Below are positions 1 through 64,000 of a stretch of DNA of 64,000 bases, piece by piece. Where the stretch lies: positions 1 to 64,000 of IMG/VR virus record IMGVR_UViG_3300034356_000609; one strand, given 5' to 3'. This DNA comes from a virus. The notes beneath the pieces are model-generated. The model ran no database searches and was not told the origin of the DNA. It saw only the letters and a list, made by a program, of their open reading frames with translations. The position numbers were made by a program, and so were the translations under genes. Numbering within the stretch: the first letter of the stretch is position 1; the number at the start of each line of letters is the position of its first letter.

Positions 1-2
1 CT

Positions 3-104
3 ACTACACATTGGGGCTTCAGACATTGGATGTGGACACTGTGTGGCGTAACGCTGTTCGTTTGGAATGTTGTAGAACTAATTGATAAGAAATACAGACT
101 ATGA
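3..104 (+). CDS. Possible 3' end of a gene cut by the window edge
   Basis: One frame is open from the window edge and stops at a TGA (102-104) that overlaps the ATG of the next gene as ATGA. This is the same coupling used between the genes that follow, which favours this frame. The 33 visible residues are hydrophobic in the middle and end in DKKYRL. A second frame (2-85, stop TGA) is also open, so the call is weak and no function can be given. Confidence 0.25.
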   Translation, partial: TTHWGFRHWMWTLCGVTLFVWNVVELIDKKYRL

Positions 105-325
105 CAAACAATAAACAACAAACGGCAGTGGAATACTTAGTTGAGCAATTATTCCCAAAAGCATTAAGTGTAGAGCAACATTATCATATTGAAAAAGCAA
201 AAGAAATGGACAAAGAGCAAAAGATAAGTGATTTTACAGATGGTTATTTATATCGTGGAGAGCAACTCCGTCCTTGGTTAATTGACAAATGGTACAACGA
301 AACCTACGGAGGAGGTGAGCAATGA
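101..325 (+). CDS. Small paralogous phage protein, array member 1
   Basis: This encodes 74 residues of unknown function. It begins MTNNKQQTAVEYLVEQL, has a charged helical centre (HIEKAKEMDKEQ) and ends YNETYGGGEQ. The same beginning, central KAKEM-like segment and end recur in the next three genes, so it is the first readable member of a tandem paralogous family. Short proteins with a TAVEWLxEQ start and a YNETY end are common in Bacteroidota phages, where their role is not known. The stop overlaps the next start by four bases (ATGA). The last codons contain the GGAGGAGGT that serves the next gene. Confidence 0.85.
   Translation: MTNNKQQTAVEYLVEQLFPKALSVEQHYHIEKAKEMDKEQKISDFTDGYLYRGEQLRPWLIDKWYNETYGGGEQ
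308..316 (+). promoter_or_regulatory. Shine-Dalgarno site inside the end of array gene 1
   Basis: GGAGGAGGT lies five bases before the ATG at 322. It is made of the Gly-Gly-Gly codons of the preceding gene. Most other genes in this window have no recognisable Shine-Dalgarno sequence, so this one stands out. Confidence 0.7.
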
Positions 326-561
326 CAAACAATAAACAACAGACGGCAGTTGAACAATTTCTAAATGCTATTAAAGACCAAATTCTACTGAGTAAAGAAC
401 ATCTTGAAATGATAGAATCTTATGCAGACCAATGCAAAGAAATGGAGAAGGAAAGAATTGAAACTGCATACAACAAAGGAACAGTTCATGGAATTGATTA
501 TCCTGAAAGTACACTACCAATAACTGGTGAACAATACTACAACGAAACCTACGGGCAATGA
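322..561 (+). CDS. Small paralogous phage protein, array member 2
   Basis: This encodes 79 residues of unknown function, beginning MTNNKQQTAVEQFLNAI, with a central QCKEMEKERIETAY helix and the end YYNETYGQ. It is a paralogue of the genes on both sides. It differs in that the end is YGQ rather than YGGGEQ, so the gene that follows lacks the GGAGGAGGT ribosome-binding site. It overlaps both neighbours by four bases, so translation is probably coupled along the array. Confidence 0.85.
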   Translation: MTNNKQQTAVEQFLNAIKDQILLSKEHLEMIESYADQCKEMEKERIETAYNKGTVHGIDYPESTLPITGEQYYNETYGQ

Positions 562-848
562 CAAACAATAAACAACAAACGGCAGTTGAGTGGTTGGTTG
601 AGCAATTTAAAGAATATGATTTTGCTGATGTAAAAGATACAGAAAATTACATTATTAAAATGCAATCTTTTGTATTGACCGAAAAATTAGAAAAAGCCAA
701 AGAAATGCACAGGCAACAAGCCATCAATTTGTATTATGAATACGAAAGATATGTAATGATGAATCAATCAGATGAAATGATAACTGAATCAAGTGTAATG
801 ACATTTGGGCAGTTTTACAAACAAACCTACGGAGGAGGTGAGCAATGA
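558..848 (+). CDS. Small paralogous phage protein, array member 3
   Basis: This encodes 96 residues of unknown function. It starts MTNNKQQTAVEWLVEQFKEY and contains the family segment EKAKEMHRQQAINLYYEY. It ends FYKQTYGGGEQ. It is longer than members 1 and 2 because of an acidic insert after the first helix. The start overlaps the stop of member 2, and there is no Shine-Dalgarno site before it, so translation probably depends on coupling. The end again carries a GGAGGAGGT for the next gene. Confidence 0.85.
   Translation: MTNNKQQTAVEWLVEQFKEYDFADVKDTENYIIKMQSFVLTEKLEKAKEMHRQQAINLYYEYERYVMMNQSDEMITESSVMTFGQFYKQTYGGGEQ
831..839 (+). promoter_or_regulatory. Shine-Dalgarno site inside the end of array gene 3
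   Basis: GGAGGAGGT sits five bases before the ATG at 845 and encodes the Gly-Gly-Gly of the conserved C-terminus. Its position and spacing match the copies at 308 and 1121. Confidence 0.7.
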
Positions 849-1138
849 CAAGTAATAAAGAATTAACATCAAACCACTTTGATAATCAAAAAACGGAAAA
901 TATTAACAACAAGCAACAAAGTAGTGTTGAGTGGTTACACGATGAATTATTCAAATCTTTTCAAAAGTTCTATACTCTTCAATTGACTATGGAAGAATAC
1001 CAAGCAAACAACGTAAAACTTTATTTACAAGCCCAAGCAATGCACAAAAAAGAAATTGTAGATGCTTATTATGTAGATAATGAAAAGAATGAAGGATTTG
1101 AATACTACCATGCAATCTACGGAGGAGGTGAGCAATGA
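845..1138 (+). CDS. Small paralogous phage protein, array member 4 with extended N-terminus
   Basis: This encodes 97 residues of unknown function. The first 26 residues are an extra segment (MTSNKELTSNHFDNQ and onward). After it the family start returns as NNKQQSSVEWLHDELF. A central AQAMHKKEIVDAYY helix and the end YHAIYGGGEQ keep the family pattern. The apparent second start-like segment suggests fusion or duplication within the array. It is coupled to both neighbours by ATGA overlaps. Confidence 0.83.
   Translation: MTSNKELTSNHFDNQKTENINNKQQSSVEWLHDELFKSFQKFYTLQLTMEEYQANNVKLYLQAQAMHKKEIVDAYYVDNEKNEGFEYYHAIYGGGEQ
1121..1129 (+). promoter_or_regulatory. Shine-Dalgarno site inside the end of array gene 4
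   Basis: GGAGGAGGT lies five bases before the ATG at 1135, within the Gly-Gly-Gly codons of array gene 4. It supports the short gene at 1135, which does not itself belong to the paralogous family. Confidence 0.65.
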
Positions 1139-1281
1139 ATGACAAGATAAGAGAACTTCTTAAAAACGCAGAGAAAGTAGACGGCTTAGCCAATATAAAA
1201 TGGCGTATTGAGAACCGAGAGCAACTAAGAAAAGAGCGTAAAGAAAAATTAAAAGAACTTATGGAAAAAGATAAACAATGA
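1135..1281 (+). CDS. Short charged helical protein, 48 residues
   Basis: This open frame begins at an ATG that overlaps the stop of array gene 4 and has a strong Shine-Dalgarno site five bases upstream. It encodes 48 residues, MNDKIRELLKNAEKV to ELMEKDKQ, almost all predicted helix and very rich in Lys, Glu and Arg. It is not a copy of the array family. The coupling and the ribosome-binding site make it a credible gene despite its length. Function is unknown. Confidence 0.7.
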   Translation: MNDKIRELLKNAEKVDGLANIKWRIENREQLRKERKEKLKELMEKDKQ

Positions 1282-1304
1282 GCAACAATAAACAATAAAA
1301 AGTT

Positions 1305-2456
1305 ATGGAAAATCAAAATAGTGTATGTTTTGTAGCTCGTATTAACGAGGTTAAACCTATTGAAGGTGCTGATAATATTGAGTTAGCTGTAATCGGTGGG
1401 TGGAACTGTATTGTAAAGAAAGGTAGTCATAAAGCATATGAGTTAGTTGTAGTAGCAACTACTGATGCTGTTATACCTCAAGAATTATCAGATGCAATTA
1501 ACGTAACTAATTACTTACGCAAAGGTCAACGTGTACGTACTGTTAAGTTGAGAGGTGTTTATTCTGAATGTTTAGTTATTTCATTAGATAGTTTACCTCA
1601 AATGAAAGAGCAATACACAAAGGGTATTGGTTACTATTGGGATGAAGGTACAGATTTGATGGAAAAATTAGGGATCTACAAATACGAACCACCAGCAGTT
1701 CAAATCCAATTATCCTCAGGACGTGTAATTAAGTACCATCAGAATCCTAACTTCGGTGTTTATTATAAGTTCCCAAACATTAAAAACGTTCAAGGCATGT
1801 TTAATGAATATGATGAAGTAGAGATAACTCGAAAGATACATGGTACGAATGCTCGTTATGGTATTGTTAGAAAGAGCAAATTATCTATTTGGGATAAACT
1901 AAAACGATTCTTTGGCAATAAATGGGTTGAGTATGAATACGTATACGGATCTCACAACGTTGAAAAAGGAAGTGATTCTCAAGGTTTTTATGATAGTGAT
2001 GTTTGGAGAACAATTGCTGAAAAATACAACATTAGAGAAAAGTTGTGGGATTTGTTTAAACGATATAAAGACTATTATAATATTGAAGAAGGTATTGTAA
2101 TCTATGGAGAAATCTATGGAGCAGGTATTCAAAAGAACTATGATTATAGGTTAACAGATATTGAGTTTGCTGGATTCGATGTTACAATCAATGGTAAATA
2201 CTGCGAAGTTGGTAGAAGTATTGATGTTTTTTGTAATGTTTTAGAATTATCTTATGTGCCTATTTTATATGGAGGACCATGGTCTCAAGAAATTCAAGAC
2301 AAATTTGTATTTAATAACTTTATTGAAGGAACTAAAGTACCTCATGAAGGAGTTGTTATTAAAGCAGTTGATGGTGATAGACGCAAAGTGGCTAAAGTAA
2401 TCAATCCAGACTATCTGATTTACGGAGAAAAACACAATGTAGGAGATTCACACTAA
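1305..2456 (+). CDS. RNA ligase, probably Rnl5/DraRnl-like
   Basis: This encodes 383 residues of an ATP-dependent RNA ligase, which joins RNA ends through a lysyl-AMP intermediate. The nucleotidyltransferase motifs appear in order: motif I KIHGTN (lysine near residue 177), motif III-like EGIVIYGEIYG near 265, IEFAGFDV near 287, motif IV HEGVVIKAV near 346, and motif V KVAKVINPDYLI near 365. Residues 1-110 (VCFVARINEVKPI, GADNIELAVI, LRGVYSECLVI) look like an N-terminal OB-fold. An OB-fold before the catalytic domain is the order seen in DraRnl/Rnl5 rather than in T4 Rnl1 or Rnl2. The likely role is repair of tRNAs cut by host defence nucleases; that is inference. It stands alone after the small-gene array. 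Confidence 0.88.
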   Translation: MENQNSVCFVARINEVKPIEGADNIELAVIGGWNCIVKKGSHKAYELVVVATTDAVIPQELSDAINVTNYLRKGQRVRTVKLRGVYSECLVISLDSLPQMKEQYTKGIGYYWDEGTDLMEKLGIYKYEPPAVQIQLSSGRVIKYHQNPNFGVYYKFPNIKNVQGMFNEYDEVEITRKIHGTNARYGIVRKSKLSIWDKLKRFFGNKWVEYEYVYGSHNVEKGSDSQGFYDSDVWRTIAEKYNIREKLWDLFKRYKDYYNIEEGIVIYGEIYGAGIQKNYDYRLTDIEFAGFDVTINGKYCEVGRSIDVFCNVLELSYVPILYGGPWSQEIQDKFVFNNFIEGTKVPHEGVVIKAVDGDRRKVAKVINPDYLIYGEKHNVGDSH

Positions 2457-2467
2457 AATACAAGTCT

Positions 2468-2701
2468 ATGAGCAACAATAAAGCAAGGGAAATTAACTCA
2501 CCCCTAATTAAACAACTAATTGACGAAACAACACCCGAAGAATTGGCTAAAATTGATGCGGAAATGAGTTATGCCGATGGTTACAAAGAAGGTTATAAAC
2601 GGGCATTAGAAGTGATGGAATGGTACATCAAAAACCACATTAGTGGAATGGTACAAGACCATATCGGTGAAGACAACAAAATGGTCGGAGGTAAGAAATG
2701 A
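2468..2701 (+). CDS. Unknown small acidic protein, 77 residues
   Basis: No family is recognised. The protein (MSNNKAREINSPLIKQ to KMVGGKK) has an acidic helix around EELAKIDAEMSYADGYKEGYKRALEVMEWY, a style found in many small phage proteins. It ends VGGKK, where the codons include a GGAGGT ribosome-binding site five bases before the next ATG. This repeats the arrangement of the upstream array. The stop overlaps the next start. Confidence 0.75.
   Translation: MSNNKAREINSPLIKQLIDETTPEELAKIDAEMSYADGYKEGYKRALEVMEWYIKNHISGMVQDHIGEDNKMVGGKK
2687..2692 (+). promoter_or_regulatory. Shine-Dalgarno site before the gene at 2698
   Basis: GGAGGT is five bases before the ATG at 2698, the same spacing as in the array at 308-1129. 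It is formed by the Gly-Gly codons at the end of the upstream gene. Confidence 0.55.
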
Positions 2702-2883
2702 AATCACAGGAGAAAGCAAAGGAACTAATAGAGCGATTTGAAGATGCATTAACGGTAAAAGATTGTGCCTTGATTGCAGTGAATGAGATGCTTAAAGTTG
2801 CCTTTTTCCTCGCTGATCATAAGATATACGATCATCTTTTAGAAGTAAAACAAGAGATAGAAAACTATGAAAACACCAATTGA
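2698..2883 (+). CDS. Unknown small protein, 61 residues
   Basis: This encodes MKSQEKAKELIERFEDAL to QEIENYENTN, mostly helical with one more hydrophobic stretch (CALIAVNEMLKVAFFLAD). It shows no recognised motif. It follows a Shine-Dalgarno site, overlaps the upstream stop by four bases and overlaps the next start by 17 bases. Compact packing and coupling support it as a real gene in the same operon. Confidence 0.7.
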   Translation: MKSQEKAKELIERFEDALTVKDCALIAVNEMLKVAFFLADHKIYDHLLEVKQEIENYENTN

Positions 2884-3043
2884 AAGATTCGTTGAGTATC
2901 TGCGAACTGAAAAACCTGATTGCGATATATCCCCAAGTATTATTTACAACTTTAAGATACTAGAGAAAATAGAGCAACAACTAGCATATAATGCCGGGTT
3001 TGCAAACGCTAAAAAGATGTACAGTGAAGAACAACATGCTTAA
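2867..3043 (+). CDS. Unknown small protein, 58 residues, array-like start
   Basis: The ATG at 2867 lies inside the end of the previous gene and the frame closes with TAA at 3041. The product starts MKTPIERFVEYLRTEK and contains KIEQQLAYNAGFANAKKMYSE. The start (an amphipathic EYL helix) and the central AKKM helix resemble the TAVEYLVEQ/AKEM pattern of the array at 101-1138, so it could be a distant member. That resemblance is weak. Confidence 0.6.
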   Translation: MKTPIERFVEYLRTEKPDCDISPSIIYNFKILEKIEQQLAYNAGFANAKKMYSEEQHA

Positions 3044-3122
3044 GTTTATTACGTTTCTCATAAAGATTGAGGAACAATTACATCAAGTAGCATTATATAA
3101 CAATAAGAGTGGCTCCTTTTAG
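3036..3122 (+). CDS. Very short open frame, 28 residues
   Basis: This starts at an ATG inside the end of the previous gene and runs to TAG at 3120. The product MLKFITFLIKIEEQLHQV to NNKSGSF looks like the truncated start of a helical protein similar in style to its neighbours. It may be a gene remnant rather than a functional gene. Confidence 0.3.
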   Translation: MLKFITFLIKIEEQLHQVALYNNKSGSF

Positions 3123-3139
3123 TAACCTCATTGTTTATT

Positions 3140-3169
3140 TTGCTTTTAATATAATAAGTTATTAATTTG
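3140..3169 (+). promoter_or_regulatory. Possible promoter, TTG-N19-TTAATTTG
   Basis: TTG (3140-3142) is followed after 19 bases by TTAATTTG (3162-3169), one mismatch from the Bacteroidota -7 consensus TAnnTTTG at the correct spacing. It stands 18 bases before the ATG at 3188 in an AT-rich gap of about 65 bases, which separates the small-gene cluster from the next operon. Confidence 0.45.
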
Positions 3170-3187
3170 CATTATTAAAATAAAACC

Positions 3188-3655
3188 ATGGAAACAACCT
3201 ACCTAGTATTCGTATTTGTAGCAGCCTTAGTTGCTACCGTTAAAGCAATCCAGTATTACTCTAAAGCTTCTAGCCTTAGTGGTGATGTAGATCGTCTTAA
3301 GTCTAACTTAAAGCTAGCAGACAAAGCAACACTTGAGAAGTCTGAAGAAGTCTTTAAGTTGACCGCTAAGTTAGCTGCTGCAGTAGAACAGTATAGAGCA
3401 TGTCGTAGAGACAAAGACGTAATTGCTTTAGAACTTGAAACCGCAAATAGTAAACTTTCCGCTTTGACTAAAGACGCAGCAAAACCAGAAGCTGAAGTTG
3501 TTGAAGTTGTTGAAGTTGCACAACCTACTGTAGAAGCTGTAGCAGCTGTATCAGCTTTAGTAGAACCTGTAGAGAACGCTGTAGTAGAAGCTCCAAAGAA
3601 AGTGGAGACTCCAGCACCTACTAACAACAGAAAGTCCAACAGACGTAAAAGATAA
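3188..3655 (+). CDS. Membrane-anchored coiled-coil protein
   Basis: This encodes 155 residues. Residues 4-22 (TYLVFVFVAALVATVKAIQ) form one N-terminal membrane segment. Residues 30-95 are a heptad-like coiled coil (DVDRLKSNLKLADK, LTAKLAAAVEQYRA). Residues 98-145 are a low-complexity Ala/Val/Glu/Pro stretch. The end is a basic tail NNRKSNRRKR. The layout of an anchor, a long rod and a positively charged tail suggests a membrane scaffold or spanin-like shape, but it lies in the replication arm, far from the lysis cassette. No known family is recognised. It may have its own promoter upstream. Confidence 0.75.
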   Translation: METTYLVFVFVAALVATVKAIQYYSKASSLSGDVDRLKSNLKLADKATLEKSEEVFKLTAKLAAAVEQYRACRRDKDVIALELETANSKLSALTKDAAKPEAEVVEVVEVAQPTVEAVAAVSALVEPVENAVVEAPKKVETPAPTNNRKSNRRKR

Positions 3656-3843
3656 TGTTCAATAGGCCGAAGAATAAGTTTCGGGCTACAGTTGAAGAAA
3701 AAGCAAATCATTATATGGGACGTACCTGTCCAGTGTGTGGTAAACCACTGAGTAGTCAGCGTCCCGTATGTTTTGCTTGTCCAATCTATTCATTAGAGTA
3801 TTATGAAGAACGAGAGCGTAGAAACAAAGAGAAACGATTATAA
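3655..3843 (+). CDS. Small zinc-ribbon protein
   Basis: This encodes 62 residues. CPVCGKPL (near residue 25) and CFACPIY (near 39) give a CxxC-CxxC zinc-binding pair, followed by a highly charged helix YYEERERRNKEKRL. Such small zinc ribbons often bind nucleic acid or act as adaptor proteins, but no specific role can be assigned. The ATG shares its first base with the TAA of the upstream gene, indicating translational coupling. Confidence 0.75.
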   Translation: MFNRPKNKFRATVEEKANHYMGRTCPVCGKPLSSQRPVCFACPIYSLEYYEERERRNKEKRL

Positions 3844-4009
3844 ACGTGTTGATGTAATTACAGAATATAAATTAAAAGGTCTCAGAGATAAGATTAGTGA
3901 GCATTTTATTGATTACTGTAATACAAACAGCATAAATTTGCACCAATGGTACAGATGGAACCTACATCTTATCTGGGAACAGCGTAAAATACAAAGAAAA
4001 TTGTTCTAA
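3803..4009 (+). CDS. Unknown basic protein, 68 residues
   Basis: The ATG lies within the end of the zinc-ribbon gene in another frame, giving a 41-base overlap. The product MKNESVETKRNDYKRV to QRKIQRKLF is basic and helical, with an aromatic segment LHQWYRWNLHLIWEQ. No family is recognised. The overlap is longer than usual for this genome, and a later start is not available before Met-free sequence, so the start is somewhat uncertain. Confidence 0.55.
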   Translation: MKNESVETKRNDYKRVDVITEYKLKGLRDKISEHFIDYCNTNSINLHQWYRWNLHLIWEQRKIQRKLF

Positions 4010-4027
4010 CACTTAAATAGCAAAATC

Positions 4028-4282
4028 ATGTCAGACAAAGAAATGTATAAAGTAAATTATCAAGCAGGGCAAGGAAAGATACATATCATTAGTATCTTAC
4101 AAAAAGAAAACGATACTTGGGTATTATGCAAAAACAATGATGTAGAAACCCTTATCGAGCAACGTTTATTTAGTAAAGGTCACCATAACCAAGGTAATGT
4201 TAACATAGGTTACGGACAAATAATACTTACAGATAAACTTACTTATATTACTGGCCAGTTTGAAGTACCTAGTAAACTATAA
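4028..4282 (+). CDS. Unknown small protein, 84 residues
   Basis: This encodes MSDKEMYKVNYQAGQGKIHIISILQ to TGQFEVPSKL. It looks like a small mixed beta protein (alternating hydrophobic strands KIHIISIL, TWVLCKN, GQIILTDKLTYITGQF). No family is recognised. It lies in the same operon as its neighbours, with gaps of 18 bases upstream and 2 downstream. Confidence 0.7.
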   Translation: MSDKEMYKVNYQAGQGKIHIISILQKENDTWVLCKNNDVETLIEQRLFSKGHHNQGNVNIGYGQIILTDKLTYITGQFEVPSKL

Positions 4283-4284
4283 TT

Positions 4285-4590
4285 ATGGAAAATATAATGC
4301 CTGAATTGACTTCAGAACAACTAAACGAAGTTGTAGAGAAGAAAGCCAAAGAGATACTTGATATGTTTGAATCAGCACTCAAGCCTCACTACGATTTGTC
4401 TGTTGAGCATAACTCAGAACAAACACTACGTCAAATGATTAAAGCCTGTAGCTTAGCACACGTTATACCATTTGTTGACCCATTAGAAAAAGTTCCTCAT
4501 GATAAGCTCAACGGTGCTGCATTGGACAGATTAAAAATGGTGTTAGAGTTTTGGAATGGAGTTAAAGTTGTCCTCAATGCTTACCAGTAA
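4285..4590 (+). CDS. Unknown helical protein, 101 residues
   Basis: This encodes MENIMPELTSEQLNEVVEKK to VVLNAYQ, predicted nearly all helix, with an acidic first half and no known motif. It is the last gene before a clear rho-independent terminator, so it closes the 3.2-4.6 kb operon. Confidence 0.7.
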   Translation: MENIMPELTSEQLNEVVEKKAKEILDMFESALKPHYDLSVEHNSEQTLRQMIKACSLAHVIPFVDPLEKVPHDKLNGAALDRLKMVLEFWNGVKVVLNAYQ

Positions 4591-4623
4591 GTAATTAAGG
4601 TTTCACATTACTAATCTTTGTAG

Positions 4624-4658
4624 AAAGAGGGTCCTAATAAGGCCCTCTTTTTTCTTTT
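4624..4658 (+). terminator. Rho-independent terminator
   Basis: AAAGAGGGTCC pairs with GGCCCTCTTT across a TAATAA loop, with one unpaired T. A run of T residues follows. It closes the operon ending at 4590, and the next gene starts 32 bases later. Confidence 0.85.
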
Positions 4659-4690
4659 CCATTACATCTAACTAATCAAAAAGCAAAACT

Positions 4691-6274
4691 ATGCCACTAG
4701 AAGAACTTATTGGGCAAGAAGCCCTAGAAACAACTAATCCAGTTGTAACTCCCGCTGATGTTTTACCTACAGTAGAACAAACTACCTACTCTCTTGATGT
4801 TCTCATTGAAACTACTCCAGAGCCTGAGTATGTAAAGCTAGAAATGTCTCCTGCTTTCTTACAAAGACTAACAGAGATGACATCTAACAATGATTTGGCA
4901 GTTTTCCTATGGAAACTACACAACGGCCAATACAAGTTTAAGAGTCAACCTGACAGCATTAATTACTTGGGAATTAGTGAAGAGGAAAATAGTAAAATCT
5001 CTTACCTAACTGCAAGTAGATTACAGTGTATTGACGATGAGTCAGCACTGTATGACAGCAATTTTCGGTATCATTCACGTGCTGCTAAGGTTATTAACAA
5101 GTTTCTTACTAATCTTATTGTTTATCCAGAGGATTTTGAGATAAGAAATGCCCTACAATCTACGCATTACTTAAGTCCACAAGAATTTACATTGAGAAGT
5201 TTGTTTACAGAACGTGATATTGACCAGTTTAACAATGCCTACAGACTAGAAGCATTTAAATTAGACGAAACCTTTAATGTACAAATGGTTCAAGGACACT
5301 TTATACCAATGTTCTACAATCAAGACAAGTACTTTGAGATTTCAGGTCAGTTGGGTAGTTCTTGTATGCGGTATGATAGGTGTCAGACTTACTTTTCTAT
5401 TTATAGTCATAATCTAAACATCTGTTCGTTGGCTGTCTCTTTAGTTGGTGAGAGAGTTACAGCACGTGCATTGGTGTGGACTATTGACGGTAAGCAGTAT
5501 TTTGACCGTATCTATGCTATTAGTGACGACATAGCGGATCGTATGAAGGCTTACTTCTTAGTAAAAGGTATTGAGACTTGCTATGGACTTAGAAAACACC
5601 TAACCATTAAGCAAGATACTAGCCTCAAAGACTTAAGTAAGTATGTAAAGTTAAGCTTTGACGAGTATCCATACATGGACACTTTCAAGTACTTATCTCC
5701 TGACATGACCGAGTTGTCTAACGAGTGTACTAATATGACAGAACACTATCTAGAATTGTCAAGTACCTCAGGTGGTTACGAAGAGTTTGAACCCAGCGAT
5801 ACATGTGATGAATGTGGAGGCAGCATTCGTGATAACGGTTCAATAATCGAAGATACACGTGATAGCATGCATGGAAGCCACTTGTGTGACAACTGTTGTT
5901 CATATTCTGAAGTAGAAGACACTTATATCAGTAATCGTTCTAGCGTGTATTCTGAGAGCTGTGAGACCGTTATATTCAGGTCTACTGCCATTAGGGATTA
6001 TAATGGACACTACATTCGTGGAGATGATGCAGTAGAACTCTTTACTGGTGATTATGCAGACAAGGAGAATACAAGTATTTTTTATACTCATGACGGACTA
6101 GCTTTTACTGAAGACCATCACGACTTGTTTACTGAATACAATAACGAATGGTATAACAACTCAGAGATGGTAGAGACAAACGAAGGATTAAGAGTGCCTA
6201 GGCATCTTACAGTAGAGGTAAATAACGTAATATGGTTAGTATCTGACTACAACAATCAATTAAACTTAATTTAA
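4691..6274 (+). CDS. Large phage protein of unknown function with C-terminal zinc ribbon
   Basis: This encodes 527 residues. Residues 1-340 form a mixed globular region without recognisable motifs; it includes a Cys-containing segment GSSCMRYDRCQTYFSIYS. Near residues 373-402, CDECGG and CDNCC give a CxxC-CxxC zinc-binding pair. After this come short repeats of an acidic aromatic unit (EDTYISNRSSVYSESC, IRGDDAVELF, EYNNEWYNNSEMVETNEG). Proteins with this tail of alternating zinc site and YxEDxxE units are frequent hypothetical proteins in large phages. It is followed after five bases by the peptidase gene, so the two are probably co-expressed. Confidence 0.75.
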   Translation: MPLEELIGQEALETTNPVVTPADVLPTVEQTTYSLDVLIETTPEPEYVKLEMSPAFLQRLTEMTSNNDLAVFLWKLHNGQYKFKSQPDSINYLGISEEENSKISYLTASRLQCIDDESALYDSNFRYHSRAAKVINKFLTNLIVYPEDFEIRNALQSTHYLSPQEFTLRSLFTERDIDQFNNAYRLEAFKLDETFNVQMVQGHFIPMFYNQDKYFEISGQLGSSCMRYDRCQTYFSIYSHNLNICSLAVSLVGERVTARALVWTIDGKQYFDRIYAISDDIADRMKAYFLVKGIETCYGLRKHLTIKQDTSLKDLSKYVKLSFDEYPYMDTFKYLSPDMTELSNECTNMTEHYLELSSTSGGYEEFEPSDTCDECGGSIRDNGSIIEDTRDSMHGSHLCDNCCSYSEVEDTYISNRSSVYSESCETVIFRSTAIRDYNGHYIRGDDAVELFTGDYADKENTSIFYTHDGLAFTEDHHDLFTEYNNEWYNNSEMVETNEGLRVPRHLTVEVNNVIWLVSDYNNQLNLI

Positions 6275-6279
6275 ACAAC

Positions 6280-7578
6280 ATGACTAAAAGAAAGAAGAAT
6301 CAATTTAAAACGACAATAGAGTCAGAGCCAGATGCTATTCGTGTAGGCAATCTACATACCATACCTGTATTAGAGCATAAGATTAAACCCAACTATGAGA
6401 AACTCATAGAGTTACTGAACTTTAGAACTCACTCTTACAGTCCTGCCCAAGATATGTTTATCGCAGAACTTCAGAAAGAGCTCGAAAGTAAAGGAGGTTA
6501 CACTACTTTGGATGATTATGGCAATCTATACGTGACTAAAGGTATAACTAATCTTTATCCCTGTGTAGTTGCACATACAGACATCAACCAACATGTAGTA
6601 AGTTCTCCTACAGTTCAGATGAACTATCCTTGGATTTACGGCTTTGACTTAGAAGAAGGTGCTCAGTGCGGCATTGGTGCAGACGATAAAGTCGGTGTAT
6701 ACTTTGCTCTTGAAATGTTTAACCATTTTGATGAGATTAAACTATTCTTCCCTAAAGACGAAGAAGTAGGTTTGGTAGGTACTTACAAAGCAAACAAAGA
6801 GTTCTTTACAGATTGCAGTATGCTTGTTCAATTGGACAGAAACTCCTACAAAAATGACCTCATTACTTACACAAATGGAATTACCGTTTGTAGTGACGAG
6901 TTTATTATGGCTGCTGGAGGAATCATGGATAAGTATAACTATGCCAAGAACAACGGCAGCTGTACAGACATCGGCGGCTTAAAGAAGTATGACACTGTTA
7001 CTTGTGTGGCTATGAACGTAAGTTGTGGCTACATCAACGAGCATGCAAATGACGAAGTAATTAGTATGCCTCACTTTGAGAATGCTATTAACTTTGGTTA
7101 TGAATTGCTATTGATGGGTGTAAATCAGAAATGGGAACACATTGCTGCTAAGGAAGTTTATCCTACATATACTTATGGAACTTATGGAACTTACAGTAAG
7201 TTAGATTTTTCCTACAACAAGACTCGTAGCTCACAACTGTCAGAATATCTGCCTCCAAATGCTTCTACCTATGAAGTTAAAACTCCTACAAGAGAAAATA
7301 TTACTCTAAACCTTAAAGACAAAGACAATGATGAGTTCTTGTTGTCTCTATATCCAGAGCTAATAGAACAATCTTTTAGAGAAACAGCATTTGAGCATCA
7401 CGTAGACGGATTAGACACTGCAGATCAAGAGTATATTGACCAATGTTTGTCCGATAGAATCTGTCCATGTTGTTATAATAATGTCAAAATTGATAACAGA
7501 TTACTAATGTATGTTGATTGCGAGTATTGTGATTCTTCATTTAATTATCCTACCAATGTCTTTGAATCAACGAGGTAA
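6280..7578 (+). CDS. M20/M42-like metallopeptidase with C-terminal zinc ribbon
   Basis: This encodes 432 residues. The dizinc aminopeptidase pattern is visible in order: VVAHTDIN (His and Asp near 99/101), GADDKVG (bridging Asp near 134), DEEVGLVG (Glu-Glu near 160), QLDRN (Asp near 184) and INEHANDE (His near 255). These are the ligand and catalytic positions of the M20/M28/M42 peptidase clan, peptidase T-like in style. The C-terminus adds CPCC and CEYC, a zinc ribbon not usual in the bacterial enzymes. A cytoplasmic peptidase is unusual in a phage. It could process a host or phage peptide or small molecule. No signal peptide is seen. Confidence 0.8.
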   Translation: MTKRKKNQFKTTIESEPDAIRVGNLHTIPVLEHKIKPNYEKLIELLNFRTHSYSPAQDMFIAELQKELESKGGYTTLDDYGNLYVTKGITNLYPCVVAHTDINQHVVSSPTVQMNYPWIYGFDLEEGAQCGIGADDKVGVYFALEMFNHFDEIKLFFPKDEEVGLVGTYKANKEFFTDCSMLVQLDRNSYKNDLITYTNGITVCSDEFIMAAGGIMDKYNYAKNNGSCTDIGGLKKYDTVTCVAMNVSCGYINEHANDEVISMPHFENAINFGYELLLMGVNQKWEHIAAKEVYPTYTYGTYGTYSKLDFSYNKTRSSQLSEYLPPNASTYEVKTPTRENITLNLKDKDNDEFLLSLYPELIEQSFRETAFEHHVDGLDTADQEYIDQCLSDRICPCCYNNVKIDNRLLMYVDCEYCDSSFNYPTNVFESTR

Positions 7579-7819
7579 TTTGCCCTTCAATCATTTTGGA
7601 GAAAGTCTGGATACACATCCAGATTTTCTTCTAATGAAGAAGATGTATGAAGAAGAATGCTTGGAATTGTGTGGAGAAGATGTTACATTTGAAACCCCAC
7701 TATTAGAAAATATACCTCTAATTTTTGCAGAGTCAAAAGATGACCCTATGTTAGAGAGAGATTTAACTCTAATTACAGAAACTAAACCAACCAAAATAGA
7801 TGAAGAAAACGTTTTATGA
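7556..7819 (+). CDS. Unknown acidic protein, 87 residues
   Basis: The frame is open upstream to 7511, but the ATG at 7556 (MSLNQRGNLPFNHFGE) keeps the overlap with the peptidase gene to 23 bases and is the likelier start. The product is acidic, with EEECLELCGED and several Leu/Pro segments, and has no known motif. It overlaps the next gene by 20 bases. Confidence 0.55.
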   Translation: MSLNQRGNLPFNHFGESLDTHPDFLLMKKMYEEECLELCGEDVTFETPLLENIPLIFAESKDDPMLERDLTLITETKPTKIDEENVL

Positions 7820-8333
7820 GATTCTTTGGAGTCTTCTTGAAAAGGAAGGTATCAAAGACAAATGGATTGAACATGGATTACTCATACAAACTAAAGACAC
7901 CTATTCATGGTCGCCAAAAGCCTTAGATTTACTAAGGCTTGAGGCTTCCATAGGTGAACTTAAGTTTGAAGGAAGCTACAAAGAAAAGTCCAAACCCAAG
8001 GTGGTAGTAGATTTATCGTGGATAGACGATTATATCGTTAAGTTCAGTCACAAGAAAATAGGCATAGCAGGTAAGGCTACCGACAAAAAGACTGTACTTA
8101 AAAAGATGGAAAAGTTTCTAGTAGAATACGACTACACACGTGAAGAAATACTTGGTGGAACAGATCTGTATGTGGATAATTTGTTGACTAGTGGAGGTAT
8201 AGCTTATGTTCAAGAGTGTGGCTACTTTATCAGTAAAGTAATAGATGGTGTACCTACTAGCAATCTAGCTAAATGGTGTGAAGAGTTTAGAAATGGTGGT
8301 GCTAAACGATACACAAGTCACAACATCCTGTAA
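7800..8333 (+). CDS. Unknown protein, 177 residues
   Basis: This encodes MKKTFYEILWSLLEKEGI to SHNIL. The N-terminal 50 residues look like a small helical DNA-binding-type unit. The rest is mixed and contains DLSWIDDYIVKFSHKKIGIAGKAT and WCEEFRNGGAKRYT. No family is recognised. Its position just before the helicase gene and at the end of the preceding run suggests an accessory replication role, which is only inference. Confidence 0.65.
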   Translation: MKKTFYEILWSLLEKEGIKDKWIEHGLLIQTKDTYSWSPKALDLLRLEASIGELKFEGSYKEKSKPKVVVDLSWIDDYIVKFSHKKIGIAGKATDKKTVLKKMEKFLVEYDYTREEILGGTDLYVDNLLTSGGIAYVQECGYFISKVIDGVPTSNLAKWCEEFRNGGAKRYTSHNIL

Positions 8334-8392
8334 GTTAGATTTAAGCTATTGTAGGTTTATTTTTTCTTTCCCCTCTCACAACCCTAACTATC

Positions 8393-9493
8393 ATGAAGTT
8401 TGAAGATTTAATTGGAGTCATTGAACGTAACAAACAAATAAAGGAAAACTCAGGTATCACTTCGATTTTAAGTCCGTTTGAGAGACTATCACAAGTGTAT
8501 GGGGGATTTACTAAAAGTTCTATTACGTGTATTACAGCTTCTTCGGGAGTAGGAAAAACTAAGTTTGTTAAGTTTCTAACCATTGATAATGTTATTAGGA
8601 AAACTCACGGCAGTCACATCAAACCCAAGATATTCTACTTTGCATTAGAGGAAAACGCTACCGACTTCTGGTTGTCTTTTATATGTAGCTTTCTATACAA
8701 AAAATATAAACTAAGCATTAGTGTAACTCAGTTAAAATCTATCGGCTCATTTACAGTCAATGCTGACTTAATGACTAAGATTAAAGATGCAGAAAGATAC
8801 ATTACAGCCCTACAGGAAGTAGTAGAAGTAGTAGATTATGTACGAAATCCTACTGGGATTGCTAAATACATTGAAGCCTACTTCAACAACCCTGAAGTAG
8901 GTGAGTATACTTACAAAGAAATAGAAGACGGCAAGAGAATACCTACGGGATATAAATACAAATCAGATGACCTTTGGGTGTTTTGTGTAATTGACCACAT
9001 CAGTCTTGTCTCTAATGAAACACAGCCTGGACATGGAGGTAAATACACATCCTATCAGACATTCGACTTACTAGTAAAAGATTATGTATTAGAAAGATTC
9101 TCTAAAAGATATCAAATGGTAAACATTATTGTACATCAGCAAACTCCTTCCTCAGAGAAAGCAGTATACACTAATAAAGGAATGCTAATAGAAGAACGTA
9201 TTGAGCCTTCTTTAGAAGAGTTACACATCAACAAAGGTGTCCATCAAGACTACGAGATAGTTATGGGGCTATTTAACCCCTCCAGATACGATATAGAGAC
9301 TCATAATGGATATGACATATCATTGTTGGGTCGAGGGTATCGTGCACTTAAATTCCTCAAGGATAGACATTACGGCTTAGAAAACACAAGTCTAGGTTTA
9401 CACTTTGAAGGTGCTAGTGGATTCTTTACGGAATTACCTAGAGCAGAAGTAATGATTAGTGGTAACCACTATGATAAGTTTAAAGACAAATAA
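8393..9493 (+). CDS. DnaB-like replicative helicase (SF4, RecA fold)
   Basis: This encodes 366 residues. Walker A is ITASSGVGKTKF (residues 47-58), followed by KIFYFALEEN near 80-88, matching the DnaB motif 1a with its catalytic Glu. Walker B-like CVIDHISLV lies near residue 199 and a VHQQTP segment, the DnaB motif 3-like Gln, lies near 247. The protein lacks the DnaB N-terminal collar domain, so it is short compared with bacterial DnaB (about 450-470 residues). It should unwind DNA at the fork with the primase encoded at 11473. A 60-base gap precedes it. It sits first in the replication block. Confidence 0.82.
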   Translation: MKFEDLIGVIERNKQIKENSGITSILSPFERLSQVYGGFTKSSITCITASSGVGKTKFVKFLTIDNVIRKTHGSHIKPKIFYFALEENATDFWLSFICSFLYKKYKLSISVTQLKSIGSFTVNADLMTKIKDAERYITALQEVVEVVDYVRNPTGIAKYIEAYFNNPEVGEYTYKEIEDGKRIPTGYKYKSDDLWVFCVIDHISLVSNETQPGHGGKYTSYQTFDLLVKDYVLERFSKRYQMVNIIVHQQTPSSEKAVYTNKGMLIEERIEPSLEELHINKGVHQDYEIVMGLFNPSRYDIETHNGYDISLLGRGYRALKFLKDRHYGLENTSLGLHFEGASGFFTELPRAEVMISGNHYDKFKDK

Positions 9494-9854
9494 GAAAGTG
9501 AGCAAACAATTAAAATTTGGAGTACATACAAAGTACATTCTAAAGACCATGTGTGGTATAATCAATGTAGACGTTAATGACATTGACTTTAATGAACCTG
9601 ATTGGCAAGATAAACATCGTTGGACTTTTGCTAATGAAGTTGCATTTCAGAACTGGCTGATAAATTACCTTCAAGACAATCCATCTGCAGTTAAAGAACT
9701 TATAGTGTTGGATTCTATGGGAGGAGACAAAAGGTGGATACATAATGTAGAGCAGCGTGTAGCTAAAAGATTTACGCTATTCTATGGATGGGCTTTAGAA
9801 AGTTATGAAAGTGAGTTAAACAAAATTACCGAGCAAACAATATATAAATACTAA
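9471..9854 (+). CDS. Unknown protein, 127 residues
   Basis: The frame could start at GTG 9459, ATG 9471 or GTG 9498. ATG 9471 was chosen because it is the only ATG and overlaps the helicase by 23 bases. The product begins MISLKTNKKVSKQLKFG, contains NVDVNDIDFNEPDWQDKHRW and ends NKITEQTIYKY. No domain is recognised. It sits between helicase and Sak4-like genes, so a replication accessory role is plausible but not shown. Confidence 0.6.
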   Translation: MISLKTNKKVSKQLKFGVHTKYILKTMCGIINVDVNDIDFNEPDWQDKHRWTFANEVAFQNWLINYLQDNPSAVKELIVLDSMGGDKRWIHNVEQRVAKRFTLFYGWALESYESELNKITEQTIYKY

Positions 9855-9859
9855 ATATC

Positions 9860-10531
9860 ATGTCAAGTAAATTAATCGCAGTTGTAGGAGCCACAGGAAG
9901 TGGCAAATCCACATCCATTAAGTCGTTAGACCCAAAGGAAACATTCATCATTAACGTAGCACGTAAAGAGCTACCATTTAAAGGTTCAGCTAAATTGTAC
10001 AATGCAGAGAACAAGAATTACCTAGAGATAGACGATGCACTCGGTATTCTTAAAGCCTTGCAAAGTATCAGTGAAAGAGGACCACACATCAAACAAGTTA
10101 TCCTAGAAGATAGTAACTATATCATGGGATTTAACATGGTCAAGAAAGCCACCGAAACAGGTTATACTAAATTTAGTATAATGGCTAAGGATATGGTGAC
10201 CCTTTTAACAGAAGCCCGTAAACTTAGGGACGACTTGAAAATTTTCTACTTTTCCCATCCTGAGTCCGTCGAGGATGAGGGTGCTATCGTGTCTTACAAG
10301 ATGAAGACAGCAGGAAAGCTATTGGATAGTCAAATCGTATTAGAGGGTTTGTTTACAGTTGCCTTGTACACTCATGTAGATGAAGATAAAAACGGAGAGA
10401 CAACGTATGAATTTGTAACCAACCGTTGGAAGAAATACCCAGCTAAATCTCCTGACGGCATGTTTGAGGCAGTAAGAATCCCCAATAACTTGCAAGACGT
10501 ATGTGATAGAATCAACGATTACTACAACTAA
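9860..10531 (+). CDS. Sak4-like / AAA_24 RecA-fold ATPase
   Basis: This encodes 223 residues. It starts with a strand directly into Walker A, VVGATGSGKSTSIKSL (residues 8-23). IKQVILEDSN (near 75-84) is the Walker B strand, and FYFSHPES (near 130) fits a sensor position. This short single-domain form matches the phage nucleotide-binding family related to Rad51/RecA that includes Sak4 single-strand annealing proteins. Such proteins are usually encoded beside an SSB, and here the next gene looks like an SSB. Expected role: DNA annealing and recombination-linked replication. Confidence 0.75.
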   Translation: MSSKLIAVVGATGSGKSTSIKSLDPKETFIINVARKELPFKGSAKLYNAENKNYLEIDDALGILKALQSISERGPHIKQVILEDSNYIMGFNMVKKATETGYTKFSIMAKDMVTLLTEARKLRDDLKIFYFSHPESVEDEGAIVSYKMKTAGKLLDSQIVLEGLFTVALYTHVDEDKNGETTYEFVTNRWKKYPAKSPDGMFEAVRIPNNLQDVCDRINDYYN

Positions 10532-10578
10532 AAGAAAAAAACAACTTAAAACAAAAAACAACTTAACGAAAATTAATT

Positions 10579-11421
10579 ATGAACTTAGAATCATTAGAAA
10601 CCCGACAACCAAACAGTTCTAGTAAGAAGCTGTACACAGGATTTGCTAACTTACAGATTGTTGCTGTAAACCCTACCAGAGAAGAAATTGCAAAACTTTA
10701 CGACGTAGATGTAGAGAAGACCAAAGAGCCTAACTATTTTCTAGAAAATAGTACTAGAATTGACTTTTGGTATCGTAACCATACTTCACTTTCTACACCT
10801 TTGTTGGGTAAGTTTTGTGTATTTATCAGTAAGGACTATCGTGTGAGTCAAAGTGGTAAGAATCAGTATATAGATGCACATAGTCGTGTTTGTTGGGCAG
10901 ATAGCATTAGCGATTTGTCTGCTCGTAACGAAAGACTTGCGGAGTTTGGTAAGTTGAACATTGCAACTGCACGTCAAGCATACAAGGGTGAAGAAGATCT
11001 TCTTGCTCTTATGAAAGCTTATGGCAACGTAGATATCACCAATGGGCCATTTGCTTTGGATGACTTTATTGCAATTGTTAAAGGTAACGTAAAAGAACTT
11101 AGTGAGTTCTTTGACCACTTCAACAAGAGAGAAGGTGGCATCAAAGTATTATTGGGTGTTAAAGACGGCCAGTATCAGGATGTGTGTAGTTTGGTATTCT
11201 TGCCTGTAAACGGTAAAATTACAGACTATGTAAACAGACGTATTACAGCATCTGACTACGGTTACAAACAGTATTATGGTTATTCTTTCGACTTTAAAGA
11301 GTTTGTTGCAGAAGCAGAACCTGTCAAGTCTGAAGAGAATTTTGAATGGGGAGATCCATTGCCAGAAACTAAAACAACAAGTTTAAGCAGCCCATTTACG
11401 GCTGACGAAGACATATTCTAA
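10579..11421 (+). CDS. Probable single-stranded DNA-binding protein
   Basis: This encodes 280 residues. No firm domain signature is visible. However, the protein has a beta-rich centre (LLGKFCVFISKDYRVSQSG, GIKVLLGVKDGQY, DVCSLVFLPV) and ends in an acidic tail finishing FTADEDIF, which resembles the acidic hydrophobic tip of SSB proteins that recruits partners. It lies directly after the Sak4-like ATPase and before the primase, where crAss-like and other phages often place SSB. The call rests on tail and context, not on a clear fold match. Confidence 0.55.
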   Translation: MNLESLETRQPNSSSKKLYTGFANLQIVAVNPTREEIAKLYDVDVEKTKEPNYFLENSTRIDFWYRNHTSLSTPLLGKFCVFISKDYRVSQSGKNQYIDAHSRVCWADSISDLSARNERLAEFGKLNIATARQAYKGEEDLLALMKAYGNVDITNGPFALDDFIAIVKGNVKELSEFFDHFNKREGGIKVLLGVKDGQYQDVCSLVFLPVNGKITDYVNRRITASDYGYKQYYGYSFDFKEFVAEAEPVKSEENFEWGDPLPETKTTSLSSPFTADEDIF

Positions 11422-11435
11422 TCAACTTAAGCGTA

Positions 11436-11457
11436 GGAGGGGTCGAAAGGCCCCTAC
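11436..11457 (+). terminator. GAAA-tetraloop hairpin, possible attenuator
   Basis: AGGGGTC pairs with GGCCCCT around a GAAA tetraloop, just after the SSB-like gene and 16 bases before the primase ATG. The following bases are not a T-run, so it may act as an RNA-stability or partial-termination element that lets the SSB gene be expressed above the primase. Confidence 0.5.
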
Positions 11458-11472
11458 TATTAGATGTAAACC

Positions 11473-12438
11473 ATGGATTTAAACGCACTAACAACAATAC
11501 TTACAAAAGATGACGTACTTAATAAGTACAGTCAAGAGATGATTATGGAGTTTTACTTTCAGGAACCTGTTAGATTGGGCAAATTTTATTGCAATCCATT
11601 TAGAGATGACAAAACTCCTGGCTGTAGATTCTTTTATACTCGTCAAGGATTCCTAGTCTTCAACGACTTTAGTATAAATAAACAATATCATTGTTTTCAA
11701 GTAGCTGCTCTTAGAGTAGGAAGACCAATAACTGCTAGTGAAATCCACAATCAGATGTCTGGCGTACCTCCTAAAAGTCTTCCTAAACCCAAGATAAGAT
11801 ACTTTAACGAAGAAGAGAAACAAAGCACTACAACCATTACGGTTAAGATAATGCCTTACAGACAAGAAGATTTAGAGTATTGGGCACAGTATAATATCAG
11901 CTTGTCTACCTTGAAGAAGTTTAATGTACGCAAAGTAGAGAAAGCTTGGATTAACGGAACGCTAAAGTATATCGACTTACTATCAGACCCTTGTTACAGA
12001 TACTCAGAGAAAGATAGAATAAAACTATATCGACCTAATAGTAAGAAGAATAAATTTCGCAACAACTATACTGAAGAACTAGAAGGTATGGACTATTTGC
12101 CTGAGAAGGGAGACAAAGTGATAATCACCAAAGCTATGAAGGATGTTATGACCTTTGACAGCATAGGGATACCAGCAGTTTGTCCTCGTTCTGAAACAAG
12201 TTTACTTAGTGAAGCTATTATGGATAATCTATTTAGTCGATTTACTGAAGTCTTTATCTGGTTTGACTCTGACCCTACAGGTGTGGAAAGGTCTATCATA
12301 CTCTACGAAAAGTACAAAGAACAAGGACTTATACGCTTGTCTCATAGTGAATTTCTAGCCAAGGATACTAGTGATATTGTAAAATTATATGGTATTGATA
12401 AATTAATAGAGTTATGCAAACAGTGCGAGATATTGTAG
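11473..12438 (+). CDS. DnaG/TOPRIM-type primase
   Basis: This encodes 321 residues. The N-terminal part contains FYCNPFRDDKTPGCRFFY (near 36-55), which looks like a DnaG zinc-binding/CHC2-type segment with reduced cysteines. The TOPRIM domain follows: KVIITKAMKDVMTF near 215, with the Glu of the usual EGxxD motif replaced, and VFIWFDSDPTG near 259-269, where DSD is the DxD metal pair. The Glu-to-Lys change is also seen in other phage primases of this type as I recall them, but should be checked. It primes lagging-strand synthesis with the helicase at 8393. It overlaps the next gene by 25 bases. Confidence 0.75.
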   Translation: MDLNALTTILTKDDVLNKYSQEMIMEFYFQEPVRLGKFYCNPFRDDKTPGCRFFYTRQGFLVFNDFSINKQYHCFQVAALRVGRPITASEIHNQMSGVPPKSLPKPKIRYFNEEEKQSTTTITVKIMPYRQEDLEYWAQYNISLSTLKKFNVRKVEKAWINGTLKYIDLLSDPCYRYSEKDRIKLYRPNSKKNKFRNNYTEELEGMDYLPEKGDKVIITKAMKDVMTFDSIGIPAVCPRSETSLLSEAIMDNLFSRFTEVFIWFDSDPTGVERSIILYEKYKEQGLIRLSHSEFLAKDTSDIVKLYGIDKLIELCKQCEIL

Positions 12439-12998
12439 AAATAGCCGTAAGGCATTGTGCTACACACAAACAAAAGGATGCTTACTATATAGAAAAGATG
12501 GTAAATCAGATTCTAAATCTTGAACCTATCAAACCCTATAAGAATAAAGCATTTGGCACTAACCCTAAAGGTAGAGTAAAAATGATCAATACCTATAGAC
12601 CGATGACTGGACAAGAGATAAAGATAGCTCAGATAGTCTGTGAAGCTACTCACACTGAGTTCAATGACCTATTCTCTAGAACTAGAAAACGTTGTATTGT
12701 GGATGTTCGTATTCAACTTGTTAGTTTCTTTTACTATTACAGGGCTTACACGTATACGGACTTAGGCAGTATGCTAGGAAGAGACCACAGCACCATTATC
12801 CATAGCGTAAGCACACATCAAGACCTAGTAGATTCCAATCATCTCTATGCAGTTAAGTTTTACAACCTCATAAACAAAATCAAAGAGGAAATGCCTGAAC
12901 TGTTTATTGATAGATTAAAACTAGAAGACCAATCTAGAGAGTACGCTAAGATAAAACTAGAGAGAAAAGCCAAAAGAACTAAGTATGCTATTGAATAA
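12414..12998 (+). CDS. DnaA domain IV-like DNA-binding protein
   Basis: This encodes 194 residues. Residues 100-150 read YTDLGSMLGRDHSTIIHSV, which closely matches the DnaA C-terminal signature (GxRDHSTVxHA) used to contact DnaA boxes in the origin. The AAA+ ATPase part of DnaA is absent. The N-terminal 60 residues are basic and unassigned, and the end is very basic (KIKLERKAKRTKYAIE). A free-standing DnaA domain IV could mark the phage origin or recruit or compete with host DnaA. It is coupled to the primase by a 25-base overlap and to UDG by 14 bases, supporting a replication role. Confidence 0.78.
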   Translation: MQTVRDIVEIAVRHCATHKQKDAYYIEKMVNQILNLEPIKPYKNKAFGTNPKGRVKMINTYRPMTGQEIKIAQIVCEATHTEFNDLFSRTRKRCIVDVRIQLVSFFYYYRAYTYTDLGSMLGRDHSTIIHSVSTHQDLVDSNHLYAVKFYNLINKIKEEMPELFIDRLKLEDQSREYAKIKLERKAKRTKYAIE

Positions 12999-13680
12999 AA
13001 GAATCAATATACCAGACGATTGGTATCACAAACTAAAACACTTTATTGAGTCGGATAAGTTTACCGAACTAGGTAAACAAGTGGCACACTTAAGAAAGAC
13101 CACAACCGTATATCCACCAAAAGAAGAAGTGTTTAAAGCATTCCAACTAACCCCTTTCCAAGAAGTTCGTGTAGTTATACTTGGACAAGATCCCTACCCA
13201 GGAGTTTACAAGACAGAACCTGTGGCTTGTGGGTTAGCATTTGCTCCAAGAAATACGGAATTTACAACCCCATCATTGAGAAAAATCTACAATAGAATAA
13301 AAGAAGATTTCTATATGAATGAGTTGACGTTTCCAGTAGATTTAAACTTACATAAGTGGGCAAAACAAGGAGTACTTTTACTTAACACAGCCCTTACAGT
13401 AGAGGCTGGTAAATCAGGAAGTCACATGAACCTTTGGTCTGAGTGGACACTAGAGGTACTTAAAGCTATTAACGAGCACAACACAGGGGTTATATTCTGT
13501 TTCTGGGGTAGTGATGCAGGTAAACATGCACATATTGTCGGAGAACATAATTTAGCATTTAGAGCACCTCACCCAATGGCAGCACATTATGCAGGTAAAG
13601 AGTGGAATTGTGACCATTTCCTAAAGATTAACGATTACTTACAAAAACACAACAACTACCAAATCAAATGGATCAACTAG
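12985..13680 (+). CDS. ung: Uracil-DNA glycosylase, family 1
   Basis: This encodes 231 residues, close to the usual 220-230. The water-activating motif is VVILGQDPYPGVYK (near 62-75): the Asp is present, but the GQDPYH His is Pro here. The uracil-binding strand is VLLLNTALTV (near 129-138) with its Asn. The loop ACGLAFAP matches HGLSFSV in the family. The catalytic His loop APHPMAAH (near 193) is shortened compared with HPSPLS. It removes uracil from DNA and starts base-excision repair. UDG is a recurrent gene in crAss-like phages. It overlaps both neighbours. Confidence 0.9.
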   Translation: MLLNKRINIPDDWYHKLKHFIESDKFTELGKQVAHLRKTTTVYPPKEEVFKAFQLTPFQEVRVVILGQDPYPGVYKTEPVACGLAFAPRNTEFTTPSLRKIYNRIKEDFYMNELTFPVDLNLHKWAKQGVLLLNTALTVEAGKSGSHMNLWSEWTLEVLKAINEHNTGVIFCFWGSDAGKHAHIVGEHNLAFRAPHPMAAHYAGKEWNCDHFLKINDYLQKHNNYQIKWIN

Positions 13681-13916
13681 AAAACGTGCTTGCTTTAATA
13701 AAAACTATAGAAGAAAGCAGAACAGAAGATATACGTATCACACAGCAAATCAAACTTAACGAGGTAAAGATTGACCTTAAATCTTTTGTGTCTGAGAGAA
13801 TTATGTTAGCTGAAAGTATCGTAAATAGTCGTATTGATGAATATACCTACCACGAAAACTTAGCTAGACTAGATGAACTAATCAAAATATCAAACAAAAT
13901 AAACAACTTAACTTAA
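13668..13916 (+). CDS. Unknown helical protein, 82 residues
   Basis: This encodes MDQLENVLALIKTIEES to SNKINNLT, predicted all helix with heptad-like spacing and probably a small coiled coil. No known family is recognised. It overlaps the UDG gene by 13 bases and stands 4 bases before the DUF932 gene, so it belongs to the same transcript. Confidence 0.65.
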   Translation: MDQLENVLALIKTIEESRTEDIRITQQIKLNEVKIDLKSFVSERIMLAESIVNSRIDEYTYHENLARLDELIKISNKINNLT

Positions 13917-13920
13917 AATC

Positions 13921-14742
13921 ATGGAACTTACAACCTTATTAACAGAATCCAACACCAATTGGACAGTATCAAAACGCCCACTTGTGGGACCTAATGGAGA
14001 AACCTCTCCAGCTTTTGGCATCTTTAGAGATGACACAGACAAGTGTCTTGGTATAGTTAAAAGTAAATATACCATCACTCAGAACTCTCAAGTAGCTAGT
14101 CTAATGCTAGAAGCTGCTGATACTTTAAACATCAAAGCCAGCCGTGGAGGCTCTTTAGGTAATGGTGAGAGAGTTTATTATCAGTTTACATTGCCTCAAG
14201 TACATATCGGAGGTTCTGATAGTCTTAGGTATTTGACAGGGCTTACAGCGCATGACGGCTTAACTAAAATCGGTTTTGGTGCAACTAACGTAGTTGTAAC
14301 TTGTGCCAATACTTTCTACAGTGCATTACAGGATTGTGAAGCAGTAAAACACACTCCAAATCATGGTCAAAAGCTAGTTCAAATCATCAATAGTTTAAAG
14401 TTATCTTTGTCTGCTGAAGAAATGCTAGTAGACAGATTAATCAAACTAAGCAATACTACAATCCCATCAAAGATTGATGATGAGTTCTTGATTAGTATTC
14501 TAGGAGGTACTGCTGACACTTCTAGAACTAAGAATAGAATAGCAGAACTTCGTCTTGCTATGATACCTGAGTATAATACTCACGGGGAGACAGCTTATGG
14601 ACTGTTTAATGCTGTTACTAGATATACCAATCATTCCGTAACGTATAAGGATTTAGATTCTAAACGTAAGGCATTGATGTTTGGTACGGCTGCTAGAATT
14701 AACGAAAATGCCTTAAACATTATCGAAGCTACTTACGCATAA
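13921..14742 (+). CDS. DUF932 family protein
   Basis: This encodes 273 residues. The sequence follows the DUF932 / TIGR03299 phage-plasmid family: WTVSKRPLVGPNG, FRDDTDKCLGIVKSKYTI, LTGLTAHDGLTKIGFGATNVVVTCANTF, and the late segment GETAYGLFNAVTRYTNH. Members are widespread on phages and plasmids, and the biochemical role is unknown. An association with replication or DNA binding is suspected from context. It is the last gene before a strong terminator. Confidence 0.85.
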   Translation: MELTTLLTESNTNWTVSKRPLVGPNGETSPAFGIFRDDTDKCLGIVKSKYTITQNSQVASLMLEAADTLNIKASRGGSLGNGERVYYQFTLPQVHIGGSDSLRYLTGLTAHDGLTKIGFGATNVVVTCANTFYSALQDCEAVKHTPNHGQKLVQIINSLKLSLSAEEMLVDRLIKLSNTTIPSKIDDEFLISILGGTADTSRTKNRIAELRLAMIPEYNTHGETAYGLFNAVTRYTNHSVTYKDLDSKRKALMFGTAARINENALNIIEATYA

Positions 14743-14757
14743 CTTATTTGGAACTGG

Positions 14758-14796
14758 ACAACCTACTAAGAAGGTAGGTTGTTCTTTTCCTTTTTA
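14758..14796 (+). terminator. Rho-independent terminator
   Basis: A perfect nine-base-pair stem, ACAACCTAC with GTAGGTTGT, encloses a seven-base loop and is followed by a T-rich tract. It separates the first half of the replication block (8.4-14.7 kb) from the NinG/polymerase genes. Confidence 0.9.
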
Positions 14797-14806
14797 TACA
14801 ATCAAG

Positions 14807-15424
14807 ATGTTAAACAGAACAAGTACAAAAGAAAAAAAGATTCCTGTGAAGGGATTAGCCATAAAAGTTGAAAAAGTCTTAATTGAGACAATTTGCTCAG
14901 AATGTGGTAAAAAGAGACCTTATTCCAACAAATCCAAGAAGTTATGTGCTGTTTGTGTGAAAAAATCACAAATAGTAAAACTAAGAGAAAGAAAGGCAAA
15001 GGTCAAAAAGAAGAAAGCCGAATCCATTGGTGTGTTGACTAAGAAACTAGACCGTATTTTTAGCGTCTTCGTAAGATTATCTGGCACCAAAGAAGATGGC
15101 AGTTGTACTTGTTTTACTTGTAACAAAGTTTTGCACTGGAGAGAGATACAATGTGGACATTTTCAGTCAAGAAGATTCTACTCAACTCGATTCCATGAGC
15201 TAAATTGCAAACCTCAATGTTATGGCTGTAATATAGGTTTAAGTGGCAATCAATACACATTCGGAATAAACTTAGATAAACTTCATGGTAAGGATACGGC
15301 TGACTCAATGGTCAGGAAATCCAAGGAAGTTAAAAAGTTTACTAGCGAAGAGATGATGGAACTAATTGAACACTATGAGAAGGAAGTATCTGAAATAAGA
15401 AAACGATTAAACCTGTGGGAGTAA
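14807..15424 (+). CDS. ninG: NinG-like recombination nuclease
   Basis: This encodes 205 residues. An N-terminal CSECGK/CAVC zinc pair (near 26-48) is followed by a very basic linker. The core CTCFTCNKVLHW, CGHFQSRRFYSTRFHE, NCKPQCYGCN (near 101-143) is the NinG (lambda Rap-like) zinc/HNH-type pattern. Such proteins cut branched recombination intermediates. The gene lies directly before DNA polymerase, and its stop is two bases before the preferred polymerase ATG. Confidence 0.83.
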   Translation: MLNRTSTKEKKIPVKGLAIKVEKVLIETICSECGKKRPYSNKSKKLCAVCVKKSQIVKLRERKAKVKKKKAESIGVLTKKLDRIFSVFVRLSGTKEDGSCTCFTCNKVLHWREIQCGHFQSRRFYSTRFHELNCKPQCYGCNIGLSGNQYTFGINLDKLHGKDTADSMVRKSKEVKKFTSEEMMELIEHYEKEVSEIRKRLNLWE

Positions 15425-15426
15425 GT

Positions 15427-17430
15427 ATGATATATTTTGTAACGGAAGATCAAGCCTTAAGGCAACAGATCAGAAATCACCCTATGAGGCGGATAGATAC
15501 CTGTACTGTAGAAACGTGTATAGAGTCTATTAAACAGATGGATGACGATTGTATTGGGTTTGACATAGAAACTCTGGGATTTGACCCATATACAGACCGT
15601 ATTGTATGTATTCAGATAGGTAATGCTCGTGCTCAGTTTGTAATTGATACGGGAACAGTAGATATCCAACTCTTCAAAGAAATATTAGAGACTAGGACTC
15701 TTATAGGTCATAACCTAAAGTTTGATATTAGATTCCTTCTTCATCAGCGTATTATCCCTAGTAGGGTGTTTGATACTTTTCTTGCAGAGAAGACAACACA
15801 CCTAGGTCTAGAATCCCATCGATGCTCTCTGGCTGAGTGTACTGCCAGGTACTTAGGTTTAATTATGGATAAGACCGAAAGAGGTAAGATAGATGGAAAG
15901 TTTACTTACGAATTTATTATCTATAGTGCCACCGATGTAGCTTACTTACATGAACTTAAGAAAATACAAGAAAAGAAAATTCAGGAACTTGGATGTGCTG
16001 TATCTATAGAACTCGACAATAAGTTCGTTATTGTTTTATCTTATATAGAGTACTGTGGGATGAAACTTGACGTAAGTAAATGGATGAATAGATTGGAGAG
16101 AATAAAACAAGAGTCAGACCATCATTTGTCTATCCTAGAAGACTTTGTTACCAAGAATTATAGAAAGTTTGTTGAAGAACAGATTGATATGTTCCAAACC
16201 AAAGTAAAGACTAAGATTAACTGGAACTCAGCTGCACAAGTAATCAAACTGTTTACCTTAATGGGAGTAGATACTGAAGTTATCGTAGATGGTCAAGTAA
16301 AACACACTACAGAGAGCAGTCAACTAGTACCACAAGTTGATAAGTTCCCTATTCTCGACACATACATTAAGTATAAAGAATGTCAGAAGAATATTGGAAC
16401 CTATGGAGAGAACTGGATTAAGATGATTAACCCTGTAAGTGGAAGAATCCACACTCAGTACAAACAACTAATGAATACTGGTCGTTTGTCTAGTGGCGGT
16501 AAAAACATAGCCACTAAAGAATCCTATCCAAACTTTCAAAACATTCCTAGTGATGAGGAAACTAGAAGTTGTTTTGTAGCAGAGGAAGGAAATGTACTTA
16601 TTGGCTGTGATTACACAGGTCAAGAACAGATTGTCCTAGTAAATAAGTGTTTAGACGAGAACCTATTAGAATTTTATAGGAAAGATTTAGGTGATATGCA
16701 TTCATTCGTGGCTTCTAAGATGTACGCAGAACTAGATGGATTGCCGTTAGACGAAATCAAGAAAAAGCACAAGGACAAAAGACAAGCGGCAAAAGTCGCA
16801 GGATTTGCCATCAACTATGGTGGTAGTGGTAAAGGTATTGCTGAACAATTAGGATTATCTTTAGAGCAAGGACAACATATATACGAGTCCTACTTTAATG
16901 CATTTCCTGGTTTGAAGAATTACTTTGAAGAAGCCAAGAAATTTGGTACTACAAATGGCTACGTTCTTATATCAGAAGTAACAGGTAAAAGGTCTTTTGT
17001 AGACAATTACAAAGATTACTTAGAATTAAAGAAGAAGCAAGACAATGCGTTTTGGGAAAAGTACAAGAAACATAAGAAATCAAATACTCCTACTTACAAA
17101 GAAATGAAGAAGGAAGTACAGATTGTTAGTCAAAAGCGAGGAGCTATTGAACGTATGTCATTGAACTTCCCAATCCAAGGTGAATCTGCCGAGATAACAA
17201 AACTAGCAGGTATTTATTTTTGGAAGAAATTTCTTTTACCCAATAATTTAGTGTTTACTGTAAAGTTTATTAATGCTATACACGATGAGTATCTTTTAGA
17301 GTGCCCAAAAGGTTTGGCTGAAGAATGCGCTGAAGAACTAAAAAAAGCTATGGAAACTGCGGGAGATAAATTTTGTAAAACGGTCAAATTAAAGGCAGAA
17401 CCTAAAATAAGTTTATATTGGGAAAAATAA
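15427..17430 (+). CDS. Family A DNA polymerase with 3'-5' exonuclease
   Basis: This encodes 667 residues from ATG 15427. A GTG 12 bases upstream is possible but overlaps the ninG stop. The exonuclease domain has CIGFDIETLGFD (near 42), TLIGHNLKFDIRFL (near 94) and YSATDVAYLHE (near 166). Polymerase motif A is GCDYTGQEQIVLV (near 393), motif B KRQAAKVAGFAINYGG (near 451) and motif C AIHDEYLLEC (near 617). The DYTGQE motif A replaces the usual DYSQIE. This is the replicative polymerase. crAss-like phages carry either family A or family B; this one is family A. Confidence 0.95.
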   Translation: MIYFVTEDQALRQQIRNHPMRRIDTCTVETCIESIKQMDDDCIGFDIETLGFDPYTDRIVCIQIGNARAQFVIDTGTVDIQLFKEILETRTLIGHNLKFDIRFLLHQRIIPSRVFDTFLAEKTTHLGLESHRCSLAECTARYLGLIMDKTERGKIDGKFTYEFIIYSATDVAYLHELKKIQEKKIQELGCAVSIELDNKFVIVLSYIEYCGMKLDVSKWMNRLERIKQESDHHLSILEDFVTKNYRKFVEEQIDMFQTKVKTKINWNSAAQVIKLFTLMGVDTEVIVDGQVKHTTESSQLVPQVDKFPILDTYIKYKECQKNIGTYGENWIKMINPVSGRIHTQYKQLMNTGRLSSGGKNIATKESYPNFQNIPSDEETRSCFVAEEGNVLIGCDYTGQEQIVLVNKCLDENLLEFYRKDLGDMHSFVASKMYAELDGLPLDEIKKKHKDKRQAAKVAGFAINYGGSGKGIAEQLGLSLEQGQHIYESYFNAFPGLKNYFEEAKKFGTTNGYVLISEVTGKRSFVDNYKDYLELKKKQDNAFWEKYKKHKKSNTPTYKEMKKEVQIVSQKRGAIERMSLNFPIQGESAEITKLAGIYFWKKFLLPNNLVFTVKFINAIHDEYLLECPKGLAEECAEELKKAMETAGDKFCKTVKLKAEPKISLYWEK

Positions 17431-17468
17431 ATTATCCAAAGCATCTGTAGGATAATTTAAAAACTGTG

Positions 17469-17476
17469 TATATTTG
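17469..17476 (+). promoter_or_regulatory. TAnnTTTG promoter box before the HNH gene
   Basis: TATATTTG lies four bases before the ATG at 17481. The -33 region (CTG near 17445) is weak. The very short distance predicts a leaderless or near-leaderless transcript and a separate unit for the HNH gene. Confidence 0.6.
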
Positions 17477-17480
17477 CAAT

Positions 17481-17999
17481 ATGAAGACTTGTACTAAGTG
17501 TTTAATAGAAAAAAATTTATCAGAGTTTTACCTAGCAAAAGGGACTCACGATGGTCATACTTACAATTGTAAATCTTGCTATGCTGCTTATAGAGAAGGT
17601 AAAAGAGAGCAAGCAAGGATTTACATGGGTAAGTTACGAGAGACTAGAAAAGACGAACTCAACGCTAAAAAAAGAGAGTCTTGGAGTAAACAAGATTTCC
17701 GAAAAAAACTTATTTGTCAAGTACGAGGTAGGGCAAAAACTAGAGGGTTTGATTTTAATCTGGAATTAGAGGACATACCCTACACAGAAACCTGTCCACT
17801 ACTTGGGTGTAAGTTAATTCCTGGAACCCAACATGACTATGAATACACACATTCTTTAGATAGAATAGATCCTACTAAAGGATATATCAAGGGTAATGTG
17901 TGGGTTATGTCTAAAAAAGCAAACAGTATGAAAAATAACGCTAACAAAGAAGAATTAATATTATTTGCTGAGAATGTGTTAAAACTATTTAAAAAATAA
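17481..17999 (+). CDS. HNH homing-type endonuclease
   Basis: This encodes 172 residues from ATG 17481. A GTG five codons upstream lies inside the promoter box and was rejected. The N-terminal MKTCTKC and YNCKSC form a CxxC-CxxC zinc site. The C-terminal half has CPLLGCKL, HSLDRIDPTKGYIKGNVWVMSKKAN, matching the DR-DP-KGY-xxNV pattern of phage HNH endonucleases. Such genes are often mobile. Its place directly after the polymerase gene and its own promoter suggest it arrived as a free-standing homing endonuclease. Confidence 0.88.
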   Translation: MKTCTKCLIEKNLSEFYLAKGTHDGHTYNCKSCYAAYREGKREQARIYMGKLRETRKDELNAKKRESWSKQDFRKKLICQVRGRAKTRGFDFNLELEDIPYTETCPLLGCKLIPGTQHDYEYTHSLDRIDPTKGYIKGNVWVMSKKANSMKNNANKEELILFAENVLKLFKK

Positions 18000-18024
18000 A
18001 AACAAACTAAAACAAAGAAAAATT

Positions 18025-18582
18025 ATGGGAGCAAATTTAATTATAGTAAGTGGCACAGGAGCCACTATGCGTGAAGCGTATGCTGATGCAGTAGAGATTG
18101 CAGCCTACGAATATGGCAATGACCCTTACAATGGTACAATTACAACTACTAGTGGATGTATAGATGTTACTAAGGAGTTTCGTGAATCTGGCTTAGAGTT
18201 AGACGAGTATGCTGACGATATCTGTAACAAAAATAAATTAAGCAAGTGGGGAAATGCACATGGCATCTGTGTTAGTGAACCTGTAGTCAATACCAACAAG
18301 ATTAAATCACAAGTAGAAACAACTCCACAGCGTGGTGCTAGAGCTTGGAAAACTGTTTATGTGGTACAAGACAATGCAGGTAATGTACTAGAGAGTAGGG
18401 CATTTCGAATTGATGCTATTAACATAGCTAGAGAGTATACGGAACGCACAAAGAACTCTAGTCAAGTAGTTATCCAAAAAGTCCTAGCTAACTCCTCTCC
18501 ACTTGTCTCTAAGATAACTTACAAGAAATCAGACAAAGAGAAGAAAGGTTTGTATTACTTTATAGCATTAGCAGCAGAATGA
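18025..18582 (+). CDS. Unknown protein, 185 residues
   Basis: This begins MGANLIIVSGTGATMREA, with many Ala and Tyr, and contains EIAAYEYGNDPYNGTI, CIDVTKEFRESGL and a later strand-rich half (RAWKTVYVVQDNAGNVLESRA, QVVIQKV). No known domain is identified. The first 80 residues include a repeated alpha/beta pattern reminiscent of an AYADAxxxAxYEYG fold found in many phage hypothetical proteins. The stop overlaps the next start by four bases. Confidence 0.6.
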   Translation: MGANLIIVSGTGATMREAYADAVEIAAYEYGNDPYNGTITTTSGCIDVTKEFRESGLELDEYADDICNKNKLSKWGNAHGICVSEPVVNTNKIKSQVETTPQRGARAWKTVYVVQDNAGNVLESRAFRIDAINIAREYTERTKNSSQVVIQKVLANSSPLVSKITYKKSDKEKKGLYYFIALAAE

Positions 18583-18836
18583 ATAGACTAGAGCATGAAG
18601 TAGAAAGGTTGGAATTAGCCAACCTTCTACTAAAAGACAAAAAGATTGTAGAAATCCGCTACTCAACCGAAGAAGAGATAAAGGAGATGGGTTGGCACGA
18701 AGCTTTCATTATATTTAGAACGGAAGACGGTGTAAGTTTTTACCCTAGCAGAGATTTTGAAGGTAATGAGGCAGGTGTTATCTTTCTACAAGAGCCAGTT
18801 TCCCTCAAAGGTCCACTACTATTTCACGAATTCTAA
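18579..18836 (+). CDS. Unknown small protein, 85 residues
   Basis: This encodes MNRLEHEVERLELANLLLKDK to LLFHEF. An N-terminal helix (heptad-like) is followed by strands KIVEIRYSTEE and EAFIIFRTEDGVSFYPSRD. No recognised family. It is coupled to both neighbours (ATGA upstream, TAATG downstream). Confidence 0.65.
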   Translation: MNRLEHEVERLELANLLLKDKKIVEIRYSTEEEIKEMGWHEAFIIFRTEDGVSFYPSRDFEGNEAGVIFLQEPVSLKGPLLFHEF

Positions 18837-19474
18837 TGGCAAATCATTGTTATAACTACGCTACATTTCATGGAGACGCAGCAGGTATAGTCAGACTGCA
18901 CAAAAGATTACTTAAAATCTTATCTGAACAGGAGAGAGGTTACGGAGGTATTCACTTTGACATAAGCAACTACCATACTGTTTTATTTGGTAAACGTAAC
19001 AACAAAGTAGATGCCTATGACAGCTTTGGTTCTAAATGGTTTGAATGTGAGTTTGAACTTAATTTCTTTGATGAGAAAGTTTGCAGTGTAACTCTTATGG
19101 GAGATAGTGCCTGGAGTCCTATGACACCTCTATTCATAAAGATTTGTAAGAAATACGACTTACAATGTAATGGGAATTACGAGGAGTCAGGTATGGACTT
19201 TGCAGGAGAGTTCTCCATAGATGCTGAAGGCACTTGTGAGGTTGAAGAAACTACTTACCAAGAGTTCCAACAGAAGCACAATCCCGAATCTTATTGGGAT
19301 ACTGTAATTACTGATATCCAAGATGGTTACTGTGAGACCTTTGAAGCTGTACTAGAAAGATTTAACCCACATATCTGGGAACTTAATAAATCTGAGATAG
19401 CAGAACTTAGAACTTACTTTAACGATTACAAGGATTCTCTAGGAGAAATTAACAATGACCAAGAAACCATCTGA
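18836..19474 (+). CDS. YubB/DUF1281-like ferredoxin-fold protein
   Basis: This encodes 212 residues. The start MANHCYNYATFHGDAAGI matches the typical opening of YubB/DUF1281 proteins, which begin with MPNWCxNxL-type strands and adopt a ferredoxin-like fold. The middle FGSKWFECEFEL, SAWSPMTPLF also fits: the family carries a W-x-x-x-W strand near the centre. Function is unknown, but the family occurs on plasmids and phages. It shares one base with the previous stop and overlaps the next gene by 20 bases. Confidence 0.65.
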   Translation: MANHCYNYATFHGDAAGIVRLHKRLLKILSEQERGYGGIHFDISNYHTVLFGKRNNKVDAYDSFGSKWFECEFELNFFDEKVCSVTLMGDSAWSPMTPLFIKICKKYDLQCNGNYEESGMDFAGEFSIDAEGTCEVEETTYQEFQQKHNPESYWDTVITDIQDGYCETFEAVLERFNPHIWELNKSEIAELRTYFNDYKDSLGEINNDQETI

Positions 19475-19769
19475 AGTACAGATACTTAAAGATGTAAGAA
19501 GGGCCTACGTACTTGCGAAGGCCCTTAACATCCAGTATCAATACATACGAGAGTATGTAAATGTAGACATGTACAAAACTATAAGTACAGCCAAAGGCAC
19601 TAACTCTTACTTTATCAAACAGATAGACCTAGCTTTTGGTCGTAAGAATGTTGAGAATCAGTTGGACTACGATGAACAGATGGCTTTTAGAATCCTTGAA
19701 GAACTAGAAGAACTAGAAAGGTCAGAGAAGTTAGAATTAATTGAACGTAAAAAGAAGAAAGATGATTAA
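19455..19769 (+). CDS. Unknown helical protein, 104 residues
   Basis: This encodes MTKKPSEVQILKDVRRAY to KLELIERKKKKDD. It is alpha-helical with a charged C-terminal coil (EEQMAF-type helix, then EELEELERSEKLELIERKKKK). No family is recognised. It overlaps both neighbours, and its last bases contain the next start. Confidence 0.6.
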   Translation: MTKKPSEVQILKDVRRAYVLAKALNIQYQYIREYVNVDMYKTISTAKGTNSYFIKQIDLAFGRKNVENQLDYDEQMAFRILEELEELERSEKLELIERKKKKDD

Positions 19770-20199
19770 CAGAGTTTATTTACCCGCACAACTGGTAAAG
19801 AAGATTGATGGTACGAGTTACCTTAAAATAGATAGAGACCTACTACAAGAATACTATAGTGCTGTAATGAACAATGCCAACGAGGTAGATGTAGAAGTAT
19901 GTATTACTCGAATAGACAGTAAGAAAAGTTTACAACAACTTAGGTATTTTTATAGTGTAGTTGTTCCTATTATTAAGGCGGGATTAGAAGATTTGCAGGG
20001 AGAAAGTTTAACTAAAGAAGAAGTTATTATGTTCCTTAAAGATAAATTCTTCTACGAAGATGTCCCAACAAACAACACATACGTAAGACTACCTATGTCT
20101 TTGTCTAAAGCAACTAAGGAAGAAACAAGTAAGTTTATTTCTAATGTAATTAATTTTGGAAATGACATATTAGGAGTACGTTTCCCAGAATCTAACTAA
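19762..20199 (+). CDS. NinB-like protein, probable
   Basis: This encodes 145 residues from ATG 19762. A TTG at 19741 is in frame but would lengthen the overlap. The segment KKSLQQLRYFYSVVVPIIKAGL (near 55-76) resembles the QxxxYxxxVxPxI helix of NinB recombination proteins, and the C-terminal half SLTKEEVIMFLKDKFF fits that fold. NinB-type proteins bind ssDNA and act with annealing proteins. Match to the family is by eye only. Confidence 0.5.
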   Translation: MINRVYLPAQLVKKIDGTSYLKIDRDLLQEYYSAVMNNANEVDVEVCITRIDSKKSLQQLRYFYSVVVPIIKAGLEDLQGESLTKEEVIMFLKDKFFYEDVPTNNTYVRLPMSLSKATKEETSKFISNVINFGNDILGVRFPESN

Positions 20200-20206
20200 A
20201 TTTATT

Positions 20207-20593
20207 ATGAGTTTTGAAAAGAAAATAAAAAAAGAAACCCCCCAAAAAGATACTGAAAGATACACCGACGAGATGCAAGCCTTACGATACAATCAAGGTA
20301 AGTTAGAATGGTCATTGGTTGACTTTGACTCATTAGAAGGTCTAGTTAGAGTTTTAGAGTACGGGAAAGACAAATATGCACGGGATAACTGGAAGCTAGG
20401 TATGCCCGTAACTCAAGTTACCGAGAGTTTAATGAGGCATTTGTTTGCCTTTGCTAAAGGTGAGGATGTAGACCCTGAGTCAGGCTGTCGTCACATCTCA
20501 CACGTATTATGCAATGCAATGTTCTTAGAATACATCTTAAGAGAAAAACAACACTATGATGATAGGAAACCGAGTAACCCTAACGACTTATAA
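20207..20593 (+). CDS. dATP/dGTP diphosphohydrolase-like protein (PF18909 type)
   Basis: This encodes 128 residues. Features fit the dATP/dGTP diphosphohydrolase N-terminal family: LRYNQGKLEWSLVDFDSL (Lys near 33), VLEYGKDKYARDNWKLG (near 51-67), SLMRHLFAFAKGEDVDPESG (near 75-95) and HISHVLCNAMFLEYI (near 98-112). Enzymes of this group hydrolyse purine dNTPs and in some phages shape the nucleotide pool during DNA modification. Nucleotide pool control also fits the nearby dCMP deaminase. Confidence 0.75.
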   Translation: MSFEKKIKKETPQKDTERYTDEMQALRYNQGKLEWSLVDFDSLEGLVRVLEYGKDKYARDNWKLGMPVTQVTESLMRHLFAFAKGEDVDPESGCRHISHVLCNAMFLEYILREKQHYDDRKPSNPNDL

Positions 20594-20748
20594 TTTCTTC
20601 CGTAAGAAAAAAGGACAGAGAGATACTGTTTTTCTTTTTTTCTATCTCCTTCCACACTGTTCTTTGTCTAAAACAACATCCCAAGTAAAAGTAAACTTAC
20701 ACTTAGGTTGGTTGTTTTGGTCATTGACAATAACCATCCTAAAAGATT
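20594..20748 (+). other. Non-coding gap with weak terminator-like T tract
   Basis: The 155-base gap contains ACAG and CTGT flanking a short AT-rich loop, then a T-rich run near 20630. This could be a weak terminator for the upstream gene. An open frame crosses it (from 20556) but has the composition of spacer, so no gene is called. No TAnnTTTG box was found before the ATG at 20749. Confidence 0.35.
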
Positions 20749-21732
20749 ATGATACTAAACGAAGAATACCTAGAAAGTAGTGCAGTTAGTCAAAGCAGAC
20801 TAAAAAAGCTACTATTACACCCACAAATGTATCTGAATGCTTATAGCAATTCAGAACTAGACGAACCCAAAGAAACTTCAGTTATAGGAGATGCAGTAGA
20901 CTTAATCTTAACTCAAGGCGATGACGTGTTCTATAATAGTTTCTATATTACAGATGCAGAAAGACCTACGGCACAAATGGGAGATTTTGTTTGGCATCTT
21001 TACATTAACCGTAACGACTCTAATGCAGAACAAATAGCATATGATACTGTAGGCTTCAAGAGAGACAAAATAGAGAAGGTTCGTGAAAGGTTTGAGAAGG
21101 AAGGTAGAATGTACTATGAAGCGTTGTTAGAGTCTGAAGGTAAAAGCACTATCAGCACACAACAAATGGCTAAAATTAATGCAATCGTAGACAGTTTAAG
21201 AACAAATCCTTTTACTGCAGAGTGGATTGTAGGTAATCAGGACATAGAACTACATAAACAAGTTGTGCTGAACTTTGAGTATCTTGGTGTACCATGCAAA
21301 GGTTTAGTAGATTTGATTGCCGTAGATCGCAAAAGATGCATCATATATCCTATTGACATAAAGACAAGTTCATGTTCTACAGGGACATGGGCACATACTA
21401 TGTTTTGGAAGTTCCGTTATGACATCCAAGCTGCCTTTTATACTTACGGAATTAAAAACGGTGGTCTATTAGATAAGTTTGGCTGTGATAAAGTACATCC
21501 TTTTAGGTTTATCGTAGAGAACCAAGACTTTCCTGGTAATCCATTAATCTATCAGATAGCTGACACAGTAGCACAAATAGGCTATACAGGTGGTACTATT
21601 GACGGCAGAGTTTATGAGGGCTTTCATCAAGCAGTAGAAAGATACAAATGGCACACTGAAAATGATTTGTGGCAGTATCCTATGCATGATTATGTAAACA
21701 ACGGTGTAAGACAGATAGGTAATGCATTTTAA
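20749..21732 (+). CDS. PD-(D/E)XK exonuclease, RecE/Cas4-like
   Basis: This encodes 327 residues. The N-terminus SSAVSQSRLKKLLLHPQMYLNA matches the SxSxLKxxxxxP opening of phage exodeoxyribonuclease VIII/RecB-like nucleases. Active-site elements follow: VIGDAVDLI (near 43), GLVDLIAVD (Asp near 186), YPIDIKTSS (DxK near 202) and FRYDIQAAFYTYGI (Gln-Tyr motif near 226). It would resect dsDNA ends and supply ssDNA to the annealing protein, so it pairs functionally with the Sak4-like ATPase and SSB. Confidence 0.83.
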   Translation: MILNEEYLESSAVSQSRLKKLLLHPQMYLNAYSNSELDEPKETSVIGDAVDLILTQGDDVFYNSFYITDAERPTAQMGDFVWHLYINRNDSNAEQIAYDTVGFKRDKIEKVRERFEKEGRMYYEALLESEGKSTISTQQMAKINAIVDSLRTNPFTAEWIVGNQDIELHKQVVLNFEYLGVPCKGLVDLIAVDRKRCIIYPIDIKTSSCSTGTWAHTMFWKFRYDIQAAFYTYGIKNGGLLDKFGCDKVHPFRFIVENQDFPGNPLIYQIADTVAQIGYTGGTIDGRVYEGFHQAVERYKWHTENDLWQYPMHDYVNNGVRQIGNAF

Positions 21733-22234
21733 TCCTGTAAACAACTCAGAAGGGTCAGGTAGACTTAATCACATGGTCATTAACAAACAAACCTTAACTA
21801 GTCAGTATTTGAGTGCACTTGTGTTTAATAATCAGGCATTACCTACACTTCGTAGCTTTGGTTTGATAAACGTTTATCTCGATGATTACGGACATAGCAA
21901 ACGACACTCAGGGGATTGTTTGTTTTTCCTATTCAGTAATAAGAATAAACCCGACTATGATAGTTTCGAGAGAAAGATTGCAGACTTTGCATCGTTTCAT
22001 GATTATTATGAAGTACCTCAACCAGAAGATCTACAAAGGATGTATATATTTAAAGTACATCCTGCATACAGAAGAGACTTATTTAGCTTTAAGTATAATC
22101 GTTTAGATGAACTTAGTGAGCAGTTCTTTCGTGTGGTAGACCCTCAGATTAATGTCAGCGAGTTAAAGGTTGAACTAGATAAAGAGATTTATCGATTCAA
22201 CAACTACCTAGAAATAATAAAGGAGGGTTTATAG
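21722..22234 (+). CDS. Unknown protein, 170 residues
   Basis: This starts at an ATG that overlaps the exonuclease stop by 11 bases. Product: MHFNPVNNSEGSGRLNHMV to EIIKEGL. The middle part has a His-rich patch (GHSKRHSGDCLFFLF) and strands IADFASFHDYYEV, MYIFKVHPAYR. No family recognised. The stop codon lies inside the loop of the terminator hairpin at 22219-22243, so this gene ends a transcription unit. Confidence 0.65.
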   Translation: MHFNPVNNSEGSGRLNHMVINKQTLTSQYLSALVFNNQALPTLRSFGLINVYLDDYGHSKRHSGDCLFFLFSNKNKPDYDSFERKIADFASFHDYYEVPQPEDLQRMYIFKVHPAYRRDLFSFKYNRLDELSEQFFRVVDPQINVSELKVELDKEIYRFNNYLEIIKEGL

Positions 22235-22250
22235 CCCTCCTTTACTTTTA
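22219..22250 (+). terminator. Terminator overlapping a stop codon, convergent site
   Basis: AAAGGAGGG pairs perfectly with CCCTCCTTT around TTTATAG, and the stop codon TAG is in the loop. T-rich sequence follows on the plus strand and A-rich sequence (AATAATA) precedes it, so it may also terminate the minus-strand gene that converges on it. Confidence 0.85.
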
Positions 22251-22268
22251 ACTAAACTTAAACTACAG

Positions 22269-22580
22269 TCACAAAATCTCGTCAGAAATCTCCGACAAGT
22301 TACTTGGCACTGATATCTTTGACTCCTGTGGAATGTTCTCTACTTCTACCACTTCTTCAATAGGAGTTGCACTTAACTTACCTTCATCTGCAAGTCGTTC
22401 CATGATGTTATTTTTTGCTTGTGTAGCCAATGCAAACGTCTCCATAAGAGTGTTCAATGGTACTTGGCTAATGGCAACAGTTTGTAAATCTACTACCTGC
22501 AATAAGGCTGCAAGTTCAGTTCCTTTAAGTGTAATTACCTCGTCAGGTTTCCAGTACACGGTTGATTGTTGGCTTTCCAT
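22269..22580 (-). CDS. Unknown protein on the opposite strand, 103 residues
   Basis: This encodes MESQQSTVYWKPDEVI to SEISDEIL. Early residues form a strand then helices (LKGTELAALLQVVD, TLMETFALATQAKNNIME), and the C-terminal 35 residues are acidic and probably disordered. It is the only minus-strand gene within the plus-strand arm. It has its own near-perfect promoter at 22600-22631 and ends at a convergent terminator, so it is a deliberate independent unit. It could be a regulator, although no DNA-binding motif is evident. Confidence 0.75.
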   Translation of the reverse strand: MESQQSTVYWKPDEVITLKGTELAALLQVVDLQTVAISQVPLNTLMETFALATQAKNNIMERLADEGKLSATPIEEVVEVENIPQESKISVPSNLSEISDEIL

Positions 22581-22599
22581 AATTTTTATTATTATGTTT

Positions 22600-22631
22600 C
22601 AAATATACTTCTAAGTTAATAACTTTGCAAA
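22600..22631 (-). promoter_or_regulatory. Promoter for the minus-strand gene at 22580
   Basis: Read on the minus strand, TTTG (22631-22628) is followed by 20 bases and TATATTTG (22607-22600). This matches the Bacteroidota promoter pattern. The ATG is 19 bases beyond. The box overlaps the divergent plus-strand promoter. Confidence 0.75.
22620..22627 (+). promoter_or_regulatory. Promoter box for dCMP deaminase
   Basis: TAACTTTG stands nine bases before the ATG at 22637. GTTTC occurs about 20 bases further upstream as a partial -33 element. The short distance predicts a near-leaderless transcript. It shares the same 60-base region with the divergent promoter for the minus-strand gene. Confidence 0.65.
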
Positions 22632-22636
22632 TTAAG

Positions 22637-23062
22637 ATGTCAAAACTAAGCCACCAAAACAAGAAAAATAAGCTCTACATGGACATAGCTCACAGGGTAG
22701 CTAAAGAGTCCTATTGTAAACGTTTAGAGGTAGGTGCTGTTATAGTCAAAGATGGGAATATTATATCATTCGGATATAACGGAACCCCTAGCGGCATGCC
22801 TAACAAATGTGAAGAGAACGATGTAACTTTGAGCTACATTCTTCACGCTGAGTCTAACGCTATTACAAAGGCTTGTAAGAGCACCGTAAGTACATTGGGA
22901 GCAAGTATGTATATTACACACTCTTGTTGTCTTGAGTGTGCTAGATTAATCATACAAAGCGGTATCAAAGAAGTGTATTATGCAGAAGAATACAGATCAC
23001 CCGCAGGACTTAACCTACTTAAGAATTGTAAAATAAAACTAACCAAATTAACCAAACTATAA
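22637..23062 (+). CDS. dCMP deaminase
   Basis: This encodes 141 residues. The zinc-dependent deaminase motifs are HAESNAI (near 76: His ligand and catalytic Glu) and SCCLECARLI (near 101: two Cys ligands, with Ser in place of the usual Pro of PCxxC). EVGAVIVKDGNIISFGYNGTPSGM (near 28) is the conserved N-terminal strand and GTPxG loop of the dCMP deaminase family. It makes dUMP for dTTP synthesis. The TTG-initiated extension at 22625 lies in the promoter box and was rejected. It has its own promoter. Confidence 0.92.
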   Translation: MSKLSHQNKKNKLYMDIAHRVAKESYCKRLEVGAVIVKDGNIISFGYNGTPSGMPNKCEENDVTLSYILHAESNAITKACKSTVSTLGASMYITHSCCLECARLIIQSGIKEVYYAEEYRSPAGLNLLKNCKIKLTKLTKL

Positions 23063-23064
23063 AC

Positions 23065-23349
23065 ATGAGCACATTTAAATTAAGAGGACACAGAGTATTA
23101 CTTACTCGTCCTGAGAGAAACGACCTTGGCTTACAACTGAGCAAGGAAATGCAAGAACAACTAATTATAGAAGAGCTTCAGAATATGAAGTCTTTACCTG
23201 TATTTGCAGTTGGAGATGAAGTAACAGACATTTACCCTGGAGACTTGGTACTTATTCCTACTTCTACTTTGATGCATGCAGAAGTAATTAAAGTAGACGA
23301 CAAAGATAGAATCATGGTAAGAGCCATGGATGTTGCAATCATTTGGTAA
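23065..23349 (+). CDS. GroES-like co-chaperonin fold protein
   Basis: This encodes 94 residues. LRGHRVLLTRPERNDLGLQLS (near 6-26) resembles the P-x-x-D-R-V-L-V start of Cpn10. VGDEVTDIYPGDLVLIPTSTLMHAEVI (near 50-76) resembles the V-x-x-G-D-x-V-L strand, and it ends with MVRAMDVAIIW, like the roof strand end. Length (94) fits Cpn10 (about 97). It could assist folding of the very large virion proteins with host GroEL, which is inference. It follows deaminase by two bases. Confidence 0.6.
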   Translation: MSTFKLRGHRVLLTRPERNDLGLQLSKEMQEQLIIEELQNMKSLPVFAVGDEVTDIYPGDLVLIPTSTLMHAEVIKVDDKDRIMVRAMDVAIIW

Positions 23350-23355
23350 AAAGAC

Positions 23356-23691
23356 ATGAATAAACTATTTTATTACTCAGAAGTAGAGAAGAGTTCTCAC
23401 GAAGATGAGATGGACATTACCCGCAAGAACGGATACTCTTTTAACATTGACATGGTTATGTTGACTTATCCTGATAAAGATGGATTAGCTATCGTCTTAT
23501 CTAGTAATGCAGATAAGATGAACCCTATCGATTATCAATATAAGATTAATCCAGAGACAAAGCAGAAGGAGCCAGTAAAGATTACAAAGTTTGAGGTGAC
23601 TAGTGAGCCCATCGTGCTTGTCTTAAAAGACCAAAGTGATATCCAAAGATTCTTAAAAGCTACGGGAGGTCCCGATAAGCTAGAAAGTTAA
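23356..23691 (+). CDS. Unknown protein, 111 residues
   Basis: This encodes MNKLFYYSEVEKSSHEDEMD to KLES. It is strand-rich (YSFNIDMVMLTYP, LAIVLSSNADKM, EPIVLVLKDQSDI) with a short C-terminal helix. No family is recognised. It follows the GroES-like gene by six bases and is closed by the UUCG terminator, so the operon is deaminase, GroES-like, this gene. Confidence 0.65.
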   Translation: MNKLFYYSEVEKSSHEDEMDITRKNGYSFNIDMVMLTYPDKDGLAIVLSSNADKMNPIDYQYKINPETKQKEPVKITKFEVTSEPIVLVLKDQSDIQRFLKATGGPDKLES

Positions 23692-23711
23692 ACCATTTAA
23701 AATTAAATAGT

Positions 23712-23740
23712 AAAGGGGGCTTCGGTCCCCTTTTCTTTTA
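23712..23740 (+). terminator. Terminator with UUCG tetraloop
   Basis: AAAGGGGGC, TTCG, GTCCCCTTT form a stem with the extra-stable C(UUCG)G loop, followed by TTCTTTTA. It closes the deaminase operon and isolates the tail-fibre gene, which has its own promoter. Confidence 0.92.
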
Positions 23741-23775
23741 CTTATAGCTATGGTTTACTTTTTTATAGGTTAACT

Positions 23776-23783
23776 TATATTTG
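23776..23783 (+). promoter_or_regulatory. TAnnTTTG promoter box for the tail fibre gene
   Basis: TATATTTG lies eight bases before the ATG at 23792. The -33 region shows TTTA rather than TTG. It directly follows a strong terminator, so the tail fibre is an independent unit with a near-leaderless transcript. Confidence 0.7.
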
Positions 23784-23791
23784 TACTAGTT

Positions 23792-26700
23792 ATGCCTAGT
23801 AATCCACTGTTACCTCAAGAATTGTTGCTTTACATACAAGCATCAGCACAGAATGGTATTGTCCCACCAAATCTACCTTCTGGATATGTATATGCAACTC
23901 CACCAACAAGTGACGGGCATTTATACTTAAGAAGGTTTGATGCTGCTTATATTCAGACAGGAATCATTGACCCTAATCGTTTGGGTACAGGATCTACAGG
24001 AGCAGGTAATCTTTACTTAGCTGACGATGGTACTTGGAAAGCTATTGGAGGTGGAGGTGGCGGTGGAGCGGACATGCTTAAAGCCACGTATGACGTAGAT
24101 AATGACGGAGTTGTGGACTCAGCAGAAAGAACTGAGATTATAGTAAGAAACTCTACTGGTTCTACTCTAACTAAAGGTACAATTGTTTATTTAAGTGGAG
24201 CAACAGGAAACAGACCTAATGCCTTAAGAGCCCAAGCACATACTGAGGCTACTTCTTCAAAGACCATAGGTATGGTTGAAGCAGATATTTCAAATAACTC
24301 TGACGGATATGTTGCAACAAACGGAACTCTTCATGATTTAGATACTTCGGCTTTTACGGCTGGAGATGCTGTTTGGTTGTCTGCTACCACCGCTGGGGCA
24401 TTTACAAGCACAATTCCAGCAGAACCTAATCATGCAGTATTTATCGGATATATTGCTCGTTCTCACCCTACGCAAGGTAGGATAGTTCTTCATATTCAAA
24501 ATGGCTACGAGTTAAATGAGTTGCACGGAGTTCTTGTAACTTCTGAGGCTAACAATGACTTATTGGTTTATGAATCTGCAACTACTCTTTGGAAGAACAA
24601 AAGCATATCTACCATCTTCGGAGGTACTCCTTTAGTCTCAGTACCTACCCTAGCACAAGTAACCACAGCAGGTAACACCACCACCAATGCGATTACTGTA
24701 GGGGGATTGACAGTTGCTACCAATCTTATTTATACTGATACTGTAAATGGTAGAGTGGGTATTGGAACTACTAGTCCAACTTATAAATTAGAGGCTTCTT
24801 CAGCAGGATATACTGCTTTTGGAATAATGTCAGGCGCAAACAATAACGCTGAGATACATTTTCAGAATACAGGATACAGTGTTCCAAGATGGACAATACG
24901 TACATCAGGAACTCCAAATGGTTCATCTGGTAACCTAACATTTCAAAGACTGGGAAGTACTTTTCCGCTTACAATTACAAGTGGGGACAATGTGTTAATA
25001 GGATTTGGTACCGATGCAGGATATAAGTTAGATGTTAATGGGACTGGTAGATACCAAGGTGCGTTGACCGTAAATACATCTAATGCTGTAACGGCAACAT
25101 TCACTAATTTAGGCGATTTTTCTAATAATGTACCCTATGAGGTATTGAGGTTACAATCTTATAGAACTGCAGCAAATCCTGCAAACGGATATGGCATTGC
25201 ACAGACCTTTTACTCTTCGGTTGCCCAAGCGGTAAATAGTAACGGTGAGGTCGCAAGGTTTGAAATTGCTCACAACATGGGCAGTCCTTCTCAAGTAGCT
25301 TCAAGAACATTTGCTCTAAAGGTAAAAGGAGTATTTTCAGGAGATGCTAACTATACTGCATTTATAACATCTGTAAGTAATAATAATGCTACTTACACAT
25401 TTACTATACCTACTGGAGTTTTAACAACTACAGGCTCAATTACTGCGGCCTCACTACTTGCACAAGGAGTATACTTCAACAACACTTTAGTAGCAGCAGC
25501 AAACAATGACGTATTAGTAGGACTAGACATCAATCCTACCTTTACTAATGGTGCGTTTACGGGGGTAACGAACTTGGGTGTAAGATTAACATCAGCAGCG
25601 GGAAACAATGTTTTATTTAGAACAGGAGTTAATAACTCTGGTACTCACAGTATACTATTTTCAAATGCGGGTGCCACAACCAATTCATTTATAAGGGCTG
25701 TATCTTCGGGTACTTTCTCAAATATGAACTTGGTACTTGGCCAAGCATTTTTTGATGGAAGCACTGTAAACACTACGAACAACATTGTTATTCAAAACAA
25801 TAGTTCTACAGTATTTGAGCCACGTACCGCTATAAGCTACGCATATTTAACAGGCGATGCTTACGTAGTAACTGCTGTAAACAACACTAATGCAGTACTA
25901 GGATTTTCTAACGGAAGTAATGCGACTAGTACAAGAGGAGCAGCTATTTTTGCTATAGCTGGTGGATCTTTTGCATCAACGGCAAGATTAGACTTTGCCA
26001 TATCAAATGTTAACGCTCCCGTAGTAACTACTGCGGATGTAGCAATGTCCTTGTTTAATAGCAAGAACTTTGCAATTGGAACCACTACAGACGCAGGGTA
26101 CAAACTAGATGTAAATGGTAGTGTTCGAGCAGTAAATGATATTACAACCAACGGTACTTTTGTTGCAACATCTACAAGTTTAAGTGGATCTGTTAAATAC
26201 TTTAATCTAGTCAGAAGTACTGATGGTAATAATCCATTCTATGTTACCTCTGATAAAGTAAATATGTACGGGGTACTTTTCCAACTAAGTAGCCAAGGAG
26301 GGGGGACTATATCTAGTGCAAATAGTGTAGGGAATCCAACTACATATATCACAATGCGTGGTCCTGTTCACTATAATCCGACAAGTGGAGTAGCAGGTAC
26401 ATTTTCTGTTACAGGACAATCTAGTATGGCTAGTGGGACTGCTACATTTAATACATTAACTGTAGCTCCTACTATAAATAACTCAGGAACTTACTCGGGT
26501 ATTTTTAGAGGATTATACTACAACCCAACTCTCACATCTGTCACAGGAACTACTCACAGAGCAATAGAGACAACTAGTGGTGATGTAATATTCAATGGTG
26601 GTAATGTAGGTATAGGACTAACTCCAACAAACAAACTAGACATTGCATATGCAACTGGTGTAACTAATCGTTTCATATCTTTTGGAGTAAGGTCAGGACT

Positions 26701-28195
26701 AACAGCAGACCATGCAGAAATACTATTTACAAATGTAAGTACTGGACATATAAGTACAACAACTGGTAGTTTACAATTAAACCCATTTGGAAACAGTATA
26801 AACACAAACTTCGGTTTGTCTATATTACAACTAACAGCTAGTAGTAATTACGGATTATATTCTCCTGCAGCAAGAGGATTACAGGCTAGTACAAACGCTG
26901 CAATGGGCTTTCTTTCAAATAACCTAGATGTAAACACAGATAGTTTTGTATTCTCTGGACCAACAGGAGGTAGACATTTCTTTAAAGTAGTACAGAACAA
27001 CGTTCCTTATTTTACTATAATGCCTACTGGTAATGTATTAATCAATACTACTACTGATGCTGGGTATAAATTGGACGTGAATGGTACAGCAAGAGTACAA
27101 ACAAACCTAAATGTAGGAGATACAGCATTTACGGCAACAACTCCAAATTATATTTCTTTAGGTGGAACATATGCAAATAGCGGATATGGAGCTAAATTAA
27201 AACTTTTAGATTCTGGGTCAACGCAATGGGGACTTGGTATTTCTACTGCTGGAATAAATTATTATGGATCTTTTCATAATTTTTTTGCAGGAACAACAAC
27301 AGCGGCAATAGTAATATCTCCAAGTGCAGATACGGCATCAACATCTCCTGCTTACATTGCGATAGGACAAAGTTATAGTAGTGTTGCTGGGGCGAATCCA
27401 AAGTTAAGATTATTTGGAACAACATACGGACTAGGAGTTTCCGCTGGTCAAGTAGATTATATTGCTCCAAGTCATGTTTTTTATGCAAACGGAACAGAGG
27501 CGATGAGAATTACCTCGGCTGGATATATAGGTGTAGGAACAACAACACCAACAGAAAAACTAGAGGTTAATGGAAACATTAAAGCCACTTCCTTTATTAA
27601 AAGTGGAGGAACTTCTTCTCAGTTCTTAAAAGCAGATGGTAGTGTAGACTCTACGGTTTACTATGCCGCATCTAACCCTAGTGGTTATACAACAAATGTA
27701 GGAACAGTAACCTCAGTAGCAACAGGTACAGGACTGACTGGAGGAACAATTACTGGTAGTGGAACTATATCTCTAGCTAACACCGCTGTAAGTGCTGGTT
27801 CGTACTCAAACGCAAACATCACAGTAGACGCACAGGGAAGAATCACCGCTGCTTCTAATGGAAGTGGAGGTGGAGGTTCTACAAGTACGATAAGTATAGG
27901 TGCTACTTCTAGTAGTAATGTGTACAGTTCTGGATCAGTTGTTGGACATATGAAGTTTGAGTATTGGTCAACTGATAACCCAGCCTCAGGTAAACAAGAG
28001 ACAGGTGTTTTGTATGTTACTTACTACCCAGGTCCTATAGGCGGATTTAACTATTGGCTAGATGTTCAAACAACAACCCCCGACAGTACTGCTCCTTTGA
28101 GTTTTACTATTACAGGAGGTCCCACCTTGGATATTAACATAACTAACCCGAATCCATACGGTGTGGACATTACTTATAAAATTACTACTTTTTAA
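23792..28195 (+). CDS. Long tail fibre / receptor-binding protein
   Basis: This encodes 1467 residues. A short N-terminal region (to about 80) ends in a Gly-rich hinge. From about 320 to 1270 it carries repeated units with the motif GYKLDVNGT (near 410, 770, 1090; related PTYKLEASS near 330, TNKLDIAY near 947 and TEKLEVNG near 1253). They are separated by Ser/Thr/Asn-rich beta repeats. Near 1300, TSVATGTGLTGGTITGSGTI is a Ser/Thr/Gly collar-type segment common in Bacteroidota fibres. The final 110 residues form a distinct beta domain. It is encoded on the plus strand, apart from the minus-strand receptor-binding genes. Confidence 0.85.
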   Translation: MPSNPLLPQELLLYIQASAQNGIVPPNLPSGYVYATPPTSDGHLYLRRFDAAYIQTGIIDPNRLGTGSTGAGNLYLADDGTWKAIGGGGGGGADMLKATYDVDNDGVVDSAERTEIIVRNSTGSTLTKGTIVYLSGATGNRPNALRAQAHTEATSSKTIGMVEADISNNSDGYVATNGTLHDLDTSAFTAGDAVWLSATTAGAFTSTIPAEPNHAVFIGYIARSHPTQGRIVLHIQNGYELNELHGVLVTSEANNDLLVYESATTLWKNKSISTIFGGTPLVSVPTLAQVTTAGNTTTNAITVGGLTVATNLIYTDTVNGRVGIGTTSPTYKLEASSAGYTAFGIMSGANNNAEIHFQNTGYSVPRWTIRTSGTPNGSSGNLTFQRLGSTFPLTITSGDNVLIGFGTDAGYKLDVNGTGRYQGALTVNTSNAVTATFTNLGDFSNNVPYEVLRLQSYRTAANPANGYGIAQTFYSSVAQAVNSNGEVARFEIAHNMGSPSQVASRTFALKVKGVFSGDANYTAFITSVSNNNATYTFTIPTGVLTTTGSITAASLLAQGVYFNNTLVAAANNDVLVGLDINPTFTNGAFTGVTNLGVRLTSAAGNNVLFRTGVNNSGTHSILFSNAGATTNSFIRAVSSGTFSNMNLVLGQAFFDGSTVNTTNNIVIQNNSSTVFEPRTAISYAYLTGDAYVVTAVNNTNAVLGFSNGSNATSTRGAAIFAIAGGSFASTARLDFAISNVNAPVVTTADVAMSLFNSKNFAIGTTTDAGYKLDVNGSVRAVNDITTNGTFVATSTSLSGSVKYFNLVRSTDGNNPFYVTSDKVNMYGVLFQLSSQGGGTISSANSVGNPTTYITMRGPVHYNPTSGVAGTFSVTGQSSMASGTATFNTLTVAPTINNSGTYSGIFRGLYYNPTLTSVTGTTHRAIETTSGDVIFNGGNVGIGLTPTNKLDIAYATGVTNRFISFGVRSGLTADHAEILFTNVSTGHISTTTGSLQLNPFGNSINTNFGLSILQLTASSNYGLYSPAARGLQASTNAAMGFLSNNLDVNTDSFVFSGPTGGRHFFKVVQNNVPYFTIMPTGNVLINTTTDAGYKLDVNGTARVQTNLNVGDTAFTATTPNYISLGGTYANSGYGAKLKLLDSGSTQWGLGISTAGINYYGSFHNFFAGTTTAAIVISPSADTASTSPAYIAIGQSYSSVAGANPKLRLFGTTYGLGVSAGQVDYIAPSHVFYANGTEAMRITSAGYIGVGTTTPTEKLEVNGNIKATSFIKSGGTSSQFLKADGSVDSTVYYAASNPSGYTTNVGTVTSVATGTGLTGGTITGSGTISLANTAVSAGSYSNANITVDAQGRITAASNGSGGGGSTSTISIGATSSSNVYSSGSVVGHMKFEYWSTDNPASGKQETGVLYVTYYPGPIGGFNYWLDVQTTTPDSTAPLSFTITGGPTLDINITNPNPYGVDITYKITTF

Positions 28196-28205
28196 TTTTA
28201 AGCAT

Positions 28206-28213
28206 TATATTTG
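28206..28213 (+). promoter_or_regulatory. TAnnTTTG promoter box before 28218
   Basis: TATATTTG lies four bases before the ATG at 28218, in a gap of only 22 bases after the fibre gene. The -33 element is not clear. It suggests separate expression of the two small genes that follow. Confidence 0.55.
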
Positions 28214-28217
28214 AAGT

Positions 28218-28496
28218 ATGATTAAGATTCAAGATGTCGTTGTACCAACCAAAGGAACTGCAAAGTACTTCAATATTATTGCGTTAAACTTTCCAATGAA
28301 TCCACCTTCTGTTACTTTTTACTGGCAGATATTCTCTGAAGTAGAAGATGAAGAAGAACAAGTTAAAGCTGGTAGTTCATTGATGGATGGTAACTTAACT
28401 ATGAATGAAGAAGAGTATAACCTATGGGCTGCTGACGATAGCTACGTAGTGAATTGGGCATTAGCACAACTTAACTTTGTAAAATCAATTAACTAA
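28218..28496 (+). CDS. Unknown small protein, 92 residues
   Basis: This encodes MIKIQDVVVPTKGTAKYFN to LNFVKSIN. It is strand-rich and acidic in the middle (EVEDEEEQVKAG), with NEEEYNLWAADDSYVVNWALAQL near the end. Similar small acidic proteins often sit directly after tail fibre genes in Bacteroidota phages, so it may assist fibre assembly. That is context only. Confidence 0.7.
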   Translation: MIKIQDVVVPTKGTAKYFNIIALNFPMNPPSVTFYWQIFSEVEDEEEQVKAGSSLMDGNLTMNEEEYNLWAADDSYVVNWALAQLNFVKSIN

Positions 28497-28520
28497 AATT
28501 AACTAAAATTAACTATTAAT

Positions 28521-28793
28521 ATGTCTATCAAAACAATCAACCTAAACAATCCTTTAACCGACTTAGATGGTAAGGAGATTCCAGATTCCAACATTGGAAA
28601 GATCGTAGCTCAAATGCTTGTAACTGCAACTAAAGGAGATGCTCTCAAGTTTATGGCTTGGGCTCTTAAACTACATGCTGGTGAAAGTATTGAAATTGAT
28701 CCTAGTGACTTGGAAACTCTCAAGAGTTTCATAAAAGAGCATGAACAGTTGACTATTCTTTCTAAAGCACAAATTCTGCAGTGCATTGATTAA
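28521..28793 (+). CDS. Unknown small protein, 90 residues
   Basis: This encodes MSIKTINLNNPLTDLDGKEI to ILQCID. The pattern NLNNPLTDLDGKEIPDSNIGKIVAQML followed by a helical KFMAWALKLHAGESIEI segment is common among small phage proteins with an N-terminal strand and an EF-hand-like DLDGKE loop. The function is unknown. It is the last plus-strand gene before the convergence point. Confidence 0.7.
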   Translation: MSIKTINLNNPLTDLDGKEIPDSNIGKIVAQMLVTATKGDALKFMAWALKLHAGESIEIDPSDLETLKSFIKEHEQLTILSKAQILQCID

Positions 28794-28844
28794 ATTTATC
28801 TAAGAGCCATAGTTAGTTTAGTATCTTCCTACGGTCACTGTTCT

Positions 28845-28874
28845 AACCCTTACCAACTTGGTGGGGGTTTTTTT
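28845..28874 (+). terminator. Terminator at the convergence of both genome arms
   Basis: AACCCTTACCA pairs with TGGTGGGGGTT (two G-U pairs) and is followed by seven T residues. The plus-strand arm ends here and the minus-strand arm ends at 28873. On the minus strand no U-run follows, so it is mainly a plus-strand terminator. Confidence 0.8.
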
Positions 28875-29154
28875 ATGCGTCGGGTAAATCTTTTAGGTAT
28901 AATACCTTTGGCTGATCTACGTGTTCTGTGAAGACAACCTGTAAGCCCTCTATACAGAGTATCTTTACTTCAAAGATGATGTCTTCGGACACGTCGTCAA
29001 TTAGCTTGAAGAGTTCTTTAATAAGAACTACATACTGTTCTTTAGTTAAAAGAATAGCATTAGGGTAGATACCCTTTTGTCTCTTTAACCCTGCATCTTT
29101 CTCAGACTCTAGGTAATAAGAATTGATTGCTTGTTGTACTTCATATAAGTTCAT
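28873..29154 (-). CDS. Unknown protein, 93 residues, last gene of the minus arm
   Basis: This encodes MNLYEVQQAINSYYLES to LKDLPDA. It begins with an amphipathic helix, then KGIYPNAILLTKEQYVVLIKELF, then strands IIFEVKILCIEGLQVVFTE. No family is recognised. It lies downstream of the secreted nuclease by 11 bases, so it may be part of the lysis cassette. Confidence 0.7.
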   Translation of the reverse strand: MNLYEVQQAINSYYLESEKDAGLKRQKGIYPNAILLTKEQYVVLIKELFKLIDDVSEDIIFEVKILCIEGLQVVFTEHVDQPKVLYLKDLPDA

Positions 29155-29165
29155 AACAGTAAATA

Positions 29166-29744
29166 TTACTGCACCTTATACTTAGTATAGTCTGTGGTAT
29201 TAGGTGCTTCGTTTGCAAAGTAATACACTTCTTTTTTATTTCCAAACTTTATGGTCTTATAAAAGGCAGTAGGTATAGTTGCACCTGTTGGTAGCTTAGC
29301 TGCCTTAGGGCCATAAATCACCCTTATCTCTACTTCTACTTTACTTGTCTTAGCCAACTCTCTCTCATATGCCTCAAGTAATCTCCACGCACCTCTGTTA
29401 AGTTTCTCGTGTTGTAAGATACAATTCAAGTAAGAGAAGGTCTGCCACAGAGTTTCTCTAGTACAGTTAAAGTCAGCTGCTGGTGCACAATGTCCTTTGT
29501 CCCATACATTTCCTTCGTAGTCTTTTCCGTCTGAGGTCTTAACACTATCGTTAGTGTAGAAGTCCATTCCTTTACGAGGATAAGAACCTGTAGGGCATTG
29601 TACTGTGTACCATACACGTTTAGGTTGTTGAAGGACTTCAGAATAAACACAAGAGTAAATAGGAGTTTTAATTAACACACTGTCTCTCTGTGAGTATACA
29701 GTAAGAGAATAGAGACAAAGAAGGAGTATTATAAGTTTTTTCAT
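29166..29744 (-). CDS. Secreted DNA/RNA non-specific endonuclease (NUC1/EndA-like)
   Basis: This encodes 192 residues. Residues 1-19 (MKKLIILLLCLYSLTVYSQ) form a classic Sec signal peptide. WDKGHCAPAADFNCTRE (near 80-97) matches the DRGHxxPxxDF catalytic motif with the general-base His. SYLNCILQHEKLNRGAW (near 103-119) carries the metal-binding Asn and the following residues of this betabetaalpha-metal family. The enzyme cuts DNA and RNA without strong sequence preference. A secreted form beside the holin and spanin genes suggests action in the periplasm or on the lysate, possibly reducing DNA viscosity or clearing competing DNA. Confidence 0.85.
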   Translation of the reverse strand: MKKLIILLLCLYSLTVYSQRDSVLIKTPIYSCVYSEVLQQPKRVWYTVQCPTGSYPRKGMDFYTNDSVKTSDGKDYEGNVWDKGHCAPAADFNCTRETLWQTFSYLNCILQHEKLNRGAWRLLEAYERELAKTSKVEVEIRVIYGPKAAKLPTGATIPTAFYKTIKFGNKKEVYYFANEAPNTTDYTKYKVQ

Positions 29745-29746
29745 GG

Positions 29747-30118
29747 TTATAAGATAAGACTAAAGATAGCAAGAATAGACATACCTAAGAATCCGTACTT
29801 GTACATCTTCATCTCAAGATTCTTGCGGTCTATCACACGATTAAGTCTAGTTACTTCTTTCTTTGACTCTTCTACCATAACCTGATAGTTAGGAACAATA
29901 GAATCCCTATACAAATTAATTTGCTGACTGTCTAAATGAATTACGTTCTTGAGAACAACTACTCTCTCTCTGGCTTTGATACCTTTGAGGAATTCGTTAT
30001 TCAACTCCTTTAGCGGTAAGCTGTCTAGAGATTGTGAGTAAGAACTTTGTGCCGTCAATATCAGGCATAGTGTCAAGAGCAATCTGAATAGTATCATACT
30101 TGAGGTTGATTTTTTCAT
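29747..30118 (-). CDS. Candidate spanin subunit with N-terminal signal and C-terminal membrane segment
   Basis: This encodes 123 residues from ATG 30118. An ATG six codons further upstream is possible, but the basic MKK start suits the signal. Residues 8-29 are a hydrophobic signal (ILFRLLLTLCLILTAQ) with a Cys at 18. Residues 50-100 are a helical rod (KELNNEFLKGIKARERVV, EVTRLNRVIDRKNLEMKM). Residues 104-123 (YGFLGMSILAIFSLIL) form a C-terminal membrane segment. A lipoprotein-like signal plus C-terminal anchor is the plan of T1 gp11-type u-spanins; the lipobox is not canonical. It overlaps the next upstream gene by 122 bases. Confidence 0.6.
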   Translation of the reverse strand: MKKSTSSMILFRLLLTLCLILTAQSSYSQSLDSLPLKELNNEFLKGIKARERVVVLKNVIHLDSQQINLYRDSIVPNYQVMVEESKKEVTRLNRVIDRKNLEMKMYKYGFLGMSILAIFSLIL

Positions 30119-30317
30119 AGTAACTAAATTGTTCATGTTTAAGTGTAGATAACGAGTCTACTCTACTGAGGAAACTTTCGTTGCGTTTCTCCATAGAGTC
30201 CATGTAAGACATAAATTTCTCTTCACTACCGCTACTTAAGCTTTGTCTTTCCCATAACAAAAAAGCTACTGTGATTAGTAGTAGCCCTATAACAATAACT
30301 TCAATCTTGTTTTTCAT
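29997..30317 (-). CDS. Candidate i-spanin (Rz-like) membrane protein
   Basis: This encodes 106 residues. Residues 5-22 (IEVIVIGLLLITVAFLLW) form one N-terminal membrane segment, followed by a periplasmic coiled-coil-like rod (EEKFMSYMDSMEKRNESFLSRVDSL). This is the Rz topology. Its 3' part overlaps the neighbouring spanin-like gene by 122 bases in another frame, the same nesting as Rz/Rz1. It is coupled to the holin gene by a 17-base overlap. The role assignment rests on topology and position. Confidence 0.65.
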   Translation of the reverse strand: MKNKIEVIVIGLLLITVAFLLWERQSLSSGSEEKFMSYMDSMEKRNESFLSRVDSLSTLKHEQFSYYEKINLKYDTIQIALDTMPDIDGTKFLLTISRQLTAKGVE

Positions 30318-30720
30318 TTACTTTATGTTGGTCGATTTTATCTAAGATTAACTGCAGTAACTCATTTTTAATTAACCCTGCTCTGGCTGCGTTCTTGAGT
30401 GCACTTATAAGCTGAAAGAGAATAAAGGGAGCACAGATAGTCTCACTTAGCCAGAAAGTACCTTCAAAGCCCTTCTCAATCATCAAGATACCTGTAAGCA
30501 TAAATACCCACACCATTAAAGTTTTAAGCACGCTAAGAGCTTTATTCGTTTTAAAGCCTTCCATCTTAGTTCCTGCCCATACCCCAAAGAATCCATCTAT
30601 AAACACAACAGCAACTACAGCTAAGTACTGTTCAGCATTATCTGCTCCTAGATTAAGGAAGTAAGTTCCTAAGAAAGCTAAGATAGTTGTACCTGTGTAT
30701 AAGAGGAAAGAGGTCTTCAT
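30301..30720 (-). CDS. Phage holin, multi-span
   Basis: This encodes 139 residues with four hydrophobic segments near 6-20, 30-49, 66-85 and 92-111. VVFIDGFFGVWAGTKMEGFKTNKALSVLKTL contains the D-x-x-x-G-x-x-A-x-K loop and S-x-K segment of the phage_holin_4/Hol44 type. The C-terminus is charged (LDKIDQHKVNEKQD). It makes membrane holes that trigger lysis. Its neighbours (spanin-like pair, secreted nuclease) form a lysis cassette; the endolysin is not in it. Confidence 0.82.
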   Translation of the reverse strand: MKTSFLLYTGTTILAFLGTYFLNLGADNAEQYLAVVAVVFIDGFFGVWAGTKMEGFKTNKALSVLKTLMVWVFMLTGILMIEKGFEGTFWLSETICAPFILFQLISALKNAARAGLIKNELLQLILDKIDQHKVNEKQD

Positions 30721-30947
30721 TATTCAGTAGGGGGGAATGGTGGGGGTGGTGGTGGGATGTATTCGGCTTGGGGTAAATCGAACAACCACATAAATTCAGT
30801 ATTCTCAAACGCTTCTTTGTCTTGTTCATTGCCAAAAAAGAACCAATTGCCGTTAATGTCTTGTACGCAGTTGATGAATTGATAAGGGTTGATATATTGC
30901 CCTTGTACTGCTTGGTATTGTTCGGGTGTAAGTGTGTAACCTATCAT
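30720..30947 (-). CDS. Small proline-tailed protein beside tail fibre genes
   Basis: This encodes 75 residues. MIGYTLTPEQYQAVQGQYINPYQF, then NGNWFFFGNEQDKEAFENTEFMWLF, then a proline tail IPPPPPPFPPTE. Proteins with this pattern often follow receptor-binding genes in Bacteroidota phages and prophages; a chaperone or fibre-tip role is possible. The stop and start overlap on both sides, so it travels with the fibre module. Confidence 0.7.
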   Translation of the reverse strand: MIGYTLTPEQYQAVQGQYINPYQFINCVQDINGNWFFFGNEQDKEAFENTEFMWLFDLPQAEYIPPPPPPFPPTE

Positions 30948-31738
30948 ACTTCGCGATTTAAAGTGTCTTGAAATGCTTGTACTGCGGTGTAAAGATTGGA
31001 TAAATTTGTTGTTGTTAAACCATCAGCTACAAATCCAAATGCGTTTTCTCTATCTTCTGCATTTGCCTGTGCCCCTTTTCCAAAAACAAAATTTTTAGAA
31101 GTCAGTGAACCGCTTGATGAAGATGAAAAAGTGGAAATTGACGAATTTAATTGAATATATTTTGTTGTAGTTGCAATTCTCGACATCGCGTTCAAGCCTC
31201 GACAATCGCTAACCGCTCCCCCATCGTTACCACCGTCAAACAAATATCCGTATTTATTACCGTCTGTGTATCTTATATAAAATTCATTGATTGGGCTTGT
31301 TGCACCTCCAAAACCCCAACCAAAAGACCCAATACTTAATGAATTTGTACGGCAATAATAACCATAACTAATATCATTAATTGAGTTCATTATATTCAAA
31401 TTTAATGTAGTATCAAAATACGCACTTGTGCCATTTGGCGTTACCCCCGTACTTGCAAAAGTCCAACCCGTACTGAAACTACCCGTAAAACTTGCACTCT
31501 TTAAGTTTTGAGCACACGCTGCGGCACTTGCACCAACCATTGGATAAATGGCTTTCATAGGTGTCCAAAGTGAATTGGCTTTTAAGTCTAATACAAGTTG
31601 ATTAGTTGCATCTTTTTCGGTGGTGGATAGTGTTCCTCCGGCCGTTGTTACGCGGTCAAAGAATGCCTGAGCATCTGCGTCATAAGTAGGACCGAACCCA
31701 GCCTTATTAAATCCAAAAAACGATGGTATCGCGAACAT
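30944..31738 (-). CDS. Receptor-binding / tail fibre tip protein
   Basis: This encodes 264 residues. YDADAQAFFDRVTTAGGTLS, EKDATNQLVLDLKANSLW and MKAIYPMVGASAAACAQNLK form the first 80 residues, which recur at the start of many Bacteroidota phage and prophage fibre-tip proteins. The rest is a jelly-roll-like beta domain (FSTGWTFASTGVTPNGTSAYFDTTLNL, concanavalin-like) ending in a short helix. It follows the 433-residue fibre gene directly, and the pair probably builds one adhesin. Confidence 0.8.
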   Translation of the reverse strand: MFAIPSFFGFNKAGFGPTYDADAQAFFDRVTTAGGTLSTTEKDATNQLVLDLKANSLWTPMKAIYPMVGASAAACAQNLKSASFTGSFSTGWTFASTGVTPNGTSAYFDTTLNLNIMNSINDISYGYYCRTNSLSIGSFGWGFGGATSPINEFYIRYTDGNKYGYLFDGGNDGGAVSDCRGLNAMSRIATTTKYIQLNSSISTFSSSSSGSLTSKNFVFGKGAQANAEDRENAFGFVADGLTTTNLSNLYTAVQAFQDTLNREV

Positions 31739-31739
31739 A

Positions 31740-33041
31740 TTACAAAGATGTGTCTCCGCCTAAAATTGCCAATACGTTGGTGTACTTGATGATGCTCACC
31801 ACTGAGTACTGCCCGTTGTTCTTGCCATGACCCTGTCTGTTGCCGATCACCAGTCCACCCGTACCTGCAATGGTAGAAATCGCAGCGTCCAACTGAATGA
31901 GCGTTACGTTAAAGCCATTGGGTAATGATGCGTCAAATGTGATCGTCAAAGCGCCTGTCAATGCAATTACGCTTGAGTTGTATGTAGAAGCATTGGCCGA
32001 GTTAAGAGTTAAGTTCGCAGAAGTACTCGCTGTATTTGGCATGAAGTTCTGAAGAACTTGAGCGTTTAAATTCGTAGGGATCCTAGCCGCAGCAAGGACA
32101 CCACTAGAGATGTTTGCAGCATTGGTAGTGTCTGCGTTTGCTACGTTGCCAAGTCCAACAGCCGTCTTGTCAAGTGTTTGAAACGTCTTGTCTCCCCTGT
32201 AGTACTGTGAGGTAGTTCCTGCAGTGATCTGGTCCTGCTTTCCGTTGAACGTGCTCCAGTCAGTGCTTGTAAGAGCGCCCCTGTTGGATGCAGATGCATT
32301 GGGAACGTTCAATGTGATGACAGGCGTAGTTGTGCTGTTAGCAACACTAGAACTTAAATCTGTACCTGTAGTGCCTAGAGTAAGTGCCGATACGTTAGTA
32401 ACTGTTCCACTTCCTCCACCGCCACCGCCTGTAGCGTTAATAGTTACAACTCCTGTTCCCCCTGCTGGAGAAATGGTAATGTTTGTTCCTGCTACAATCT
32501 GAGATACGCCACTTGCACCACCACCACTATACTGTGGGATATTTAATGTACCACCAACCAATGTGGCAGCGCCACTAGTACCGGTTGTGGTCAATGTTAA
32601 TGTTTGCTGTTTGCCGCCAAGTTGCGTCTGGATGTTATCCGTCAACCCATTTAGATAGTCAAACTCAGCATTACTGATTAATCCCGTGCTAATTTTAGCA
32701 GCATCTATACCAGTGGGCAAATCACTAGCAGTTAAGTCAGCCCCTGCTGTAACTAGTCCTTTTGCATCGTACGTGATCTTTGTCTTGGTGGCTCCTGTAA
32801 TTGCAGCGTTCTCATCCACTTTCAAATCCAATGCAGTTTGAGTTGCAGTTGAGACAGGTTTATTTGCATCTGATGTATTAGAAACGTTATCTAATGCTAA
32901 TGCAACCTTCAGTTGACTTGGAGCTACTTTCTTTGTCTCTCCTACACCTGCTGCTACACTAACATCTACAATTGGTATCATGTCATTGCTGACATCAATA
33001 CCTCCAATCAGAGCTAGTTCGGTTATTTTTTGATTTGCCAT
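31740..33041 (-). CDS. Tail fibre protein with collar-type repeats, GC-rich
   Basis: This encodes 433 residues. Residues 1-130 (MANQKITELALIGGIDVSND, then a TNLDLKVDENAA-type segment) match the N-terminal adaptor of collar tail fibres. After a Gly-rich hinge (GGGASGVSQIVAGTNI, near 173-207), repeated short beta units follow (RGALTSTDWSTFNGKQDQIT). The C-terminal 60 residues (QLDAAISTIAGTGGLVIGNRQGHGKNN) resemble short fibre ends. The DNA is markedly richer in G+C than the flanks (57% in 31801-31860, against 32% in 33601-33660), suggesting acquisition from another phage. Confidence 0.8.
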   Translation of the reverse strand: MANQKITELALIGGIDVSNDMIPIVDVSVAAGVGETKKVAPSQLKVALALDNVSNTSDANKPVSTATQTALDLKVDENAAITGATKTKITYDAKGLVTAGADLTASDLPTGIDAAKISTGLISNAEFDYLNGLTDNIQTQLGGKQQTLTLTTTGTSGAATLVGGTLNIPQYSGGGASGVSQIVAGTNITISPAGGTGVVTINATGGGGGGSGTVTNVSALTLGTTGTDLSSSVANSTTTPVITLNVPNASASNRGALTSTDWSTFNGKQDQITAGTTSQYYRGDKTFQTLDKTAVGLGNVANADTTNAANISSGVLAAARIPTNLNAQVLQNFMPNTASTSANLTLNSANASTYNSSVIALTGALTITFDASLPNGFNVTLIQLDAAISTIAGTGGLVIGNRQGHGKNNGQYSVVSIIKYTNVLAILGGDTSL

Positions 33042-33043
33042 GA

Positions 33044-33181
33044 TTATACCTTAACTGTAGTTATAATTTGATCTCCTGATTGTAATAACAAGAAGTCTCC
33101 ATCTTGCTTAGTCAACAAGCCAGTAGTTAAAACAACTGGTTTAGTGTTCCTTTTAAGGATACTTATGAATATACCAATCAT
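33044..33181 (-). CDS. Short protein, 45 residues
   Basis: The frame starts at an ATG sharing a base with the stop of the upstream gene (TAATG) and runs to TAA at 33044, two bases before the fibre gene start. Product: MIGIFISILKRNTKPVVLTT to DQIITTVKV. TKQDGDFLLLQSGD repeats the glycine-rich strand pattern common in small proteins beside fibre genes. Tight coupling on both sides makes it credible. Function unknown. Confidence 0.6.
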   Translation of the reverse strand: MIGIFISILKRNTKPVVLTTGLLTKQDGDFLLLQSGDQIITTVKV

Positions 33182-33483
33182 TACTTGTACGCAATTACAC
33201 TACCTGAAGAGATAGCAAAACCAGTAATTAGTCCTCCAGGGATAAATGCCCCCTGAACAAAAGTTACACCACTCATACCATTGTTAGACAACTCAGAAGC
33301 ACCATTGACAAGGAATTCTGTGAATACAGTATCTTCTTGTACTACTAGTGCATTGTAGCGTACGTTTGATACAGTACCTGTGCCGTGGCGTTTAAAGCCT
33401 CCAGAGCCTACAGAAAGTCCAGTGTGTGCTGAAATCGCTCTCAAGCGTTTTCCTTGTTCGTTTACTTGTTGATAATTATCCAT
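33181..33483 (-). CDS. Probable small virion protein, 100 residues
   Basis: This encodes MDNYQQVNEQGKRLRAISA to SSGSVIAYK. After a basic helix it is strand-rich, with GVTFVQGAFIPGGLITGFAISSGSVIAYK, like a jelly-roll or spike-type small structural protein. It is the first gene of the adhesin module and has a near-perfect promoter (33522-33551). Similar proteins recur before fibre genes in Bacteroidota phages. Confidence 0.65.
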   Translation of the reverse strand: MDNYQQVNEQGKRLRAISAHTGLSVGSGGFKRHGTGTVSNVRYNALVVQEDTVFTEFLVNGASELSNNGMSGVTFVQGAFIPGGLITGFAISSGSVIAYK

Positions 33484-33521
33484 TTTCTTTCGTTATTAAA
33501 ACCGACTTGCGTCCGACATTA

Positions 33522-33551
33522 CAAATTTAACTTTATTTATAAATAAGTCAA
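33522..33551 (-). promoter_or_regulatory. Promoter for the adhesin/lysis unit
   Basis: On the minus strand TTG (33551-33549) is followed by 19 bases and TAAATTTG (33529-33522), an exact match to the Bacteroidota pattern and spacing. The start at 33483 is about 38 bases downstream. It separates the adhesin and lysis genes from the giant virion genes. Confidence 0.8.
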
Positions 33552-33555
33552 GTAG

Positions 33556-36500
33556 TTAATCAGGGTCACTAAAAGAACTATCTTCTACGGGTTCTAGTTC
33601 TCTTAGTTGGCTTTTAAGAGTTCTTATCAAGTCTCTAGTGTATCTCTTTTCTCTACTTATAGATTCTTCGTAACTTTCACTCTTCTCAGCTTCAGGGATA
33701 CTCATTCCAGGCATGGCTACTTTTAATAACTTATCTAGTACTTTGCGTGACTCTTGTCCTTCCTTTGCTGCTATTTTCTTTTCTTCTTCGTAGTTACGGA
33801 TGACATAGTTCTTGTCTTGCATTTCTACCTTAGCTAGTCGTCTTTCTGCCCACTCTAAAAGATTAGTTCTAAACTCTTGTATGTTCTCGGACTTCAAAGC
33901 AGTCAAGTCGCCAGCTTCGTACTTTTCTATATTCCCTAAGTCCCTAGCCAATAAGTCTTTTTGTAATTCTTGGATCTTTTTATCGTTCTGTACATAGTCT
34001 CCCAAAGGATCTTTGAGTCCAAGCATAGGACTTAGTTTAAGTATGTCTTGTACACGTTTCTTAGGTTCGGTAAATGGCTTTAATCCTAGTTCTACTCCAT
34101 AAACTTTAAGTAAAACTGCTTGCCATCTCTGTAATCCTGCCGTTGGCTTTGGTGTATTTACCACACTCTTACCTCCTATACCACCTCTACGTTGTTCATA
34201 GTACTCTCCAAAAGGATCTGTTACGTTTTTCCAATCAAATACAGCTTCATAGATTTGGTCATAGCTTCTCATCTGTTGTCCAAACACAGTATACAAGCCA
34301 TGTTTAACTACACTAGATACACCTTCTCTATCTTCCCCTGGTTTGTCTAGAGGTCTGCGGAAGAATGTCTTATAAATATAATTACTAGGAGCTAGTATAG
34401 GATGTAAGCTGATATACTCGTCATAAGTACCCAATGCAATTAACGCAAGTAAGGATAGTACTTTATCTTCTCCGTCACCTCCTGATAGATTTGCAAGTAC
34501 CATTCCAATCAAAGAGTAAGAAAGCAAATGTAACCCCAATGCATTGCCAGTATCTCTAACTATTCTTTCGTACTTTTCTTTCTCAAGGGCAGTACTTCCC
34601 AGATTGGTTCTTTCTCTATTAGATAAGTATTGAAGCTTCCGTACGATTGCTTTACCTCCTGCCCTATAAAAACCTTCTTCTATGTTTCCAGTATATAAAC
34701 TTAGTCTTTGTTTCCCGTAGTTTGTCTGTAGTAAAGGTTGTAACCACCTTTTCATACTAAAGACAAAAGACGTGAATATATTACCCTCATAGAAAGAACG
34801 AGTTCTTGTAAAGTAGTTACCCTGTGTACTAGTGTAGAGTTCGTGTATTTGGTCTCTTAAATACTGTTCTACTTGACGTAGCTTTTCTCTTTTTACCTTA
34901 TTAGAATCTTCTAGTGACTTGATCTTTGTATCTTGTTTTTTAAGTAAGTCATTTAGAGCAATCTTTTGTGGGGTAGACAAGCGGTCATAGCTTGATACCT
35001 GTGCTGAGGATAAATAATTGTTTAGGATTTGTTGGCGTTCTACTATCAAACTCCTCATAGCATTTTGCTCCAAACCAAACACACCGTCTTTAGGCACAAG
35101 CATACCATTTATTACATCGTAAGCATCTTCTAATTTAATCTGTACTTCCTGCCCATTAACCATCATAGGTACGGTCATACGTGCCATCAATGCTTCGTAG
35201 ATGGGAATTGTAGATGCCATCTCCGTATATCCAAATATCTGAGAACTAAAGTTGTTTAGATTTATGTACTTATAGATATTACGTTGGTGTACGTTACCAG
35301 CCATTGAAGTTGGATTTGCACTAGGTACAGCTCTAAAATACATTAGTTTTAATGCATAGTCATTGTACTTACGAGAACCATTCTCTAATTGCATTAAACT
35401 TCTGTGACTTTGCATTCCCTTCCACCAAGCCTTTAACAATTCCTTACGTGTAAGACCATACTTGTTCTTAGACAACATAATCTTTAAGAAGTTATTAAAG
35501 ACGTTTTTAAACAGACGCATAAAGTTAAATACCAATGCTCTAGTCTGTGTGAACCTAAACATTCGTCTAAATACCCTAGCGGCAATCTTTAGGTATTTGT
35601 TGTCTGGATTGCTTACTTCACCTCCGTAAAAGAATCTGTTTACTTCGTTGTCAATAACTTGTAAGTCCTCCTTAGGAGTTTTTCCTTCTAGGGCTTCTCT
35701 AGCGGCAAAGATTGCAGGCATAGCTTTTTGTAAACCTTGGAACTCTGCAGCGTATACTCCATAATTAGCTAGAGATTGAGTCAACAGGTGGGATACTTGA
35801 TTGACATTTACAGGTTGTTTGTATCTAGTTTTAATTAATTGTACTTTACGACCTTTACCACGACTCTCTGCGTTCTTATTAGCTTGGATAATACTACTGT
35901 CTACTTCATCTAAAGTTTCTCCAGGTAACCCTTCCCTCCACAATAGTTTAATACTGTCAAAGAAAGTATGGAATCTCTTTTTAATGTTTGTTTCAGTTAC
36001 TCTTTCTTGACCACTTTTGACTGCGTTTGGTACTACATAACCTCTAAGTCTTTGACTTGCAGGGAGTTTTCTTTGAATGTCTTCATACAAACCTACCAAA
36101 TCTCCTACCAACGCTTTGTCTTCATTGTTTAACTTTTCGTAGTCTGGGTTATTATATTTACCGTCAGTAGTTTCTTTGGGTCTTAAATCCCCTAAGAAGT
36201 TATAGTCTTTGTTTTTGTACTCGTCTCTTACCCTAGGGATAGTCCACTCAAAGCTAGGATTTTCTTGTCTAATATATTTAGAGTCAGAAGGAATGGTCTT
36301 GGTCCAAATATATATAGGGCGTTCTGTTACATCTTCAAACTCTTCTCCCGTATCTTTATCAAATCTTTTGCGTACTATGCTAATGTGATTGGCTTTATAC
36401 CAGTCAGTGTCACGCATACGTTTATTGACTTCATTAGAATAAAGAACACTATAGTAAGCATCTATTAAATTCTTTCTGTAGATAGCAGATTTAAGGTCTG

Positions 36501-39500
36501 TTAAAGTTTGAGCTGTAGGCAACTCGTCTAATGCACTAGGGTCTGAAAAGATACCAACGTCTAAATGGTTGCCATCAGTTTCAATAAAGTGGTCTGCCAT
36601 CTTTTCAGCCTTGGTTTGCATTTCTGCAAGTAAAACTGTCTCAGTAGCGAGTTGACCTCTAATGTTTCTCTTGACACTTTCTACTACTTCGTAGTAATAG
36701 TCTGTCTTCTCTTTTGTTTGTAGTGCAAACAATCTTTTGAACAATCCTTTTAACAGAAGTTTATCTGCATCTGTCATGTTACGATTCTGGTCTGCAGCAT
36801 CCTTTAAATCTTCTATCTCATTTTCAATCTCACGGATAGTTTCACTTAACCCTAACTCAACTGCCGAACCTACTATAACTCCATCTTGGTCTCTATAACC
36901 TTTAACTGCATTAAACAACCTAGTATATGCATCGTTAATCTCTGGGCTCTCTCCATATTTAAGAAAGACTGCCTTAATCTTATCAGCAATAGTTTGTTGT
37001 AACTCAAAAAACTGAGGATCTATTTCTATTCTAGTGTTGTTCTTGAGCCAAGTAGCTAAGTTGTTTTGTGCTTCTACTAGATTTTCTTTTTCTTCAAACA
37101 ACTTACTTTGGAGTGCAGTTGTGTTTTGACCTAACGCTTCTGCATCTGCTAAGTCTGTTTCTAGAATACCAATACGAGTCTTAACCTGCTTTACAGCATC
37201 TTTACGACTTTGCTTTTCTATGTTAAACCTCTTAAGTACTGCTTCAGGAATAGTAAACTCAACAACATCAAGTTCTTTTCTTCTCTGCTTATAAGATATA
37301 ATAGATTCAGCAATATCCCTTTCTTTTGAGCCTATGGGTTTTTCTGACCCGTCCTCATTAAATATAGAACCTAATCTCTCGTATTGTCTTCTTAGGTCTC
37401 CACGTACCTTACGATCTTCTTCTGTAGAGTCAACGTCTCCAAATACGTCTATGTGTTCTTTTATCTCGTCTAGTAAGGCGGCTCTAGCTTCACGAGCTTC
37501 TTCACTTAAAAGCGATTCTGCCTGATAATACTCATCCGTGTATCTACCTACTGCATACTTTTCTTGGAAATCTCCCAATGCTTTTTCCGCTGCTAGTATA
37601 TCAGCTTCAACTCCTGCCTTTTCTGCTACTTCTAAGTTATGCTGAAGGTCAAGCAAATCAGAGTAGAACTCAGCTTCTTTGAATTTAGTGTTATAGGCTA
37701 ACTGTTTTACTTTAGTTCTTCTTCCTTGCTCGTCATAATAGATCATATCTACCTCACGAGTTAACCCTTGGTAATGTTTATCTACAGTACTAAAGGCACT
37801 TACATTCCCTCTTTGTTTGTTTCTAGCTTCTACACGACGTTCAATGGCTTCTGCTCGTGTAGTTGTATCTATACTTGAGTTCTCTGCTTCTGTTAAATGG
37901 ACATCTAAGAACTGTTTAAGTACTTGAACTACAGGGCTGCCAGAACTCGTAGCCATACCCATGTATACATTCCACATACTTCCTCCTTCATATGAAGGGT
38001 CCATACCTCTTTGTAGAAGTATTTGTATGTTCTGTGTAGTTGGCACCCAAGACAAAAAGTACTTTAAGTTTTGAATGTCTGACTCTAGGTTTTTTATCTT
38101 CTTAGCTTCATTGTTAGCTTGTGCATCTAGTAACAAAGCTTCTTTAGCAGCAAGTTCTTGATTAAGTTGACTGTCTGAAGCTTGTAGCTTTTTACTAATT
38201 AATCTAAAAGGTTCTGCAAGCTGAGAAGCTACGGGAATAATAATAGCTTTTTGAGCAGCAGTACGTAAGTTAGTACTATTGTTTTGTATTCTTTCTAACT
38301 TGGTCTGTAACTCTTTAACAACTACATCATAGTTTTCTATCTGTCTTCTGCGTTCCTGTAAGAATTCTGCCTTACCAGTTGGGTCTAACGCCAATTGGTC
38401 TTTAGTTACATTCATTACAAGTTCAGGCATCAACAAGCTATTAAAGCTTTCTACTTGCTCGTTGATTAAGTCTGATAGGTTTTTAGCATAGTTAAACAAA
38501 CGTATAGCCTCTACATCTGACATCTGGCTTAGATTGTCCTTTGTTGTTTTGACTGTTGTTTGAATCCGTTTAAGTATGTTCTCTAATGCATCTATATAAC
38601 TTACAGTAGAGTTAATAGTATCTGCTACTCCAGCACTAGATATATTGCCAAGCTTTTGTTTAATTCTTTCAATAGAGCCAAAGCGTGGATCTATCTCTGA
38701 TAAAGCTTGAGACATCTGTGCCCAACTAGAACTGTTTAAACTCTCTCGTACATAGTTTTGAAACTTACTTAAATCTATTGAAGGAGGCGTTACTGTGGCA
38801 CTACTATAGGGAGCATTGAATCTTAGTTGATGTTCTCCTGCCAGTTCAGGCATATCTTCTAAACTTTCTAAGTAATCAAAGTACTCGTTTAAAGTAACAT
38901 CTAAGTCACTTAAAGATACGTTGGTAAACTGACCCTTTAAGAATCTTTTTATAGTTGCAACAAGTCTTCCTAGTAAGCCAGTATTCTTAGCTTTCTGTTC
39001 TGCCTCTTGGAGTGTTTCTCTAAAATAAGGATTAGATAGGTACTCACTTACAAACTCTTCAGTATTCTTAAATCCGTAGTTATTCTGAAGTAAAGGAAAG
39101 TTACTTCTATATTGGGATAAATACCTATCCATCTCTTGAGAGAATTGTATCTCTGCAGGAGTTTGAGGGTTAGTCAAAGCGTGGATAGTGTATGCGTGTA
39201 ATGTCTCGTGGATAAGTTCCTTAACGAAACTTTTACTATTGAAGTCAGATGAAACCGTCTTACCTACGTATACCGTATTGGTTTTAGGGTCATAGAAAGA
39301 TCTTTGATACTCGTCTGCTACGGTAGCATCATCAAACACTACCAACTTTAAAGTTGGATTAATCCTAAGTAAGCTACTAAGTCTGGTTAAGATTTCCTTT
39401 TGGAAGTTCTCTGTCTCCCCGCTATTAACAACTCCATCGATAAGTTCTTTTAACTGTGCGTTAGAAAAGTCCTGTACGCTGTTGACTATCAAAGAAGGGA

Positions 39501-39996
39501 ACTTTACTTTGTTTAAGTATGCTTTACTTACAGGCTTTAAAGTCTTTTCAGATATAGCTGGTTTAACTGATAAATAGTATTTACCATCACGGGTTACTAC
39601 CTCACTTGTGATTAAATCATACTTAGGGTTTAGATTAATTTCTTCGTGGATAAACTCAAAGGCATTGGGATTTGTATATCCTATGTTCAAGTATCCAAGA
39701 GAAGCTACCTCTTCTATTTGTTCTGCTGACCTAATCTCTTGGTCAGTCATATTCAATCTAAGATGTTTGTTAATCTCCTGTATGCTAGGCTCTCCTACAA
39801 AGTTTAACTTAGGACTATATCCTAGTTGTTGCTTTGTCCAGTCAAAACCAAACTCTGTTTTAAATGTATTTGTAGTCAGTGCCTCATAAATACTTTTACC
39901 TTGTGCAGGTGGAAAGAATGAAGTCAACTGATAGTATGCAGGACTTGTAACTTGAAGGCCTGACAGAGGGGATTTTATGGTAGCAAAACAAGACAT
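33556..39996 (-). CDS. Giant virion cargo protein with zincin metalloprotease motif
   Basis: This encodes 2146 residues. Near residues 255-275, FVKELIHETLHAYTIHAL contains HExxH (HETLH), the zinc-binding helix of zincin metallopeptidases. Before it, YVGKTVSSDFNSKSFVKEL and after it QFSQEMDRYLSQYR fit a small protease domain. The rest is dominated by long coiled coils (about 420-1200) and helical segments with a hydrophobic patch near 1830-1860 (LGLHLLSYSLIGMVLANLSGG). Large crAss-like virion proteins with a zincin domain are known in this group. It is likely packaged and ejected with the RNA polymerase. It has its own promoter six bases before its start. Confidence 0.78.
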   Translation of the reverse strand: MSCFATIKSPLSGLQVTSPAYYQLTSFFPPAQGKSIYEALTTNTFKTEFGFDWTKQQLGYSPKLNFVGEPSIQEINKHLRLNMTDQEIRSAEQIEEVASLGYLNIGYTNPNAFEFIHEEINLNPKYDLITSEVVTRDGKYYLSVKPAISEKTLKPVSKAYLNKVKFPSLIVNSVQDFSNAQLKELIDGVVNSGETENFQKEILTRLSSLLRINPTLKLVVFDDATVADEYQRSFYDPKTNTVYVGKTVSSDFNSKSFVKELIHETLHAYTIHALTNPQTPAEIQFSQEMDRYLSQYRSNFPLLQNNYGFKNTEEFVSEYLSNPYFRETLQEAEQKAKNTGLLGRLVATIKRFLKGQFTNVSLSDLDVTLNEYFDYLESLEDMPELAGEHQLRFNAPYSSATVTPPSIDLSKFQNYVRESLNSSSWAQMSQALSEIDPRFGSIERIKQKLGNISSAGVADTINSTVSYIDALENILKRIQTTVKTTKDNLSQMSDVEAIRLFNYAKNLSDLINEQVESFNSLLMPELVMNVTKDQLALDPTGKAEFLQERRRQIENYDVVVKELQTKLERIQNNSTNLRTAAQKAIIIPVASQLAEPFRLISKKLQASDSQLNQELAAKEALLLDAQANNEAKKIKNLESDIQNLKYFLSWVPTTQNIQILLQRGMDPSYEGGSMWNVYMGMATSSGSPVVQVLKQFLDVHLTEAENSSIDTTTRAEAIERRVEARNKQRGNVSAFSTVDKHYQGLTREVDMIYYDEQGRRTKVKQLAYNTKFKEAEFYSDLLDLQHNLEVAEKAGVEADILAAEKALGDFQEKYAVGRYTDEYYQAESLLSEEAREARAALLDEIKEHIDVFGDVDSTEEDRKVRGDLRRQYERLGSIFNEDGSEKPIGSKERDIAESIISYKQRRKELDVVEFTIPEAVLKRFNIEKQSRKDAVKQVKTRIGILETDLADAEALGQNTTALQSKLFEEKENLVEAQNNLATWLKNNTRIEIDPQFFELQQTIADKIKAVFLKYGESPEINDAYTRLFNAVKGYRDQDGVIVGSAVELGLSETIREIENEIEDLKDAADQNRNMTDADKLLLKGLFKRLFALQTKEKTDYYYEVVESVKRNIRGQLATETVLLAEMQTKAEKMADHFIETDGNHLDVGIFSDPSALDELPTAQTLTDLKSAIYRKNLIDAYYSVLYSNEVNKRMRDTDWYKANHISIVRKRFDKDTGEEFEDVTERPIYIWTKTIPSDSKYIRQENPSFEWTIPRVRDEYKNKDYNFLGDLRPKETTDGKYNNPDYEKLNNEDKALVGDLVGLYEDIQRKLPASQRLRGYVVPNAVKSGQERVTETNIKKRFHTFFDSIKLLWREGLPGETLDEVDSSIIQANKNAESRGKGRKVQLIKTRYKQPVNVNQVSHLLTQSLANYGVYAAEFQGLQKAMPAIFAAREALEGKTPKEDLQVIDNEVNRFFYGGEVSNPDNKYLKIAARVFRRMFRFTQTRALVFNFMRLFKNVFNNFLKIMLSKNKYGLTRKELLKAWWKGMQSHRSLMQLENGSRKYNDYALKLMYFRAVPSANPTSMAGNVHQRNIYKYINLNNFSSQIFGYTEMASTIPIYEALMARMTVPMMVNGQEVQIKLEDAYDVINGMLVPKDGVFGLEQNAMRSLIVERQQILNNYLSSAQVSSYDRLSTPQKIALNDLLKKQDTKIKSLEDSNKVKREKLRQVEQYLRDQIHELYTSTQGNYFTRTRSFYEGNIFTSFVFSMKRWLQPLLQTNYGKQRLSLYTGNIEEGFYRAGGKAIVRKLQYLSNRERTNLGSTALEKEKYERIVRDTGNALGLHLLSYSLIGMVLANLSGGDGEDKVLSLLALIALGTYDEYISLHPILAPSNYIYKTFFRRPLDKPGEDREGVSSVVKHGLYTVFGQQMRSYDQIYEAVFDWKNVTDPFGEYYEQRRGGIGGKSVVNTPKPTAGLQRWQAVLLKVYGVELGLKPFTEPKKRVQDILKLSPMLGLKDPLGDYVQNDKKIQELQKDLLARDLGNIEKYEAGDLTALKSENIQEFRTNLLEWAERRLAKVEMQDKNYVIRNYEEEKKIAAKEGQESRKVLDKLLKVAMPGMSIPEAEKSESYEESISREKRYTRDLIRTLKSQLRELEPVEDSSFSDPD

Positions 39997-40002
39997 TATT
40001 TA

Positions 40003-40032
40003 CAAATTTAATCTATTTAAGAACTAAATCAA
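40003..40032 (-). promoter_or_regulatory. Promoter six bases before the zincin gene
   Basis: On the minus strand TTG (40032-40030), a 19-base spacer and TAAATTTG (40010-40003) match the Bacteroidota consensus. The ATG (39996) is six bases after the box, so the transcript would be essentially leaderless. TTG overlaps the stop of the upstream gene. Confidence 0.8.
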
Positions 40033-40640
40033 GGTACTTCACAACTCACCTCTTCAAAGCTAATGCTATTGAGGTCTGGAGTATCTGGGGCACTTGTTTT
40101 ATCTAGAGACAAAGTAAGCTGTAGAGGCTGCTGTCTTAAAGGAGCTTCGTATACTTGAGTATCAGGTATCTGAACAGATGTTTCCATTACTTCAAATAAA
40201 CTATCCTCTAAGTCGTTTAACTCCTGTAAAGCTAAAGCGGCATCGTCTTTGTAAAAACCTTCAGGTCTATAACTCACAGGTAACTCAAAAGCTTCTTGTA
40301 AAGATACTTCTTCAAACTTAACTTGATATGCGGCCAATAACTTAGGTGTAATGTATACTTGGATAGCAGCACCATCAGTATAACTACGACCTCCAAAAAC
40401 AACTCCAAATAACTTTCTTGGTATGTTTAACTCATTAGATATAGCAACTGCCGTACTGTCTGCAATACTACGTACTTTCTTAACTGTATTCATACTAGCA
40501 TCCCTAGAGTTTACTGGGAGAAATATCTCTCCTGTACCCAGTAGTTTAAATGCATTATTTTTTGTCTTAGCAATCGTAACTGCCTTAGGAGTTATCTGAC
40601 TGCTAATTTCTCTAGCTGATATTTTACATGCTTGTGCCAT
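40029..40640 (-). CDS. Unknown virion-arm protein, 203 residues
   Basis: This encodes MAQACKISAREISSQITP to FEEVSCEVP. The first 110 residues are mixed alpha/beta (VTIAKTKNNAFKLLGTG, KLFGVVFGGRSYTDGAAIQVYITP). The rest is acidic and Gln/Pro-rich and probably disordered. It lies four bases after the RNA polymerase gene and may be a small partner of the polymerase or of the ejected complex. No family is recognised. Confidence 0.6.
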   Translation of the reverse strand: MAQACKISAREISSQITPKAVTIAKTKNNAFKLLGTGEIFLPVNSRDASMNTVKKVRSIADSTAVAISNELNIPRKLFGVVFGGRSYTDGAAIQVYITPKLLAAYQVKFEEVSLQEAFELPVSYRPEGFYKDDAALALQELNDLEDSLFEVMETSVQIPDTQVYEAPLRQQPLQLTLSLDKTSAPDTPDLNSISFEEVSCEVP

Positions 40641-40644
40641 AGTC

Positions 40645-43600
40645 TTATCCGCAAGGATTTATATTAGGTAAGTTATTAATATCGTTTTGGTTAGGATTTG
40701 TAGATGGTTGAGTAATAGGTTTATTTACTACTTCAAACTCTATAGCATAAGGATATTGACCTACATTTTTATCAGTTACAGATTTTACCCATCCTTCTTT
40801 TTGCCAGGTAGCATCTTGATATTCTTGTGTAAATGGAGTAACTTTAGTAATTCTAGTATATACTTGTCTTCCTGTTTTATCAGTCATTCTTATAACTTTA
40901 CCTACAAGATCTGATATTTTAGATAAACCATAATCCTTAGACATTCTTTGTATGTCAGTATTAGCTCTGGTAGTTCTAGTTCTATCCCCTGATATAATAA
41001 GATCCATAGTAGACTTTCCTTTAAACTGAGGTTGCATTTGACCGCCTTGACCATCTGCAAAGTTTTGTGCTATAGGTGTTAGTTTATCTGCTAGGTTAAA
41101 TTCATCAACACTAGTAGCTGGTTGAATAGTCTCGGTAGGCATACTTTCAGGTGAGTATACACTACGTTCTATTGCAATCAAACTCTTAATGGCCGAGTCT
41201 TGTAACCTCATGGTTTTTAACTTCTCTGGGTTTGTTCTGGCTAAGAACTCGATGCTTGTAGTTATAGGGGATAGTGTAGTACTAAACATCTTAGTAGAGT
41301 ATCTTACGAGAGTCAAATAGGACTTGAACTTTTGCGGCTCTTCCTTCCTCATTGTCTCTAGTTCATTGTAAGACTTTGTTGTGTAGTCTATATAAGCTTC
41401 ATGAGGTACGATACTAGATACATTGTCTGTGTTGAAGTGACCTCCGTATTGCATAAAAGATCCCAATGCCAAATCAGTAAAGAACTCTTTTATCTCAGCA
41501 ATAGGACTGTTTAGTCCTTCTAAGAATGCAGTCCTATATAACTTGTTGGTCTCCGACATAACGACACTCTTTAACTTAAAGTTTATCTCACCAGTATTAC
41601 TTGTCTCTGGATACAAGTTCTGTACTAGATAATTATTCCTTAAATCAGGATTACTGATTATACCCTCAAAACGTTTTGCAAGGTTGTTAGAAGTGGTCTT
41701 TTGCATTAGACCGTCTTTACCTCTATAGTATTCTAACAAATTGCCCTTTTCGTTACTAGCTGTTTTTTGGGTATAGTTAAAGATTAGATTTGTCTTTAAC
41801 CTTTTAATAGCCTTCATACGAAGTTCTTGACCTGTTATATCATTCTTAGTTAAGAAAGTATTTATAGTCTCATGAACTTCCACAGAGTCAGACAATGGAT
41901 ATATTTGACCCATAACCTCTTGTACAAATCCGCTTACATTAAACTGCGCCAATGCAGATTGATTAAACATAAAGTCAATTGCCTCTGCGTTAAAGTATTC
42001 TTTTAATCCTCCCTCTTTGGCAACCGTCTCCGTACTTTGGAATGAAGTTCTATAATTCGTAGTATTAAAGTCAGTAATGCTAGTCAACTCCCTCAACCCA
42101 CTTTGCTGTGCTACAACTACACCAAACTGTAATAAATAGGCAATATCCCTCATTGCCTTCTCTTCACCAGTCAATGTCTCATTAGGATTAAAATTAGTAA
42201 TGTATTGATTCAAAGTAGGTACACCCATCATCGCTTCAATATACATAGCTAGCTTTTTCTTAGATCCTTTGATGTTAGCTGCTTTAATTTCTTTGTCTAT
42301 ACCTGCAACAAACTTTTCTAGCTTTACATTCCCTGAAGTCTGAACTCGGTTTTTAATAAGAGACATAATAGCTGAGTTCTTACTGACGTATAAGTTCTCC
42401 ATCTTCTTATGTATCTCTGCTCTGTTAGCCATGCTTAGAGCTAGTTTAATTACATCTGAGTTGATGAAGTCCAATACATCTTTTACAGGAGTACCTGCAA
42501 GAATCATAGCATGTGCCAATGGACTAGTCTCTTGGTTTAAACCTAAAAGAATAATCCAATCTTCGTTTGCAATGTCGACGTGTCCGTTTACAAACTCACT
42601 CAATACTTTAGAGATACGATTCGTTCCATCTGCGTCTTTCTTGCCTCCAAGCATTATCTGACCCTCAGCATTTCTGTTGGCCTTAAAGTAATAGGCATTA
42701 AACAAACTAGAAGTATACTTTAGTCCTGCCCTTTGGAATTCTTTCTGTAGAGTATTAATCTTAGCGTCAATACCCAATGCATCTTTAGATAGGATATTTT
42801 CCAAGAAAATTCTCCAAGATGTTCTAGGATTAAACACATCGGTAGAACTAATCTTCTTTCCAGGTTTAGTATACTGGGTAAGAATGCTGTTGTTGTTTGG
42901 AGTAGTTAAAGAATCATACAACTCTCCTGTCTTTAGAATGGATTTTAAACTATCTACAAGTCCATTGCCTAATGCTTTTTTATAGTCGTCAACTACGGCA
43001 ATTTCATTTCTTATATCTTTTATGTCATTGCGTACTTCTGCTAAAATAAACAAAGCCTCCATAGGGTTTTCTCTATCTAGTTTTGCAAGTTCTGCAAACT
43101 TTCTAGCTATTAGTTTCTTTTCTTTTCTAATATCTAACAAAGTCTCTGACTCTTCTTGACCTACAATCTCATTAACCAGCAACTCCTTAATGCCTTCAAT
43201 TGCTTCGTCAATCTCCTCGTTGAGTATGTTTATCTCATCTTTGATGTCTTTGCGTTGTTCGTAGATAGGATTCTCACTCATCTCTGCACGCATCTCTTTT
43301 TGAATAGCTTTTAACCTAGAGAGACTTATCTTAAGTTCTTTTTGACGAGACAACTCGCTGGTATAGTCTTCTACGTCAAACTCTTTTTTAATTACTTCTC
43401 CCGACTCTGATAAGGCCGTCATAAAGAATGTTAACTTATCAATGTCGTAGTCACCTCCTGTTTTAGTTACTATCTGTGCAGGAAGAATCATTACTGCACC
43501 TGCGGATTCGTCAAGAAACTCCCGAACAATAGCATACTCCATAGAAGAAAATCCTTGTACTGGAATACGTACACCAACCATAGTTAATTTGTCCTTGTGA

Positions 43601-46600
43601 AGTTCTTTCCAACTATTAGCCGTTTCCGTAGAAGAAGTAAGAATACTATTTAATACCTGTAAAGAGCCGACCTTCTTACCCTCGTAAGTCAAGTTAAGTA
43701 GTCCTGCATGCTTCTTAGGGTTAAATGCAATCTTAACCTCCATAGGATTTGTTTCTCCTGTAGTGGGGTTGAGGGTATAAAACTTTAAGTCGTTCGCTCC
43801 AAACTGTTCTAACTGTTGTTGAGTAGGGTTAGCAAATCGGATTCTCTCAAATCCAGTACCAGCTACTTGGATAAAGCTTTCTCCAAATATCTTTTGAGAA
43901 ATAACTTTGTTGTTGAAAATGTTTAATATAAGAGCCTCTACCTCATCTCTGTCTTTGTTCGCATCCAAAGGATTTACAAAGTTACCTTGCTCATCTACCT
44001 TAATAAAGTTACGTAGTCCTTCAGAAACTTCTTTCTCCTCGAATTGTTCTGCAACATATCTAGCCAACTGAAGTTGATTAATACCGTCAATCTGTCCGTT
44101 AGTTCTAGTTATACCTAACTTCTTTTCTAGTTTGATAACTTCAAACTGTACCAAGTTGTTTAAGTTATTAGTGAACTCATTGTACAATCCTGATATACGT
44201 TCCTGGGTGTCAAGACTAAAGTCTCCAGAGAGTTCTCCAAACTCATAGAAGTCTCCAAAGATTAACTTCATCATCTGAGTTGCAAGTGTACTTTCATCCT
44301 TATACTTAGGAGCTTGATATTGCTGTTCTCTTAAGTTTTCTATATGGAGTGTAGTAACTAAACTGTCGTCTATGTTTTGTTTTACTTCTAAGTACTCTAC
44401 TCCGTTACGTGTTACCTTTTCGTAATAATCGCTTGGTTCAGCATTGTCAGACATCTTAGAGCCAGACTTGAATGTATAATAGTTTACTTGCGTATTATAC
44501 ATGGCTATCATTTGCTTTTCCATTTGTCTCCCTTCTACTACACTAGGTATCATAGGTATTAGAGAAAACTTATGTAATGCTACTTGTTTTGGGTCTCTCT
44601 CTGTAGGTCCAAAGTGTCCTAGCTTCAAAGGAGGAAAAGGAGTCAAACCAGTAGTGTTAATTAACTTGGTCTTTTCTGATATTAATTCTTGTGCATTAGC
44701 AGGGTTGCCCTTTAGTGCAACATTAATTTCTGCAATACGTACTTGCTGTTGGTAAGCCTTCTCTTGTTTAGTACTGTCCCATCTACCTATACTTATTAAA
44801 TAATTTCTATAAAAGTCAAGTGTAACTACACCTTGAGCATCTGCTTCCTTAGGATTGTTTACGTAAGCGTCAAACTCGGACTTCTCTTCTTCTAAGAGTG
44901 TATCCCAATTACCACTATCGTAAACCTTTTTGTAGGTTTCAAAATCACTCTTACTAAAACTAAGTACATCCTTATAGATTACAGTACGGATAACAGGATT
45001 AAACTTATTCTCAACTCCTGTGTAAGCTATACTAATAGCATCTTGTCCTGTATCGGTATCAAAGAAGTCTTGTAAGGCACTATCCCAGAATACTGGACTA
45101 CCAGGTGATGCTGAGAATGCAGGTCTCTTAAACAACTCTCTATAGTCTGCCTTAACATTAAAGTTAGACATATCACCAATAAAGAACTTCAAGAACTCTA
45201 CGTTATTAATAAAAGCATTCTTCAGCATTACTTGTGCTAAGTACTGAAGATTCTGACTTGTAATTGTAGGAGGTGTTTTTCTGTCGGCAGCTGGAAGTAA
45301 CTGAGCATTAATCATATTTAATTTACTTAAATATGATGCAGTTTGTGCAAGACGTGTACTGTAGTCTACTGTATAACCCTGAGAATTTACAGGAGTTGAC
45401 ATAATATCTACCAACTCTCTAGTGAATAACTCACCTTGAGTTGCAAAGTAAGTACTTAAAGATTGTGGCAAAGCTGCTACAGCCTTATGGTAACCTGCTA
45501 TTAGTTCTTCTTTTGTGGTAGCTTTTGTAATCTCTTCTACAATCTCATTGGGAAGAATGTCATTAAAAATAAATAGATTCTTAGCGTTTTTATTATAAGT
45601 AGTTTTTGCTACACCCTCACCAGCTTCAATTGCATTAGATATCCTTGTGACTTCTGAGACTAAGTAGTTCTTAAACGTAGCCACCAACTCAGGTTCTATA
45701 GGCACTTCTTCCGTGGGAGATTTAAGAAGATTTACATTGATAGGTACATAAATCTTCTCTGCTAGAATAGGATTAGAAAAACTTGTGCTTAAAGAAGAAG
45801 TCTTATCTCCAAAGCGCATATTCTCTAATTCTGTAGATTGGAAGAAACTTACAAAGTCTTGGATAATTTTATCTCCAGGATGTAAATTGGTTGTATGACC
45901 TCCGTAGTTATCAGAGTCAAAGTCTTTAAGTTCTAAACCTCCGAAGTCAGTTACATTGATTGTACGTGGTCCTGTAGTCTTGTCTACGACTTTAGTATAA
46001 CTACTTAATGGATTCTTTTCTATCTCTGCCTTAGTTAATGGCAATCCAAACAAACGGTTTAACCAAATAGATCCTAGTATGTCTGGATTCTTTCTATAGT
46101 CAAAACGAGCATAGGCAGGTTGGCTTATTAGTTCTTCGTAGTTATTAGCTTTGTTTACTGCGGAAGCTTGCTGAGTCATAAAAGACCAAGGGGAACGTAT
46201 GAACTTTTTCTTCTGCTCTGCCGTTGTATACGCTGTAGGTCTAGATGCTACGTCAAAGTTTGAAAAGAACTTAGTAAAAGGATTTAACTCTGTCTCCTTC
46301 TTCTGTAAATAAGAAGTAGCTTGTTGTAGACTGTAAGTTACAACTTTACTATTGACTGCCTTTTTAAGAGCTTGAGATATACTGCTTACGTCAATTCTCC
46401 AATCCTTAAACGAAGCTGTCTGTGTACCTGCAAGTCTTGCTTCGATATAACTCTCAAACAAAGGTTCTTGAAGTGAAGACACCTCGTAACCTCTGTCTTT
46501 AATGTATTTAAGTGCCTCTTCTTTAGTTGTAGAAAAGGCGATAATCTTTTCAAACAAGTCGTCAGCTTCTGCGAGCTCTGTTGGACTCATACTTGCTTGT

Positions 46601-48249
46601 CCTGTCTTAGTAATATCTAAAGTTCTAGATATCTGTCTACCATTGGGAAATGTACGTACGTCAGTGCCGATGATATAAGTAAGAGGTTTATAAATCTTAA
46701 TCTGATCTGCAGGGTTTAAGTTAGCATTAATCGCAGCAGTTACACGTAACTTTTGGAAGATGGTTGTTAACTGTGAAAGGTTATCAACTATAAACTTTGT
46801 AGTTAAGTCTCTGTTGTTGGGGTTTAGGTAATCTTGATTGGTTAATCCTAGTCCAATGTCTTGTAGAAAAGTCAACAAAGCCGACAAGCGGTTGTCTGTC
46901 ATATACAAGTTCATGTCACTTTTCTTAGCTAACCCAGAAGCTATGTTCTTAAAAGTTTGTTCGTAGTCTTTAACTAACGCATCTACGTTTAAGTATTGTT
47001 CTCCACTCTCGTCTATAAGTTTATACTTTGGCCTATACAAAAAGTACTGTGCATCATATTGACCTAGAATATTGCGTACGTTCTGGAATCCTTTTTTCTG
47101 CAACGTAGTTGCAATCATTCCATTATCCTTAATCGAGATATCAACTACGTTAGAAACTACCTCAGGATTGCTTAGAATACCTTTAAAGGCAGATACTAAC
47201 ACCATCTTCTTGACATCTTTGGTAGATCCTTTAACTCTAGGGTCTGGCATATCTTGAAGTAAGTAGTTAAACTGAGGATACTGCTTAGAAAGATTGAGCA
47301 TAATGTCATACATCTCCGTGTAAGTAGTCTTACCTGACAATGCATTACTTAGGATTTTCCAGTTCTTTAAGAAATCTCCACTCTTTGGAAGTCCCAATAA
47401 ATTACCTTCTAGTTGAATAGCATTACCACTACGTACTAATCCCCCCTCTACCTCATTAGACAGTGAGTTTCTATACGAAGGTAAACCTGTTACTAAGGCA
47501 ATAACAGCACTACCTGCTCTTTGGATTTGTGACTTTTCTTTTGTCTTCCAATCCTCACTATCCTCGTTCTTTGACTCTAAATCTTCAACCCCTACAATAC
47601 CTTCTTGAGAAGAATACCAATCTACAAACAAATCAAAGTTCTGAAGAACTTTTTCTAAGTTTACAATCTTTACAATATCTCCCTCAAAGGTTTTGTTTTC
47701 TTGGAATCTTGATAGTATCTCGTTTCTCTTATCAGTCAAAGCGGTAAATACTGAGTACCAGTTTTTACCGTAACCTAATAGGAACTGAAATGTATCGTAA
47801 ATCTCTTGTGCTTCTTCTGGTGCATAATGTATAGGAGTTACATTTCCGTCAATCTCAGCTTCTAAGAAGTTGATAGCCATACTACTAGGAGTATTGATAG
47901 CCGCTTTGGTACGTTCTTGTAATTCCCTAACACGTTGCTTTTGTTTCTCTACGTAGTCAACTACCTGATCAACAGAATATCTACCTTCGGCATCAGCAAT
48001 ATACTGGCTCTTAAAATTAACAAAGAAAGTCCGAGCTACTAACTCTAGTGCAGTCTTTCTATTACCTTCTGTAATTGGATGTGCAAGTAAAGCTCCGTAC
48101 AGAGGATTGTCAATTACCTCGTCTCCAACTTTAATCTTATCCAAAGGTTGTTCATTGTTCTGTGTCCATACATAGGCCACAGCTGAAGGGTCTAGAAACT
48201 CTAAGTATTCTTTCTCGTAATTAGTACCTTTAATGCTACAAGCGTTCAT
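40645..48249 (-). CDS. crAss-like virion RNA polymerase (DYDID motif)
   Basis: This encodes 2534 residues. The motif IVTKTGGDYDIDKLTFFM near residue 1600 carries the three metal-binding Asp of the DxDxD signature; the related phi14:2 virion RNA polymerase (gp66) has DFDID. It lies in a beta-rich region after QGFSSMEYAIV and before a long coiled-coil insert (about 1640-1730). This fits the single-chain two-barrel polymerase of the eukaryotic RNAi-polymerase type. It would be packaged in the head, ejected and used to transcribe early genes. Near the C-terminus, KSTMDLIISGDRTRTTRA and GRQVYTRITKVTPF (about 2430-2500) resemble an ASCH/PUA-like domain. It is the largest gene in the window. Confidence 0.9.
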   Translation of the reverse strand: MNACSIKGTNYEKEYLEFLDPSAVAYVWTQNNEQPLDKIKVGDEVIDNPLYGALLAHPITEGNRKTALELVARTFFVNFKSQYIADAEGRYSVDQVVDYVEKQKQRVRELQERTKAAINTPSSMAINFLEAEIDGNVTPIHYAPEEAQEIYDTFQFLLGYGKNWYSVFTALTDKRNEILSRFQENKTFEGDIVKIVNLEKVLQNFDLFVDWYSSQEGIVGVEDLESKNEDSEDWKTKEKSQIQRAGSAVIALVTGLPSYRNSLSNEVEGGLVRSGNAIQLEGNLLGLPKSGDFLKNWKILSNALSGKTTYTEMYDIMLNLSKQYPQFNYLLQDMPDPRVKGSTKDVKKMVLVSAFKGILSNPEVVSNVVDISIKDNGMIATTLQKKGFQNVRNILGQYDAQYFLYRPKYKLIDESGEQYLNVDALVKDYEQTFKNIASGLAKKSDMNLYMTDNRLSALLTFLQDIGLGLTNQDYLNPNNRDLTTKFIVDNLSQLTTIFQKLRVTAAINANLNPADQIKIYKPLTYIIGTDVRTFPNGRQISRTLDITKTGQASMSPTELAEADDLFEKIIAFSTTKEEALKYIKDRGYEVSSLQEPLFESYIEARLAGTQTASFKDWRIDVSSISQALKKAVNSKVVTYSLQQATSYLQKKETELNPFTKFFSNFDVASRPTAYTTAEQKKKFIRSPWSFMTQQASAVNKANNYEELISQPAYARFDYRKNPDILGSIWLNRLFGLPLTKAEIEKNPLSSYTKVVDKTTGPRTINVTDFGGLELKDFDSDNYGGHTTNLHPGDKIIQDFVSFFQSTELENMRFGDKTSSLSTSFSNPILAEKIYVPINVNLLKSPTEEVPIEPELVATFKNYLVSEVTRISNAIEAGEGVAKTTYNKNAKNLFIFNDILPNEIVEEITKATTKEELIAGYHKAVAALPQSLSTYFATQGELFTRELVDIMSTPVNSQGYTVDYSTRLAQTASYLSKLNMINAQLLPAADRKTPPTITSQNLQYLAQVMLKNAFINNVEFLKFFIGDMSNFNVKADYRELFKRPAFSASPGSPVFWDSALQDFFDTDTGQDAISIAYTGVENKFNPVIRTVIYKDVLSFSKSDFETYKKVYDSGNWDTLLEEEKSEFDAYVNNPKEADAQGVVTLDFYRNYLISIGRWDSTKQEKAYQQQVRIAEINVALKGNPANAQELISEKTKLINTTGLTPFPPLKLGHFGPTERDPKQVALHKFSLIPMIPSVVEGRQMEKQMIAMYNTQVNYYTFKSGSKMSDNAEPSDYYEKVTRNGVEYLEVKQNIDDSLVTTLHIENLREQQYQAPKYKDESTLATQMMKLIFGDFYEFGELSGDFSLDTQERISGLYNEFTNNLNNLVQFEVIKLEKKLGITRTNGQIDGINQLQLARYVAEQFEEKEVSEGLRNFIKVDEQGNFVNPLDANKDRDEVEALILNIFNNKVISQKIFGESFIQVAGTGFERIRFANPTQQQLEQFGANDLKFYTLNPTTGETNPMEVKIAFNPKKHAGLLNLTYEGKKVGSLQVLNSILTSSTETANSWKELHKDKLTMVGVRIPVQGFSSMEYAIVREFLDESAGAVMILPAQIVTKTGGDYDIDKLTFFMTALSESGEVIKKEFDVEDYTSELSRQKELKISLSRLKAIQKEMRAEMSENPIYEQRKDIKDEINILNEEIDEAIEGIKELLVNEIVGQEESETLLDIRKEKKLIARKFAELAKLDRENPMEALFILAEVRNDIKDIRNEIAVVDDYKKALGNGLVDSLKSILKTGELYDSLTTPNNNSILTQYTKPGKKISSTDVFNPRTSWRIFLENILSKDALGIDAKINTLQKEFQRAGLKYTSSLFNAYYFKANRNAEGQIMLGGKKDADGTNRISKVLSEFVNGHVDIANEDWIILLGLNQETSPLAHAMILAGTPVKDVLDFINSDVIKLALSMANRAEIHKKMENLYVSKNSAIMSLIKNRVQTSGNVKLEKFVAGIDKEIKAANIKGSKKKLAMYIEAMMGVPTLNQYITNFNPNETLTGEEKAMRDIAYLLQFGVVVAQQSGLRELTSITDFNTTNYRTSFQSTETVAKEGGLKEYFNAEAIDFMFNQSALAQFNVSGFVQEVMGQIYPLSDSVEVHETINTFLTKNDITGQELRMKAIKRLKTNLIFNYTQKTASNEKGNLLEYYRGKDGLMQKTTSNNLAKRFEGIISNPDLRNNYLVQNLYPETSNTGEINFKLKSVVMSETNKLYRTAFLEGLNSPIAEIKEFFTDLALGSFMQYGGHFNTDNVSSIVPHEAYIDYTTKSYNELETMRKEEPQKFKSYLTLVRYSTKMFSTTLSPITTSIEFLARTNPEKLKTMRLQDSAIKSLIAIERSVYSPESMPTETIQPATSVDEFNLADKLTPIAQNFADGQGGQMQPQFKGKSTMDLIISGDRTRTTRANTDIQRMSKDYGLSKISDLVGKVIRMTDKTGRQVYTRITKVTPFTQEYQDATWQKEGWVKSVTDKNVGQYPYAIEFEVVNKPITQPSTNPNQNDINNLPNINPCG

Positions 48250-48251
48250 CT

Positions 48252-51200
48252 TTATGTGCAGGGTTTAGGATTAATACTATCTGCGGTTTTATCTCCGTTT
48301 CCTAAGCTAGTTCTACCTAACTCAGAGTTAATATCAATGCCTAGCGAAGATAACACATTTAATGTGCTTTGTGAATTTGCTCCTCCTAGTTCAGGTATAT
48401 TTTCTGTAATAGCATCTATACTAGTAGGTTGTGTAGGAGCAGGTTGAACAGCTACTTGCTCTTGAGGAGTATTTGTTCTTGCGTTAATCTGCTTGATGAC
48501 TTGGAAGTCATAACCTAAACTAATAATGGTATCTGAAATAGGGCTCTTATGCTTCTCTATAACAGGTGCTTTGTTAGATGCTAGAGTTAATCCTTTTATT
48601 GTTATAACTCCTGGCTTAACAAATAAGCTTCCTTCGTTTTCGTTTAAGTAGTTATGTATAGCTAAGAAAGTCTTACTATCGTACTTACTAAACTTTGGAT
48701 TCTTACCATTCCACATAGATTTGATAAACCATCCATTAGTAGCAAACCCCGTAATAGGAGTCCACTCACCCTCAGACTCTGCTCCAGTACCTGTGCCTGT
48801 TGATTTATATACTAGGAAATGTTCTCCTCCTGCAAATACATCTACGATTCTACGGCCTGATACTTCTGCACGGAAACTACCAATAGTCCAAGGTGCACTT
48901 TCTTTATCAAGTTTTTGTCCCAAGTCAAATAGTTTCTGAGTCTCTGCATTTACTAAGGATGCTGAACCACTTGAGCCATCTATCTTTTGATTTATCCAAG
49001 GATTAAATATACTTGGTTTGTTTTGTGCGTCTTGTGTAACTACTACTTCTACATTACTACCTACTGTTTTAGGGTTGTTTTGTACTCCAGGTATCTGTGG
49101 TGCTTTAGGTTGCCTAGATGTATCAGGGATACTACTCTCTTCATACTCTGAGGCAAATGCTAGAATGTTGATTGTTTTAGGAGACAAATCAAAGTCTTCA
49201 CTAAGTATAGAGTAAGTCGATTGTTGGGTGCTCCATTTAGATACTGCCGAAGGGTATCTAGGATTCATCAAGTACATGCTATCAGTAAACTTCTGTAGTG
49301 TGTTAAACTTCTTGTTCTTGAAGTCAATAATGTGAGTGTTGCCTTCCGTATCTACCGCTACAATATCCATCGCCCCTGCTACTCCGAAGTATCCTGTAGC
49401 ATCTTTTTCTTCTTGAGTAAACTCACGATGTACAATTAAACCTTCTGTAAATACTTTCCATCCCTTGTCTTCAAATTCTTTTGCTACTGATTGCATCTCT
49501 GCTACCAAAGCATCAAACTGTTCTTGAGTTACTTCTAACTCATAGCCCTGCTTGTCTCTTAGAGGTTTGTTCATCTGACGTACTTCTTTTAAGTAATCGT
49601 CAAGTTTTTTAACTGGTTTACCTCCTAAGATGTCACGACCTAAAATATCGACAAAGTTTCCTACAGCTGCACCCATCTCCATGTTACGTACGCTGTCTTC
49701 TGTATTTACTTTCTTTTCTCCAAGTACTCTTTGAACAAAAGCCGACTGACGTTCATATCTATTGCCGTTAATTACATAACCTTCCTTGCTAGGATCACCT
49801 ATGGCTTTTGACTCTGTAATCAGTTTTTCTAACGCAGCCACTGTGTTTGCTTGAGTTTTCTCAGTAGGCATTGCTATTTGTTCTTTTACTTTAACTGCTT
49901 CTTTCTGAACACTAGCAGTAGGATAGGCTAGAGTAGGAATGATGTCAGAGTTATTGAACTCTATCACATATCCAGAGTTCTGTTGAATTGTTTGTTCAGG
50001 ATTATTTGGATCTTCAATAGTCTTTATTTCTTGGGCATAAGGAATACTTACCAAAGACACTTCGTGCTTTACTCTGCCTCCTACTAGTATTTGTTTTCTC
50101 AAAGAGTCAAACTGTTGGTCTACTGGGGTAGGGTTTGCTTTCCCTTTAGATGTAGGTAGGTATAAAAACAAACTGCTCTTACCATTACTGTCTTTGTTAC
50201 CCTCAGTGTCAAACTTTTGAATCTTACCCGACCCATCGATAGTAGCAAATACCAATGTATTAATAGCACTGAAAGTAATAGGGTTAGAACCAATCTTAGG
50301 GTAAACTAAACCGTTTATCTTGTCCTTAGTAGGATCGGCTTGTAACCACAAGTTTGTTGTAGTTACACTTCCGTCAGATTCTATGACACTCTTACCATTT
50401 TTAACTAAAAGTAATAACTTACCCTCTTTGAATTGCACCACGGCTTCTCCAAACTTACGACCATCTGCCATTTGTACAGATACCTTACGGCCTCGATTTA
50501 ATGCCATCAATTCCTCTATGGTAGCGTTCTCTTTAATCTTGTCCACTTGGCTTACATCAGCTACTGATACTTTGTCTATCATCTGTGTAGAGAAGATATA
50601 ATCTCTTACACTAGCCTTCATAAAGGTTACAGGGATTAATCTCTTAAACTTCTCATAGAGTTCTACCATTTTCTCATCAGACAAAGTGGGAGTAGATTGT
50701 ATCTCGTTGAATATGTCTTCTATCTCTCTGAGAACTTCTGTGCCTAACACCTCTTCAATTACAGTAAACATATCGACAAGTACTGGCTTAGTCTTGGAAG
50801 GTTCTTTAGTAATTGATTTGATAATCTTTTCTTGTGCTTGAAAGTAAGGATTGTTACCTTTTGCCTCAAAGAAAAGAGGAGAGGTAGAACTCACATTAGA
50901 TGTCTGTGCAAGGGTAGACTTCTGTTCTTCAGTAACTGCAGGTTCTAAAGTAACCGCAGGTTCTACAATAGGAAGTACAACTACCTCAGTTACAACTTCT
51001 TCTGGAACTGTTGCATCTATTGTTGTCTCCACTACTGCCTCTATAGGAGTTACTCCTAAGTTAACTTGAGTTGCTTTATCTGCCTTACCGATAAACTTAC
51101 TTGTAAAATCCCCTACGATGTCAAGCATGTCAAACATGTGAGTACCTGTATCTTCCATTATAGGCATACCTTTACCTACAGTATCCATTAGGTTTAATGT

Positions 51201-54200
51201 CTCTTGGATGTTTTCTGCAGATTCACCAGCGGCTTGCATTACTGCAGCCATCTTAGCTTTAGCAGAGTCAAGTGATGCTGAGTTTGCCACATCTACGAGT
51301 AAACCATTTATTAGTTTGGTTCTAGCATTGCTGTATTCCTGTTGATCAACAAAAGTCCCTAAGATAGAACTACCTGTAAAATCTATTGGACTTTCCTCTA
51401 ACTGCTTAATGCTTTCTTCAAACGCAACAGTTACATCTTCAGGCAATAACTCAGGAGCAGTAAATGTTACTCCTGCTTCTTCTATAGTTACTTCTTCTCT
51501 AGTCTCAACTTGCTCTTGGGTAGCTTTAACATCGCTAATGTATTTGTTTATCTTGTCGGCATTCTGAGCAACAAACTCTATGAATCTAAACTTATCGTAA
51601 AAGATTTCTTGTTCAAATGCTTGATCGCCTGTCAGCAATCTAGAGACAGCTTGAAACTTCATAGCAACATTATCCATTAAGGACTCTTGCTGTTCGATAC
51701 TAACATTACCTTTAGCAATCGTATTTAAAACCGCCTCGTTTAAGATAGTGTTTATCTTTTCCTTACGTTCTGTTAAATCGTCATGCTCGTTCTTAATAAC
51801 TGCTAGAACCTCAGTAAGTTCTTCAAACTGCTCTTCACTTAAATCCTTCAAAGAACTATAACGTTTGATTGGATCTGTCTCTTCTTCTCCTTCTTTCTCT
51901 GCTTCTAGTGTACTTGCAGTTTTAGTTTTAGCGTTAAGGTTCTCAAGAAAGTTTTCTATTACCGCCTCTGAGTCTTTGTCTAGGTTTTCTAAGTGTCGGT
52001 CTAAATCTCCACTTAAAAACATGTACAACTCTTTACCTCTATCAGGACTCATCATTGCCTGAACTAAAGAATCTTCTAGTTCTTCTATTGTATCAAAACC
52101 TCCGATAGAAGTCGCGGGTACTTTATTCTCTAATTGATCTACAATAGGGTTGTATGTTCCATCCTCAAATGCTCTCTCTTGTGCTACAACTCTATCAGTT
52201 TTAATCTGTGCTAGATTGTCTCTATATCTTCTTAAACTTTCTACAAAGTATTCAGGTCTTTGATTTACACGAGCCTCTGCTGTCAACTGTTCTATCTGAG
52301 CTGACATGTTTTCTAGATTCTCAGAATCTAATCCTCTAGATAAATTAACTTTATTGTCTATATTTTTATCTAGAACTGCTTTCTTATCAGCAGCAGTCAT
52401 CTGACCATAAAAGTCAGATCTTTCTTTATAGTTATTAATTGTTCTACTTGCTTCCTCTGCCTGATTAATTAAATCTTCTCTTTGAGCTTCTGTGTATTGA
52501 GTAGCACCAGCATCTGCAAGTTTCTTTTCTATGTCTTGCTTCTTTAATACTTTTTCAAAGTAGTCAAACTGCATAATAGGGTCACTCATCAAATCATCCA
52601 AAGTTTCAATCTCCTTGTTAGTTTGAAAGTTTCTTAGATTCTTGATTCCGTTTTGTTGCTCTATAGTTTCTAACTCTTGAATCTTAGCAATAGCAACAGA
52701 GGCTTGCTGTGGAGTAAGGTTGCCTGCTTTTAGTTCAGTATTAATTTTATTTTTATAATACTGACTATTCATCATAATATCAAACAACTGCCCTGTCTTA
52801 CGATTCTTTTCGTAGTTTGATACTTGTGTCCCTAAACCAATTGGAGGTCCTAGGAATGCACCAGAGAAAGCATTTACGATGTCTTGGGTTTCTAGTTCTC
52901 TAGGAGCTTCTCCTTTCATTGCTGCCACACCCATATGATTGTCAGCAAAGTAGTTCATTAGTTCAGCCGTTACTTCTTCAAGACCTTCTTCTATTCCTCT
53001 TTTAGCTACGAATCTAGCACCTGCACCAAGCTTACCTAAGTTTGATAATGATTGAGTTGCTAAGTAGTCTAGGGTCTTGCCAGAAAATGTCTTTCCAAAA
53101 ACATCTCCATACAAGGTTCTATACTGTTGGAGACTACCTGTCCACTTGTTCTTGTTGAAACCTTTTACTTCGAAGTCATCTAAGTACTTCATATCAGGAA
53201 ATATGTTCTCTGTAATGACTTCTATTCCAGTAGTCAAAGCAGCAATAGTGTGGGCTTTCCCTCTAGCGTCTTTAATTCCCTTTTGATATAACTCGTTGTA
53301 AGTAGCTGCAAACTGTTGTGGATATACTAAGGCTCCCATAGACATTGCACTTGGTATTCTATCTGCCAATGCTCTTACTAAGCCATTACTACTCTGAGAT
53401 ACAGTAGACCTTAGTGCTTGTCCGTAACTACCTGTAGCTGTTAATACTTTATTAAATTGTCCAGCTCTTTGAGCACTCATCAACCCCCTAGCAGTTAAAC
53501 TGTTGAGACTGGACTTCAATGCTCTACCTCCTAAACCTGTAACTCCTGCACCTCCATATACGGTTGCTATCACCAACGGTGTTGTCTCTGCACCTGTATA
53601 TAACAAAGATGTTGGTTGAAACTTCTGATTGCCTTCACCATCTACAAAATAAAAGTCCATTCCTGTTTGGAACTCCCCTTTATTATTCTGTATATCAAAG
53701 TTTATCAACTCTCTAGGAGAGACGTAATTACTTATACGTCTACTTGTAGTTGCTAACGCATCCCAACCTGTAACTATACCTAAGCCTTCAGTTATATTAG
53801 TTCCTAATTTAACAACCGCAGAACTTAAATACCCAGCAGTCTTAGCTGCAACAGCCATTCCTTTCTCTAATCCACTTAGTTCTCCTGAGTAGTATAACTT
53901 ACTTTCTTTGAGAATTGCTTCTTGCTCCTCTAGATAAGAACCTGCAAAGTTTTTAATAGACGCATCTTTCTTCATAGCATCATAGCTATAAACTTCGTTT
54001 GTCTTACCTATTAACTTTTGATATACTTCTAGTTCCTTCTTAGAGGAATTAAACTGCTGTTCTACTTTCTTGTATTCCTCAGGACTTAAGTTTGCTTTCT
54101 TACTAGTGTTGATTAAATCCTCTTGTTTGCGAACCACCGTAAGAGCTGCACTACTTAATTGGTTACTTATAGATTCCCCCAATTGTTGGTAGGCATTTAT

Positions 54201-55364
54201 AATATGATTACGTGTATTATCATATCTGTTCTCAGCGATTGCTTCTCCTACAGTTAAAGTTGTATTCTGTTCAAACCTTTGAAGTGCTTGTTCATTTAAT
54301 ACTTTTTCTCCTCCTAATTCTAAATCTTCAGGAGTCAAAGGACGATTTAAATATTTGTCTGGATATGCTTGTCTGATGAGTGGACCAAGTACTAGGTTAG
54401 TTATACCTCCAAGTGCTACCTGCTTCTTTAAATAATCATCTACGTTTGTAGATTGAGAGATTTCAGTTATTAATTGCTGAGCACGTTGTCCTCCTGCAAT
54501 ATTAAATACTTTATTCTGATAAGTCTTATCTAAAGACTCCTTAAGTTTAACTAACTCTGCCTTTCTACCAGCATTTACATCTGCCCCAGAGGCAGCAAGG
54601 TTCATAGCTGCTCCTTGAGGCAATTGACTTAATTGCTGTGGAGTGTACGTGTATCCTAATTGATTTAACTCTTTGTCTATCTGTGCATCTAACGCTTTCT
54701 TAGATTCTTGTATCTCATTAAGGTCGTCGCTATTACTTAAAAACCTACTAGCAGTAGCTTGTAAATTTGCATAACGACTACTTGCAGTAGCCTTTTGCTG
54801 TGCAATAGCTTCTGGTGTTAAATTGTAAGTATCTGCAGTAGCAAAACCTTTATTCAACAGTTTAGCTACTTGCTCTGATGCAGCACTAATCTGAGAGTTT
54901 TTATCTGTAATACCCCAAGTGTTTTTTGTTAATTCTCCTCCATATATTTTTAGAGGATTAGTTACATTCTTAGTGTGAATGTCTAACTCCTCTTGTGGAG
55001 TTAAAAAAAACTTCTGGTCGTATACAGTACTAAGTTTCTTCTGAGGTGCAGGAGCCACATTGCCTGCGGCATCTAAAGCTTCTGGGTTAGGTATATTTCT
55101 TTTGTATTCCCCACTTTGAATCATAGCTGCCAATGATTTGTTAGAGGGAACAGGTTTTGGTGGAGCTACTGTAGGTGTAGTTTTAGGTACAGGAGCAGCT
55201 GCAGTACCCATTGACTGATATACACCTAACGTACTGTTAGCGTAAAAATTAGTCCTTACTGCAGCAACTTGACTATCAAGTTCATTACCCACACTAAATG
55301 CTTTGTCAGCACTTACACCTTTGGACATAAGCCCTATTGCCTTTACGGTACCTGGAGAAAACAT
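48252..55364 (-). CDS. Giant ejection protein with embedded PD-(D/E)XK nuclease-like domain
   Basis: This encodes 2370 residues. Residues 1-500 are largely helical. Residues 560-780 hold several hydrophobic helices (GMAVAAKTAGYLSSAVVKLG, TPLVIATVYGGAGVTGLG) that suit a membrane-crossing ejection channel. Residues 900-1300 are coiled coil. Near 1900-2090, ITNGNRYERQ, EGLIVHREFT, GVAGAMDIVAVDTEGNTHI, IDFKNKKF and STQQSTYSILSE follow the PD-(D/E)XK order (Glu, GxxD, DxK, QxxxY). A further hydrophobic/acidic tail follows. It is one of the three giant proteins flanking or including the polymerase and is probably packaged. Confidence 0.75.
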   Translation of the reverse strand: MFSPGTVKAIGLMSKGVSADKAFSVGNELDSQVAAVRTNFYANSTLGVYQSMGTAAAPVPKTTPTVAPPKPVPSNKSLAAMIQSGEYKRNIPNPEALDAAGNVAPAPQKKLSTVYDQKFFLTPQEELDIHTKNVTNPLKIYGGELTKNTWGITDKNSQISAASEQVAKLLNKGFATADTYNLTPEAIAQQKATASSRYANLQATASRFLSNSDDLNEIQESKKALDAQIDKELNQLGYTYTPQQLSQLPQGAAMNLAASGADVNAGRKAELVKLKESLDKTYQNKVFNIAGGQRAQQLITEISQSTNVDDYLKKQVALGGITNLVLGPLIRQAYPDKYLNRPLTPEDLELGGEKVLNEQALQRFEQNTTLTVGEAIAENRYDNTRNHIINAYQQLGESISNQLSSAALTVVRKQEDLINTSKKANLSPEEYKKVEQQFNSSKKELEVYQKLIGKTNEVYSYDAMKKDASIKNFAGSYLEEQEAILKESKLYYSGELSGLEKGMAVAAKTAGYLSSAVVKLGTNITEGLGIVTGWDALATTSRRISNYVSPRELINFDIQNNKGEFQTGMDFYFVDGEGNQKFQPTSLLYTGAETTPLVIATVYGGAGVTGLGGRALKSSLNSLTARGLMSAQRAGQFNKVLTATGSYGQALRSTVSQSSNGLVRALADRIPSAMSMGALVYPQQFAATYNELYQKGIKDARGKAHTIAALTTGIEVITENIFPDMKYLDDFEVKGFNKNKWTGSLQQYRTLYGDVFGKTFSGKTLDYLATQSLSNLGKLGAGARFVAKRGIEEGLEEVTAELMNYFADNHMGVAAMKGEAPRELETQDIVNAFSGAFLGPPIGLGTQVSNYEKNRKTGQLFDIMMNSQYYKNKINTELKAGNLTPQQASVAIAKIQELETIEQQNGIKNLRNFQTNKEIETLDDLMSDPIMQFDYFEKVLKKQDIEKKLADAGATQYTEAQREDLINQAEEASRTINNYKERSDFYGQMTAADKKAVLDKNIDNKVNLSRGLDSENLENMSAQIEQLTAEARVNQRPEYFVESLRRYRDNLAQIKTDRVVAQERAFEDGTYNPIVDQLENKVPATSIGGFDTIEELEDSLVQAMMSPDRGKELYMFLSGDLDRHLENLDKDSEAVIENFLENLNAKTKTASTLEAEKEGEEETDPIKRYSSLKDLSEEQFEELTEVLAVIKNEHDDLTERKEKINTILNEAVLNTIAKGNVSIEQQESLMDNVAMKFQAVSRLLTGDQAFEQEIFYDKFRFIEFVAQNADKINKYISDVKATQEQVETREEVTIEEAGVTFTAPELLPEDVTVAFEESIKQLEESPIDFTGSSILGTFVDQQEYSNARTKLINGLLVDVANSASLDSAKAKMAAVMQAAGESAENIQETLNLMDTVGKGMPIMEDTGTHMFDMLDIVGDFTSKFIGKADKATQVNLGVTPIEAVVETTIDATVPEEVVTEVVVLPIVEPAVTLEPAVTEEQKSTLAQTSNVSSTSPLFFEAKGNNPYFQAQEKIIKSITKEPSKTKPVLVDMFTVIEEVLGTEVLREIEDIFNEIQSTPTLSDEKMVELYEKFKRLIPVTFMKASVRDYIFSTQMIDKVSVADVSQVDKIKENATIEELMALNRGRKVSVQMADGRKFGEAVVQFKEGKLLLLVKNGKSVIESDGSVTTTNLWLQADPTKDKINGLVYPKIGSNPITFSAINTLVFATIDGSGKIQKFDTEGNKDSNGKSSLFLYLPTSKGKANPTPVDQQFDSLRKQILVGGRVKHEVSLVSIPYAQEIKTIEDPNNPEQTIQQNSGYVIEFNNSDIIPTLAYPTASVQKEAVKVKEQIAMPTEKTQANTVAALEKLITESKAIGDPSKEGYVINGNRYERQSAFVQRVLGEKKVNTEDSVRNMEMGAAVGNFVDILGRDILGGKPVKKLDDYLKEVRQMNKPLRDKQGYELEVTQEQFDALVAEMQSVAKEFEDKGWKVFTEGLIVHREFTQEEKDATGYFGVAGAMDIVAVDTEGNTHIIDFKNKKFNTLQKFTDSMYLMNPRYPSAVSKWSTQQSTYSILSEDFDLSPKTINILAFASEYEESSIPDTSRQPKAPQIPGVQNNPKTVGSNVEVVVTQDAQNKPSIFNPWINQKIDGSSGSASLVNAETQKLFDLGQKLDKESAPWTIGSFRAEVSGRRIVDVFAGGEHFLVYKSTGTGTGAESEGEWTPITGFATNGWFIKSMWNGKNPKFSKYDSKTFLAIHNYLNENEGSLFVKPGVITIKGLTLASNKAPVIEKHKSPISDTIISLGYDFQVIKQINARTNTPQEQVAVQPAPTQPTSIDAITENIPELGGANSQSTLNVLSSLGIDINSELGRTSLGNGDKTADSINPKPCT

Positions 55365-55379
55365 GTTTTATATTTAAAA

Positions 55380-57041
55380 TTATTTACTTAGCTTCTCTTC
55401 CATTGCATTCTGCACTAACTTATCAATTTCAGCTTTAGGCTTATTAGGATAGATAGCTTTAAATCCAGCTTCTATTTCAGCTTTTGTCTTGGCTGCTTTT
55501 TGTTCTGGAGTTTCTTTTGCTGCAGTTGCTTTAGGAGCATTTCTTTGTAATACCTCAATTGTATTGCCACTCGCCATTACGTCAAAGATAGAACGAGTCA
55601 ACAAGTCACTTGCAGATGTTTCTACTCTACCAAGTCCAGAAGAACGATTTAATACAATCTTACTGTTTGTTGCCCCTCTAATAGCTGAATCATAAAATGC
55701 TTTAAGACTAGCCAACTCGGTAACATACTTGTTCTTATTAACTGCACTTAACTTCTTGGGGTCGATGTTATTGATTTGTGTAATAACATCGTCAATCTGT
55801 TGCTGTGGCGTTTTGGCAGGATCCAACTTAAAGTCCTTACTAAGTAAATTTGGAACCCCTTTAAGAATACCTAAACTTGAAGTACTTGCTACGTTGTAGT
55901 TTTCAATGTCATTCTCTACGGTAGCAGTTAATCTATCTTGTGCTCCTTCAGCATTAATCTGACTAATTTTATTTCTATGCTCTAGTCCAATAAGGAATAC
56001 TTTGTCTTCCTTTAAGTCAACCTTTGTATTCTCATAGGCTAGCTTTTTAGAGAAGCCTGTTAAGAATCTTTTTGTAAACAAGTCAGTGTACTCACCTGCA
56101 TCAAACTCATCAGGATTCATTTCAATGTTTGTCTTGGTAGCGTTAATTACTGACTCTTGACTTTCTATAATGTTTTGAAGCTGACGGATACTTTCTTTTT
56201 GTGCTTCTGTCCTTTGGTTAGGAGGTATTGATTCTAAAGAAGACAAACCACCGAGTGCCTCTCTACGAGTTGTCTCTGCTAGTATCTTTTCCTGTTTGTT
56301 GTGTCCTACCCATACTTGATATGCAGCTCCATCACCCATTCTATACATTTCAGCTTGTGCATGAATCTGTAGTTGGCGTTGTTCTGCTGGAGTCATTCCA
56401 AGCATTGCTCTCTCATAAATGTCTTGTTGGCGTTTACGAGTATACTCAACCTCTTTTAAGTATCCTTGCGGACCTTGTTCAATACGTTCAAACGTCTCTG
56501 CAGGAATTTCTTTTTCTGCATCAGCTAATTTCTTACTGATGTCTATGTACTGCTCGTAAGATTTATTTTGAACAATCTCAGTATCCAAACCTCCATTCTG
56601 AATGTACTCTTGTGCATCTTGCATGTATACAAGATCATTATCAGAATTACGTTTATCCTTAGCCATACCACTCAACTCTTTGGTACGTCGTTGATACTCC
56701 ATACCATTCTTTAGAGCTATCTTAATGTACTTATCATTCTCTAGTGGTTTGCCTATGTTCATTACAGCTTCTACGTTGTTAATGTTTGCAAAGTCAAGTC
56801 CTGCGTTTTCGTTCACGTTCTTTACAAACTTACCCATCTCTTGGTCAAAGTACTTAAGTGCATTCTCGTTAACAATGGTACCACGTAACTGCTGATACTT
56901 ATCTACCTCTTGCTTAATCTTTTGTCGGCCTTCATCGTACATCTCTTGCTTCTTTAAAGCAACTTTGATTAAGTCCTCTGCTGGTAGGGGACTTATATAA
57001 TCATGAGAGACAAATCTGGTATGTTGTGCTGAAATAGCCAT
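55380..57041 (-). CDS. Cargo/structural protein, 553 residues, helical
   Basis: This encodes MAISAQHTRFVSHDYIS to NAMEEKLSK. It starts with an extended 20-residue segment, then is nearly all helix with long coiled-coil stretches (KQEMYDEGRQKIKQEVDKY, TRKRQQDIYERAML). LPAEDLIKVALKKQEMYDEG is a pattern I recall from crAss-like virion proteins, though this is recall only. The gene lies between the 958-residue protein and the giant nuclease protein, so it may be packaged with them. Confidence 0.65.
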   Translation of the reverse strand: MAISAQHTRFVSHDYISPLPAEDLIKVALKKQEMYDEGRQKIKQEVDKYQQLRGTIVNENALKYFDQEMGKFVKNVNENAGLDFANINNVEAVMNIGKPLENDKYIKIALKNGMEYQRRTKELSGMAKDKRNSDNDLVYMQDAQEYIQNGGLDTEIVQNKSYEQYIDISKKLADAEKEIPAETFERIEQGPQGYLKEVEYTRKRQQDIYERAMLGMTPAEQRQLQIHAQAEMYRMGDGAAYQVWVGHNKQEKILAETTRREALGGLSSLESIPPNQRTEAQKESIRQLQNIIESQESVINATKTNIEMNPDEFDAGEYTDLFTKRFLTGFSKKLAYENTKVDLKEDKVFLIGLEHRNKISQINAEGAQDRLTATVENDIENYNVASTSSLGILKGVPNLLSKDFKLDPAKTPQQQIDDVITQINNIDPKKLSAVNKNKYVTELASLKAFYDSAIRGATNSKIVLNRSSGLGRVETSASDLLTRSIFDVMASGNTIEVLQRNAPKATAAKETPEQKAAKTKAEIEAGFKAIYPNKPKAEIDKLVQNAMEEKLSK

Positions 57042-57048
57042 AGTTTAG

Positions 57049-59925
57049 TTATTTAGATTCTTCTGTAGTTGTAGTACTTGTAGTACTTGTAGTGCCTGTA
57101 GTAGCTGTGGTACTTTTTTTACTTTTGTCTTGTACTTGATTGTTGAACAACATCTCCCCCAAGTCTACTAAACTTGTAACAGTATCTGGCTTTACAGTAA
57201 TAGCTCCCGTCTTACCGTCTACTTTATAATTCCTTACAAAGTTATTAATATACAATGCCTTACGATTCTCTTCTTGATTGTACATCTCACGTTTCTTAGC
57301 AGCAGAGTCAATCAATGCTTGACGCTGTGATGTAACAGCATCGTCAGCCTGTGCAATCAAAGTATTGTATACTTTATCTAAAGACTGCATGTCATATACA
57401 TCTTCCTGCCAACGTGCTTGTGCATTGTATTGATCAGTAGCTGCTCTTTGTTGTGCATCAAAGTTTTGTTTCTCTGAGTAGATTCTTTGCTTTCCTCCTA
57501 AGGTTGCAAGTAATGCTGCGTTTGGATCTGCACCTGCATTAATAGCCGCCATATAAGAATTGTCAATATCTTGTAACTGTGGTTGTATATTCAATGTTTG
57601 AGGCATTAAGTATGGAGCTGTATAGTCCATAGGTTGATATGCAAACATCTGTGCCGAAGCCATCCCATACAATTCAGGTGCAAGTTGAGGGAAGTCAAAA
57701 GGAGCTTTTACATACTCTCCTCCTGGACTTCCAGTTATTTTCTTATTAAACTCCCCACCACCGTCTTCAGTTTTAACACCCTCTTTTGGCTTTTGGGGTT
57801 TAATAGGTTCTTCATCTTCAAAGGCACTAATCTGACCGATAGTTGTATTACCACCCCATCTATCCACAGGAGAGATAGGAAGTCCCATCCATTGGTGATC
57901 TTGTAATCCTTCGGGAGCTACTCTATAACCTTTTAGTAATTCGGGTTTAGATTTTTTAACTGCAGCAAATGCCTTGTAAGACGCTTGGTAGTTTTCTGTG
58001 TAGTCGTGGTTAATCTCCGCATTCTCCAAAGTATAGATAGGATTACCTTTAGAGTCTTTACTTAATTTAGGTTGTTCTTTTAACCAAGGAATAAATGTAG
58101 ATGCTTTACCTGCTTTTACATCTGCCGCATACTGAGGAGATTCTACGTAGTCTTTAAATAACTTAGCCGTTTTAGCTTGAGCCATATTATCAAAAGCTCC
58201 CTTATCTAAAGCAGGATCAAACAAGTCTCCTTCTTTGCCAATGACTTTAAAGTAGTTTCTCATAGCTACCAAAGAGCTATTCCCTGACTCCATTACATCG
58301 ACTAATTCTTCTGCACTACCTACTGCTAAATTTTTATTTTTTAACTGAGCCTGATAAGCAGACAAAAGGGTAGGTGTCAACTCTTCGTAGTGCTCGTTAA
58401 GACGATTACGTACTAAGTTAAATACATCTCCTCCGTATTGGTCTCTATAAGATTTACCTTTAAATTCTCCTTGACCCTCTACGTAATAACTTCTACCACT
58501 GGCTGTTTTCTTTCTGTAGATAGAATTCTCATCGGCTCCATTACCTTTACTTACAGTTCCTGCACTAGTAACATCTGCCTGAGTAGCTCCTGCTTTAGCA
58601 GCCGTGTTATTGGATTGCTGTAGCTGGTTATTAGTACTGTTTAAATCTTGATCTCCAAATAAAGTTTGATTCTTAACAAACTCTTTTGCTTGTTCTGGAG
58701 TTAATACCGAAGGAACTGCAGGTGCTGCAGAAGTAGTGGCACTAGGCATAACTGCAGAACCTGTATTTGGTTTTGCTTCCGTAGCTTTCTTTGCAATCTC
58801 AGCAGTTTTTTCCGCTGTATCTAACTTCTGCAAATGTTTAGTTAAGGCGTCTGCCTCTGCTGACTTAGCTTCTAACTCTACATCCCCTTGCATATACTCA
58901 GGAATAGTATTTAAAGTTGCACTTTGGTTAGAGTATCCAGGGTTATTAAACATACCTTGGTTTAGGTAGTACTGTTGTTGTTGTTCGGGAGTCAACACGG
59001 CAGGTGCATTAGGACCAAAGGTCGGAGCTCGGTTTACATTAATTAAACCTGCTTGCCCTTTTCTCATACTTTGTGTTTCTGCTTCTCCATTAGAGTTGCC
59101 GTTCTTGGCTTGTTGTATACCAAATAACTCTTGCAACTTTTTCATGTTCCTATCCATCATGATTTGTGCAGTATCTCTATCAACTGCTTTTGCATGTGGA
59201 TTCTCCAAAGTCTCTCGGTACTTTGTTATATCATAACTCTTTGCCATTTGGGCAAAAGTTTTACTTGTACCAGGAACTTTTAAGTAGTCAGAAAATACAA
59301 TAGTGCCCTGAGGCAGTACAAACTTTTCTCCACCCGAATGGTGCTTCTTACCACCTACTACGTAACTGTCTAGATTTGGAAGCATAAACATTTCACCTCT
59401 TTCTAGCTCAGCTTCCTCTGCTCCTGTCTGTGTGCCTGTACGCACTTCAGCACCGTGCTTAGCAAAAATTACAGATTGACTTCCAGGTCTTGCCATGTTT
59501 TCATACTCATTAGGCATATACCTAGCTTGGTCATTTAAATTCTGAACTCTTTCAGTTAAGTTCATACGACCTTTAGCGTCATCTTGTACTCCTTTAATGT
59601 TAGATACTGCACCTACTCCTGCTCTTACATAGTTCCTCCAATCTCTTGGAGGTGTGATAGTTGGTGCTTCCTCTTGTGCTACTTCTGCCTTCTCATCAAT
59701 GTTAACTGCCATAAACCCTTCAGGGTTTTCTCTAGTTACATTGGGAGTTTGCTCAGGGGTAGAGTAGTCATAAGGACTAGATTTATAGTTTAACTCCTTT
59801 TCTATACTTTGAGTTAAGTCAGGAATACCCAACATATCTGTTGGATTTTTAACTATAGGGTCAGTCTGATACTTCCTAAAAAGTGCCGTCTTTAAACCTT
59901 TAACTCTATTTTTACCAGTATTCAT
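57049..59925 (-). CDS. Virion protein with VVGGKKHHSGG segment, 958 residues
   Basis: This encodes 958 residues. Near 175-290, ELERGEMFMLPNLDSYVVGG, KHHSGGEKFVLPQGTIVFSD and MAKSYDITKYRETLENPH form a segment that recurs in many Bacteroidota phage virion proteins. The centre is low complexity (Gln/Asn/Ala/Thr) and the last part is helical with DNSYMAAINAGADPNAALLATLGG (near 787) and AQARWQEDVYDMQSLDKVY. The end is a Thr/Ser-only tail. It has a near-perfect promoter upstream (59984-60013) and probably starts a transcription unit feeding the giant genes. Confidence 0.65.
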   Translation of the reverse strand: MNTGKNRVKGLKTALFRKYQTDPIVKNPTDMLGIPDLTQSIEKELNYKSSPYDYSTPEQTPNVTRENPEGFMAVNIDEKAEVAQEEAPTITPPRDWRNYVRAGVGAVSNIKGVQDDAKGRMNLTERVQNLNDQARYMPNEYENMARPGSQSVIFAKHGAEVRTGTQTGAEEAELERGEMFMLPNLDSYVVGGKKHHSGGEKFVLPQGTIVFSDYLKVPGTSKTFAQMAKSYDITKYRETLENPHAKAVDRDTAQIMMDRNMKKLQELFGIQQAKNGNSNGEAETQSMRKGQAGLINVNRAPTFGPNAPAVLTPEQQQQYYLNQGMFNNPGYSNQSATLNTIPEYMQGDVELEAKSAEADALTKHLQKLDTAEKTAEIAKKATEAKPNTGSAVMPSATTSAAPAVPSVLTPEQAKEFVKNQTLFGDQDLNSTNNQLQQSNNTAAKAGATQADVTSAGTVSKGNGADENSIYRKKTASGRSYYVEGQGEFKGKSYRDQYGGDVFNLVRNRLNEHYEELTPTLLSAYQAQLKNKNLAVGSAEELVDVMESGNSSLVAMRNYFKVIGKEGDLFDPALDKGAFDNMAQAKTAKLFKDYVESPQYAADVKAGKASTFIPWLKEQPKLSKDSKGNPIYTLENAEINHDYTENYQASYKAFAAVKKSKPELLKGYRVAPEGLQDHQWMGLPISPVDRWGGNTTIGQISAFEDEEPIKPQKPKEGVKTEDGGGEFNKKITGSPGGEYVKAPFDFPQLAPELYGMASAQMFAYQPMDYTAPYLMPQTLNIQPQLQDIDNSYMAAINAGADPNAALLATLGGKQRIYSEKQNFDAQQRAATDQYNAQARWQEDVYDMQSLDKVYNTLIAQADDAVTSQRQALIDSAAKKREMYNQEENRKALYINNFVRNYKVDGKTGAITVKPDTVTSLVDLGEMLFNNQVQDKSKKSTTATTGTTSTTSTTTTEESK

Positions 59926-59983
59926 TAACTTTAATTATTATTAACTTTATTAATTATAATATTTATATTTAAAAGTCTAAATA

Positions 59984-60013
59984 CAAATATAATTGATTAA
60001 GGAGAAAAAGCAA
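59984..60013 (-). promoter_or_regulatory. Promoter for the 958-residue virion gene
   Basis: On the minus strand TTG (60013-60011), a 19-base spacer and TATATTTG (59991-59984) match the consensus exactly. The start at 59925 is about 58 bases downstream, giving a real 5' leader rich in A and T, unlike the leaderless promoters elsewhere. Confidence 0.82.
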
Positions 60014-60021
60014 GTAATTAC

Positions 60022-60177
60022 TTAGCCCTGACCTCTTGAGAGCTTCTTGTAGTTTCTACTTTGTTTTAACTTAGAAGTTCTTGTCTTTGCATGAACTCCT
60101 GGTCTGTTGACCTTAGGTTTTTCTTTAAACAAATTAGAAGTAGAAGTACTTTTAGATTTTGCTGCTTTAGTTGCCAT
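60022..60177 (-). CDS. Small basic crAss-like protein, 51 residues
   Basis: This encodes MATKAAKSKSTSTSNLFKEK to NYKKLSRGQG. It is 51 residues and rich in Lys, Arg and Ser with almost no hydrophobic core. The core NRPGVHAKTRTSKLKQSRN and the end YKKLSRGQG belong to a short protein found again and again in crAss-like phage structural regions. Strong charge suggests binding to packaged DNA or RNA. It sits 22 bases after the 651-residue gene and is easily missed by gene finders. Confidence 0.8.
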   Translation of the reverse strand: MATKAAKSKSTSTSNLFKEKPKVNRPGVHAKTRTSKLKQSRNYKKLSRGQG

Positions 60178-60199
60178 GTTGTTGTATATTAGTAAGTTA

Positions 60200-62155
60200 T
60201 CACCACTTTACTTTATTAGCCCAGTATGCAGCTGAAGATTTACCTTTAGCTATATTCTTTGCGTGACGTGCTTTAAAAGATGCTGCACGCTTAGTATTAG
60301 TCCTGTCTCCTGTTACACCTGCTTGTCCGAAACGAATCAACTTGTAGTTGCCTCCAACCTTAGTAACTACTGCATGACTCTTGCCTCCACTCGTAGTTCT
60401 TTTAGGTTGGTCTACACCACTAAATCCCATCTTCTTGTACCGGTCTGGAAATTGTCCACCCTTCTTCATGTAATACATGTCTTTGAGTGTACCTCCACTT
60501 TCAAACTTCTTAACCTCTTGATTGAATATCTCCTTCTTTAAGTTAGTGGGTTGCATTGCTACTTGTCCTGTATTAGGATCTACTGCCTCTGTAAAAGTGT
60601 TAGACTTTAACATAGGTTTAGCAGAAGGAGAGTCAAACATCATACGACCTGTTTGGTCTGCATATGAGTTAGGGTTAGAAGACTTGTAGTAATCGTATAC
60701 AGCGTTTCTAGTCGGCAAGTCAGCTTTAGTAACTCCTGATTGATTTAGTTTTTGAATCTGTTGATTGTAATACTGTTCAAATTTAGGATCGTTACCATCT
60801 GCTGCGTAGGTATCTATAACCTTTGCTCCTAATGCCATGTATTTTTTAGAATACATATTTTTAGTATTACCTCCTGTTTTGTAAGCTAATAAAGGAGACA
60901 ACAGCATATGTTGCCCTGCATGACTAAATTGATGTTGTGCACCTTTACTTACTCCGCTACCAACTAAATTGCCTGCAGCACTTCCTGCTTTAGTTCTTCC
61001 AACAGCATTTGCTCCTCTACCTATAACTCCTTCAGAGATGTTACCAGCCTTACCTCTCAAAGCGGCCAATGCTGCTGTTTTACCTGCAGCTGATACTCCT
61101 TCTGTATAATTACCTGCAGAAACTTCACCTGCCGCATTTGCTGCTCCTGAAACTAAACTAGCCCCAATACTTAATGGGTTTATTAAATCTACTGCTTTAC
61201 CTACTGAGGACTGCATTACCTTTTCAGTAACTGCCTTGCTACTAGCTAAGTTGCTAGCCATATTAGTTGCACCTACAGCCGCTGCTCCAGCAGTTCCAAT
61301 ATCAAATAAATCAGTTACAACATTTCTATCACTGCTTGCGTTCAAGTAAGTACCAAAGCCTTCCATGTAATCCCCTATGTTTTGCATAGACACATCACCA
61401 GACTTAATTTTATTAAATGCAGCTTTACTTGTTTGTGTACTCGTAGGTACAAAAGAAGCAGCACGTGCCTGTTGATTAGCTTGAGACTGTCCAACAACCT
61501 CATCCATTACTTGTTGGGAATCTGTCTTAGGAGCAGGACTACTTAGACCTAATGCTCTTCCTGCCTTTCTTACATTACCTTTTACTCTATCTAAAAAAGA
61601 ACGTTTTCTTCTTATAGCCAAAGGTTCCATTCTTTCTATGTCGGTAGGTACTTCTTCTTTAGGGGCATTAGCAAATGCTGAGGCTTTAGAGAAATCAAAT
61701 CCTGCTGTACCTGCATTCATATTAGGCATACCTGTAGGACTAAATCCTCCTACTTGCATTTTGTAACCATACTTAGAAGCAGTTGCTTTAGCTTGACCTA
61801 CATTGCCATTAGCTGCAGCCATGAATCTAGCACGTGCAATATCTGCTGGCATCTTACCACCACTTTGCATTTTTGCCATCATAGCTTCTTGAAGTACTGA
61901 TTGTCCTATAGCAGTTTGAGGCATTAACCCACCCTCCTGCACATTAGACTGTATTTTAGCTTGAACGTAACCAGGTAAAGCCTCAAAGCCTGGATTGTTT
62001 ATACCACCCTCAGCCATGTTTCTTTTAATCTTACGTTCTTGCTTAAGCATTTCTGCGGTAGGTTTCTTACCACTACCCCGATTTGCTCTAATGTTATCCC
62101 ACAATCCTCTTTGAGAGTAAGAACCATCAGCCCGTTTTATCATTTGCTTTTTCAT
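60200..62155 (-). CDS. Gly-Gly-motif virion protein with basic C-terminal domain, 651 residues
   Basis: This encodes 651 residues. The N-terminus RGLWDNIRANRGSGKKPTAE is a basic motif repeated in Bacteroidota phage proteins. The centre (280-400) is Ala/Gly-rich and hydrophobic (AAGEVSAGNYTEGVSAAGKTAALAALRG), looking membrane-active. The C-terminal 110 residues end with DRTNTKRAASFKARHAKNI and AYWANKVKW, a conserved DUF seen in phage and giant-virus proteins. Motifs of the form MxxGG occur at least seven times (MAEGG, VQEGG, MQSGG, MQVGG, YKTGG, FESGG, MKKGG). Probably packaged and ejected. Confidence 0.75.
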   Translation of the reverse strand: MKKQMIKRADGSYSQRGLWDNIRANRGSGKKPTAEMLKQERKIKRNMAEGGINNPGFEALPGYVQAKIQSNVQEGGLMPQTAIGQSVLQEAMMAKMQSGGKMPADIARARFMAAANGNVGQAKATASKYGYKMQVGGFSPTGMPNMNAGTAGFDFSKASAFANAPKEEVPTDIERMEPLAIRRKRSFLDRVKGNVRKAGRALGLSSPAPKTDSQQVMDEVVGQSQANQQARAASFVPTSTQTSKAAFNKIKSGDVSMQNIGDYMEGFGTYLNASSDRNVVTDLFDIGTAGAAAVGATNMASNLASSKAVTEKVMQSSVGKAVDLINPLSIGASLVSGAANAAGEVSAGNYTEGVSAAGKTAALAALRGKAGNISEGVIGRGANAVGRTKAGSAAGNLVGSGVSKGAQHQFSHAGQHMLLSPLLAYKTGGNTKNMYSKKYMALGAKVIDTYAADGNDPKFEQYYNQQIQKLNQSGVTKADLPTRNAVYDYYKSSNPNSYADQTGRMMFDSPSAKPMLKSNTFTEAVDPNTGQVAMQPTNLKKEIFNQEVKKFESGGTLKDMYYMKKGGQFPDRYKKMGFSGVDQPKRTTSGGKSHAVVTKVGGNYKLIRFGQAGVTGDRTNTKRAASFKARHAKNIAKGKSSAAYWANKVKW

Positions 62156-63567
62156 TTTTTCTTTTTCTTCTTATAAGTATCTTTTAAACTTACAGGACTA
62201 ATACTAGCTACTACTGTCCCGTTAACTCCTGGTATAGACATGCCTCCCATTTGCATTACTTTGGCAGCCTCCATAAAGTCGTCAAGACTATACTCTACAT
62301 CCTCCTCCTCAAAATCATCTACCATTTGCTTTGCAATTTGTTTTCTATTGTTTTTATCTTTAACTCTTCTTAAAATATCAGCAATACCTTCCACCATCTC
62401 CTTGTCATTCTTTTCTTCATCTTCCTCATCTTCGATTTCTCCTCCCTCTTCAAAGGCATTCATATAACTTAATCCTATGTTATAGTTGCCAGGTTGATTT
62501 GCTTGTTTTGAGTAACTACCGCTAAGATTTATATTTCTACCAAGATCTAAATTGGCTCCTACGTTGTATCCTTGAACTGCTTGATTTTCTGCTTGAATGT
62601 TGCCAGAAATGTTAAGACGGTCTTTAAGTAGATTCAATGAGGCTTCACCTTCGTAGGTCATTCCTGTTTTAGGATTATACTGTCCTTCGACATTATATCT
62701 TAAAGGACCTACCTGCCCTTGTATGCCTAAGTTAGCATCTACATTGGCTTGTAGTTGTAGTGGGTCAAGACCCTTAAGAGTAACTGCGTCTTTACCCTTG
62801 AACTCTGTGCCTCCGTAAACAGATAATATTTCTGGAAGTACTTGAGTATTAAAGTTTAACTGATTCAATATTTCTGAGTCAGACATTCTTCTACTTACAC
62901 TAAGGTTACTATCCTTACTTCTTAAGTTTAGTGTTTGACTGTTGGGGCTTACTCTTATACTTCCCTTAGGTAGATTTTTACTGTAAGATAAATTGTTAAG
63001 TAAGTTCTCACTAGCATTAGTGTCAAAGGGATTGTAAGAGCCACTGTAGTTTAAATTACCTAACTCTGAGGGTAAAGCTACTCTGGAACTAAGATTGATT
63101 CCACTGCTTTTAATAGCTTCTAATACTTGAGGAGACAAATCGCCAACATTCTTTGTAGCGTCCATTTGCCTTAAGTATTGGTTTTGTATATCTTTTAAAT
63201 CTGTGTCTAGGGACACGCCTTTAGGTATAACTTTAGACCTTTGGGTGTCTTTAGCCATGTACTCGTTTAATCTCTTTTGATAATCTACACCTCCCTGTTG
63301 AAACTTCTTAGTTTCGTAAACAGATTTATCGTTAGGAAAAGTATAATCTTTTCCTGGCTGCATGACTTTTGTAGTACCACTTTGCATACCAATACCCATT
63401 ATAGGAGAGTTAAAGTAATCACTCTCTCCTTTGGGGCCTTTCATAGTAATGTTGTTTGAGGGAACTACTACATCTCCGTCTTGATACCACATGCCCTTAG
63501 CGTTGACAGGAGTTTTACCTCCTACCTTATACTTAGCCTTGTAGTGTTCAAATAAAGATGACTTCAT
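62152..63567 (-). CDS. Gly-Gly-motif virion protein with beta-barrel-like repeats, 471 residues
   Basis: This encodes 471 residues. Residues 10-95 contain YKVGGKTP, MWYQDGDVVVPSNN, TMKGPKGESDYF and FQQGGVDYQ. Residues 285-370 carry repeating beta-hairpins (NVEGQYNPKTGMTYEGEASL, RLNISGNIQAENQAVQ, INLSGSYSKQANQPGNYNIG), like an outer-membrane-type barrel. Then an acidic stretch (EGGEIEDEEDEEKNDKEM), a helix, MQMGGMSI near 443 and a final KKKKKK. It overlaps its neighbours by one and four bases. It may be an ejected protein that contacts the outer membrane, which is inference. Confidence 0.65.
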   Translation of the reverse strand: MKSSLFEHYKAKYKVGGKTPVNAKGMWYQDGDVVVPSNNITMKGPKGESDYFNSPIMGIGMQSGTTKVMQPGKDYTFPNDKSVYETKKFQQGGVDYQKRLNEYMAKDTQRSKVIPKGVSLDTDLKDIQNQYLRQMDATKNVGDLSPQVLEAIKSSGINLSSRVALPSELGNLNYSGSYNPFDTNASENLLNNLSYSKNLPKGSIRVSPNSQTLNLRSKDSNLSVSRRMSDSEILNQLNFNTQVLPEILSVYGGTEFKGKDAVTLKGLDPLQLQANVDANLGIQGQVGPLRYNVEGQYNPKTGMTYEGEASLNLLKDRLNISGNIQAENQAVQGYNVGANLDLGRNINLSGSYSKQANQPGNYNIGLSYMNAFEEGGEIEDEEDEEKNDKEMVEGIADILRRVKDKNNRKQIAKQMVDDFEEEDVEYSLDDFMEAAKVMQMGGMSIPGVNGTVVASISPVSLKDTYKKKKKK

Positions 63568-63806
63568 TACTTCTTCATTTTAGACAATGTCTTTGCAAGT
63601 TGTGCTCGCTTTACTGTAGTAGAAGAAAAACTCTCTTTATTAGCAAGTACTTTATTTCTAAAAGCAGCCGTAGACATACCTGCTCTTTTAGCTTGTGCAG
63701 TAAATGAACCTGGCTTCTTAATAGCATCTTTAATCCAGCTACCACCTTTCTTCATCTTTATGCCCGACTTAGCATAATAAAGTTCCTGTAGTTTTGAGTT
63801 ATTCAT
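63567..63806 (-). CDS. Small basic virion protein, 79 residues
   Basis: This encodes MNNSKLQELYYAKSGIKMK to QLAKTLSKMKK. KKPGSFTAQAKRAGMSTAAF and VKRAQLAKTL belong to a short conserved unit seen in structural regions of many Bacteroidota phages and some giant viruses. MKKGG is present once. It is strongly basic and could bind DNA. It is the first full gene in the minus arm at this edge, with a promoter box 28 bases upstream. Confidence 0.78.
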   Translation of the reverse strand: MNNSKLQELYYAKSGIKMKKGGSWIKDAIKKPGSFTAQAKRAGMSTAAFRNKVLANKESFSSTTVKRAQLAKTLSKMKK

Positions 63807-63819
63807 CGTATTTAAGCAA

Positions 63820-63999
63820 TTAACTTAGTGTAAGCAAATATAATGTCTTATTGATTAAAGCGATTAACTCATCTATAAGATTTTGTACATCAGTTCTATC
63901 CATACCAAACACAATTCTATGCTTCTTTATGTAGTCTTTAAACTGCTTTAGGTGCGTCTCAGGATTCATGTAATCAGAAGCAGGGATTTTAAAGTTTAA
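63820..63999 (-). CDS. 3' end of an unknown gene cut by the window edge
   Basis: This is an open minus-strand frame from the window edge to TAA at 63820. The visible 59 residues (LNFKIPASDYMNPETHLKQF to NKTLYLLTLS) look like a real helical C-terminal part with KKHRIVFGMDRTDVQNLIDELIAL. The rest lies outside the window. No family can be assigned. Confidence 0.65.
   Translation of the reverse strand, partial: LNFKIPASDYMNPETHLKQFKDYIKKHRIVFGMDRTDVQNLIDELIALINKTLYLLTLS
63835..63842 (-). promoter_or_regulatory. TAnnTTTG box before the 79-residue gene
   Basis: TATATTTG is present on the minus strand 28 bases before the start at 63806, inside the 3' end of the partial upstream gene. No TTG is seen at -33, so it is weaker than the boxes at 59984 and 40003. 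Confidence 0.5.
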
Positions 64000-64000
64000 T

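What the first reader, a model, noticed from the sequence alone, without database searches (positions are those of the whole stretch)
29166..30720. Lysis cassette with secreted nuclease and nested spanin-like genes
A holin, two overlapping membrane genes with spanin topology (122-base overlap) and a signal-peptide endonuclease form one cassette. A secreted NUC1-type nuclease in a lysis cassette is unusual. It might digest released host DNA or neutralise DNA-based barriers after lysis. No endolysin is present in the cassette.
Basis: partly seen in the sequence, partly recalled or inferred. Interest (0 to 1): 0.65.

Follow-up and report, generated by a model that had tools for sequence, protein, structure and literature searches.

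The report
Phage lysis cassette with cargo slot
A crAss-like phage of Bacteroidota-type bacteria ends its late genes with a lysis module whose spare slot holds an exported DNA-cutting enzyme, and in near-identical sister phages the same slot also holds a bacterial-style sensor–relay signalling system that recurs beside lysis genes in many unrelated phages, hinting that some phages may sense conditions before bursting their host.

Summary
The minus strand encodes a PF05105-type holin (30301-30720), an N-anchored i-spanin-like protein (29997-30317), an overlapping signal-peptide/C-terminal-TM protein X (29747-30097) and an exported NUC1 nuclease (29166-29744). Both overlapping frames are genuine: synonymous change in the i-spanin gene falls from 0.51 to 0.19 inside the overlap. 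X has no lipobox, so it fails the o-spanin and u-spanin definitions. An endolysin candidate lies elsewhere in the record (94625-95257) beside a small holin-like gene.

The nuclease is cargo, not core lysis machinery. Holin, i-spanin-like and X stay together in every relative checked, but the nuclease is often elsewhere, including beside nucleotide-metabolism genes in myophages.

The surprise is in the siblings. In phages with 94-97% identical flanks, a histidine kinase, a single-domain response regulator and a 185-aa coiled-coil/2-TM protein (p185) are inserted exactly between X and the nuclease. This module (HK in 78 and RR in 80 of 81 distinct loci) recurs in diverse phages, within 4.5 kb of a lysis gene in at least 56 of 81, beside four unrelated endolysin classes. 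p185 was not found in 84,980 GTDB genomes or 50,697 phage records. Signal-gated lysis is the most novel reading; it is untested.

The parts
30301..30720 (-). Holin (139 aa, Phage_holin_4_1 / PF05105 type)
   Evidence: PF05105 2e-5 above cut-off; phrog_199 holin; 64% identical homologue annotated holin beside GH19 endolysin in phage immuto
29997..30317 (-). I-spanin-like gene (106 aa; N-terminal TM, periplasmic tail)
   Evidence: TM at residues 5-23; always between holin and X; no homologue in 50,697 phage records
29747..30097 (-). X: signal-peptide protein with C-terminal TM, partner of the i-spanin-like gene (start supported by conservation; longer starts at 30118 and 30136 possible)
   Evidence: no lipobox; no homologue in phages collection
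29997..30097 (-). 101-nt dual-coding overlap of the two genes; it encodes X's whole signal peptide
   Evidence: ATG in 31/31 haplotypes; i-spanin pS 0.194 inside vs 0.514 outside
29166..29744 (-). Exported NUC1-type DNA/RNA non-specific endonuclease (192 aa)
   Evidence: PF01223 1.4e-24; Serratia nuclease alignment
29688..29744 (-). Signal peptide region of the nuclease (MKKLIILLLCLYSLTVYSQ)
   Evidence: sequence; signal in 44/44 homologues
29490..29501 (-). Catalytic DKGH motif (H85; further N116, E124)
29690..29747 (-). Insertion slot: sibling phages (e.g. L015) carry HK-RR-p185 here between the X stop codon and nuclease codon ~19
   Evidence: window aligns to L015 up to 29747 (93.9%) and again from 29690 (97.2%), 2.4 kb inserted
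28873..29154 (-). Small conserved protein without TM (93 aa) that closes the slot (resembles a 76-aa gene at the same place in distant relatives)
28845..28869 (+). Terminator-like hairpin with T run ending the convergent plus-strand block
   Evidence: not above shuffled expectation as a count

Best explanation
The region is the lysis module at the 3' end of the long minus-strand late block of a crAss-like phage. SHOWN from sequence: a holin gene, an i-spanin-like gene and an overlapping gene X form an invariant triad with dual-coding overlap; downstream lies a variable cargo slot closed by a small conserved gene; here the slot holds an exported, catalytically complete NUC1 nuclease; in near-identical siblings it additionally holds a histidine kinase, a CheY-like response regulator and the coiled-coil membrane protein p185; an endolysin candidate with its own 2-TM holin-like neighbour is encoded 64 kb away. 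INFERRED: the holin permeabilises the inner membrane and releases the separately encoded endolysin; the i-spanin-like protein and X then act on the periplasm/outer membrane in a spanin-like way, X without the usual lipid anchor. The nuclease is Sec-exported late in infection, acts only on DNA outside the cytoplasm (periplasm, then the lysate) and is an accessory, not needed for lysis. Where present, HK-RR-p185 most likely gates lysis timing: the kinase (variable PAS/GAF/TM sensor) phosphorylates the output-less regulator, which signals to the p185 membrane hairpin or to the neighbouring holin.
For: Every locus that has X has the i-spanin-like gene, and the holin too where the contig reaches it; overlap dual-coding test; endolysin candidate at 94625-95257, phrog_33083 endolysin 2e-10 and phrog_3000 7e-36, homologues in crAss002 and other crAss phages; crAss-like terminase and portal/MCP PHROGs. 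Nuclease separable from lysis genes. Clean presence/absence of HK-RR-p185 between X and nuc. HK: HATPase_c 5e-13; RR: Response_reg 2e-8; H-box [LI]RHDMHSG 56/57, RR VFVDLNI 50/52. Module adjacency to four endolysin classes and two holin types, 56/81 distinct loci; in 11 long records the nearest peptidoglycan hydrolase is 0.2-7.4 kb away, Fisher P about 2e-6 to 2e-5 against uniform placement. p185: no homologue in 84,980 GTDB genomes or phage records.
Against: No expression data. X has no lipobox, and no lipobox spanin was found in the 99.8-kb record, so outer-membrane disruption by this pair is unproven. The endolysin candidate has no fold match. The window's own phage lacks the HK homologue, so the signalling part applies only to siblings. 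25 of 81 module loci show no recognised lysis gene nearby (some contigs are short). The phages are related in part, so counts are not independent events, and the 11 records were not a random sample.
Confidence: 0.65

Rival explanations
1. The nuclease is a functional part of lysis/release: released at lysis it digests host DNA, thins the lysate and frees virions, or clears extracellular DNA barriers.
For: It is the last exported gene of the lysis block in about 50 loci with intact active site and signal; late position implies presence at lysis.
Against: Linkage is lost in 27 of 79 loci and in whole lineages; in myophages the gene sits in a nucleotide-metabolism block.
Confidence: 0.3
2. The nuclease serves nucleotide scavenging or superinfection exclusion: exported to the periplasm/surface, it degrades environmental DNA for salvage or the DNA of incoming phages.
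For: In immuto it follows both ribonucleotide reductase genes and a resolvase; in L069/L072 it precedes a phosphoribosyltransferase and dCTP deaminase; two copies in one contig (L068, L069); in immuto, L070 and L071 it adjoins a cluster of other exported proteins.
Against: In the window lineage it sits in the lysis block, where export would come late; no uptake system was identified.
Confidence: 0.4
3. X is not a spanin partner but a lysis regulator (antiholin-like or membrane anchor) that merely overlaps the i-spanin-like gene.
For: No lipobox; signal peptide at one end and a TM at the other; a related phage carries a separate lipobox u-spanin-like gene elsewhere (L206 10633-11058).
Against: Invariant pairing and overlap with the i-spanin-like gene, as in known overlapping spanin pairs.
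Confidence: 0.35
4. HK-RR-p185 is an auxiliary host-manipulation cassette (e.g. rewiring host signalling) that only hitchhikes in late operons.
For: Two-component parts could cross-talk with host systems; some loci lack recognised lysis genes.
Against: Repeated placement beside four unrelated endolysin classes and holins; output-less RR nearly always followed by the virus-only membrane protein p185.
Confidence: 0.35

Closest known systems
Overlapping two-component spanins (Rz/Rz1 type)
   Same: Small N-anchored i-spanin-like gene overlapped by the start of the next secreted gene, next to a holin
   Different: Second protein has a type-I-like signal and a C-terminal TM, no lipobox; endolysin is not in the cassette
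Phage holins of PF05105 (TcdE/Cph1-like) family
   Same: Passes Pfam cut-off; homologues sit beside endolysins
   Different: Fails the TIGR01593 curated cut-off; function untested
NUC1 / Serratia-type secreted DNA/RNA non-specific endonucleases (1g8t)
   Same: PF01223, conserved His/Asn/Glu active site, signal peptide
   Different: Phage-borne clade, 55-100% identical among phages, 34-58% to genome-contig relatives (mostly marine Flavobacteriales/SAR86; the 58% one is a contig binned as Lokiarchaeota)
Prophage-encoded secreted DNases (e.g. streptococcal Spd-3, PMC3629212)
   Same: Phage-encoded exported DNase
   Different: Temperate phages of a Gram-positive host; here a crAss-like phage with the gene in a lysis block
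crAss-like phage lysis genes (PMC10136315)
   Same: Spanins/lysins among late genes
   Different: The spanin-like pair and the signalling module have no full homologue in deposited phages
Bacterial two-component systems (HK + CheY-like RR)
   Same: HATPase_c, H-box, receiver with conserved Asp (sibling loci only)
   Different: Carried by phages, fixed to a virus-only membrane protein p185, beside lysis genes, no DNA-binding output

Membership tests
Two-component spanin (i-spanin + o-spanin) | i-spanin: N-terminal TM and periplasmic domain | tested here: met
   TM residues 5-23
Two-component spanin (i-spanin + o-spanin) | o-spanin: outer-membrane lipoprotein with lipobox | tested here: not met
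   X has LTLC within the signal core, not a lipobox; no lipobox ORF in the cassette; lipobox as defining feature per PMC12596118
Two-component spanin (i-spanin + o-spanin) | overlapping or nested gene arrangement | tested here: met
   101-nt dual-coding overlap
Two-component spanin (i-spanin + o-spanin) | outer membrane disruption | not testable with these tools
   needs complementation assay
Unimolecular spanin | lipobox plus C-terminal TM in one protein | tested here: not met
   X has the C-terminal TM only
Holin PF05105 | Pfam gathering score | tested here: met
   25.1 vs 22.2 bits
Holin PF05105 | genetic linkage to endolysin | tested here: inconclusive
   met in relatives; in the window's genome the endolysin candidate is 64 kb away
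Holin PF05105 | pore formation at a set time | not testable with these tools
   experiment needed
DNA/RNA non-specific endonuclease (PF01223) | family score and catalytic His-Asn-Glu | tested here: met
crAss-like phage (Crassvirales) | homologous terminase/portal/major capsid protein | tested here: met
   (TerL 28-30% to crAss and Cellulophaga phi4:1/phi17:2 phages); formal taxonomy not tested
Two-component signal transduction system (window's own phage) | HK and RR genes | tested here: not met
   HK absent from G000; RR and p185 gave no tblastn hit in the window or the rest of the record
Two-component signal transduction system (sibling phages) | HATPase with H-box and receiver with Asp, adjacent | tested here: met
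   phosphotransfer not testable
Endolysin (94625-95257) | peptidoglycan hydrolase fold or activity | tested here: inconclusive
   phrog_33083 endolysin 2e-10; no PDB fold match

The most novel reading that the evidence does not exclude
A widespread class of phages, many of them likely Bacteroidota phages, carries its own two-component sensor system (histidine kinase, output-less response regulator, virus-only coiled-coil/2-TM protein p185) in the lysis module, so that lysis is gated by a sensed signal through protein phosphorelay rather than by a holin clock alone; the window's cassette is a form of this module that lacks or has lost the signalling genes.
Probability: 0.4. Interest if true: 0.9.

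Novelty: new variant of a known kind. Interest (0 to 1): 0.66.

Why it matters
When to lyse is the central decision of a virulent phage, and known timing control is by holin allele, antiholin or lysis inhibition. A phage-borne sensor kinase and relay fixed to lysis genes would be a new way to couple lysis to host or environmental state, and the near-identical pair (window without, L015 with the module) is a natural experiment. The spanin-like pair without a lipoprotein also bears on how the Bacteroidota outer membrane is breached. The exported nuclease shows that lysis operons carry swappable cargo.

Tried and rejected
Fold search of the endolysin candidate against PDB: nothing; model of moderate confidence. 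Fold search of p185: nothing; the model shows a long helix running into two TM helices. Profile comparison of p185 with the small 2-TM holin-like family hol87: no relation, so p185 is not shown to be a holin. CsgG-like idea for the lipoprotein at 90942-91718: no PDB sequence match. Searches for the nuclease, holin, i-spanin-like, X, RR, HK and p185 in deposited phages: only the nuclease, the holin and a short partial HK-like stretch matched. Canonical two-component or unimolecular spanin: rejected as membership because no lipobox. Literature: no paper found in the held library on phage-encoded histidine kinase/response regulator controlling lysis; the library misses subscription journals, so this is not proof of novelty.

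Full report
OBSERVATION. The window is part of a 99,809-bp virus record. ORFs at 30301-30720, 29997-30317, 29747-30136 and 29166-29744, all minus strand, are as described. They sit near the 3' end of a continuous minus-strand block that runs through portal, terminase, capsid, tail and giant proteins and meets a convergent plus-strand block near 28.8 kb, with a terminator-like hairpin at 28845-28869. The terminase is related to Cellulophaga phi4:1/phi17:2, crAss-like gut phages and a Leptolyngbya phage, so the phage is crAss-like.

THE LYSIS TRIAD. The holin passes the PF05105 cut-off. Its homologue in Flavobacterium phage immuto (64% identity) lies next to an annotated endolysin that matches GH19 in Pfam. 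The i-spanin-like protein has one N-terminal TM. X has a signal peptide and a C-terminal TM; the conserved Cys in its signal is not in a lipobox, and no lipobox ORF exists in the cassette. In every locus carrying X, the i-spanin-like gene precedes it, with the holin upstream wherever the contig reaches it. Across 31 haplotypes the ATG for a 101-nt overlap is always present. Pairwise synonymous divergence of the i-spanin frame is 0.514 outside and 0.194 inside the overlap, and X outside the overlap has pN/pS 0.22. Both genes are therefore real and the overlap is dual-coding.

ENDOLYSIN. None is in the cassette. At 94625-95257 of the record a 211-aa protein matches phrog_3000 (7e-36) and phrog_33083 'endolysin' (2e-10). 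It lies beside an 87-aa holin-like gene and has homologues in crAss002 and other crAss phages, one annotated as a peptidoglycan-binding protein. In other phages the same family occupies the endolysin position next to holin-like genes. Its fold search gave nothing, so the assignment is by association.

NUCLEASE. It is an exported NUC1 enzyme: PF01223 1.4e-24, DKGH, Asn and Glu residues conserved with Serratia nuclease, signal in 44/44 homologues. It is not tied to lysis. 27 of 79 nuclease loci show no triad gene. In G007-G012 the holin lies elsewhere in the record than the nuclease; where the region was read far enough (G006's divergent copy, G007-G010), the triad is followed by a 439-444-aa gene (phrog_22398/exonuclease-like) instead. 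In immuto and relatives the nuclease lies among RNR, QueE, PRTase and dCTP-deaminase genes, and one contig has two copies. Genome-contig relatives are 34-58% identical, mostly from marine Flavobacteriales and SAR86. I therefore read it as an accessory exported DNase occupying a cargo slot; its substrate (lysate DNA, environmental DNA or incoming phage DNA) is undecided.

THE SLOT AND THE SIGNALLING MODULE. Eleven nuclease loci carry a histidine kinase, a 145-aa response regulator and a 185-aa membrane protein (p185) directly upstream of the nuclease; in nine of these X lies just before the kinase. Domain calls: HATPase_c 5e-13, Response_reg 2e-8. Between the window and L015 the flanks are 93.9% and 97.2% identical, and the module begins exactly after the X stop codon (29747) and ends before window position 29690, inside the nuclease signal-peptide region: a clean presence/absence. 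The window's own phage has no kinase homologue.

WIDER DISTRIBUTION. Scans with p185 return hundreds of viral candidates and no confirmed relative in 84,980 GTDB genomes or 50,697 phage records. Among 81 distinct p185 proteins, HK is adjacent in 78 and RR in 80. The kinase H-box [LI]RHDMHSG is kept in 56/57 and the receiver motif VFVDLNI in 50/52, while the sensor part varies (2 TM + PAS-like, two PAS, GAF + two PAS). Within 4.5 kb, 56 of 81 loci show a recognised lysis gene: the same holin family, the small holin-like family, or one of four unrelated hydrolase families (the 211-aa family, GH19 with PG_binding_1, M15 peptidase, phage lysozyme). In 11 long records the nearest hydrolase is 0.2-7.4 kb away in 65-254-kb records (combined P about 2e-6 to 2e-5 under uniform placement). 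That test excludes three records in which no hydrolase of these families was found, and the records are partly related and were not drawn at random. Ten of 12 such records lack a detectable relative of this phage's terminase, so the module crosses phage lineages.

MECHANISM. Shown: gene content, order, conservation, presence/absence. Inferred: late expression; holin releases the remote endolysin; the pair acts spanin-like; the nuclease is exported and accessory; in module-bearing phages the kinase senses a signal and the output-less regulator acts by protein contact on p185 or the holin to set lysis time. p185 is predicted as a small N-terminal domain, a ~100-residue helix and a two-TM hairpin, suited to signal transfer to the membrane, but it is not related to the holin-like family tested.

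VERDICT. Observation confirmed; interpretation partly supported. The cassette itself is a new variant of phage lysis modules; the sister-phage signalling module is the part that would surprise a specialist. I found no paper describing it in the held library, with the caveat that many journals are not held.

Noticed in passing
L012 3660-5841, L015, L027, L028, L029, L041, L044, L046, L052 and about 70 further distinct loci (L126-L265): Phage-borne histidine kinase + single-domain response regulator + coiled-coil/2-TM protein (p185), repeatedly beside holin/endolysin genes; p185 not found in GTDB genomes or deposited phages.
   Followed up: yes
G000:92281-94170 (L003 10782-12671): Secreted 629-aa phage protein with cohesin domain and a type IX secretion C-terminal sorting domain (PF18962 7e-12), which implies use of a host T9SS.
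   Followed up: partly
G000:88530-91718 (L003 7031-10219): Cluster of exported proteins (C-type lectin, putative outer-membrane barrel, lipoprotein with lipobox) conserved in Flavobacterium phage immuto gp013-gp019 and in L070/L071, where it adjoins the nuclease.
   Followed up: partly
L068 and L069 (contig IMGVR_UViG_3300020042_011666): Two diverged exported NUC1 nucleases in one contig, each next to nucleotide-metabolism genes.
   Followed up: partly
L106 95-818 and L107 3247-4121 (G006): One 116-kb record carries two different holin/i-spanin sets near its two ends, one 97% identical to the window's; possibly two lysis modules or a chimeric assembly.
   Followed up: no
L108 2697-4016 and homologues in L107, L109-L111: A 439-444-aa gene (phrog_22398, weak exonuclease match) takes the nuclease's place after X.
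   Followed up: partly
L268: A 3.9-kb contig binned as Lokiarchaeota encodes a 58% identical nuclease; probably a misbinned phage contig.
   Followed up: no
L206 10633-11058: Related phage with the signalling module encodes a classical unimolecular-spanin-like protein (lipobox LMSC, C-terminal TM).
   Followed up: no
L126 1760-2457, L225, L206: Second, unrelated pair of an N-anchored coiled-coil protein and a secreted coiled-coil protein without lipobox, directly downstream of p185 and, in L126 and L225, before endolysin and holin-like genes.
   Followed up: partly
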